A stretch of DNA of 33,670 nucleotides from a bacterium (GTDB lineage Bacteria > CG2-30-53-67), in the NCBI GenBank assembly GCA_919901565.1, contig CAKKPE010000030.1:24398-58067 (forward strand), read 5' to 3'. Both the position numbers and the translations under genes were made by a program. The number at the start of each line of letters is the position of its first letter. Position 1 is the stretch's first letter. The notes beneath the pieces are model-generated. The model was not told where the DNA came from and did not search any database. It worked only from the letters and a program-made list of their open reading frames with translations. Below, one piece after another: positions 1-33,670 of this stretch.

Positions 1-965
1 TTTCTTCTGTGGAATACCTCATCGATGCCGTGTCAGCCATCTACAGAGAGACGCGCATCCGGATCGTCCACGTGAATGCCGCCCCCATGGCCGCAGAGGA
101 ATTTTCAAGGCTCAAGGCCTCGGGCGCCGGGGTCTATCAGTGTTTCCAGGAGACCTATCACCGGGAGACCTACGAGAGGATGCATCCTTCGGGTTCAAAG
201 AGCGACTATCATGGAAGACTTTCGGTCATGGACCGGGCCATGCAAGGGGGATTCGACGATATAGGCATGGGCGCCCTTCTGGGGTTGTACGATTACCGGT
301 TTGAGGCCCTCTCACTGATCGCTCACGCCCGGTATCTGGAACAGCGCCATGGCGCCGGGCCCCATACCATCTCGGTCCCCCGGCTCAGGCCCGCTCAAGG
401 GGCGGCCCTGATCAACGCTCCCTTCCCGGTTTCAGATCAGGACTTCAAGAAGATCGTATCCGTCTATCGGCTCTCGGTCCCTTATGCCGGTGTGGTGGTC
501 TCCACGCGGGAAGGGGCCGGTCTCAGGGACCAGGTCATCCACCTAGGCGCATCGCAGATCAGCGCCGGATCCCGCACCGACATCGGCGGGTACACCCATC
601 CGGAAGAAGGCGGGGGTGCATCCCAGTTCTCTTTGAATGACACAAGATCACTGGATGACATGGTCCGTTCGATCCTCGGGGCCGGTCTCGTCCCCAGCCT
701 CTGCACGGCCTGTTACCGTTCCGGCCGGACCGGGGCCCGATTCCGATCCGAAGCCGAGAAAGGAGGGATCAGGGACTACTGCCTCCCCAATGCCCTTTTT
801 TCGCTCATGGAATACCTGCGGGATCATGCCTCGGAGGAAACCAGAGCGCAAGGGGTGCGCATGGTCCGGGAGTCCCTTTCCGCACTTCAGGACCATTCCC
901 TGCGCCGGAAACTGGAAAAGAGTCTGGAGCGCGTGGCCGGAGGGGAGGAGGACGTGCATCTCTGA
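1..965 (+). CDS. HydG/ThiH-family radical SAM tyrosine lyase, 3' part
   Basis: Partial gene: the frame is open to the left window edge, so the N-terminal radical SAM CX3CX2C motif is not visible. The family (HydG, ThiH) cleaves tyrosine to p-cresol and dehydroglycine; ThiH feeds the latter to thiazole synthesis, while HydG turns it into CO and cyanide for the [FeFe]-hydrogenase cluster. Visible hallmarks are YQCFQETYH, GLYDYRFE and GPHTISVPRL. Near the end is CTACYRSGRTG with a further Cys exactly 22 residues on (Cys codons at about 702, 711 and 780), i.e. CX2CX22C. That motif binds the auxiliary Fe-S cluster of HydG and is absent from classical ThiH. The context (thiS and thiG directly downstream) argues for the thiamine role. 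I therefore call the family with confidence and leave HydG versus ThiH function open. It ends 63 bases before thiS. Confidence 0.88.
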   Translation, partial: SSVEYLIDAVSAIYRETRIRIVHVNAAPMAAEEFSRLKASGAGVYQCFQETYHRETYERMHPSGSKSDYHGRLSVMDRAMQGGFDDIGMGALLGLYDYRFEALSLIAHARYLEQRHGAGPHTISVPRLRPAQGAALINAPFPVSDQDFKKIVSVYRLSVPYAGVVVSTREGAGLRDQVIHLGASQISAGSRTDIGGYTHPEEGGGASQFSLNDTRSLDDMVRSILGAGLVPSLCTACYRSGRTGARFRSEAEKGGIRDYCLPNALFSLMEYLRDHASEETRAQGVRMVRESLSALQDHSLRRKLEKSLERVAGGEEDVHL

Positions 966-977
966 GGACGGTAAAAC

Positions 978-1331
978 CAGACGACGGACGACAGATGGTC
1001 GGATGACAGCGTAAAGACAGGGGACGAGATGAAGATTGTTGTCAATGGTGAAGACAAAAACGTTAAGCATGGGATCTTGCTCTCGGTATTGATCGGGGAA
1101 CTCGGGATCTCCTGCGCCCGCGTGGCCGTGGAGAGGAACAGGAAGATTGTGCCGCCGGAGGCATATGATACAACGACTCTCCATGAAGGAGACCAGCTCG
1201 AAATCGTGAGCTTTGTGGGGGGCGGGTGAAAAAGCAGTGGGCAGTGGGCAGTGAGCAGAAGACAACAAAGGCAAAAGACAGACGACGGACAACAGACACG
1301 AACCACCGACACTGACACGGCCACTGACACG
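978..1331 (+). repeat. short repeats in the two thi spacers
   Basis: The spacers before thiS (966-1028) and before thiG (1230-1347) share an 18-base sequence, CAGACGACGGACRACAGA, at 978-995 and 1279-1296. The second spacer also holds three tandem copies of a 7-mer (GCAGTGG, GCAGTGG, GCAGTGA; 1234-1254) and two copies of CACTGACACG at 1310-1319 and 1322-1331, a 12-base period. thiS lies between the two spacers. The composition is rich in A, C and G with few T, unlike the genes. No function is evident. Confidence 0.6.
1029..1229 (+). CDS. thiS: ThiS sulfur-carrier protein
   Basis: A 66-residue ubiquitin-like protein ending in Gly-Gly-Gly. The family carries sulfur as a C-terminal thiocarboxylate: ThiF-type adenylation of the terminal glycine is followed by sulfur transfer, and ThiG uses the product. 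The sequence starts KIVVNGEDK, as ThiS proteins do (a short beta strand, then 'NGE'), and ends VSFVGGG, matching the needed diglycine tail. It lies between the HydG/ThiH-type gene and thiG, the expected partners. The ATG at 1029 follows an AG-rich stretch (acaggggacgag) that can serve as ribosome binding site. No thiF is present in the window. Confidence 0.93.
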   Translation: MKIVVNGEDKNVKHGILLSVLIGELGISCARVAVERNRKIVPPEAYDTTTLHEGDQLEIVSFVGGG

Positions 1332-1347
1332 AAGGAAGGATAACACT

Positions 1348-2121
1348 ATGGAAGACAAGTTGATTATCGCCGGGATCGAGTTCAAATCCAGGCTCTGGAT
1401 CGGGACAGGCAAATACAAGGACTTTGAGGAGACCCTGCGGGTCGTGGAGGCGTCGGGCGCGGACGTGGTGACCGTGGCGGTGCGCCGCGTCAATATCACG
1501 GACCCGAACAAGGAGAACCTTCTCGAATACATCGACCCGAAAAAATACAAGATCCTTCCGAATACGGCCGGGTGCTTCACGGCTGAGGATGCCATACGAA
1601 CGGCCCGGTTGGCCCGCGCCGCAGGCATCTCGGACATGGTCAAACTGGAAGTAATCGGCGATCCCAAAACCTTGTTCCCGGACAATGAGGCCCTGCTCGA
1701 GGCCACCAGGGTCCTGGTCAAGGAGGGATTCATCGTGCTCCCCTACACCAATGACGACCCGATCATGGCCAGGAAACTGGAAGATGCCGGCGCCGCTGCG
1801 GTCATGCCGTTGGGCGCGCCCATCGGGTCAGGACTCGGGATCTGCAATCCTTACAATATCCGGATTATCATAGAAACGATCTCTGTGCCGGTGGTGGTGG
1901 ATGCGGGTGTGGGGACCGCATCCGATGCCGCGATCGCCATGGAGTTGGGCGCTGACGCCGTGCTCATGAACACGGGTATCGCCGGGGCCAAAGATCCGGT
2001 TATGATGGCCCGTGCCATGAACCACGCGGTCCAGGCCGGGCGCCTGGCCTTTAAGGCCGGCCGTATCCCAAAAAAACTCTATGCCTCGGCCAGCAGTCCA
2101 CTGGAAGGGCTGATTCAATGA
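1348..2121 (+). CDS. thiG: Thiazole synthase ThiG
   Basis: A full-length (257 aa) TIM-barrel thiazole synthase. It condenses 1-deoxy-D-xylulose 5-phosphate, dehydroglycine and ThiS-thiocarboxylate to the thiazole phosphate moiety of thiamine. The N-terminal IGTGKY (residues 18-23), PNTAGC (71-76) and MVKLEVIGD (97-105) are family signatures; Lys99 in KLEV is the expected Schiff-base lysine. Phosphate-binding glycine segments follow ([25 protein letters not shown]). The start is an ATG after gaaggata, 118 bases downstream of thiS across a repeat-rich spacer. Confidence 0.96.
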
Positions 2122-2262
2122 TCATGATCGAGAAGTCTCCTCTCCCCCGAAGGGGGGAGAGGACAAAGGCCAGCCCTCGAATGTATCAATCGGGGGTGAG
2201 GGGGAAAATCAAATCTTTACCCCTCATCCTAACCTTCTCCCCCATCGGGGGAGAAGGGACAG
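2120..2262 (+). repeat. Paired G/C-rich hairpins between thiG and thiE
   Basis: The 264-base thiG-thiE gap holds two near-perfect hairpins. One has CCTCTCCCCC facing its complement (2138-2163); the other has CCTTCTCCCCC facing GGGGGAGAAGG around a 3-base loop (2233-2257). Sequences of the type ccctcaycctaaccytctccc flank them. Related hairpins occur at 9511-9580 and 32284-32335 in this window. This is the appearance of a widespread dispersed intergenic palindrome of proteobacterial genomes; transcribed copies may stabilise or terminate mRNA. No T-run follows, so I do not call it a terminator. Confidence 0.7.
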
Positions 2263-2385
2263 ACCTCAGCACGATGGCTCCTCAGCCTGGGCTCCACGGT
2301 TTCAATGTGCGTTCAAACGGGCTGACAAAACAGGATCGTTACCGAGACTGAACTGTTTAGAACCATTTACGAAAGATAATCAATC

Positions 2386-3042
2386 ATGAAACAAATCGAT
2401 TTCCAGCTCTACCTGATCACGGATCGAAAGCAGGTCCGGAATCAGGATCTGCTCTCCGCACTCGACGAGGCGCTTGAGGGCGGAGTGCGGGCCGTACAGC
2501 TCCGGGAAAAAGATTTGAGCGACCGGGAACTCTTTGAACTGGGCCGGGCCCTGCGTACGCTGACACGAAACCACGGAGCCAGGCTTTTCATCAATGACCG
2601 GGCCGACCTTGCCGTGGCCGTAGAGGCCGACGGCGTCCACCTGACCCAAACCAGTTACAGTGCAAGGGAAGCCCGCAAGATTGTGGGATCGGACAGACTC
2701 ATCGGCGTCTCCACGCATTCACTGGAGCAGGTACGGAAGGCAGAGGATGACGGGGCCGACTTCGTGACTCTGGGGCCGATCTTTGCAACACCTTCAAAAA
2801 TGGAGTACGGCCACCCTCTCGGACTCCCGCTTCTCGAAAAAACGGTCCGGCAGGTCAATGTGCCGGTTTTCGCCATCGGCGGGATCAAAAAACAGAATGC
2901 CCTCTCCGTACTCGATGCCGGCGCCCATGGGATCGCATTGATTTCGGGAATACTCGCCACGCCGGATCTAAAACAGGCGGCAGGAGAATTCGTTTCTATC
3001 CTCCATGGTACTCATCCCATAGAAGATCGACATGCAGTTTGA
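2386..3042 (+). CDS. thiE: Thiamine-phosphate synthase ThiE
   Basis: A 218-residue TIM-barrel enzyme that joins HMP pyrophosphate and thiazole phosphate to give thiamine phosphate. Family motifs appear in order: YLITDR (9-14), QLREKD (38-43) for pyrophosphate binding, the FINDR segment (68-72), DGVHL (82-86), GPIFATPSK (130-138) and FAIGGI (162-167). Length is normal. The start codon ATG at 2386 follows aaagataatcaatc, a weak ribosome binding site. The stop lies 44 bases before the preferred thiC start, so the two genes are probably cotranscribed. Confidence 0.95.
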   Translation: MKQIDFQLYLITDRKQVRNQDLLSALDEALEGGVRAVQLREKDLSDRELFELGRALRTLTRNHGARLFINDRADLAVAVEADGVHLTQTSYSAREARKIVGSDRLIGVSTHSLEQVRKAEDDGADFVTLGPIFATPSKMEYGHPLGLPLLEKTVRQVNVPVFAIGGIKKQNALSVLDAGAHGIALISGILATPDLKQAAGEFVSILHGTHPIEDRHAV

Positions 3043-3086
3043 CCTTACTGACCGCTGAACGCTTTCTTTATCTGAAAGGACATGAC

Positions 3087-4388
3087 ATGAACCAGATCAC
3101 AGCAGCACGCAAAGGTGAAATCACACCGGAAATGAGAGCCGTGGCCCAGGCCGAGAAGCAGGCCCCCGAGGAGATCGCACGCAAGATCTCAGAGGGTACG
3201 GTGGTCATCCCCAAAAACCAGATGCGCAAAAACGTGGACTCTCTGGGCATCGGTCAGGGACTTCGCACCAAGATCAACGCCAACATCGGAACATCCAGGG
3301 ACCACTCGGATATCCTGGAAGAGATGGAGAAGGCGCGGGTGGCCGTGGAAGCAGGAGCCGATACGCTTATGGACCTGAGCACAGGCGGCGACCTCCCGAA
3401 GATACGCCGGCAAATCCTTGCCCAGACATCTGTCCCCCTGGGGACGGTCCCCATCTATGAAGCCGCTCTCCGGGCTTCGCTGAAACAAGGCCTGGTCCAG
3501 ATGGACAAAGAAGACCTCTTTTCCGTGATCGAGCTTCAGGCCGCAGAGGGGGTCGACTTCATGACGGTCCACTGCGGAGTGACCCTTTCCGCCGTCGAAA
3601 GGCTGAAGCACCAGGGAAGGCTATTGAATGTAGTCAGCCGGGGGGGCGCCTTCCTCGTGGAATGGATGGTCTATAATGAAAAGGAGAACCCCCTGTACGA
3701 GGATTACGACCGTCTGCTCGAAATCGCAGGACGTTATGATCTCTGTCTCAGCCTGGGAGACGGCATGCGGCCCGGATGCCTGGCCGACGCCACGGACCGG
3801 TGCCAGATCCAGGAGCTCATTCTCCTGGGAGAACTCACGCAGAGGGCCAGGGAGGCCGGGGTCCAGGTCATGATCGAAGGACCGGGCCATGTGCCGATCC
3901 ACGAGGTGGAGACGAACGTCCGGCTTCAGAAAAAGCTCTGCAACGGCGCACCTTTCTACGTACTCGGTCCCCTGGTCACCGACATCGCACCGGGTTACGA
4001 TCATATCACCTCCGCCATTGGAGGAGCCCTGGCTGCGGCAGCGGGCGCCGACTACCTCTGCTATGTGACCCCTTCGGAACACTTGAGACTCCCGACCGTG
4101 GACGATGTGCGCCAGGGGGTCATAGCCTCACGAATCGCCGCCCATGCCGGCGACATTGCCAAAGGGGTCGCGGGCGCCATGGATGCGGACATCCGCATGG
4201 CCAAAGCCAGACGAGCCCTGAATTGGGAGGAGCAGATCCGCCTCTCCGTGGACCCGCAAAGGGCGCGGTCCCTTCGGGAGTCGTCGCCTCCCCAAGACCA
4301 GGAGGTCTGCTCCATGTGCGGGGAATTTTGCGCCATCAAGGGGATGAATGAATATCTGGGAGACAGATCAAAAACCTCAGGATTGTGA
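3087..4388 (+). CDS. thiC: Phosphomethylpyrimidine synthase ThiC
   Basis: A 433-residue radical SAM enzyme of the ThiC family, which rearranges aminoimidazole ribotide to HMP phosphate. The frame is open from 3039, but the ATG at 3087 (MNQITAARKG) has a good AAGGA site and starts where ThiC proteins do. Motifs include NANIGTS, DLSTGGDLP, MTVHCGVT, SLGDGMRPGC, EGPGHVPI and GPLVTDIAPGYDHI. The C-terminal cluster cysteines are C408, C411 and C415, reading CSMCGEFC: the spacing is CX2CX3C, whereas the well-studied E. coli and Caulobacter enzymes have CX2CX4C. It is the short form without the N-terminal extension of aerobic ThiC. The paralog BzaF (5-hydroxybenzimidazole synthase) is the main alternative; the thi neighbours favour ThiC. 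Confidence 0.93.
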   Translation: MNQITAARKGEITPEMRAVAQAEKQAPEEIARKISEGTVVIPKNQMRKNVDSLGIGQGLRTKINANIGTSRDHSDILEEMEKARVAVEAGADTLMDLSTGGDLPKIRRQILAQTSVPLGTVPIYEAALRASLKQGLVQMDKEDLFSVIELQAAEGVDFMTVHCGVTLSAVERLKHQGRLLNVVSRGGAFLVEWMVYNEKENPLYEDYDRLLEIAGRYDLCLSLGDGMRPGCLADATDRCQIQELILLGELTQRAREAGVQVMIEGPGHVPIHEVETNVRLQKKLCNGAPFYVLGPLVTDIAPGYDHITSAIGGALAAAAGADYLCYVTPSEHLRLPTVDDVRQGVIASRIAAHAGDIAKGVAGAMDADIRMAKARRALNWEEQIRLSVDPQRARSLRESSPPQDQEVCSMCGEFCAIKGMNEYLGDRSKTSGL

Positions 4389-4483
4389 AAAGGCCGATGG
4401 CTCGTAGAGGAGAGACTTCACGGACGAAGAGATTGCAAAGACAGGCGGCCAAGAGAAGACATTTCTCTCTCAACTCTGTATAA

Positions 4484-4696
4484 TTACGCAAACATCAACC
4501 GGTGTCCTTTGGGATCCGGTACAGGGTCCCCAAATTCTTTTGCAGTGTCAATCCACAATTGAATAGCTTCCTTTGCGCTGACTAAAGCTTCATCATAAGT
4601 CTGTCCATGTGCAGAACATCCGGGTAATTCGGGAACATCAGCTATATAAACTTTGTCCTCTTCACTCCAGTAAATTATAATTTCGTACTTATACAT
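4484..4696 (-). CDS. HicB-like antitoxin-type protein (orphan)
   Basis: A 70-residue protein of the HicB/UPF0150 fold. It opens with KYEIIIYWSEEDKVYIADVPELPGCSAHG, the hallmark alternating strand segment with VPELPGC, followed by the helix YDEALVSAKEAIQLWIDTAKE. Family members neutralise the HicA mRNA interferase or act as solitary proteins. No HicA-like gene is visible on either side and there is no C-terminal DNA-binding domain. It lies 53 bases downstream of brnA on the same strand, so it may share the brnTA transcript. The ATG is preceded by ggaagg. Confidence 0.8.
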   Translation of the reverse strand: MYKYEIIIYWSEEDKVYIADVPELPGCSAHGQTYDEALVSAKEAIQLWIDTAKEFGDPVPDPKGHRLMFA

Positions 4697-4749
4697 TTAT
4701 AGTTCCTTCCCAAGATAAAGTCACGAAATTTTACCTGGAGCGGAGGCTC

Positions 4750-4974
4750 TCAAGTCACCTTTTCAAGACGCTCTGCAACCCAGATCTTAATAATGGATTG
4801 CCGAGGCACACCCAAGCGTTTTGCTTCTCTGTCCAACAACTGGATCATCCATAAAGGGAAATCAACATTCACCCGTTTCTGCTCGTGCTCAGGCCTTCTC
4901 GCCTTTGACACATCCAGATGTTTGGAAATATCCTCGCCTTTATCAAATTTTTCATCAAACTCTTTGGCTTTCAT
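4750..4974 (-). CDS. brnA: BrnA-like antitoxin
   Basis: A 74-residue antitoxin of the BrnA family (CopG/ribbon-helix-helix type C-terminus) that binds the BrnT ribonuclease and represses its own promoter. The longer frame extends to 5070, but the ATG at 4974 (MKAKEFDEKFD) fits: it overlaps the end of brnT by 20 bases, and BrnA proteins begin this way (a FDxKFDxGEDIxxxLD segment). The C-terminal part, KRVNVDFPLWMIQLLDREA followed by a basic helix, is the DNA-binding half. Confidence 0.85.
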   Translation of the reverse strand: MKAKEFDEKFDKGEDISKHLDVSKARRPEHEQKRVNVDFPLWMIQLLDREAKRLGVPRQSIIKIWVAERLEKVT

Positions 4975-5224
4975 AGATATCAACCTCCTCTTTCCTCGAA
5001 CGTCGTACCGAAATAATCCTTGTCCTACCGGCCCGATAGGTAATAACCCCTGACCAATGCTTTCCCGCAATTTTTCCGATTACCAGTAATCTTGGTTCAT
5101 CACTGGTTCTTACAGGGATCTCAATAAAATCCGGGTCATCCCACAGCACCTGGGCTTCGTAGAAATCAATCCCATGTTTTATCTTGTTGGCGTCACCTTT
5201 CCTGGCGTCAAATTCAAACTCCAT
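4955..5224 (-). CDS. brnT: BrnT-like ribonuclease toxin
   Basis: An 89-residue toxin of the BrnT family (RelE-like fold). It shows the typical opening FEFDARKGDANKIKHGIDFYEA, then VLWDDPDFIEI, the central strand EPRLLVIGKIAGKHWSGVITYR and RIISVRRSRKEEVDIYE near the end. BrnT is a ribonuclease that halts translation when free of BrnA. Here the toxin precedes and overlaps its antitoxin, which is the usual BrnTA order. The ATG lies only about 9 bases from the predicted -10 box, so the message may be nearly leaderless. Confidence 0.88.
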   Translation of the reverse strand: MEFEFDARKGDANKIKHGIDFYEAQVLWDDPDFIEIPVRTSDEPRLLVIGKIAGKHWSGVITYRAGRTRIISVRRSRKEEVDIYESQRV

Positions 5225-5260
5225 GTATAATAATTATACCTAAACTATACCTATTGTCAA
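5225..5260 (-). promoter_or_regulatory. brnTA promoter with overlapping palindrome
   Basis: Minus strand: TTGACA (5260-5255), 16 bases, then TATAAT (5238-5233), both perfect sigma-70 hexamers. The -10 box lies inside a perfect 7-1-7 palindrome (GTATAAT, one base, ATTATAC; 5225-5239) that ends one base before the brnT ATG. A regulator bound there would block the -10 region, which fits BrnA autorepression. The expected start site is about 5226, almost at the start codon. Confidence 0.75.
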
Positions 5261-5265
5261 CCAGA

Positions 5266-5334
5266 TACTTCTTGGTTCGAAGATGTGCAATCAAGCTCAC
5301 GGTTGATCTATGCATGCATAGGGTACTTCTTGGT
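5266..5334. repeat. direct repeats and palindrome between brnT and intI
   Basis: The 11-base sequence TACTTCTTGGT occurs at 5266-5276 and 5324-5334, 58 bases apart. Between them is the perfect 14-base palindrome CTATGCATGCATAG (5308-5321). The block separates the divergent brnT and intI promoters. Possible roles are a regulator site or integrase-binding direct repeats; nothing in the sequence decides between them. Confidence 0.6.
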
Positions 5335-5360
5335 CCTCCCCTTTCCGGTTATAATTATTC

Positions 5361-5390
5361 TTGACAGGCGTAATTCCCCGAAGATATACT
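5361..5390 (+). promoter_or_regulatory. Probable intI promoter
   Basis: TTGACA at 5361-5366, an 18-base spacer, and TATACT at 5385-5390. The predicted transcription start near 5397 lies upstream of the candidate intI start codons. No complete LexA-type operator is visible; only a CTG half-site overlaps the -10 end. Confidence 0.6.
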
Positions 5391-5484
5391 GCCAAATTAT
5401 TATTTAAACAAAACCACGGTGCAAAATATGCCTGAAATCAATTGCCCGCCGATCAATTGCGCCTCAACCTCTAAAATCTATACC

Positions 5485-6462
5485 ATGCGGCCTCCACAAC
5501 CTCAAAAGCCCAGGCTCCTCGACCAGATGCGCGAGGCCCTGCGTTCGCGCCATTACAGCCGCCGGACCGAGCAGACCTATTGCCTTTGGGTCAGGCGGTT
5601 CATATTTTTTCACAAGCTGCGTCATCCCTCCGAGATGGCCGAACCCGAGATCAACGCATTTCTCACCCATCTCGCCGTCCGAGAAAAGGTCAGCGCCTCC
5701 ACCCAGAACCAGGCCTTAAGCGCTCTGCTCTTTTTGTACCGACATGTTTTAGGGCGTGAAATCGGCGAACTGGGGGAGGTCATCCGGGCGCGTCGGCCTC
5801 ATCATATACCCGTGGTCATGACACGCGATGAGGTGAGAGCCGTCCTCGCCCACCTGACAGGTGACAAGTGGCTTATGGCCTCGCTGATGTACGGCGCGGG
5901 TCTCCGGCTCATGGAATGCCTGCGGTTGCGGGTTCAGGATATCGATTTCGCCCGAAACGAGATCACCGTCCGCGACGGCAAAGGCGCCAAGGATCGTATG
6001 ACGATGCTCCCAGAATCGCTCAAGAAACCGCTTCAAGACCATTTGCGCAAGGTTAAGGCAACCCAGGAGCGGGACCTGGCCGAAGGCTGGGGCCGCGTTC
6101 AGTTGCCCCACGCCCTGGACCGCAAATATCCCAACGCTCCAGCAGACTGGCGCTGGCAGTGGGTATTCCCCCAGGAAAACCGGTGGAGAAACCACCGGAC
6201 CCGTGAAGAGGGACGGCATCACACGGACGAATCACTGATTCAAAAAGCCGTAAAAGATGCCGTCACAAAAGCGGGATTGACCAAGCGAGCCACGTGCCAT
6301 ACTTTTCGGCATTCGTTTGCAACCCACCTCTTGGAAGGCGGTTATGATATTCGGACCGTTCAGGAGCTTCTGGGCCATAACGACGTGAAGACGACCATGA
6401 TTTACACCCATGTCCTCAACCGTGGACCATCTGGGGTTCGCAGTCCTGTCGACGGGCTTTGA
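5485..6462 (+). CDS. intI: Integron integrase IntI
   Basis: A tyrosine recombinase of the integron type, 325 residues from the ATG at 5485 ([14 protein letters not shown]), matching the family's 320-340. In-frame starts at 5419 (GTG) and 5428 (ATG) would add 19-22 residues; none has a clear ribosome binding site. The N-terminal SAM-like domain begins [22 protein letters not shown]. Catalytic residues are present: Arg in [20 protein letters not shown] (the HxxR box), [10 protein letters not shown], and the Tyr of MIYTHV. The insert [21 protein letters not shown] is the extra helix found only in IntI and needed for folded attC binding. It recombines attI with attC single strands. It looks intact and probably functional. 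It is transcribed divergently from brnTA. Confidence 0.95.
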
Positions 6463-6638
6463 AATGGACTTAGAGGATTTTTATGCTGATCCATATAAGA
6501 CGCCATGATAACAAATCCCAATCGACGCAAGTGGTTGAGCATACAGGCATTATCGCAGCAGCATTCGCTGTTTCAACGGTGTGTTATATGGATCAGAAAC
6601 CGGTGTTCCGCATACTATGCGGATCAATCTAATTATTG
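6463..6638 (+). other. Probable attI region and attC-like inverted repeat
   Basis: This 3' flank of intI must contain the attI site, because the first cassette starts at 6639 directly after a G (G^TTAGTTG, G at 6638). A perfect palindrome, CCGCATACTATGCGG (6608-6622), lies 16 bases before the crossover. Further left, GATCCATATAA (from 6489) is perfectly complementary to TTATATGGATC ending near 6598, and the match continues inward with one mismatch. The right arm reads GTTATAT, close to the attC R' core, while the left arm ends in AAG rather than AAC. It could be a decayed attC or part of attI. Confidence 0.45.
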
Positions 6639-7393
6639 TTAGTTGTCTCAAACCATGACCGATTTTCGCGCACTGTTCATACAGTTCCAGGATCACCTGG
6701 CCCCGAGGCTTGATGTCTACGAGCAGGCGCTCTACCTCTATATCCTGCGCCACACGATTGCGGTGGGCGAAACCGAAGCAACCATAGGATTTAAGTCCGC
6801 GCGAAAGAAAATGGCCTTTGGCGTGGGCACCGCAGGCACGCCGCCGTCCGAAGGCACGATCTACGAAAAGCTCAAAAGTCTCGAAACAAAAGGGTGCATC
6901 AAGGTCTTGAGTAGCGAGCGCACTGGCACGCGCCTGAGGCTGATACCACCGCACGAGATTCCTGGCGTCATTCCCGTTGCCGTACCGGAGGCTGCGCTGA
7001 CTTTGGACCAAATGGACTTCTTTGAGATCCCAGAGAACCGAACGCTAATTCTTGAGCGCGAGGGCCGCCGGTGTTTCTACTGTCTCGCCGGCCTCAATGC
7101 CGAAAACCACGTCATCGAGCACGTGATTTCGAGGCCGAACGGCGACAACTCTTATCGTAATGTGGTGGCATCGTGTCGCCAGTGCAACAACCGCAAGAGC
7201 GCTGAAACCGCCGAGGACTTCCTGCGCACGTTGTATCGAGAAGGTCTGCTGTCGTCTGAAGATTTCAAAGGCCGCCTCTCGCAACTCGATCGATTGCGCG
7301 TGGGTGACCTCCGGCCCACTCTCAAATGAGACAACTAACCACCGCATCCACGCCGACGCGCGCAAGAGCAGCGCGCGCGGGTGATGCGGAACG
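6639..7393 (+). mobile_element. Integron cassette 1 (HNH nuclease)
   Basis: A 755-base cassette running from TTAGTTGTCTCA to the G of the next GTTAGAC. Its left border (GTTAGTTGTCTCA, 6638-6650) is the exact reverse complement of the 13 bases TGAGACAACTAAC at 7327-7339, which form the R'' end of its attC. This is what a circularised cassette predicts, so borders are firm to the base. It contains one gene, whose stop codon TGA is itself part of the complementary stretch. Confidence 0.85.
6655..7329 (+). CDS. HNH endonuclease with N-terminal helix-turn-helix-like domain
   Basis: About 224 residues from the ATG at 6655 (MTDFRALFIQF); a TTG twelve bases upstream is less likely. The first 110 or so residues resemble a winged helix: a helical opening (VYEQALYLYILRHT) and SEGTIYEKLKSLETKGCIKVLS followed by a strand wing. 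The C-terminal half is an HNH nuclease: CFYC, then ENHVIEHVISRPNGDNSYRNVVASCRQCNNRKS, giving zinc-binding CxxC pairs, the HNH histidine and Asn/His metal ligands. It sits in integron cassette 1 and has no obvious ribosome binding site, so it may depend on a promoter in the attI region or in intI. HNH proteins of this type occur in defence and mobile contexts; the target here is unknown. Confidence 0.85.
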   Translation: MTDFRALFIQFQDHLAPRLDVYEQALYLYILRHTIAVGETEATIGFKSARKKMAFGVGTAGTPPSEGTIYEKLKSLETKGCIKVLSSERTGTRLRLIPPHEIPGVIPVAVPEAALTLDQMDFFEIPENRTLILEREGRRCFYCLAGLNAENHVIEHVISRPNGDNSYRNVVASCRQCNNRKSAETAEDFLRTLYREGLLSSEDFKGRLSQLDRLRVGDLRPTLK

Positions 7394-7399
7394 TTAGAC
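7333..7399 (+). other. attC site of cassette 1
   Basis: A 67-base attC: R'' AACTAAC (7333-7339) and R' GTTAGAC (7393-7399, a perfect GTTRRRY core). The inner arms are CCGCATC (7342-7348) and GATGCGG, perfectly complementary, with a G/C-rich centre (cgcgcgcaagagcagcgcgcg) that folds as the terminal stem. Crossover falls between G7393 and T7394. Confidence 0.85.
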
Positions 7400-7447
7400 C
7401 GACCCAAATCACATGGTCATTCGTTCCAACCGAAAAAAGGAGAAGAC

Positions 7448-8305
7448 ATGACGCAGACAGTCGACGTCAAAGCGGCCAAAGAGCGAGAGCTCGCCGGATG
7501 GACGGCAACGGCGGCGGGGTGGAACAAGCACCATGCGCTCCTTGAACGGTTCAGCGCGCCCGTTTCTGACAAGCTCATCGAGAAGGCGGGCATCCAGCCC
7601 GGCATGCGCGTCCTCGACATCGCGTGCGGCACAGGGCAACCTGCGATCAGCGTGGCGGAGCGCGTCGGAACGCAAGGTTCCGTCCTCGCGACCGACTTCG
7701 TGGAGCCTGTGATTGTCTACGCGCGGATGAAGGCGAAAGAGCGCGGGCTCACAAACATCGAGTTCCGCTGCCTCGACGGGGAGGCGCTCGACGTACCGGC
7801 GAACAGTTTCGACGCCGTGACGATGCGCTGGGGCATCATGTTCATGCCGAGCCCCGTCGAGTCGATGAAAGGGGCGCACGCGGCGCTCCGGCGGGGCAGC
7901 CGCATCGCCCTCACAGCCTGGGCGAGCCCACAGCAGAACCCGTTCGTGATGATCGCATTGGGGGTCATCCGCAACCACTTGGACATCCCCACGCCGCCCC
8001 CCGGCACGCCCGGGATCTTCGCATTCGCCGACCAAGCGCGGTTGCGGTCGACCATCGAGGCGGGTGGCTTCGGCGATGTTCAGATTGAGCCGTTCGATTT
8101 CGTGGTTGGCGAGTTCACGTCCGGGGAGGATTACTGGACGTTCATCCGTGAGATCGGCGCTCCGATTGCCCGACTGTACGCGCAGCTCTCGTCCGACGAT
8201 CAGCGTGTAGTCGACCGTGAGGTTCACGCGGAGGCGGAGCGGAGTCGCTCCGGTGACAAGGTCGTGGTGCGTGGGACGACCTGGATCGCCTCGGGACGCA
8301 AGTAG
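7448..8305 (+). CDS. Class I SAM-dependent methyltransferase (UbiE-like)
   Basis: A 285-residue methyltransferase. Motif I is MRVLDIACGTGQPA (about residues 55-68), followed by ATDFVEP (motif II), the FRCLDGEALDVP segment, FDAVTMRWGIMFM (motif IV region) and RIALTAWASPQQNPF. The family resembles UbiE/small-molecule methyltransferases; no DNA-methylase NPPY-type motif is visible. A strong site (AAAGGAGAAG) precedes the ATG, so this cassette gene can be translated independently. It is the only gene of integron cassette 2. GC is higher than in neighbouring genes, consistent with separate origin. Substrate unknown. Confidence 0.88.
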   Translation: MTQTVDVKAAKERELAGWTATAAGWNKHHALLERFSAPVSDKLIEKAGIQPGMRVLDIACGTGQPAISVAERVGTQGSVLATDFVEPVIVYARMKAKERGLTNIEFRCLDGEALDVPANSFDAVTMRWGIMFMPSPVESMKGAHAALRRGSRIALTAWASPQQNPFVMIALGVIRNHLDIPTPPPGTPGIFAFADQARLRSTIEAGGFGDVQIEPFDFVVGEFTSGEDYWTFIREIGAPIARLYAQLSSDDQRVVDREVHAEAERSRSGDKVVVRGTTWIASGRK

Positions 8306-8343
8306 CTCGCGGATGCCGACCTTTGTGAGGCTTGGTGGTGGCG

Positions 8344-8360
8344 GTCTAACAACGGCTTGC
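8344..8360 (+). other. Truncated attC of cassette 2
   Basis: GTCTAAC (perfect R'' core RYYYAAC) followed by AACGGCTTGC, the usual L'' arm of attC sites. The matching L' and R' halves (expected GCAAGCCGTT and GTTRRRY) are absent; the sequence instead runs into a 14-base direct repeat. The site cannot form a complete hairpin. Confidence 0.75.
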
Positions 8361-8368
8361 AGAGTGAG

Positions 8369-8480
8369 GGCTTGGGGGGTCAAGTAGGCTTGGGGGGTCA
8401 GGTCTTGCGGCTTGCATGCTATCATCAGGCGGCTCCTCCAGAAGGGAAAGGGGATAAGTCAAATCGCAAGACCTGGCCCC
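8369..8480. repeat. REP-like inverted-repeat insertion
   Basis: GGCTTGGGGGGTCA occurs twice (8369-8382 and 8387-8400). The second copy runs into GGGGTCAGGTCTTGC (8394-8408), which is complementary, with one G/T difference, to GCAAGACCTGGCCCC at 8466-8480. The 57 bases between contain no gene. The pattern is that of REP elements linked to Y1-type (RAYT) transposases, but no transposase is here. It interrupts the cassette 2 attC and reaches into the 5' end of the next gene. Confidence 0.65.
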
Positions 8481-9299
8481 CATGACTGGCCCCAAGACGA
8501 CATCGACTGGACAAATGCCTATGCAAATGAGGTGTTGACAACGTTTCGTGGCCGTTTCGAGAGCGCGTCCGATCGGTTCAAAACTTGGCAGCCGCTTCTT
8601 GACCGCTTCTCTTCAGCCATCGAGGACGTAAAGGCCAATTCTCGTTCGCACTTTCGCGCAGTCGATGAAACACATAACGAGCTATGTATCGCTGACGCTC
8701 TCCTTGAAAACCGTGACCCGTTGTTCACTTGCTTGGAATATGAACCTGCGTTGCCGGGTTGCGCCAAGTCCATTGATTTTCGTGCAACAACAGATGCGGG
8801 CGTTACAGTTTATGTTGATGTCAAAACCATCAAGCCGTTGGCCAAAGATCGTTGGGAGCAATTCGAGCGAGCCCACGCCGAGGGTTGGTTTCCTTCAAAT
8901 GTCTCTGTCATCCTTTCGAAGGAATGGCTTGGCGGGGAACTCTGGCACAACATGTTTGCGGTCCGCGGCCGCATGCTCGAATATTCGCTAGAGCTGGAGC
9001 AGAAGATCGCGGAAGGCAATCTTTCTGGGAATGGATCGCTATTTGTTCTTGCCCTCTGCGGCGAAGGATTCCACTGGCACGAAGACGAGTTGGAAGATTT
9101 TGTCAGCTATTACTACTCAGGCGCTCACAGAGGCGACGACGCATTTGGCAATGCAGAAGCCCGGTACGTCCACGAAAAGAACATCGCTATCGCCAAGACT
9201 ATTTCCCGCTTTGCGTGCATGCGTCGGCCGCAAGGAGATATTTTCCCAAAGCGTCTGAACTGGAATATTCAACCACCGCGTCACCCGCATTTCGCATGA
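8412..9299 (+). CDS. PD-(D/E)XK-like nuclease-type protein, 5' end disturbed
   Basis: Unrecognised protein of up to 295 residues. A segment resembling the PD-(D/E)XK nuclease core is visible: SIDFRATTDAGVTVYVDVKTIKP, i.e. an acidic residue, a short turn, then DxK, preceded by an acidic helix (ETHNELCIADAL). The only in-frame start at the 5' end is a TTG inside the repeat element (8412); a GTG at 8532 is the next candidate and neither has a good ribosome binding site. Residues 1-22 read through repeat sequence, so the native start was probably lost when the element inserted. It is the gene of integron cassette 3. Function inferred only from this motif. Confidence 0.6.
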   Translation: MHAIIRRLLQKGKGISQIARPGPHDWPQDDIDWTNAYANEVLTTFRGRFESASDRFKTWQPLLDRFSSAIEDVKANSRSHFRAVDETHNELCIADALLENRDPLFTCLEYEPALPGCAKSIDFRATTDAGVTVYVDVKTIKPLAKDRWEQFERAHAEGWFPSNVSVILSKEWLGGELWHNMFAVRGRMLEYSLELEQKIAEGNLSGNGSLFVLALCGEGFHWHEDELEDFVSYYYSGAHRGDDAFGNAEARYVHEKNIAIAKTISRFACMRRPQGDIFPKRLNWNIQPPRHPHFA

Positions 9300-9310
9300 A
9301 AACCATGCGG

Positions 9311-9376
9311 CATAACACTACGTTCGAGGGGACGCTCCGCCTATCGGCGGCGCGCCCCTCAACTCGGCGTTCGGCA
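9311..9376 (+). other. attC site of cassette 3 (array end)
   Basis: A 66-base attC with R'' GCATAAC and R' GTTCGGC (9370-9376). Inner arms GAGGGG and CCCCTC pair, and the loop region (ctccgcctatcggcggcg) folds into a perfect stem. R' departs from the GTTRRRY consensus at the fourth base (C instead of a purine). No further cassette is seen downstream, so this is the array's end. Confidence 0.75.
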
Positions 9377-9641
9377 GCAGCGTAGGTGACTTGGGGGCGT
9401 TGTTTCTTACGTTGCAAAATATTGGATAGGCAAAATATTATAGAGAGGAAAGGCGATGGACCATGCAATATTAATGGTCTTAAAATTGTAACGACATGAT
9501 CTCTATAAATCCCTCCTCACCTCCCTTTGCCAAAGGGAGGAATTTCCCCCTCTTTGGAAAAGAGGGGCGAGGGGAGATTTTACAATCCATATCAATTCTA
9601 TTACGAGACCCTTAATATATCTGATTTGGAGAGAAAAACAT
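9377..9641. repeat. Post-integron gap with two strong hairpins
   Basis: No gene is visible. GCAAAATATT occurs twice about 16 bases apart near 9414-9440. A perfect 10-1-10 hairpin, CCTCCCTTTG facing CAAAGGGAGG (9520-9540), is followed by a second, CCCCTCTTT facing AAAGAGGGG (about 9547-9567). These belong to the same palindrome family as those at 2120 and 32284. Confidence 0.65.
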
Positions 9642-10115
9642 ATGATCGTCGATGAGCTGCGGCACTGGAGATCTTATAACATGGGTCCGGACTGGAATAA
9701 AGCCTTTGATTTTCTGATATCCCTGACACCCGATATTGAAGAAGGGGAGTACCCTTTGCAGGGGAAGGAAATCTTCGCACGAATTATGAGTTATGAAACC
9801 CGCGGCCCCGAATCGGCCGTGCTCGAGGCACACCGGAAATATGTGGATATTCAAACCGTGCTTCTTGGCCGGGAGAGGATCGAGTGGTTCCCTGTCCATG
9901 GACTTGAGGTCCATACGCCGTACGATGAATCAAAGGACGCTGAATTTTTCAGCCGCCCTCATCCCGGGCCGGGCCGGTTGGACCTGTGCCGCGGCATGTT
10001 TGCCGCCTTTTTCCCCCAGGACGCCCATATGCCTTGCCTGATCATCGGGGATATGCCTGAACGGGTCAAGAAGGTGGTGGTCAAGATCAAGGCGGAAATT
10101 CTGAACCCAGGATGA
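9642..10115 (+). CDS. YhcH/YjgK/YiaL family protein
   Basis: A 157-residue cupin-fold protein of the YhcH/YjgK/YiaL (DUF386) family, related to EbgC and proposed to act on sugar or sialic-acid metabolites. Family signatures are EAHRKYVDIQTVLLGRE (about residues 65-81) and FFPQDAHMPCLIIGD (126-140), with metal-binding His and Glu. Length is normal. A ggagag site precedes the ATG. No sugar operon surrounds it, so its substrate is open. Confidence 0.88.
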   Translation: MIVDELRHWRSYNMGPDWNKAFDFLISLTPDIEEGEYPLQGKEIFARIMSYETRGPESAVLEAHRKYVDIQTVLLGRERIEWFPVHGLEVHTPYDESKDAEFFSRPHPGPGRLDLCRGMFAAFFPQDAHMPCLIIGDMPERVKKVVVKIKAEILNPG

Positions 10116-10248
10116 AGGTATAACCTTCTGAACAAGGAGTGCTTCAGAGCTGAACCTTCAAAACGCATTGTACGGCTGGCAGCCCGGCGGCACCCGGTTT
10201 GGGGAGGACAAATCTGCTATCGATCGTAACTCGACCATAACTCATTTC

Positions 10249-10277
10249 TTGAATTCCTGACTCATCTATGATATACA
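10249..10277 (+). promoter_or_regulatory. Candidate promoter for the 10288 gene
   Basis: TTGAAT at 10249-10254, 17 bases, TATACA at 10272-10277. The predicted start site (about 10284) is only a few bases before the ATG at 10288, which has no ribosome binding site, so this could be a leaderless message. Confidence 0.45.
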
Positions 10278-10287
10278 TTTCATTATC

Positions 10288-10710
10288 ATGTCCAATCACT
10301 CCAATCCTCTGACAGGGCTCCTCACCTGGGAGCGTGTGAACGAACTGATCGAGAAGATCAAATCCATGGGTCCGTGGTACATTCACTCCCCGGACAAAGG
10401 CATGGAATCCCTGTTTGTTTCCGGAGGGGGTGAAGCCGCTCTTTTCCTGACAGACCGGTCCGAAGAAATCAAGTCCCGAAAGCACGGCGCCGGCTGGGTT
10501 TATGTTCATACCCCGGAATCCCCTTCCTGGATCAAGATCTACGACCCCATGAAATGCGGGTCCTCATGCAGTATGACCACACCCAATGCATGGTGGGAAA
10601 TGGCGCTGGAGGATCCACGAGAAAGCCTCTCTCCTGAACCCCAGACCCCGGAGAAGCGGGGCCTGGCCGACTGGCTGACCGGCAAAAAAAAGGCCCGTAC
10701 AAAAACTTAG
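10288..10710 (+). CDS. Hypothetical protein
   Basis: A 140-residue soluble protein that I do not recognise. It starts with a helix (LTWERVNELIEKIKSMG), continues with several likely strands (WYIHSPDKG, ESLFVSGGGEAALFL, GWVYVHTPESPSWIKIYDP) and has a CGSSCS cluster near residue 92, possibly a metal or redox site. The tail is basic (GKKKARTKT). There is no signal peptide or membrane segment. Codon use is like the neighbours, so it is probably real. Confidence 0.6.
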   Translation: MSNHSNPLTGLLTWERVNELIEKIKSMGPWYIHSPDKGMESLFVSGGGEAALFLTDRSEEIKSRKHGAGWVYVHTPESPSWIKIYDPMKCGSSCSMTTPNAWWEMALEDPRESLSPEPQTPEKRGLADWLTGKKKARTKT

Positions 10711-10712
10711 TG

Positions 10713-10771
10713 GTCCTGTTCGTAAATATGGTGAAGTACCGAGAGTGCCACCGTATTTACGAATAGGGACA
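10713..10771. repeat. 59-base inverted repeat
   Basis: GTCCTGTTCGTAAATATGGTG faces CACCGTATTTACGAATAGGGAC (left arm 10713-10733, right arm 10749-10771, a few mismatches). The core TTCGTAAATA/TATTTACGAA is perfect. The element lies 3 bases after the stop of the 10288 gene and may end its transcript, though no T-run follows. It looks like a miniature dispersed repeat. Confidence 0.65.
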
Positions 10772-10888
10772 CTCAGATCTGCGTGTCCTCCGATACACCC
10801 AATTCATGGGGCACTTCCCATCACAGCAGCTAAGACTTTATCCTTAAATTATGGATTGGATTGACTTTCCGGCTATCCGGCACGTATA

Positions 10889-10944
10889 GGAAAAACATTT
10901 CCTATTCTGGGAAAAATTTTTCCACTTTTAGGAAATATTTTTCC
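10889..10944. promoter_or_regulatory. Three phased palindromes (candidate enhancer sites)
   Basis: Three 14-base sites of the form GGAAANNNNTTTCC: GGAAAAACATTTCC (10889-10902), GGAAAAATTTTTCC (10910-10923, a perfect palindrome) and GGAAATATTTTTCC (10931-10944). Each pair is separated by exactly 7 bases, giving a 21-base period, two turns of helix, so all three face the same side of DNA. They lie about 144-186 bases upstream of the predicted start of a sigma-54 promoter, the usual place for bacterial enhancer-binding proteins. Confidence 0.7.
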
Positions 10945-11054
10945 ATCGAAAGCGGCTGAAAAATAGCAATAATCCCGCCCTTTATGTCTATAATAATGTT
11001 GAAACTGCTTGATTATCCTGTGTTTTTAAATTATTTACCATGAGATCGCCAGGA

Positions 11055-11070
11055 TGGCATATGAATTGCA
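11055..11070 (+). promoter_or_regulatory. Sigma-54 (-24/-12) promoter
   Basis: TGGCATATGAATTGCA matches the sigma-54 consensus TGGCAYRNNNNTTGCW at every fixed position; GG (11056-11057) and GC (11068-11069) are 12 bases apart as required. Expected start is about 11081, 14 bases before the ATG of the next gene. The palindromes at 10889-10944 would supply activator binding. Confidence 0.8.
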
Positions 11071-11094
11071 AAAAACAAATACAAGGGGTAAAGA

Positions 11095-11550
11095 ATGGGC
11101 ACCATAGCAGACCAGAAAGAATACTGCAACCGTCAGAATCCTCATGACCGCAGAAAGAGGCCGACGCGCCTCATGGGAAGATATACGCTTTCCGGAAGGA
11201 GAAAGGCACACCGCCGCGCCGCAGACCCGCAAATCAATTACTATGTGGACCAATACAGCCCCGTGTTCTTTTTCTCCCTGATTCTGATCCTCATCCTCTC
11301 CATGTTTGACGGCATATTTACATACCATTATCTCTCCCTTGGCGGAAGAGAATTGAACCCGATCATGGAGGTTCTGATCAAATATGGGCCGTCCGCCTTT
11401 TTCCCGTACAAATTCCTGATTACTTCGATTGGAATCTTCATTCTCTGCCTTCACACAAACTTCACCTTTGTCCGCAGTCTGACCTCCATGATCCTGGTCC
11501 TCTATATCCTTCTCATCTTTTACCATGTGGGCCTCCTTTACGCATTCTGA
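11095..11550 (+). CDS. DUF5658-like membrane protein
   Basis: A 151-residue protein with a very basic, probably cytoplasmic head (about residues 1-55, rich in Arg and Lys) and three hydrophobic segments: FFFSLILILILSMFDGIF, AFFPYKFLITSIGIFILCL and MILVLYILLIFYHVGLLYAF. The motif DGIFTYHYLSLGGRELNPIM between the first two resembles the DUF5658 family (small inner-membrane proteins of unknown role). It has an aggggt site. The gene is directly behind a sigma-54 promoter and ahead of a PilZ gene with its own promoter. Function unknown. Confidence 0.72.
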   Translation: MGTIADQKEYCNRQNPHDRRKRPTRLMGRYTLSGRRKAHRRAADPQINYYVDQYSPVFFFSLILILILSMFDGIFTYHYLSLGGRELNPIMEVLIKYGPSAFFPYKFLITSIGIFILCLHTNFTFVRSLTSMILVLYILLIFYHVGLLYAF

Positions 11551-11560
11551 ACCGCTTTTC

Positions 11561-11589
11561 TTGACTTGCTCCGGGAGCTTGGTTATAGT
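11561..11589 (+). promoter_or_regulatory. Sigma-70 promoter with palindromic spacer (PilZ gene)
   Basis: TTGACT (11561-11566), a 17-base spacer and TATAGT (11584-11589). The spacer contains the perfect inverted repeat GCTCC-G-GGAGC (11568-11578), centred between the two boxes, the place where repressors or spacer-twisting activators bind. Predicted start is about 11596, leaving a leader of about 93 bases. Confidence 0.7.
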
Positions 11590-11688
11590 TAGGCAAATCA
11601 TGTCACAACAAGCATCCCGGGCCGGCACGCCTGATGACCGCACCGGACGCATGTACCATAATGCCATGAAGGGAAGAGGAACTCATTC

Positions 11689-12366
11689 ATGAAGTACGAC
11701 ACAACGATTATCAAAGACATACGGTCTTTTCTCAAGGTCAACCAGCGGATCGAGATTGATTTCGACCATCCTGATTTCCTGGATGAATATACAAGCCGCG
11801 TCGAAAAAATCAAGGAGGACCTGATCTATGTGGCCCTGCCGGAGATAAGGCACGTGCCGGAGAAAACCCATGGCTGGGTCTTTTATGTCTACAAAGACCA
11901 GCGGTACGGATTCGAAACCCAGGTGGAAGGATACGAAGGAGGTCCTTCCGTGAGGATGATCCTCGCCTCTCCCAGGGAGATTCTCCGGCTGCAGAGAAGA
12001 AAATATTTCCGGGTCTTTGTGGACATCCCGGTCACGTGCCGCGCCCCCACCCTGCCCATGGAGGAGCCTGAGAGCATCTTCTACGGAACGATCCTGAATA
12101 TCAGTGCCGGAGGTGTCCTCATGGAAACCGACCGGGAGATCCCTGTCGGCAGCGAACTCGTTCTCTTCTTCAGCCTTGCCCAGGAGATGGATATTGATGA
12201 CATCCCCTCAAAGGTGATCCGATGCGGGATTGTCAAGAAAACAAAAAAGCATATCCTGTATGAATACGGCATTGAGTTTTACAGCCTTGACGGGCGCCTC
12301 CGGGATGCCATCATGCGTTTTGTCTTCAAACAACTGATCGAGTTGAACCGTCAGGTGAAGGAATAG
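11689..12366 (+). CDS. YcgR-like PilZ domain c-di-GMP receptor
   Basis: A 225-residue cytoplasmic protein in two parts. The N-terminal half (about 1-100) has the beta-rich YcgR/PilZN fold (FLKVNQRIEIDFDHP; RVEKIKEDLIYVALP). The C-terminal PilZ domain binds cyclic di-GMP through LQRRKYFRV (the RxxxR box, about residue 103) and NISAGGVLMET (the D/NxSxxG box). Proteins of this build act as flagellar brakes or effectors of surface behaviour. A ggaagagga site precedes the ATG. It follows a DUF5658-like gene but has its own promoter. Confidence 0.9.
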   Translation: MKYDTTIIKDIRSFLKVNQRIEIDFDHPDFLDEYTSRVEKIKEDLIYVALPEIRHVPEKTHGWVFYVYKDQRYGFETQVEGYEGGPSVRMILASPREILRLQRRKYFRVFVDIPVTCRAPTLPMEEPESIFYGTILNISAGGVLMETDREIPVGSELVLFFSLAQEMDIDDIPSKVIRCGIVKKTKKHILYEYGIEFYSLDGRLRDAIMRFVFKQLIELNRQVKE

Positions 12367-12445
12367 ACCCCGGTTCTGTTTTTCTGCTCCCGCTCCGGCT
12401 GGAAGAAGATGCCCCGGGATATCCCTTCACGAGATATACCTTCGC

Positions 12446-12474
12446 TTGCAGAACCCCTTTTTCTATGTTATATA
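12446..12474 (+). promoter_or_regulatory. Candidate sigma-70 promoter (DUF1844-asmA)
   Basis: TTGCAG (12446-12451), 17 bases, TATATA (12469-12474), about 100 bases before the DUF1844 gene. This is the only plausible promoter seen between the PilZ gene and DUF1844. Confidence 0.5.
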
Positions 12475-12576
12475 GAGTACTGACTCTCACTACCATCCGG
12501 CCGGGCCGCTTCCTCAGGAAGAACCGTTTTTTACCGGAGGGACTCATCCCATAAAAAACAAAAAGGAGGATCAGTC

Positions 12577-12882
12577 ATGTCTGAAGAAGCAAAACAGGGT
12601 GCCGAAACGCAGGGAAAGGCCGCCCCTCTTCCGGAGATCGACTTCAGTTTTTTTATCCTCTCCCTGAGCAGCTCGGCCATGATGCAGATGGGGATTATCC
12701 CCAACCCGGTTACAAAAACCAGGGAAAAGAACCTGGACCTTGCCAAGCAGACCATTGATATCATCGCCATGCTGGAGAAGAAGGCCCAGGGAAACCTGAG
12801 CCCGGAGGAGGCCCAGTTCATCGAATCCATCCTTTACGACCTGAGAATGCAATACGTGGAAGTGATCAAGGGCAAGAAGTAA
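12577..12882 (+). CDS. DUF1844 family protein
   Basis: A 101-residue protein. The family core is plain: PEIDFSFFILSLSSSAMMQMGIIPNP, then NLDLAKQTIDIIAMLEKKAQGNLSPEEAQFIESILYDLRMQYVEV. It is helical and lacks cysteines; no function has been established for the family as far as I know. An AAGGAGG ribosome binding site lies before the ATG. It is 59 bases from asmA and probably cotranscribed. Confidence 0.88.
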   Translation: MSEEAKQGAETQGKAAPLPEIDFSFFILSLSSSAMMQMGIIPNPVTKTREKNLDLAKQTIDIIAMLEKKAQGNLSPEEAQFIESILYDLRMQYVEVIKGKK

Positions 12883-12941
12883 AAAGAAAACGCTGCCACC
12901 CGGTGCAAGCGCTGCCGGGCATTCATAAGAGGTGAGCAATC

Positions 12942-15206
12942 ATGAAAAAGATGCTGATCATCCTCACAGGCATCATCGTGGTGCTGGTGGTCATGATGGG
13001 AGCGGCCATCGCCCTTTCCCCCATATTCCTGAATAAATACAAGGACCAGATCCTGGCCAGGGCGGGAGAGGTCATCAACCGGAATATCAAAATGGGAGAC
13101 ATCCGGCTGACGATTTTTACCGGGCTCGGCCTGCGGCTGATCGATGTGTCTCTCTCCAACGCAAAAGGGTTTCGTGACGAACCCATGCTCTCCATGGCGG
13201 GCATGGACCTCAAGATCAGGTTCCTTCCGCTCCTGCACAAAGAACTGGAGGTCGACCAGGTCATTCTCATGGAGCCCCGCATCCTCATTGAAAAAAACAA
13301 AGACGGGGTCTTCAACTTCAGCGATATGGGCGGCAGGAAGGCGGCCTCGCCGCCGGCCGTAGCACAGAAGAAAGAGGCAGAAACCAAGTCCCATCTTTCC
13401 GACCTGACAAACCTTATCGTCTCTCAGGTCAGGATTTCCAACGCGGATCTTTCATATTATGACGCAGGGTCCGAGTCCATGAAGAAAGGACTTCGGATCC
13501 AGCACCTCGATCTTGTGCTCGAGGATGTATCTCTGGAAAAGCCGATCCCCTTCTCCCTTTCCTTCGGAATGAACGGCGATGCAAAAGACATCCAGATCAA
13601 GGGGACCATGGGGCCCGTAGGCAAGGATCTGGACACGGACCATATGCCTCTTGCCGTTCAGATGACGGTCCAGAACTTCGCGGTCAAACGGATCATGGAG
13701 TTCCTGGGGCCCAAACCTCCGGTGATGATCCAGGATGGAATATTGACCATCTCCTCGGATATGTCGGGTGATCTCGCCTCCGGTCTGAAGATTTCGGGCA
13801 TAATAAAGGTGGATTCACTGGGCTTGAATGATGCTGCAAAAAAACAACCCATAGCCCAGGGACTGAACCTGAAGCTCGAACAGGACCTATCCCTCCACCT
13901 CAAAGAGCAGAAGATCGTGTTCCGCAAAGCGGACCTCACCGTGGACCGTGCAAAACTCGATATCAAGGGAGAAATATCAAAATTCCAGAGCGACCCGTCA
14001 CTTTCCATGCAGGTCAGCAGCAGCGACATTCCCTTGTCGGGCTGGGACAGGATATTCCCTTCGCTGTCGGGCATGGGACTGGACGGCTCCCTGGAGGCAA
14101 AGGGGAGCATCTCCGGCAAGCCCAGGGAGAAGATGCTGGTCACCATGGACTTGTCTTCTGCAAACCTTTCGATCAAATTCCCGGAGAAGAAGGCGTCTGA
14201 TAAACCCGAACAAAAGAAAGTCTCTGAATGGATGGCTCCCTCCGCAGAGGCGGCTGCACCCGCCGGGCCCGGGAAAGCAGCCGGGTCCCCTTTGTCGGAG
14301 AAGATTGACTTCAAAGGAAAGATCGAGATTGCAAAAGGCACGATCGGCAATATCGCCTTCTCAGGACTCAAGGGAAATTATGCAAAGGCCGGCAATCAAG
14401 TCAGCCTCACCGATTTCTCAGTCAAGGGTTTTGGAGAACAGGGTTCCGCATCCTGGAACATCAAGGCCGACCTCGGCCCTGAGAATCCGCCGTTCCAGGC
14501 CCAGCTTCAGACTTCCCGCATCGATCTCTCCAAACTCCAGGCAGCCTTTGCCGCACGCGAAGAGAAGATTGAAGGAGAGTTGGACACCCGTCTGACCCTC
14601 TCCGGTACCGGCTTCGGCAAAGCGGAACTCGAAAAAAACCTGACCGGTGAAGGTGATTTCAAGGTGGTCAACGGGGTTCTAAAAAATGTGAACCTGGAAG
14701 AAAAGATCTTCTCAGCCATCGGCGGCAAGTTCGGGCTTCCAGTGACCGAACTCGCACAGATGGCAGGAGTAAAGATCGCCCAGGGGGACCAGACCCCCTT
14801 CGATGAGTGTTCGGGAACATTCCGCATCGGGTCGGGCAAGGTCCAGGTGCAGGATGCGGCCATCACCTCAAAGAACCACGGATTCTCAGCAACCGGAGAA
14901 GCCGGGTTTATCAGTCAGGAACTGGATCTGAATGCCCGCATGATCCTCCGTCAGGTCGGAGAGCCCAAAGCAAAGAAGATCACCTATTATCTGATGGACG
15001 AGAAAAAAAGAAAGTACATCCCGTTCAAGGTGACCGGCAATGCGGCCAAGCCGAATGTCATGGTGGATATCCAGGCCCTGTTCAAAGGGCAGGCCCAGCA
15101 GGTCATAGAACAGAAAAAAGAGCAGTTCAAGGAAAAAATCAAAGAAAAGCTGGGCCCCGGCGGGGAAGAAATTTTGAAACCCCTGGACAAGATATTTAAT
15201 TTTTGA
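12942..15206 (+). CDS. AsmA family envelope protein
   Basis: A 754-residue protein with one N-terminal membrane anchor (residues 4-27, MLIILTGIIVVLVVMMGAAIAL) and a long periplasmic body. AsmA/TamB-type repeats begin with INRNIKMGDIRLTIFTGLGLRLIDVSLSNAKGF. The C-terminal AsmA domain contains NGVLKNVNLEEKIFSAIGGKFGL and ends in a charged helix (IEQKKEQFKEKIKEKLGPGGEEILKPL). Such proteins are thought to bridge membranes for lipid transport. A Pro/Ala-rich linker (around residues 422-446) divides the protein. Start has a gaggtg site. Confidence 0.88.
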   Translation: MKKMLIILTGIIVVLVVMMGAAIALSPIFLNKYKDQILARAGEVINRNIKMGDIRLTIFTGLGLRLIDVSLSNAKGFRDEPMLSMAGMDLKIRFLPLLHKELEVDQVILMEPRILIEKNKDGVFNFSDMGGRKAASPPAVAQKKEAETKSHLSDLTNLIVSQVRISNADLSYYDAGSESMKKGLRIQHLDLVLEDVSLEKPIPFSLSFGMNGDAKDIQIKGTMGPVGKDLDTDHMPLAVQMTVQNFAVKRIMEFLGPKPPVMIQDGILTISSDMSGDLASGLKISGIIKVDSLGLNDAAKKQPIAQGLNLKLEQDLSLHLKEQKIVFRKADLTVDRAKLDIKGEISKFQSDPSLSMQVSSSDIPLSGWDRIFPSLSGMGLDGSLEAKGSISGKPREKMLVTMDLSSANLSIKFPEKKASDKPEQKKVSEWMAPSAEAAAPAGPGKAAGSPLSEKIDFKGKIEIAKGTIGNIAFSGLKGNYAKAGNQVSLTDFSVKGFGEQGSASWNIKADLGPENPPFQAQLQTSRIDLSKLQAAFAAREEKIEGELDTRLTLSGTGFGKAELEKNLTGEGDFKVVNGVLKNVNLEEKIFSAIGGKFGLPVTELAQMAGVKIAQGDQTPFDECSGTFRIGSGKVQVQDAAITSKNHGFSATGEAGFISQELDLNARMILRQVGEPKAKKITYYLMDEKKRKYIPFKVTGNAAKPNVMVDIQALFKGQAQQVIEQKKEQFKEKIKEKLGPGGEEILKPLDKIFNF

Positions 15207-15360
15207 TGGAGTCGTAAAAAGTCCTCAAATGGGACGGCAAAGTAAAAAGCTCCAGATGCAAGGCGCGCAAGTCCTGAGGAATGAGGCGTACTTACAGCTA
15301 CGCTGCAATGACGAAGGACGCAGCGCAACGCCGCAGATGGACTTTTTACGAAGCCGTCAA
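15207..15360. repeat. MITE-like 150-base element
   Basis: Ends are 13-base perfect inverted repeats: TCGTAAAAAGTCC (15212-15224) and GGACTTTTTACGA (15339-15351). The inside is GC-rich and partly self-complementary (ctccagatgcaaggcgcgc against gcgcaacgccgcagatgga). It codes for nothing visible. It sits directly between the asmA stop and the osmC ribosome binding site. Confidence 0.75.
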
Positions 15361-15385
15361 TTTTTGAGTCAAAGGAGTTTTGCAT

Positions 15386-15781
15386 ATGCCTATGGTAATC
15401 CGATGGGATGAGAAGTACCGGTTTGTCGCCGAATCCAGAGAACATCAGGTGATCATCGACCAGCCGGTCAAGGGGGGTGGAACCAATCTCGGTATGAGCC
15501 CGGTGGAGCTTTTTATCGCCTCGCTGGGCGGCTGCGTGGTCTACTATGCCGCCCACTACATGGAACGGAACCATATCCCTGCACAGGGCCTTCGCGTGGA
15601 GGCCGACTGGGGTTTTGAAAAAAGCCCTTACCGCGTCAGCAGGATCAAGAACATCATTCACCTCTCCCCCGGTTTTCCGGACGATAAACATGATCAGCTC
15701 CTTGCCGTATGCAAGGGATGCACCATACACCATACCCTGGCCCACGAGCCAGTGCTTGAATATGAGATCAGGCAGGGATGA
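15386..15781 (+). CDS. OsmC/YhfA-like family protein
   Basis: A 131-residue OsmC-fold protein from the ATG at 15386 (MPMVIRWDEKYRF), which has a clear AAAGGAG site; the in-frame TTG at 15380 is less likely. Family features are GTNLGMSPVELFIASLGGCVVYYA, with the first cysteine, and CKGCTIHHTL with the second pair. OsmC/Ohr proteins reduce organic peroxides using two cysteines; this sequence is nearer the YhfA-type branch, whose substrate is not settled. Followed after 22 bases by the adenosyltransferase gene. Confidence 0.88.
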   Translation: MPMVIRWDEKYRFVAESREHQVIIDQPVKGGGTNLGMSPVELFIASLGGCVVYYAAHYMERNHIPAQGLRVEADWGFEKSPYRVSRIKNIIHLSPGFPDDKHDQLLAVCKGCTIHHTLAHEPVLEYEIRQG

Positions 15782-15803
15782 ACATGCAGGATGAGAAGGG
15801 CTT

Positions 15804-16334
15804 ATGCGCGGGATGATCCATGTCTATACCGGCGACGGCAAGGGAAAGACCACGGCAGCATTCGGTCTTGCGGCACGGGCCCTGGGGCACAGGAAACGGG
15901 TCCTCTTTGCCCAGTTCCTCAAAGGCGGCGGCGCCGAATCCGGAGAGATCCTCACGGGGAAGAGACAGCTTCTCGGCATGGAAGTCATGAGGTTTCAGGA
16001 GGTACATCCCATCTTTGATCCGGCATCGGACCCCGGGGCCCTCGCTGAAACCGTGCAGAAGGACTTTGCACAGGTGCAGCGGCTGATTTTGCAGGGGGAC
16101 TTTGACATGGCCGTGCTTGACGAGATCAACAATTGTGCGGCCCAAGGGTTCTTATCCGTGGACTCCCTTCTTGGCCTCATTGAAAACAAGCCGGAAGGGC
16201 TGGAGCTGGTCCTGACCGGGAGAGGGGCCGACCCCCGTGTCATAGCAAAAGCCGATTATGTCACCGAGATGAAAAAGGTCAAGCACCCTGCCGAAACCCT
16301 GGGGGCCCCGGCCCGCGAGGGGATCGAATACTGA
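15804..16334 (+). CDS. cobO: Cob(I)yrinic acid a,c-diamide adenosyltransferase
   Basis: A 176-residue ATP-binding enzyme of the CobA/CobO/BtuR family that attaches the 5'-deoxyadenosyl ligand to corrinoids. The P-loop is GDGKGKTT (residues 10-17), followed by FAQFLKGG, the VLDEINN segment and ELVLTGRGA, all diagnostic. Length matches the family. Starts at 15804 or 15813; the former follows gagaaggg. No other cobalamin genes lie in the window. The gene name btuR would be equally valid. Confidence 0.92.
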   Translation: MRGMIHVYTGDGKGKTTAAFGLAARALGHRKRVLFAQFLKGGGAESGEILTGKRQLLGMEVMRFQEVHPIFDPASDPGALAETVQKDFAQVQRLILQGDFDMAVLDEINNCAAQGFLSVDSLLGLIENKPEGLELVLTGRGADPRVIAKADYVTEMKKVKHPAETLGAPAREGIEY

Positions 16335-16672
16335 TGTGCCTTTATGTCTGGGCTTCCCCATCCTCTTAAGAATCAAAGATCAAAGATAAAAAATCAAAAT
16401 GACAAAGCAAAATATAAAACAGATCGGCTAAGACACAAAGGCACGAAGAAAATTTTTCTCTCTTTTGTGTTTAAAAAATGGCGCAACAATAGACTCGATT
16501 CATAAAAGAGTCAACCTCAGAACCCGTCTTGAATATTTATTTTTGATTTTTACTCTGTCATTTTGATTTTTGATTCTTTATTCTTGATTTCCATGGCCGG
16601 TCAACTTCTTTGCGAAAGAACCCTTTTTATTCCATCCTATCCATTCACCCATGTCCGGAAAGCCCCATAACC
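16335..16672. repeat. Gene-free gap with A/T-rich inverted repeat
   Basis: 338 bases between convergent genes and without a gene. AAAAATCAAAATGACA (16389-16404) is perfectly complementary to TGTCATTTTGATTTTT (16556-16571), and the flanks (from about 16368 and to about 16590) continue the match imperfectly as AAGAATCAAAGATCA and TTGATTCTTTATTCTTGAT. Arms are about 38 bases and the middle about 150. An element of related style is at 22988-23131. Confidence 0.65.
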
Positions 16673-17002
16673 TCAAAGCAACGTATCTGCCTTGGCCGCG
16701 AAGATGAAATCACTCTCCGTAAGGCCGTTGATCTTGTGTGTCCAGACCATGAGCTTGACCTTTCCCCATGAGAGGTAGATGTCCGGATGATGCCCCTGGG
16801 CTTCGGCCAGTTCCCCGACCCTGTTTGTAAAGTTCAGGGCTTCCTGAAAGTTTTTGAACTTATATTCTTTCTCCAGATAACGTTCATCGATAACCTGCCA
16901 ATGGTTGCCCAGCGTATCCCATAACGATTTCAGTTCTTCGCCCTTCAGGGGAGGCACACCTCCCTTGCATGGGATACACTCCTTGCCTGCCAGTTCATTC
17001 AT
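16673..17002 (-). CDS. phhB: Pterin-4a-carbinolamine dehydratase
   Basis: A 109-residue PCD/DCoH-fold protein from the ATG at 17002. It dehydrates 4a-hydroxytetrahydropterin, recycling the cofactor of aromatic hydroxylases, and in bacteria without them it can serve folate or molybdopterin metabolism. The signature HHPDIYLSWGKVKLMVWTHKINGLTESD holds the catalytic histidines (HH and TH). The N-terminus has a CxxC pair (CIPCKGG) typical of many bacterial copies. The ATG shares one base with the stop of the upstream PilZ gene (TGATG), so translation is coupled. No phenylalanine hydroxylase is nearby. Confidence 0.92.
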   Translation of the reverse strand: MNELAGKECIPCKGGVPPLKGEELKSLWDTLGNHWQVIDERYLEKEYKFKNFQEALNFTNRVGELAEAQGHHPDIYLSWGKVKLMVWTHKINGLTESDFIFAAKADTLL

Positions 17003-17409
17003 CACTGTTCCCCTCCCTCCAACAACCTGGATTCTTCTGTAAGCAGGAAGAAATCAATGCACTCCTCGATCCGCTTCTGCTCACCTTCCATAATAGCGAT
17101 AAACTCGACACCAATCAAATACGGCCCCTGGTTGTCCTGTTCCTGCCTGCTCCAGGCCACCCGTCCTTTCAAATGCATGGGCTCCTGTGTCACAAAATCG
17201 CTGAATGATGCCTTGGGAAGGTGGAGTTCAATGGACAGATGCAATCCCTGTTCAAGATCTTCTCTTGTTTCGAAACAGATCCCGCCCAGGCTGACATCAT
17301 GGGTCATGTATCTGCCGTATCGTTTTATCCTGCTGCTTCCAGGATTCACGGTCTGGTAATGCAGCGGAAGCTTGATCGGATAGCGACAGAATTTTCTTCT
17401 TTCCTGCAT
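17002..17409 (-). CDS. PilZ domain protein
   Basis: A 135-residue single-domain protein from the ATG at 17409 (MQERRKFCRYPIKLPLHY); a GTG 66 bases upstream adds an unlikely N-terminus. The c-di-GMP motifs are RRKFCR (RxxxR) and DVSLGGICFE (DxSxxG), followed by GRVAW and GPYLIGVEF. It lacks the YcgR N-terminal domain. Its stop overlaps the phhB start. It is the second PilZ protein in the window; the partner is unknown. Confidence 0.87.
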   Translation of the reverse strand: MQERRKFCRYPIKLPLHYQTVNPGSSRIKRYGRYMTHDVSLGGICFETREDLEQGLHLSIELHLPKASFSDFVTQEPMHLKGRVAWSRQEQDNQGPYLIGVEFIAIMEGEQKRIEECIDFFLLTEESRLLEGGEQ

Positions 17410-17505
17410 AGGGTCATCATTACCGCAGGCCAAGGGCCAAGTCAAGAAATGTTTTCTCTGTAAAAAACCGGACACATACGTTTTTTAAGGAACGGTAAAG
17501 ATAAA

Positions 17506-18186
17506 TCAGAATTTCAGGCGGAGCCTGGAAATGAGGGACCAAGACCGGCTTTCATCCTGGATCTGGGCAGTATCCTTGAATGAATCAAGGTTGGTGGCGT
17601 ATCCGGCCCCCACGGAAAAAGAGAGGCCCGGGGCAATTTCATAAAGCCCGGTGATGTCCAGTTCATAACCGAGGGAAGAGGCTGAACCGATCGTTTCATT
17701 GACGGCCTGAGTGACACCGGTCGAAAATTTAGCGGCGAACCGTTCCGTGGCCTGATAGTTCGCACTGGCCACAACCATGGTGATGTCCGGGGAACCTGTA
17801 TTCATGGGAGAGAGCGAATTTTTTGATCCATAGCTCAGGACATGTTGAATGGAAAAAATCTCCAAATAATTGTTTTCCGTATCCTGGAGGATCCCCTTCG
17901 TATCATCAGAGCTGTCTGAGATGCTGTATCCCTCCACCTCAACCGTCACCGGCAGCCCCATGGGGGAAGATAATCTGAGGGTTTTGTTTCCATATCCCAA
18001 TCCGTCTTTATGTGTGTCCTGATCCACATCGTATACGATGAAACCATTCATGCCGGAAGGATGAAAGAAGGAAACAGCCTGGGAAATTTTATTGTATTTA
18101 GGGATATCGGTTGAAAAAACTTGCGAATTAGCCCATAAGACGATGAAAATCGCAATAAAAAGAGTTGAAATTCGTTTAATAGCCAT
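17506..18186 (-). CDS. Putative outer-membrane beta-barrel protein
   Basis: About 226 residues from the ATG at 18186 (MAIKRISTLFIAIFIVLWANSQVFS), which is a good Sec signal peptide with a likely cut after QVFS or thereabouts. The rest has alternating strand patterns (SYGSKNSL, ITMVVASANYQ, ERFAAKFSTGVTQAV, GYELDITGLYEIAPGLSFSVGAGYAT) and ends in Phe (SRLRLKF), the classical barrel-assembly signal. It is not recognised as a known family. It has a weak ribosome binding site and lies downstream of leuB. Confidence 0.6.
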   Translation of the reverse strand: MAIKRISTLFIAIFIVLWANSQVFSTDIPKYNKISQAVSFFHPSGMNGFIVYDVDQDTHKDGLGYGNKTLRLSSPMGLPVTVEVEGYSISDSSDDTKGILQDTENNYLEIFSIQHVLSYGSKNSLSPMNTGSPDITMVVASANYQATERFAAKFSTGVTQAVNETIGSASSLGYELDITGLYEIAPGLSFSVGAGYATNLDSFKDTAQIQDESRSWSLISRLRLKF

Positions 18187-18261
18187 TTTCAAGCCTTATC
18201 TATACATTAAAATCCCATCTGATATTGTTCAGTTTATCAATCATGGATGTCGCTGTCAAGC

Positions 18262-18280
18262 TCAAAACTTGGTGTTTTGA
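18262..18280 (-). terminator. Weak hairpin after leuB
   Basis: TCAAAAC and GTTTTGA form a perfect 7-pair stem with a 5-base loop just after the leuB stop. It is A/T-rich and has no following T-run, so it is weak as an intrinsic terminator; Rho may act instead. Confidence 0.3.
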
Positions 18281-18282
18281 AC

Positions 18283-19347
18283 CTACTCAAGGACATAGGC
18301 CTTTACGATATCGCCGATTTCCCTGGTCCCATGCCCCATTTTGCCTGCAGACATGCTCTTCATATCCTGCTTGATGGTCTTCATGACGGCCTGCTCAATC
18401 CGGGCCGCGGCAGCTTTTTCACCCAGAAAGTCGAGCATCATCTGCCCGGCTGAGATAGCGGCCAGAGGGTTGATCACGTTTTTTCCTGTATACTTGGGAG
18501 CCGAGCCGCCGATGGGCTCGAACATGGAGGTCCCTTCCGGGTTGATGTTCCCACCCGCTGCGATCCCCATGCCGCCCTGGATCATGGCCCCCAGGTCGGT
18601 GATAATATCCCCGAACATGTTGTCGGTGACAATCACATCGAACCATTCAGGGTTTTTGACCATCCACATACAGGTGGCATCCACATGGGCGTAGTCGGTT
18701 TGAATCGTGGGATAGTCCCTGGCCACCTCATAAAAGGCCCTCTCCCAAAGATCAAAAGCAAAAGTCAGGACATTGGTCTTGCCGCAGAGGGTAAGCTTCT
18801 TTGACCGGTTTCTCTGCTTGCAGTAGTCAAAGGCGAACCGCAGGCACCGCTCCACGCCTTTCCGGCTGTTGATAGACTCCTGAATCGCCACTTCGTCCGG
18901 GGTCCCCTTCTTCAGAAAGCCCCCGGCCCCGCAGTAGAGCCCTTCGGTATTTTCCCGGACGACAACAAAATCAATATGTTCCGGCCCTTTGTCCCTGAGC
19001 GGGGTCTCTACCCCGGGATACAATTTGACCGGCCTCAGGTTGATATACTGGTCCAGAGAAAAGCGCAGATGGAGCAGGATCCCCTTTTCCAGGATCCCGG
19101 GTTTCACATCGGGATGGCCGATGGCCCCCAGATAGATGGCATCCATCTGACGGAACTCTTCAATGGCCGAATCCGGCAGGATTTCCCCGGTCCGTTTGTA
19201 GCGTTCCCCGCCGAAATCATAGTTGGTCAGCTTAAGCGAGAACCCTTCCCTCTCGGCCGCCGCCCTGATGACTTTAACCCCTTCTGAGAGGACCTCCGGA
19301 CCGGTCCCGTCCCCGGGCATGAGCGCAATGTTGTATGTCTTTCCCAT
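18283..19347 (-). CDS. leuB: 3-isopropylmalate dehydrogenase
   Basis: A 354-residue NAD-dependent beta-decarboxylating dehydrogenase. It begins [15 protein letters not shown], has the [36 protein letters not shown] block, [13 protein letters not shown], the catalytic Lys in [29 protein letters not shown], and [19 protein letters not shown]. This is the LeuB branch with the LHLRF variant of the substrate helix, shared with tartrate- and archaeal-type enzymes, so some breadth of substrate is possible. Position in the leu cluster supports the leucine role. It is the last leu gene. Confidence 0.9.
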
Positions 19348-19438
19348 CTTCGACCCTTTCCTTGTAAAATTTGTAAGCTAAAAAGGAATTATTGATAACA
19401 TAGATAACACCATAAAATCAAGAAAACTTCCTATCCCA

Positions 19439-19939
19439 TTAAGTTCCTGCATGAATCTTCTTTTTTACGTATGCCATGAGCCCGCCCGCGTCAATCAGTT
19501 CCCGCATGAAAGGGGGGATGGCCGCAGCCTGGTATGCCTTGCCCGTAGTCCGGTTCAGGATACGGCCGGATTCCATCTCCACCTCGATCTCGTCTCCCTG
19601 GGAGATGTCGTCCACGGCCTCCGCCGATTCGAAGATCAAAAGCCCCATGTTAAAGGCGTTCCGGTAGAAGATCCGGGCAAAGGATTTGGCGATCACAGCG
19701 GACACCCCGGCAGCCTTGATGGAGATGGGGGCGTGCTCCCGGGAAGAGCCGCAGCCTAAATTCTTGTCCGCCACGATCAGGTCGCCCGGGGCCATCTTCC
19801 GGATGAATTCCGGATCCGCATCCTCCATGCAATGTTTGGCCAGTTCAGCGGGGTCCGACGTGTTCAGATACCGGGCCGGAATGATCTGGTCCGTGTCCAC
19901 ATCCTTGCCGAATTTAAAGGCGCGTCCTTTGATACTCAT
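19439..19939 (-). CDS. leuD: 3-isopropylmalate dehydratase small subunit
   Basis: A 166-residue small subunit of isopropylmalate isomerase. The ATG at 19939 (MSIKGRAFKFGKDVDTDQIIPARYL) has an AAGGAG site; the frame extends 33 bases upstream without better support. Motifs are DVDTDQIIPARYLNT, the GCGSSREHAP loop, and FARIFYRNAFNMGLL. It pairs with LeuC to isomerise 2- to 3-isopropylmalate. It follows a long tandem-repeat spacer from leuC and precedes leuB by about 90 bases. Confidence 0.94.
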   Translation of the reverse strand: MSIKGRAFKFGKDVDTDQIIPARYLNTSDPAELAKHCMEDADPEFIRKMAPGDLIVADKNLGCGSSREHAPISIKAAGVSAVIAKSFARIFYRNAFNMGLLIFESAEAVDDISQGDEIEVEMESGRILNRTTGKAYQAAAIPPFMRELIDAGGLMAYVKKKIHAGT

Positions 19940-20002
19940 GGCTTCTCCTTGAGATATTATCGCTTCTGTCATCGAGTTTATGAAAAGGCTCCGTGAGACA
20001 AG

Positions 20003-20166
20003 AGTTCAATGGTTCAAATGGTTCAATGGTTCAATGGTTCAATGGTTCAAATGGTTCAAATGGTTCAACGGTTCAAATGGTTCAACGGTTTAAGGGTTTG
20101 TGTGATGCTTGGACCTTTGAACCTTTGAACTTTTGAACCTTTAAACCTTTGAACCATTTGAACCTT
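20003..20166. repeat. GGTTCAA(N) tandem and inverted array in the leuC-leuD gap
   Basis: About eleven copies of an 8-9-base unit (ggttcaat / ggttcaaat / ggttcaac) run from 20003 to about 20090, followed by about six inverted copies (tttgaacc, ttgaacct) to 20166. The two halves can fold back into one long stem with a short loop (about 20092-20110, gggtttgtgtgatgcttgg). It fills the gap between leuC and leuD inside the operon. Confidence 0.85.
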
Positions 20167-20170
20167 ATCT

Positions 20171-21433
20171 CTATACGACCTCCTCCGGATGGGTAATCCG
20201 CCCGGTCACGGCCGAGGCCGCTGCTACGGCCGGGTTGGAGAGATAGACCTCGCTCTCCGGGTGCCCCATGCGGCCGACGAAGTTCCGGTTGGTGGTGGCC
20301 ACGGCCCGCTCCCCCTTGGCCAGAATCCCCATGTGTCCGCCCAGACAGGGACCGCACGTGGGCGTGCTCACCGCCGCTCCGGCTTCGATAAAGATCTCGA
20401 TCAGCCCTTGTTTCAGGGCGTCCTGGTAGATCTTCTGGGTCGCAGGGATCACGATCAGCCTGACGTAGGGAGCGACCTTCTTTCCCCGGATCACCATGGC
20501 CGCCTCCCTGAGGTCCGAGAGCCTTCCGTTGGTGCAGGAGCCGATCACCACCTGGTCAATGGTGATGTTCGAGGCCTCCCGGACGTCATGGACATTCTCC
20601 GGCAGATGGGGAAAGGCCACCTGAGGCTCCAAAGAGGAACAGTCATATTCCCTGACCTCGCGATAAAGCGCATCCGGATCGCTCCTGTAATAGACCGGTT
20701 TCCTTTTGGCGCGTCCCATGACATACCTCTCTGTAATCTCATCGGGTGCGATAATGCCGTTTTTGGCGCCGGCCTCTATGGCCATGTTGGCCATGGTCAG
20801 CCTGTGTGACATGGAGAGCGATTCGATGATCTCGCCGGTAAACTCCATGGCCCGGTAGAGGGCGCCGTCCACGCCGGTATCACCGATCGTGTAGAGGATC
20901 AGGTCCTTGCCCCCGACCCACGGCCTGAGCTTTCCGCTGTAAACAAACTTCATGGACTCGGGAACCTTGAACCAGGTCTCCCCGGTGATAAATGCAGCGG
21001 CCAGGTCCGTGGAGCCCATACCAGTGGAGAATGCAGCGAGACCGCCGTAAGTGCAGGTATGAGAGTCTGCGCCGATGACCACGTCACCGGGGACCACGAT
21101 CCCCTGTTCGGGAAGAAGGGCATGTTCCACGCCCATCTGTCCGACCTCAAAATAGTGGGTCAGCTCATGTTCCCTGGCAAAATCCCGCAGCATCTTGCAC
21201 TGCTCCGCGGACTCGATGTCCTTGTTGGGAGCAAAGTGGTCCGGCACCAGGGCGATAAAGTCCTTGTTGAAGACCTTGGCGGCCCCGGACTCCCGGAACT
21301 TCTTGATGGCGATAGGAGCGGTGATGTCATTGGCCAGAGCGATATCGACCTTGGCCGTAATCAGCTCCCCGGGTGAAACATTTTCCTTCCCGGCGTGCGC
21401 GGCCAGGATCTTTTCCGTTATGGTCATTCCCAT
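20171..21433 (-). CDS. leuC: 3-isopropylmalate dehydratase large subunit
   Basis: A 420-residue aconitase-superfamily large subunit that carries the [4Fe-4S] cluster. Cluster cysteines are in VIGSCTNGR and in [21 protein letters not shown] and FSTGMGSTD are other signatures. The start is ATG at 21433 ([13 protein letters not shown]), 9 bases after GGAGGAG within the end of leuA; the next ATG, 21427, overlaps the leuA stop. This is the shorter LeuC2-type (about 420 residues), as in archaea and many anaerobes, rather than the 466-residue enterobacterial form. Confidence 0.95.
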
Positions 21434-22950
21434 TTTCTGTTTCTCCTCCAATTCTCCAGCTTATTCAAGGCATTCACATAGGACTTGGCCGAGGCCACGA
21501 TGATGTCGGTATCGGATCCCTGACCAATGAAGATCTGGTCCCCTTCCCTGACACGTGTGGTCACCTCACCCTGGGCATCGGTACCGCCGGTGATCCCCTT
21601 GACAAAGTATCCGACCAGGGGGGAGTCATTCTTTGTAATTTTCTTGATCGCGGAATAGGCCGCGTCCACGGGGCCGTCGCCTGTGGATTCCATTTCCACA
21701 CGCTCACCGTCCACACGCATCCGGACCCTGGCCCGGGGGCGCTCTCCGGTGATACTGTGGGCCTCCATGGATTCGAGCTCATAGATGTCCGGCATCCGGT
21801 AGACCTCTTCGGCGATCAGGGCGATGATGTCCTCGTCGAAGATCTCCTTCTTGGCATCGGCCAGGTTCTTGAACCGCTCAAAGGCCCGGTTGACCTCCTC
21901 ATCACTCAGGTGGTACCCCATCTCATCGAGGCGCGTGCGGAAGGCATGTCGTCCCGAATGCTTGCCCAGGACCAGTGTGCTCTTGGATAGCCCGATGGAC
22001 TCGGGGGTCATGATCTCATACGTCTCCTGCTTCTTCAGGAAACCATCCTGATGGATCCCCGACTCATGGGCAAAGGCATTGGCCCCGACCACGGCCTTGT
22101 TGGCCTGAACCAGCATCCCGGTTATGTCACTGACCAGTCTGGAGGTTTGGTGTATCCTTTTGGTGTCGATACCGGTAGTCACGTCGAAGAAGTTCTTCCG
22201 GGTCCGGATGGCCATGACCACCTCCTCCATGGCAGCGTTGCCTGCCCGTTCCCCGATGCCGTTGATGGTGCACTCCACCTGGCGCGCCCCGTTCCGGACA
22301 GCGGCAAGGGAGTTGGATACGGCCAGACCCAGGTCATTATGACAATGCACGCTGATCACGGCCCGGTCAATATGGCTGACCTTTTCCAGAATACGGGCGA
22401 TGAGCCTCCCGAACTCCTCGGGGATGGCATATCCAACCGTGTCGGGAATATTGACCGTGGTGGCCCCTGCCTCGATGACCGCCTCGACCACCCGGCAGAG
22501 AAAATCCACATCCGAACGGGCCGCATCCTCGGCTGAAAACTCCACATCTTCGGTATGTTTCCTGGCGTGCCGCACGGCCCAGACCGCGCGCTCGAGCACC
22601 TGCTCTCTCGACATCTTGAGCTTGAACTGGAGGTGCAGGTCCGATGTTGCGATGAAGGTGTGAATCCTCGGATGCTCTGCTTCCTTCACCGCATCCCAGG
22701 CCGCGTCGATATCCTTTTCCACGGCCCTGGCCAGGCCGCAGATGATCGGCCCTTTGACCTTGCGTGCAACCTCACGGACCGCCTCGAAATCTCCGGGAGA
22801 GGCAACGGGAAACCCGGCCTCGATCACATCAACCTTGAGGGCGGCCAGTTGGTGGGCCACACGGATCTTTTCCTCGATGTTCATGCTGCATCCCGGGGAC
22901 TGCTCCCCGTCCCTCAGGGTCGTATCGAAAATGCGGACGATGTCGTTCAT
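21424..22950 (-). CDS. leuA: 2-isopropylmalate synthase
   Basis: A 508-residue enzyme that condenses acetyl-CoA with 2-oxoisovalerate. Start is the ATG at 22950 ([24 protein letters not shown]), with a GAGAGGG site; an in-frame TTG at 22974 is less likely. Catalytic features are RDGEQSPG and the metal-binding [17 protein letters not shown] and GKHSGRHAF follow. The C-terminal LeuA regulatory domain (from about residue 385, [21 protein letters not shown]) is complete, so leucine feedback is expected. It overlaps leuC. A T-box and a long inverted repeat lie upstream, so transcription is probably attenuated by tRNA-Leu. Confidence 0.95.
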
Positions 22951-22987
22951 AAGATTTACCCTCTCACTCCCCAAGTCCTTAAGTCCG

Positions 22988-23131
22988 AAATCCTAATATC
23001 TAAATCCTAAACAAAGCCAAATATAAAAATTCAAATGACCGAAACACCCTGATCCTGAAGTCGCCCGTTTTGAGTTTTGGATTTGGGTCATTTGGTATTG
23101 TTTAGGATTTAGGGCTTAGCATTTAGGATTT
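22988..23131. repeat. Long A/T-rich inverted repeat between T-box and leuA
   Basis: AAATCCTAA...TAAATCCTAAACAA (from 22988) faces TTGTTTAGGATTTA...TTTAGGATTT (to 23131), with arms of about 60 bases and short mismatches; inner parts (TCAAATGACC against GGTCATTTG with a few mismatches) also pair. It lies between the T-box terminator and the leuA start, so every leuA read-through transcript contains it. Confidence 0.7.
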
Positions 23132-23205
23132 CTCACCTCCCACCTTAGACCCGCTAACCAGCGAGACAATCTGTCTGACTCTCTCCACCACTGCTCGATT
23201 GCAAA

Positions 23206-23250
23206 TAAAAAAACCCCGTCTCAAGCCTTTTTAAGAGCCAGGGACGAGGG
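23206..23250 (-). terminator. T-box-controlled intrinsic terminator
   Basis: In the minus-strand transcript CCTCGTC (23249-23243) pairs with GACGGGG (23220-23214), with one G-T pair, and is followed by seven T (23213-23207). The 5' arm overlaps the CCCTG that pairs with CAGGG of the T-box sequence in the antiterminator, giving two exclusive folds. Confidence 0.85.
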
Positions 23251-23465
23251 CTTCAGATCTCCCACGTGGTACCACCCTGTTTCAGTGATCCGGGGAACCA
23301 CCCCCGGGCACCCTTGTTTTCCTGCAGGATGACGGCCGCCAACCGGCGAAGACTACCGCTGTTTGAACAGGTTCACCTTCGCGACTCCAAGGCGAGTTCG
23401 GGGTGCCCTGCACCGGCTTGCAGCATCCGCCGGCTCTCTAAGGCATGGGGAAACCCTTACTACTC
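23206..23465 (-). promoter_or_regulatory. T-box riboswitch (leucine, CUC specifier) ahead of leuA
   Basis: Read on the minus strand from just after pssA. The stem I distal segment AGAGAGCCGG...AAGCCGGTG is followed by GAACTCGCCTTGGAGT, whose CTC (23396-23394) is in the place of the specifier codon (Leu). Then comes the conserved T-box AGGGTGGTACCACG (23278-23265), whose GGTACC-type loop binds the uncharged tRNA CCA end, and the terminator at 23206-23250. T-box leaders upstream of leuA are known in deltaproteobacteria. When tRNA-Leu is uncharged the antiterminator forms and leuA-leuC-leuD-leuB are transcribed. Confidence 0.92.
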
Positions 23466-23478
23466 CTCTTCTCAGTCT

Positions 23479-24240
23479 TCAGTCTTCTTTTACTACATCT
23501 TCATCATCTATGTCAAGCACATCTACACTTTTCCGATGCCGGATCCCCTCGACCACGCCGGAGAGGGCATAGACCACGCTCATAAGAAAGAGGACGGATT
23601 CCGGATCGGCTGCAATCACCAGGGCGCCCAGGACCAGGAAAAGGAGGATCTTGAAGGGGCGCCGTTTTATCAGGTCGATATCCTTGAAACTGTAGTAGCG
23701 GATATTGCTGACCATGAGAAAGGCGATCCCGAGAACCACAACCACGAACCAGAACGGCTTGTCCGATTCCGAATACCCGAAGAAATGATGGTAGGCGAGA
23801 ACGGATGTGGCGATCACCCCGGCCGCGGCCGGAATGGGAAGCCCCACGAAGTATTTCTTGTCCACCACATCGGTAATCACGTTGAACCGGGCCAGGCGGA
23901 AGGCGCCGCCCACCATGAAAATGAATGCGGCGAGCCAGCCGATCCTGCCGAATGGTTTCAGGGCCCATAAAAAACTCAAGATGGCCGGGGCCATCCCGAA
24001 GGAGACCAGATCGGAGAGAGAGTCATATTCCACACCGAACTTGGATGTGGTCCGCGTCCACCGGGCAATCTTGCCGTCCACGGAATCAAAGAACGCCCCA
24101 AACAGAATGGCTACAGCTGCCTTCTCGTATTCACCATTGACCGAGGCGATAATCGAGTAGAAACCTGCAAAAAGATTCCCGGTGGTAAAGATATTGGGGA
24201 GAAGATAGATCCCCTTGGGACGCTCAACCGTATTGTTCAT
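23479..24240 (-). CDS. pssA: CDP-diacylglycerol-serine O-phosphatidyltransferase
   Basis: A 253-residue membrane enzyme (about seven to eight hydrophobic segments) that makes phosphatidylserine. The CDP-alcohol phosphotransferase motif DGx2ARx8Gx3Dx3D is complete (D55-G56, A59-R60, G69, D73, D77). The C-terminal tail is acidic and hydrophilic. It is 11 bases from the ilvC stop and 14 bases from the start of the T-box, so it is in the ilv transcript. No psd gene is seen. The same ilvC-pssA-leuA order is familiar from Geobacter-type genomes. Confidence 0.93.
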   Translation of the reverse strand: MNNTVERPKGIYLLPNIFTTGNLFAGFYSIIASVNGEYEKAAVAILFGAFFDSVDGKIARWTRTTSKFGVEYDSLSDLVSFGMAPAILSFLWALKPFGRIGWLAAFIFMVGGAFRLARFNVITDVVDKKYFVGLPIPAAAGVIATSVLAYHHFFGYSESDKPFWFVVVVLGIAFLMVSNIRYYSFKDIDLIKRRPFKILLFLVLGALVIAADPESVLFLMSVVYALSGVVEGIRHRKSVDVLDIDDEDVVKED

Positions 24241-24251
24241 GCAGACTCAAC

Positions 24252-25262
24252 CTATTTGTCCTTGACCAGCTTGTCTTTCTTGAGCCAGCTCATCATGGAA
24301 CGCAGCCGCGCCCCGACCTCCTCGACGGGGTGGGCTTCCCCCTTCTTCCTCAAGGCCCTGAGTACCGGAGCGTTGGCCTTGTTTTCCAGAATCCATTCGC
24401 GGGCAAATTCCCCGTCCTGGATATCCTTGAGAATCTTTTTCATGGCCGCCCGGGACTCCGGTCCGATAACACGAGGACCCCGGGTCAGATCCCCGTATTC
24501 AGCGGTGTTGCTGATGGAATACCGCATGTTGGCGATACCCCCTTCCTGCATCAGGTCCACGATCAGCTTCAGCTCATGGAGGCATTCAAAATAGGCCATC
24601 TCAGGAGAGTAGCCGGCCTCAACCAGTGTCTCAAAACCAGCGGTCACGAGTTCCGTGCAGCCGCCGCAGAGCACGGCCTGCTCACCGAAGAGGTCGGTTT
24701 CGGTCTCCTCCCGAAAACTGGTCTCGATGATCCCGGCCCTGCCGGCGCCGATGGCCCGTGCATAGGCGAGGGCAATCTTCTTGGTATCCTTGGAGGGGTC
24801 CTGATGGATGGCAATCAGGGATGGAACGCCTCCGCCCTGGAGGAATTCATGCCTGACCAGATGGCCGGGCCCCTTGGGGGCCACCATCATGACGTTGACA
24901 TCCTCCGGGGGAACGATCTGCCCGAAATGGATATTGAATCCATGCGAGAAGCACAAGATATCCCCCTTGTTGAGATGGGGGGCGATGAACTGCTGATAGA
25001 CCGAACCCTGCATCTCATCCGGGGCCAGGATCTGGATCACGTCCGCCCATTTGGCCGCCTCCCCGGTCTCCATGAGTTTCATCCCGTCCTTTTCAGCCCG
25101 TTTCCAGGCCTTTGAACCCTTGACCTCGCTCACGACCACGTTCATCTTGCTGTCCTTGAGGTTCTGGGACTGGGCATGCCCCTGACTTCCATACCCGATG
25201 ACGGCGATTTTCTTCTTCTTTAAAAGAGAGAGATCAGCGTCCTTGTCATAATAGATCTTCAT
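24252..25262 (-). CDS. ilvC: Ketol-acid reductoisomerase
   Basis: A 336-residue class I (short form) KARI that converts 2-acetolactate to 2,3-dihydroxyisovalerate using NAD(P)H. The Rossmann loop is [16 protein letters not shown], followed by APDEMQ, the [16 protein letters not shown] block, [14 protein letters not shown] with metal-ligand Asp/Glu, and [24 protein letters not shown] precedes the ATG. It is downstream of ilvN by about 120 bases, a gap that contains the perfect palindrome TGACCCGGGTCA (25331-25342). Confidence 0.96.
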
Positions 25263-25330
25263 TCTTCGTCCTCCTTACTGAAGTATTTTAAAAACCACGC
25301 TCGGCGTACACTGGATTGCTGCTGAATAGA

Positions 25331-25342
25331 TGACCCGGGTCA
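25331..25342. promoter_or_regulatory. Perfect 12-base palindrome between ilvN and ilvC
   Basis: TGACCCGGGTCA lies about 70 bases before the ilvC start. It could be a regulator operator or part of an internal promoter; no clear -10/-35 pair surrounds it. Confidence 0.35.
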
Positions 25343-25381
25343 AATATTATGATCGGAACCAAACGGCTGCCATCCCTGGAC

Positions 25382-25861
25382 TTACCGCTCCCGAACCATG
25401 GCTACGGGGCCGGTCCGGACGATTCCCTTGATCCCCAGGGGCTTGAGCATATCGATGATGGCATTGACCTTCTCCGAACTCCCGGTCACCTCTATGGTAT
25501 AGTGCGTCTGGCTGGAATCCACCACCTTGGCCCGGAAGATATCTGTGATCCGGAGCGCCTCGGCACGGTGCTCAGCCTTTGCGCTCACTTTGATCAGGAC
25601 AAGCTCCCTCTGGAGATAATCCTTCTCTTCGGAGTAGTCCATCACCTTGATCACATTGATGAGCCTGTTCAACTGTTTGGTAATCTGCTCAAGGATCTTA
25701 TCGTCCCCGGACGTAACAATGGTCATCTGGGACAGAAACGGGTCCATGGTAGGCGCCACATTCAGACTTTCGACATTGAAACCCCGCCCGCTGAAGAGCC
25801 CTGCAATCCGGGACAGAACACCGAATTTATTCTCCACGAGCACCGAGATGGTATGACGCAT
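25382..25861 (-). CDS. ilvN: Acetolactate synthase small (regulatory) subunit
   Basis: A 159-residue protein with the ACT domain that gives valine feedback and activates the catalytic subunit. It opens MRHTISVLVENKFGVLSRIAGLFSGRGFNVESLNVAPT, the family hallmark, followed by the IlvH-type C-terminal half (HRAEALRITDIFRAKVVDSSQTHYTIEVTG). It follows ilvB by 34 bases. The name ilvH is used for the same family. Confidence 0.95.
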   Translation of the reverse strand: MRHTISVLVENKFGVLSRIAGLFSGRGFNVESLNVAPTMDPFLSQMTIVTSGDDKILEQITKQLNRLINVIKVMDYSEEKDYLQRELVLIKVSAKAEHRAEALRITDIFRAKVVDSSQTHYTIEVTGSSEKVNAIIDMLKPLGIKGIVRTGPVAMVRER

Positions 25862-25895
25862 ATGGACCTCAATTTTTTTCTGCTGCAGCCGCCTG

Positions 25896-27641
25896 CTAAC
25901 CCGTAATTTTTTCTGCCTGTTCAGGGGTCAGCTTTTCCTTGCCTTTTTTCTCTTCAAATATCATCTCGTCGATGGCCGCGCCTGGCGGCACCATGGGCAG
26001 AACATTGGCTTCGCGGTCGATCACAAAATCCAGGACCACGGTATTCTTGATGGAAATAGCCTCCCGGATGGCATCGGCCACGTCCTCTTTTTTCGTTACC
26101 CGGATACCGGCAGCCCCGTAGGCCTCGGCCAGTTTCACAAAATCCGGCCCGCTGGAAAGGCAGGTGAAGGAGTACCTGCAATCGTAAAATATCTGCTGCC
26201 ACTGACGGACCATGCCAAGGAACTCGTTGTTCAGAATAGCGATATTCACAGGGAGCCTGTGCTGAACGGCCGTGGCCAGTTCCTGGATATTCATCTGGAT
26301 GCTCCCGTCACCGGCGATATCAAAGACCACCCGGTCCGGGCAGGCGATCTGGGCCCCGATGGCCGCAGGAAAACCATACCCCATGGTCCCCAAACCGCCG
26401 GAGGTGATAAGCTGCCGCGGGGACTTGAACTTGTAGAACTGTGCCGTCCACATCTGGTTCTGCCCGACCTCGGTGGTCACTATGGCATCCCCGTGGGTCA
26501 CCTCATAGATCTGCTCCACCACATATTGCGGAGCGATCTTGCCTTTGCGCTCCCGATATTTCATGGGGTGCTCCTGTGCCCATTTCTCAATCTGGGCAAG
26601 CCAGGATTCGTGCTTCTTCTTCCACTGCACGCCCCGCTCCGCGGCGGCAAGTTTTTTCATTTCCTGAAGAACATGCTTGCAGTCTCCGACAATCGGGACG
26701 TCAACGCGCACATTCTTCTTGATCGAAGTCGGATCGATATCGATATGGATGATCTTGGCCTTTGGCGCAAAGGCCGCGATCTTCCCGGTCACGCGATCGT
26801 CAAATCGCACGCCCGCGGCAATGATCAAATCAGCGTTCTGGACCGACATGTTGGCACTGCAGGTCCCATGCATCCCGAGCATCCCGAGGAAGAGGGGGTC
26901 GTCACCCGGGTAGCCCCCCAGGCCCATGAGGGAACTGGTGACCGGTATATGGGTCTTTCTGGCCAATGCCGTCAGCTCCGCGGAGGCATCTGACAGAATG
27001 ACCCCTCCTCCGGTAAAGAAGAGCGGCCTCTCCGCCTTTTTCATATACTCCATGGCCCGCTTGATCTGCTGGGGGTTCCCTTCGAACGTGGGCTTGTACC
27101 CTTTCAGGTCCACTTTCGCCGGGTACTTGAATTCCGTTTTATTGACTGACACATCCTTGGGGAGATCGATCAGCACCGGCCCCTTGCGTCCGGTCGTGGC
27201 GATATGAAAGGCCTCCTTGATGATCGACGCCAGTTTGGAGACATCACTGACCAGGTAGTTGTGTTTGGTACAGGGGCGCGTGATCCCCACGATATCGGCC
27301 TCCTGAAAGGCATCGTTGCCGATCATGGACATGGGAACCTGACCCGTGAAGACCACCAGCGGTATGGAATCCATATAGGCCGTGGCAATCCCGGTCACGG
27401 TATTCGTGGCGCCGGGACCGGAGGTCACCAGGACCACGCCCGGCTTTCCCGATGCCCGTGCGTATCCGTCTGCGGCGTGCACGGCCCCCTGTTCGTGTTT
27501 GACCAGAATATGCTTGATGTCCCGCTGTTTGTGCAGGACATCGTAGATATTCAATACCACCCCGCCCGGATAGCCGAAGATGGTGTCCACCCCTTCCTTT
27601 TTCAGGCATTCAACAAAGATTTCAGCCCCAGAGAGCTTCAT
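25896..27641 (-). CDS. ilvB: Acetolactate synthase large (catalytic) subunit
   Basis: A 581-residue ThDP-dependent enzyme condensing pyruvate with pyruvate or 2-oxobutyrate. The catalytic glutamate is E50 in [50 protein letters not shown] is the ThDP/Mg motif, and [24 protein letters not shown] is FAD-domain sequence. The three-domain order is complete. The start ATG follows aaggaatgaaaac. It heads the minus-strand ilv-leu cluster. The 270-base gap upstream holds no T-box. Confidence 0.96.
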
Positions 27642-27910
27642 GTTTTCATTCCTTATTATCTTTGAAAGCAGGAGGATTCTCTTGCCCTTTGCCTCAGCGG
27701 AATTCAGCCGGAATTCCCTGATGAGTCATTGACTTTAGCACCGATTACCTTGAAAAACAAGAAGAATTTGCAGAGGGGATCTCACAGTCAATCACAAGGG
27801 AGTTTTCTCTCCCTGCATCAGGCATGTCTCCTTCCGGGTTGCATCATCGGAGACTGCCGGGTACATGGCCGCCGGAACCGGCAAGCCTCCATGACCCATT
27901 CACGTCCATT
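27642..27910. other. Gap before ilvB without gene
   Basis: 269 bases. Minus strand contains GGGAG-AGAAAA-CTCCC, a small hairpin, and the repeated words GAATTCCGG / GAATTCCGC near the ilvB start. No T-box, promoter or terminator is convincing. Confidence 0.3.
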
Positions 27911-29083
27911 CTATAAAAATCGTGAGATCAACCTGTAAAAAAAGTTGGCCCTGGGAATATCTTCCTGGGAGAGGGCTTGAACCCTCCCAATCTCTTTTTC
28001 CCCATTCTTGACGATGATCGCTCCATAAGGATTGCCTTTGACAACCGGCGCCTCGATCACAGACTGGACGTCAACAGACTTGGTCAGCGAGGATTCAGAC
28101 CCCCGAAGGACAAGAGTTGAAAAATCGTCTGCCGCAACGAGGACCGTGCTCTTGACCTTGGCCCCGGAAACGGAAACCTCACTGGAGACGGCCTCCCCTT
28201 TCCTGACCACCTGGACCTTCTTGTACATATTGAACCCGATACTCAGGAGCCTTGCGGATTCACGCATCCGGTTCTTGTTGGTTTTTGCTCCCACAACCAC
28301 AGAAATCATCCGGAGGCCGTCCCTCGAGGCCGTAGCCGTGAGGCAGAAACCCGCCGCCCGGTAATACCCGGTTTTGAGGCCGTCGGCGCCGGGGAAGCTC
28401 CCGATCAGCTTGTTGGTATTGACCAGGATAAATTTCCCGTCCCGGAAAGGCGTAGACTGTATGGAGCCCCACTCCAGGATCTTGGGATATTTGACCAGCT
28501 CCCTGCCCAGCATAGCCAGGTCATAGGCGCTGGAGAAATCGGGTTTCTCTCCTTTGCTCGGCGGCAGTCCATCCACACTGTGATAGTCCGTGTCCTTCAG
28601 CCCCAATTCATGGGCCCTCCGGTTCATGAGGTCCACGCATCCTTCGGTGCTCCCCAGGATATGTTCAGCCACAGCCACACTGGCATCATTGGCCGAATGG
28701 ATCACGATCGCCTTCATCAGATCTTCGAGAGAAAAGACCTCGCCTTGCTTCAGGTAGGCCTGGGAGCCCCCGATCTTGCTGGCCTTGGCAGATACAGTTA
28801 TCTGGTCTGAGAGCGAGATGGAATGATCTTTCAATTTTTCCATGACCAGAAGCATTAGCATCATCTTGACCATGGAGGCCGGCTCGTGCTGATCATGAAT
28901 ATTCTTTTCATACAGGACCTCGCCGGTATTGGCATTGATTAGAATTGCAGACGTGTAATCACCGTCCTGGATTTGAGGCAGGCCGCCCTCATCTGCTGCA
29001 AAGGAAACAGCCGAGAAACAAAAATAAAACAAAACCGTCCAGACATAAAAAAAGAAGAGTACTCCGGAAACCTTTCTCTTCAT
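27911..29083 (-). CDS. dacA: D-alanyl-D-alanine carboxypeptidase (PBP5/6 family)
   Basis: A 390-residue periplasmic carboxypeptidase that removes the terminal D-Ala of peptidoglycan pentapeptides. The ATG at 29083 (MKRKVSGVLFFFYVWTVLFYFCFSAVSFA) has an AAGGAG site; that segment is a signal peptide. The active-site triad is complete: SMVK (SxxK), SAN (SxN) and KTG, followed by a PBP5 C-terminal beta domain. The last residues ANFFYRLISRFL form the amphipathic helix that anchors the enzyme to the membrane. It is divergent from rho. Confidence 0.94.
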   Translation of the reverse strand: MKRKVSGVLFFFYVWTVLFYFCFSAVSFAADEGGLPQIQDGDYTSAILINANTGEVLYEKNIHDQHEPASMVKMMLMLLVMEKLKDHSISLSDQITVSAKASKIGGSQAYLKQGEVFSLEDLMKAIVIHSANDASVAVAEHILGSTEGCVDLMNRRAHELGLKDTDYHSVDGLPPSKGEKPDFSSAYDLAMLGRELVKYPKILEWGSIQSTPFRDGKFILVNTNKLIGSFPGADGLKTGYYRAAGFCLTATASRDGLRMISVVVGAKTNKNRMRESARLLSIGFNMYKKVQVVRKGEAVSSEVSVSGAKVKSTVLVAADDFSTLVLRGSESSLTKSVDVQSVIEAPVVKGNPYGAIIVKNGEKEIGRVQALSQEDIPRANFFYRLISRFL

Positions 29084-29111
29084 GGCCTTCTCCTTGTATG
29101 ATGTAAGATTC

Positions 29112-29158
29112 ATTTGCTTTAAGGCAAATCGGATATATCCCGGGAAAGGATATATATT
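29112..29158. promoter_or_regulatory. Palindromes upstream of dacA
   Basis: ATTTGC-N6-GCAAAT (29112-29129) is a perfect inverted repeat. Next to it GGATATATCC and GGATATAT (29131-29156) form a hairpin or a pair of related sites. They lie just 5' of dacA and could be operators of that gene. Confidence 0.4.
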
Positions 29159-29226
29159 TTACTGAGGGCATTTTTGCATACTTCAACTTTCCCGTCAATC
29201 TATTTTACGATTTCATAAAAAAGGTA

Positions 29227-29255
29227 TTGACAACCTTCTCCCGTTGGTTTATATT
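29227..29255 (+). promoter_or_regulatory. rho promoter
   Basis: TTGACA (29227-29232), a 17-base spacer and TATATT (29250-29255): nearly consensus. The start near 29262 gives a leader of about 310 bases, long enough for the autogenous, Rho-dependent attenuation known for other rho genes. The rest of this 490-base gap shows no gene. Confidence 0.75.
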
Positions 29256-29575
29256 TAAATCAATCAAACATCCCTGGAAAAAACACTGAACCAGATTCTA
29301 TAATTTCTTCAGGATAAAAACTATCCATTAATCCCAAGAGGTTTCATAAGCCCACTTGATCGTTCCTAACAACACCATGGACATGATGTAAACCGCGTGA
29401 TCGACATCCGAATGCAAAAACACAGGAAACGCTTATCATTCAAGTTTTTAACAAAGCTCCCTTGCAGCAGGCTGCGGGAAATCTTCAAAAATATATGAGT
29501 CATAAATATGTATCAACCCGCCGGGCCGGCCGGGAACCTGATCATTTCGCATCTTAATCAAGTGGAGGAATCTGT

Positions 29576-31018
29576 ATGACCATAAAAGAAAAGGGCGTTC
29601 GCAAAAGAGTCAAAGCCAATCCGGAAACCGAAGAGGACAAGGGAGTGGCATCCGGAGAGCGCCCATCTGCCCCTGAACCGGAGACCAATGGACCCTCGTC
29701 TGTACCGGCTGAAAATGGCGCAGTAACCGCCAACGGCACAACCCGGGACATCATCTTTAATGAAAACAGCCTGAATATCTCCGAGCTCAAGGAAAAAAGC
29801 ATCTCCGATCTGAGCAAACTGGCCAGGGACATGGGCGTCGAAGGCGCCAGCGGCATGCGAAAACAGGAACTGATTTTCGCCATCCTTCAGGCCCAGACGG
29901 AAAAAAGCGGATTTATCTTCGGAGAAGGCGTCCTGGAGACACTCCCCGACGGTTTCGGCTTTCTCAGAGCCCCGGATTACAACTACCTCCCGGGTCCGGA
30001 TGACATTTATGTCTCTCCTTCCCAGATCCGGAGATTCAACCTGAAAACCGGTGATACCATTTCCGGCCAGATCCGTCCCCCCAAAGAGACAGAGCGCTAC
30101 TTCGCCCTGCTCAAGGTGGAAGCCGTCAACTACGAAGACCCGGAAAAGGCCAAGGATAAGATCCTCTTTGACAACCTGACTCCCCTGTATCCCCAGGAGA
30201 AGATGGCCATGGAGCGGAACCCTGAAGAATATTCAACCCGGGTCATCGACCTCCTGGCCCCCATCGGCAAAGGACAGCGCGGACTCATCGTCTCTCCGCC
30301 CAAAGCCGGGAAGACCATGCTCCTGCAGAACGTCGCCAACTCCATCACCAAGAACCACCCGGAATGTGTCCTGATCGTCCTCCTGATCGATGAGCGTCCG
30401 GAAGAGGTCACGGATATGGAACGGAGCGTCCACGGAGAAGTGGTGAGTTCCACCTTTGATGAACCCGCACAGCGGCACGTGCAGGTGGCTGAGATGGTCA
30501 TCGAAAAAGCGAAACGCCTGGTCGAGCATAAAAAGGATGTGATCATCCTCCTCGACAGCATCACCCGTCTGGCGCGCGCCTACAATACGGTCGTCCCCTC
30601 CAGCGGCAAGATCCTCTCAGGCGGCGTGGACTCCAACGCCCTTCACAAACCCAAACGTTTCTTCGGTGCGGCCCGAAACATCGAAGACGGAGGGAGCCTG
30701 ACCATTATCGCCACGGCCCTGATCGACACCGGAAGCCGGATGGACGACATCATCTATGAAGAATTCAAGGGAACAGGAAACATGGAGATCCATCTCGAGA
30801 GGAAGCTTCTGGAAAGACGCATCTTCCCGGCCATCGACATCGCCCGCTCCGGGACCCGGAAAGAAGAGCTCTTGATCGACAAGGACGACCTGAACCGGAT
30901 CTGGGTCCTGCGGAAACTCCTGCACCCCATGGGGACCGTGGAAAGCATGGAGTTCCTGCTGGACAAACTCAAAGGGACCAAGAGCAACAAGGATTTCCTG
31001 GCCTCCATGAACCAGTAA
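29576..31018 (+). CDS. rho: Transcription termination factor Rho
   Basis: A 480-residue hexameric RNA helicase. After a low-complexity N-terminal extension of about 65 residues rich in Pro, Glu and Asn, the N-terminal helix bundle follows ([22 protein letters not shown]), then the cold-shock-type RNA-binding domain ([30 protein letters not shown]). The Walker A motif is SPPKAGKT (240-247); [29 protein letters not shown] (Walker B) and the Q/R loops ([21 protein letters not shown]) complete the motor. GGAGG lies before the ATG. Its own promoter is at 29227. Confidence 0.97.
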
Positions 31019-31228
31019 GCCCTGTTACATACCGTCCTGCCGGCCCCGAGAATCCATGCGAGACCGGCCGATTAAATGCAGGCATGTTGCCGACATATCC
31101 TGAGCCTTCGGTCAGGATTAGACTCCCTGACCTCCCATCCTAAAACATTTTGCTGAGTTTTCCTACAGGCTCAACGGTTTGAGTCTGCGACGGCGCTTTT
31201 TGCCGTCCGCCTGAATGAACGGTTCGCT
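31019..31228. other. rho-relE gap with two hairpins
   Basis: ATCCTGA...TCAGGAT (31097-31118) and GACGGC-N7-GCCGTC (31189-31207) are hairpins after rho. Neither has a clear U-tract, so they may be terminators of the convergent relE and rho transcripts only loosely. No gene. Confidence 0.35.
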
Positions 31229-31486
31229 TTATCTATAAATATCTTTTCGATGGCCCACTTTTACTATCCAAACTGTAAGTTCGTCATCTTGGATGGAGTA
31301 TACAATGCGATACTCCCCTTGACGTATTCGATATTTTTCTTGACCGGACAATTTTTGGCTTCCTGAAAGACGAGGATTCTCTGCGAGCAAATCTATGCGT
31401 TGGAGGATTTTACTTAAATCCTTCTTCGGGGTTGATTCAAAATCCTTCCACACAGATTTCTTAAAAAAGATCCTATATTCGGCCAT
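31229..31486 (-). CDS. RelE/ParE-superfamily toxin
   Basis: An 85-residue toxin. It opens MAEYRIFFKKSVWKDFESTPKKDLSKILQRI, then NPRLSGSQKLSGQEKYRIRQGEYRIVYSIQDDELTVWIVKVGHRKDIYR: the strand-turn YRIRQGEYRIVY and terminal GHRKDIYR are typical of RelE mRNA interferases. It overlaps the antitoxin's end by 14 bases, so both are cotranslated. It should be harmful without the antitoxin. Confidence 0.9.
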   Translation of the reverse strand: MAEYRIFFKKSVWKDFESTPKKDLSKILQRIDLLAENPRLSGSQKLSGQEKYRIRQGEYRIVYSIQDDELTVWIVKVGHRKDIYR

Positions 31487-31706
31487 CTTTTTTGAGCCTT
31501 TTGATCATTTCATAATAACTGACCAAAGGTTCATTAGCCCTCTCCTCAAAAGCTGAAAGATCTTCGGCATCCTCAGCCAGGACTTCCTTGACAGCTTCAT
31601 TTATGAGTTCCGACATGGAACGGGACGTCTCCAATGCCTTAATCCGCAATGCCTTATGAAGTGCAGGATCTAAATAGATAGTGGAACGTTTTGATAGTGT
31701 CGCCAT
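31473..31706 (-). CDS. Ribbon-helix-helix antitoxin
   Basis: A 77-residue antitoxin of the RHH/CopG type (MATLSKRSTIYLDPALHKALRIKALETSRSMSELINEAVKEVLAEDAED). The first strand binds DNA as a dimer; the acidic C-terminal part wraps the toxin. AGGAGG is 5 bases before the ATG. It likely represses the promoter at 31736. Confidence 0.88.
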   Translation of the reverse strand: MATLSKRSTIYLDPALHKALRIKALETSRSMSELINEAVKEVLAEDAEDLSAFEERANEPLVSYYEMIKRLKKDGRI

Positions 31707-31712
31707 ATTACC

Positions 31713-31764
31713 TCCTACCAGTGTATTTGTAGGACATTATAGCATCACAACATCAATATGTCAA
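31713..31764 (-). promoter_or_regulatory. Consensus promoter and candidate operator of the TA pair
   Basis: TTGACA (31764-31759), 17 bases, TATAAT (31741-31736): perfect hexamers and spacing. Downstream, TCCTAC-N10-GTAGGA (31713-31734) is an inverted repeat overlapping the transcription start and part of the ribosome binding site, suited to autorepression by the antitoxin. Confidence 0.75.
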
Positions 31765-31785
31765 GTTTGAGAACGACCAAATGGT

Positions 31786-31828
31786 TTGGGCTAATCGCTT
31801 CCAACAACAAGTTCGAGAATTAGCCCAA
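31786..31828. repeat. Inverted repeat TTGGGCTAAT/ATTAGCCCAA
   Basis: A perfect 10-base inverted repeat with 23 bases between the arms, just outside the toxin-antitoxin promoter. Possible terminal repeat of a lost small element. Confidence 0.5.
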
Positions 31829-31839
31829 GGAGGTTGTCC

Positions 31840-31968
31840 CTAATTTCCTACGATTCCCTCCGCTTCCAATTCGGTTTCCTCGACGGCTTCAACGTCCTCA
31901 AGCGCCTCGACCTCATCAGGCAATTTCGCCGCTGCCTCGCGCACCGAAATATTGGATAATATTCCTCA
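31840..31968 (-). pseudogene. Possible gene remnant (C-terminal fragment)
   Basis: Minus strand, ending at the TAG at 31842-31840, an open stretch of about 40 codons reads GILSNISVREAAAKLPDEVEA, then a Glu-rich tail to EGIVGN. It is bounded upstream by a stop. The acidic protein-like tail suggests the 3' end of a decayed gene; the family is not recognised. The surrounding 31830-32250 region otherwise has no gene. Confidence 0.3.
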
Positions 31969-32250
31969 AATTATGGCAGCAATACCATGGGCAAAGGAGC
32001 GATTCCGCACCCCTCTTATCTATCTTAGTCTCCTGCAATATCCTCGTAGGAGGAATACTCAGGCAAATACGCAAAGCCTCACCGATGTCACCGGCCCAAT
32101 ATTTTCGAGGGTCTTGAATCTTGACATTTCATAGAGAAAATTAAAAACCTCACACTCATGTTTCACTTTGTTTGTTCAGTCAGGTAAAATGGGCGATAGC
32201 TCTGTTTTGAGTAAGACATGAGCCAAGAGCAGACATGACCCCTTGCCTGC

Positions 32251-32335
32251 TTTCCGCATAGTTTCCGCATAGTGCGTAATTGAGTCACCCTCCCCTCTCC
32301 CCCGCGAACGGGGGAGAGGATAAAGGTGAGGGGGT
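32251..32335. repeat. 11-base tandem repeat and dispersed palindrome before fic
   Basis: TTTCCGCATAG is duplicated head to tail (32251-32272). Next, CCTCTCCCCC faces GGGGGAGAGG (32294-32319), with outer TCACC/GGTGA pairing: a third copy of the palindrome family seen at 2120 and 9511. Confidence 0.7.
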
Positions 32336-32450
32336 TCCACTCGTCAATACTATTATGCACCGCCTGGATTACCGCCTACGCTGGAATAACAACATCAGCC
32401 CAGAAAAATACTTTTACAACAGCCCCACAGTTGTCCCCTTGTTGGTCTGC

Positions 32451-33581
32451 TCACTCAAAAAGTGCTATATATTTCTGAAAAATAAACACGCGGTTGCGCT
32501 TAAACCCCGTGGACTCGTGGAGAATGCCCAACCTAACCAGATCATCAATCAGGCGCAACGCCGTGGAAATATTGACTGAAAGACCGGCAGCCAAATCTTG
32601 TCCATCCAGAATCGGCTTGCTGTACAGCAGGTGCAGAGCAGCCTGGGCAAGTTTTGTTTTTTTGCCAAGTGCCAGAATTTCTCGTTCGCATTCCGCACGC
32701 AAGGCGATAATCGCCTTGAAGGTTTCAATTGAGTTTTCCGAAGTTAGCCGGATGCCTTCCAGAAAGAACTTGAGCCATTGGCTAAGATCGTTGTGCGTAC
32801 GCGCCCGATTGAGATTGTCATAATAGAGCGGCTTATGCTCTTCAAAAAATGCGGACAGGTATAAAGACGGCTTTACCAGCAGCCCTGTGCTCACCAGATA
32901 CAAGGTAATCAACAAACGCCCGATTCTTCCGTTGCCGTCCAGAAACGGATGGATGGTTTCAAATTGGTAATGGGCGATGCCGATCTTTATCAGGTCCGGC
33001 GTCGGCTTGCTTTGATCGTTGAGGAATCGTTCCAAATCCGCCATCAGATCCGGCACGTCGTCATGGTGGGGCGGAATAAAAACAGCGCTCTTGAGCGAGG
33101 CCCCGCCGATCCAGTTCTGGCTGATGCGAAACTCGCCGGGCAGTTTATGTGCGCCACGCACACCTTGCAACAGGGTGCGATGAGTCTCCTTTAGCAAACG
33201 TCCAGAAAGCGGCAACTGAGTCAGTGAAGCAATGGCTTGATTCATGGCCTGAATGTAATTCTGAACTTCCTCCCAATCGTTACGCTTTTCAGGGTCAATG
33301 TTCTCAATTTTCTGAAGGGCGTCCTCTATATTTGTTCGCGTGCCCTCAATGCGGCTGCTGGTGGTCGCCTCCTTGCTGACATGCATTCGAATAAAATAAT
33401 CCACATCAGGTACCAACTGCGAGAACGCATTCAGTTCTCCCAGCTTTCTGTCCGCCTGACTGAGCAACCAAAGCAGATTGCCATCGCTCAGCGTCCAGTC
33501 ATGGTCTACCTGTGAAGGCATAAAGCTCTGGTACTGGTATTGCTGCTTATAACTGCCTGATATGAAGTCTTTTATATCCAT
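32451..33581 (-). CDS. Fic family AMP-transferase (class II)
   Basis: A 376-residue protein. The Fic motif HPFLDGNGRIGR (211-222) is complete, with the catalytic His and phosphate-binding Gly/Asn/Arg, so AMPylation of a protein target is expected. An inhibitory helix with S/TxxxEG (S75...E79-G80, in TTSSRIEGT) lies N-terminal to the Fic core, as in self-inhibited class II Fic proteins. The C-terminal 70 residues form a winged-helix-like domain (LAAGLSVNISTALRLIDDLVRLGIL). The start ATG at 33581 has no strong site. Targets unknown. Confidence 0.92.
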   Translation of the reverse strand: MDIKDFISGSYKQQYQYQSFMPSQVDHDWTLSDGNLLWLLSQADRKLGELNAFSQLVPDVDYFIRMHVSKEATTSSRIEGTRTNIEDALQKIENIDPEKRNDWEEVQNYIQAMNQAIASLTQLPLSGRLLKETHRTLLQGVRGAHKLPGEFRISQNWIGGASLKSAVFIPPHHDDVPDLMADLERFLNDQSKPTPDLIKIGIAHYQFETIHPFLDGNGRIGRLLITLYLVSTGLLVKPSLYLSAFFEEHKPLYYDNLNRARTHNDLSQWLKFFLEGIRLTSENSIETFKAIIALRAECEREILALGKKTKLAQAALHLLYSKPILDGQDLAAGLSVNISTALRLIDDLVRLGILHESTGFKRNRVFIFQKYIALFE

Positions 33582-33670
33582 TTTTACATCTCTGTTTTAT
33601 GCTAATACGATACATCTTATTCTAACTTGCAATCAAGTTGAGACTTTTAATCCACGACCAGTTAGTGAGG

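Follow-up and report, generated by a model that had tools for sequence, protein, structure and literature searches.

Three co-oriented genes in a chromosomal integron, encoding an HNH protein, a methyltransferase and a protein with a D...DxK nuclease-like core, raise the question of whether they form a defence array together with an adjacent BrnTA toxin-antitoxin pair, as the original prediction proposed. The window analysed here, the whole stretch of 33,670 nucleotides (G000:C30:24398-58067), belongs to a 2.96 Mb assembly of 160 contigs and contains both the integron and the toxin-antitoxin pair.

The integron integrase gene intI (5419-6462, +) encodes a tyrosine integrase of the integron type, scoring 488.8 bits against TIGR02249 (cut-off 265), and its syntenic counterpart in a sister species of the same genus is 81.6% identical. 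The array starts past the 3' end of intI, which reads towards attI, and the cassettes are co-directional with the integrase gene, an arrangement described for Treponema (PMC3607928). The reverse-orientation integrons of Treponema denticola (PMC3607928) share both features with the window but belong to another lineage, and the window array is small, with three cassettes. The attI region (6486-6596) contains an imperfect 28-nt inverted repeat that ends in the core GGTGT/GTTATAT (~6582-6588); the region adjoins intI, and the core GGTGTGTTATAT is common to the window and the sister species, with different cassettes following in each. Between this core and cassette 1 lies a 57-bp segment (6582-6638) with a hairpin CCGCATACTATGCGG, which may be part of attI or a relic of an earlier cassette. 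The integron anatomy and the cassette boundaries are plainly visible in the DNA: complementary R''/R' sites with a bottom-strand attC hairpin are complete for cassette 1 and at the right end of cassette 3, and cassette 2 has half an attC only. Boundaries were checked directly, as our custom attC scanner proved overly stringent, overlooking the majority of established sites, those of the window included. An Rfam scan of the array returned sub-threshold chance matches only.

The BrnT toxin and CopG-type antitoxin genes (4750-5224, -) are recognizable by a BrnT profile match (PF04365, E 1.1e-21, 77 bits) and a CopG/RHH partner, which at 25.5 bits scores slightly below the cut-off of 28. The pair lies on the opposite side of intI from the cassettes, and the sister species (locus L072, G001) shares the gene order thiC-BrnTA-intI, with 84% DNA identity over 1690 nt. 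Since this order is conserved, sequence comparison identifies BrnTA as a fixed chromosomal neighbour of intI and not as cassette cargo, which corrects the original placing of the pair directly beside the cassettes. The window also contains a lone HicB-like antitoxin gene (4484-4696, -), which the sister locus lacks; thiC lies nearer to BrnTA there. In a relative (G004, locus L073 8179-9125), a HigBA-like toxin-antitoxin pair was noticed by eye on the opposite strand downstream of that relative's own intI.

Behind the shared attI core, the sister species carries a 2017-bp cassette (L072, G001:C20, 107-2124) encoding a restriction enzyme of the EcoRV family (PF09233, 8.8e-118) and a D12-class adenine-N6 DNA methyltransferase (PF02086, 1.9e-50). 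An attC is located at L072 107-161, and the cassette is closed by the attC CATAACAAGCGC...GCTTGTCGTTAGGC. Because the sister integron holds this EcoRV-type pair at the same attI, restriction genes demonstrably occupy this site, as judged from the profile assignments of their products. The pair lies outside the window and in one sister array only, and it provides the strongest support for a slot that carries defence genes. Judged by its predicted products, the window resembles this type II restriction-modification arrangement in platform, attI and DNA-cutting cargo, but differs in lacking a cognate DNA methylase, as none is encoded in cassette 1 and the neighbouring methyltransferase is UbiE-like.

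Cassette 1 (6639-7393, +; 755 bp) occupies the array position closest to attI. Its boundaries are exact, with GTTAGTTGTCTCA (6638-6650) perfectly complementing TGAGACAACTAAC (7327-7339) over 13 nt, and its attC (7327-7400, +) forms a bottom-strand fold with z = -10.9 in the circular form. The cassette encodes a protein of 224 amino acids (6655-7329, +), for which ATG 6655 is the likely start in preference to TTG 6643 because a relative at locus L058 aligns methionine to methionine. Consistent with the original description of an HNH nuclease with a winged-helix-like domain, the C-terminal part matches PF01844 and PF14279 above cut-off (HNH, E 5.7e-7; HNH_5, E 2e-6), and AlphaFold2 gives the N-terminal ~100 residues a winged-helix fold at moderate confidence (pLDDT of 65-88 in most blocks, 55 in one). 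Foldseek searches with this N-terminal model retrieved winged-helix proteins, among them PadR, the ORC winged helix and CodY, with no match below E 0.001. The HNH part was modelled at low confidence (pLDDT 35-58), and its HNH and zinc residues are all intact, with H156, N169, N178 and C140/143/174/177 invariant across four intact full-length proteins. HNH domains are also known from homing, repair and transposon-encoded proteins.

PADLOC matched the array proteins to no family beyond their HNH or methyltransferase domains. The cassette 1 protein resembles Septu PtuB and the retron-associated HNH proteins (TIGR02646) over ~50 residues of HNH similarity, but it has an N-terminal winged helix and is accompanied by neither a PtuA-type ATPase nor a retron. 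Septu (PtuA/PtuB) was rejected on the grounds that these ~50 residues cover little of the 212-position PtuB model and that the array contains no ATPase. IscB and Cas9 HNH domains give the best HNH-domain sequence similarity (3e-9, with plasmid matches as well), but this assignment was likewise discarded, as the 224-residue protein has no RuvC domain and aligns only through residues 132-196 (numbered from TTG 6643) with 36 bits, where the cut-off is 175.

Few relatives turned up for the HNH gene. A sample of 386 genomes from across the domain yielded matches to the HNH half only, and a pattern search with the N-terminal half in 85,000 genomes found one relative, in an Acidobacteria MAG (locus L044), which is 58% identical to the cassette 1 protein over its full length. 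A profile built from these two proteins and run on 347 Acidobacteriota genomes identified full-length relatives in G386 (the same MAG), G544, G706 and, more distantly, G630, as well as two frameshifted copies in G671; the remaining matches covered mainly the HNH part. Clear relatives are therefore confined to ~5 of the 347 genomes, a sporadic distribution. The full-length relatives at 65% and 27% identity are integron cassettes of two Acidobacteriota genomes, and their attC sites are unrelated. The 65%-identical gene of G544 (L058) is preceded by a GTTAGGC boundary and followed by an attC (9613-9731). In G630 (L062), the 27%-identical protein has the same two-domain layout, and its gene (9133-9852) is flanked by attC sites at 8992-9111 and 9849-9968 in an array with seven similar attC sites and its own intI (6110-7123), which is 57% identical to that of the window. 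Within the class containing G544 and G630, only these two copies were found in 93 genomes, both of them cassettes. With the G544 and G630 cassettes, the gene recurs in independent integron arrays. The relatives at 57-58% identity (G386 and G706) both lie outside arrays: that of G386 is located between valS and an amidase gene with no array, and that of G706 has one internal in-frame TAG. A DUF6414 gene (L058 7873-8802) directly precedes the G544 cassette and has similar attC-like sequence behind it, and the frameshifted G671 copies (L060 8896-9536 and L061 9127-9745) adjoin attC-like sequence, for example GTCTAACACGCGCTGCACCCG in L061.

Because the HNH gene is sporadic and two further genomes carry full-length relatives as integron cassettes, its distribution marks it as something other than a housekeeping gene. 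The original prediction named as refuting a lack of nuclease fold in the 8412 protein together with HNH homologs occurring only as housekeeping genes outside mobile contexts; the second half of this outcome is contradicted, and the outcome as a whole did not arise. The association of the gene with integrons is based on three genomes.

We consider it somewhat better than even (probability about 0.55) that the window contains a chromosomal integron slot with changing contents, in which cassette 1 provides a standalone restriction-like nuclease that would most likely counter phages or other DNA entering the cell, and in which the three genes are independent of one another. The chromosomal integron would keep a small cargo slot whose contents differ between species. 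We infer that the cassette 1 product is a self-contained nuclease whose N-terminal winged helix would recognise DNA and whose C-terminal zinc-ribbon HNH domain would cut it, with phage or other incoming DNA as its most likely target in a defence role. A standalone restriction factor is a credible assignment for the gene, whose function is probably antiviral or anti-plasmid. Screens in Vibrio found anti-phage activity in about one in ten integron cassettes and in ~20% of the cassettes for which no function had been predicted (PMC12409362, PMC12444791), rates that make the prior favourable for a defence role of the candidate in cassette 1. Published anti-phage cassettes include the Vibrio chromosomal-integron 'biobanks', the V. 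parahaemolyticus defence libraries and phage-resistance cassettes of mobile integrons (PMC12409362, PMC12444791). The locus described here resembles them in its small one- or two-gene cassettes, nuclease-like products, first position in the array and sporadic occurrence, but it differs in its reverse-orientation integron and poorly sampled phylum, and the HNH gene of the window is a candidate only. Unlike the published anti-phage cassettes, the winged-helix-HNH family is assigned to no known system by PADLOC.

The HNH protein could instead be mobile but serve no defence function, acting as a nuclease in DNA processing, repair or regulation, or as a toxin-like stabiliser of the array. We regard this as a real but distinctly lesser chance. 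It accords with the lack of a PADLOC defence family, with the resemblance of the winged helix to transcription-factor folds such as PadR and CodY, with the two relatives outside arrays and with the lack of a known function for the majority of integron cassettes (PMC12409362). Against it stand the conservation of the nuclease residues in every intact full-length copy, the sporadic, horizontally moving distribution and the restriction-modification cargo that the sister species holds at this site.

With cassette 1 as the candidate defence gene, the other two cassettes require separate explanations. Cassette 2 (7394-8385, +) begins at 7394 with GTTAGACCG, which complements CGGTCTAAC (~8343-8351), and the right half of its attC is absent. 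It encodes a UbiE-like class I SAM-dependent methyltransferase (7448-8305, +) of the UbiE/Methyltransf_31 type (PF01209, 2.2e-18; PF13847, 2.5e-17). The closest solved relatives in the PDB are small-molecule or peptide methyltransferases, full-length relatives at 33-34% identity were identified on Ensifer replicons, and the sequence shows no DPPY-type DNA-methylase motif. By every test made, the protein classifies as a small-molecule methyltransferase and not as a DNA methylase, in agreement with the original assessment. A PADLOC match to mad2 of the MADS system was rejected as a generic domain match covering only positions 277-401 of 492. The best reading is that the cassette 2 gene is a metabolic passenger unrelated to its neighbours.

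The junction between cassettes 2 and 3 is occupied by a 102-bp dispersed repeat (8386-8487) with a 22-nt inverted repeat (86%), which takes the place of the right half of attC2 and of the left end of cassette 3, where a GTTATGC start would be expected. The repeat has three further matches in the genome, at 100% identity (G000:C17:15301-15402), at 95% (C117:25196-25294) and as an incomplete copy where contig C17 ends; in locus coordinates, these copies of 86-100% identity are L010 1501-1602 and 2937-3024 and L011 1501-1599. As one copy lies at a contig end, the genome probably contains more. The repeat, which has no match in Rfam, is possibly a REP- or MITE-like element. A tandem head unit GGCTTGGGGGGTCAGGTCTTGCGGCTTGCA was seen as well, and a transposase-like open reading frame (ISL3-like by eye) between two repeat copies (L010 1702-2442) is possibly related to its spread. 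Insertion of the repeat into attC2, or recombination with it, would have removed the start of cassette 3.

The remainder of the cassette 3 gene (8496-9299, +) is a frame of 267 codons after the repeat that is open throughout, and it is followed by the cassette's attC (~9304-9382, +; bottom-strand fold z = -3.8), which ends the array. The frame contains IDFRATTDAGVTVYVDVK, an IDF...VDVK motif in hydrophobic context typical of PD-(D/E)XK nucleases (D at 8775-8777, DVK at 8817-8825). Shuffled sequences contain the pattern in 2.2% of cases, and among 109 open reading frames of at least 200 amino acids it was found in one other, a Pfam-confirmed PD-(D/E)XK nuclease; on these grounds, the nuclease label is plausible. 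Pfam, PADLOC and the PDB provided no relatives, and none were found in the genome contigs, viral contigs, plasmids, phages, the 386 diverse genomes or the 347 Acidobacteriota genomes. One match at locus L046 (E 0.003) was dismissed as chance, as it overlaps a diaminopimelate decarboxylase-like gene and fails direct comparison. AlphaFold2 reached a pLDDT of 41 for the protein, modelled as a single sequence without relatives. The D...DxK core described in the original prediction is thus present, but the start at TTG 8412 lies inside the dispersed repeat, and a complete gene from this codon was rejected as the repeat would encode its first ~26-27 residues. Downstream of the repeat, the frame has no good start codon or ribosome-binding site, and the gene is probably 5'-truncated with its natural start lost, which would make cassette 3 a former PD-(D/E)XK-type nuclease-like gene, probably decaying. 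The open frame and intact motif would also suit an active nuclease expressed from TTG 8412 as a repeat fusion or from GTG 8532; this appears unlikely, given that no convincing start or ribosome-binding site follows the repeat, that the left cassette boundary is missing and that no relatives indicate a natural start. As a caution, what looks like an open frame behind a broken attC site may belong to a cassette that has been damaged.

Decay could extend to the whole array, with all cassettes being silent or decaying passengers of no present use to the host. The repeat that damages cassette 3, the broken attC2, the in-frame stop in the G706 copy and the frameshifts in G671 are in line with this explanation, but we consider it quite improbable, as the HNH and methyltransferase frames are intact with the codon-position composition of real genes and cassette 1 is the one nearest to attI. 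A single cooperating system of two nucleases and a protective methylase, suggested by the adjacency and shared orientation of the genes and by the two nuclease-type proteins flanking the methyltransferase, is very improbable, as the methyltransferase is of the small-molecule type, the other two genes do not travel with the HNH gene's relatives, cassette 3 lacks its 5' end, and the differing attC types and base composition (GC3 of 0.68, 0.83 and 0.56) point to separate origins.

Of the proposed defence array, the nuclease-bearing integron holds up, and the coordinated defence set is unsupported: nothing joins the three genes into one system, and they offer a single plausible defence gene instead of a functioning set of three. 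More tentatively, and less likely than not, the winged-helix-HNH proteins may represent a new family of restriction factors, single-gene and methylase-free, that spread between phyla as an integron cassette, with the integron of this phylum as a dedicated swappable restriction slot, filled by the winged-helix-HNH gene in the window and by the EcoRV-type pair in the sister species. Integrons were shown to be stores of anti-phage genes in 2025, mainly in Vibrio and for mobile integrons. The locus described here points to the same anti-phage use for a reverse-orientation integron in a phylum that has been poorly sampled, and the winged-helix-HNH proteins offer one specific, testable family that recurs in cassettes of Acidobacteriota.
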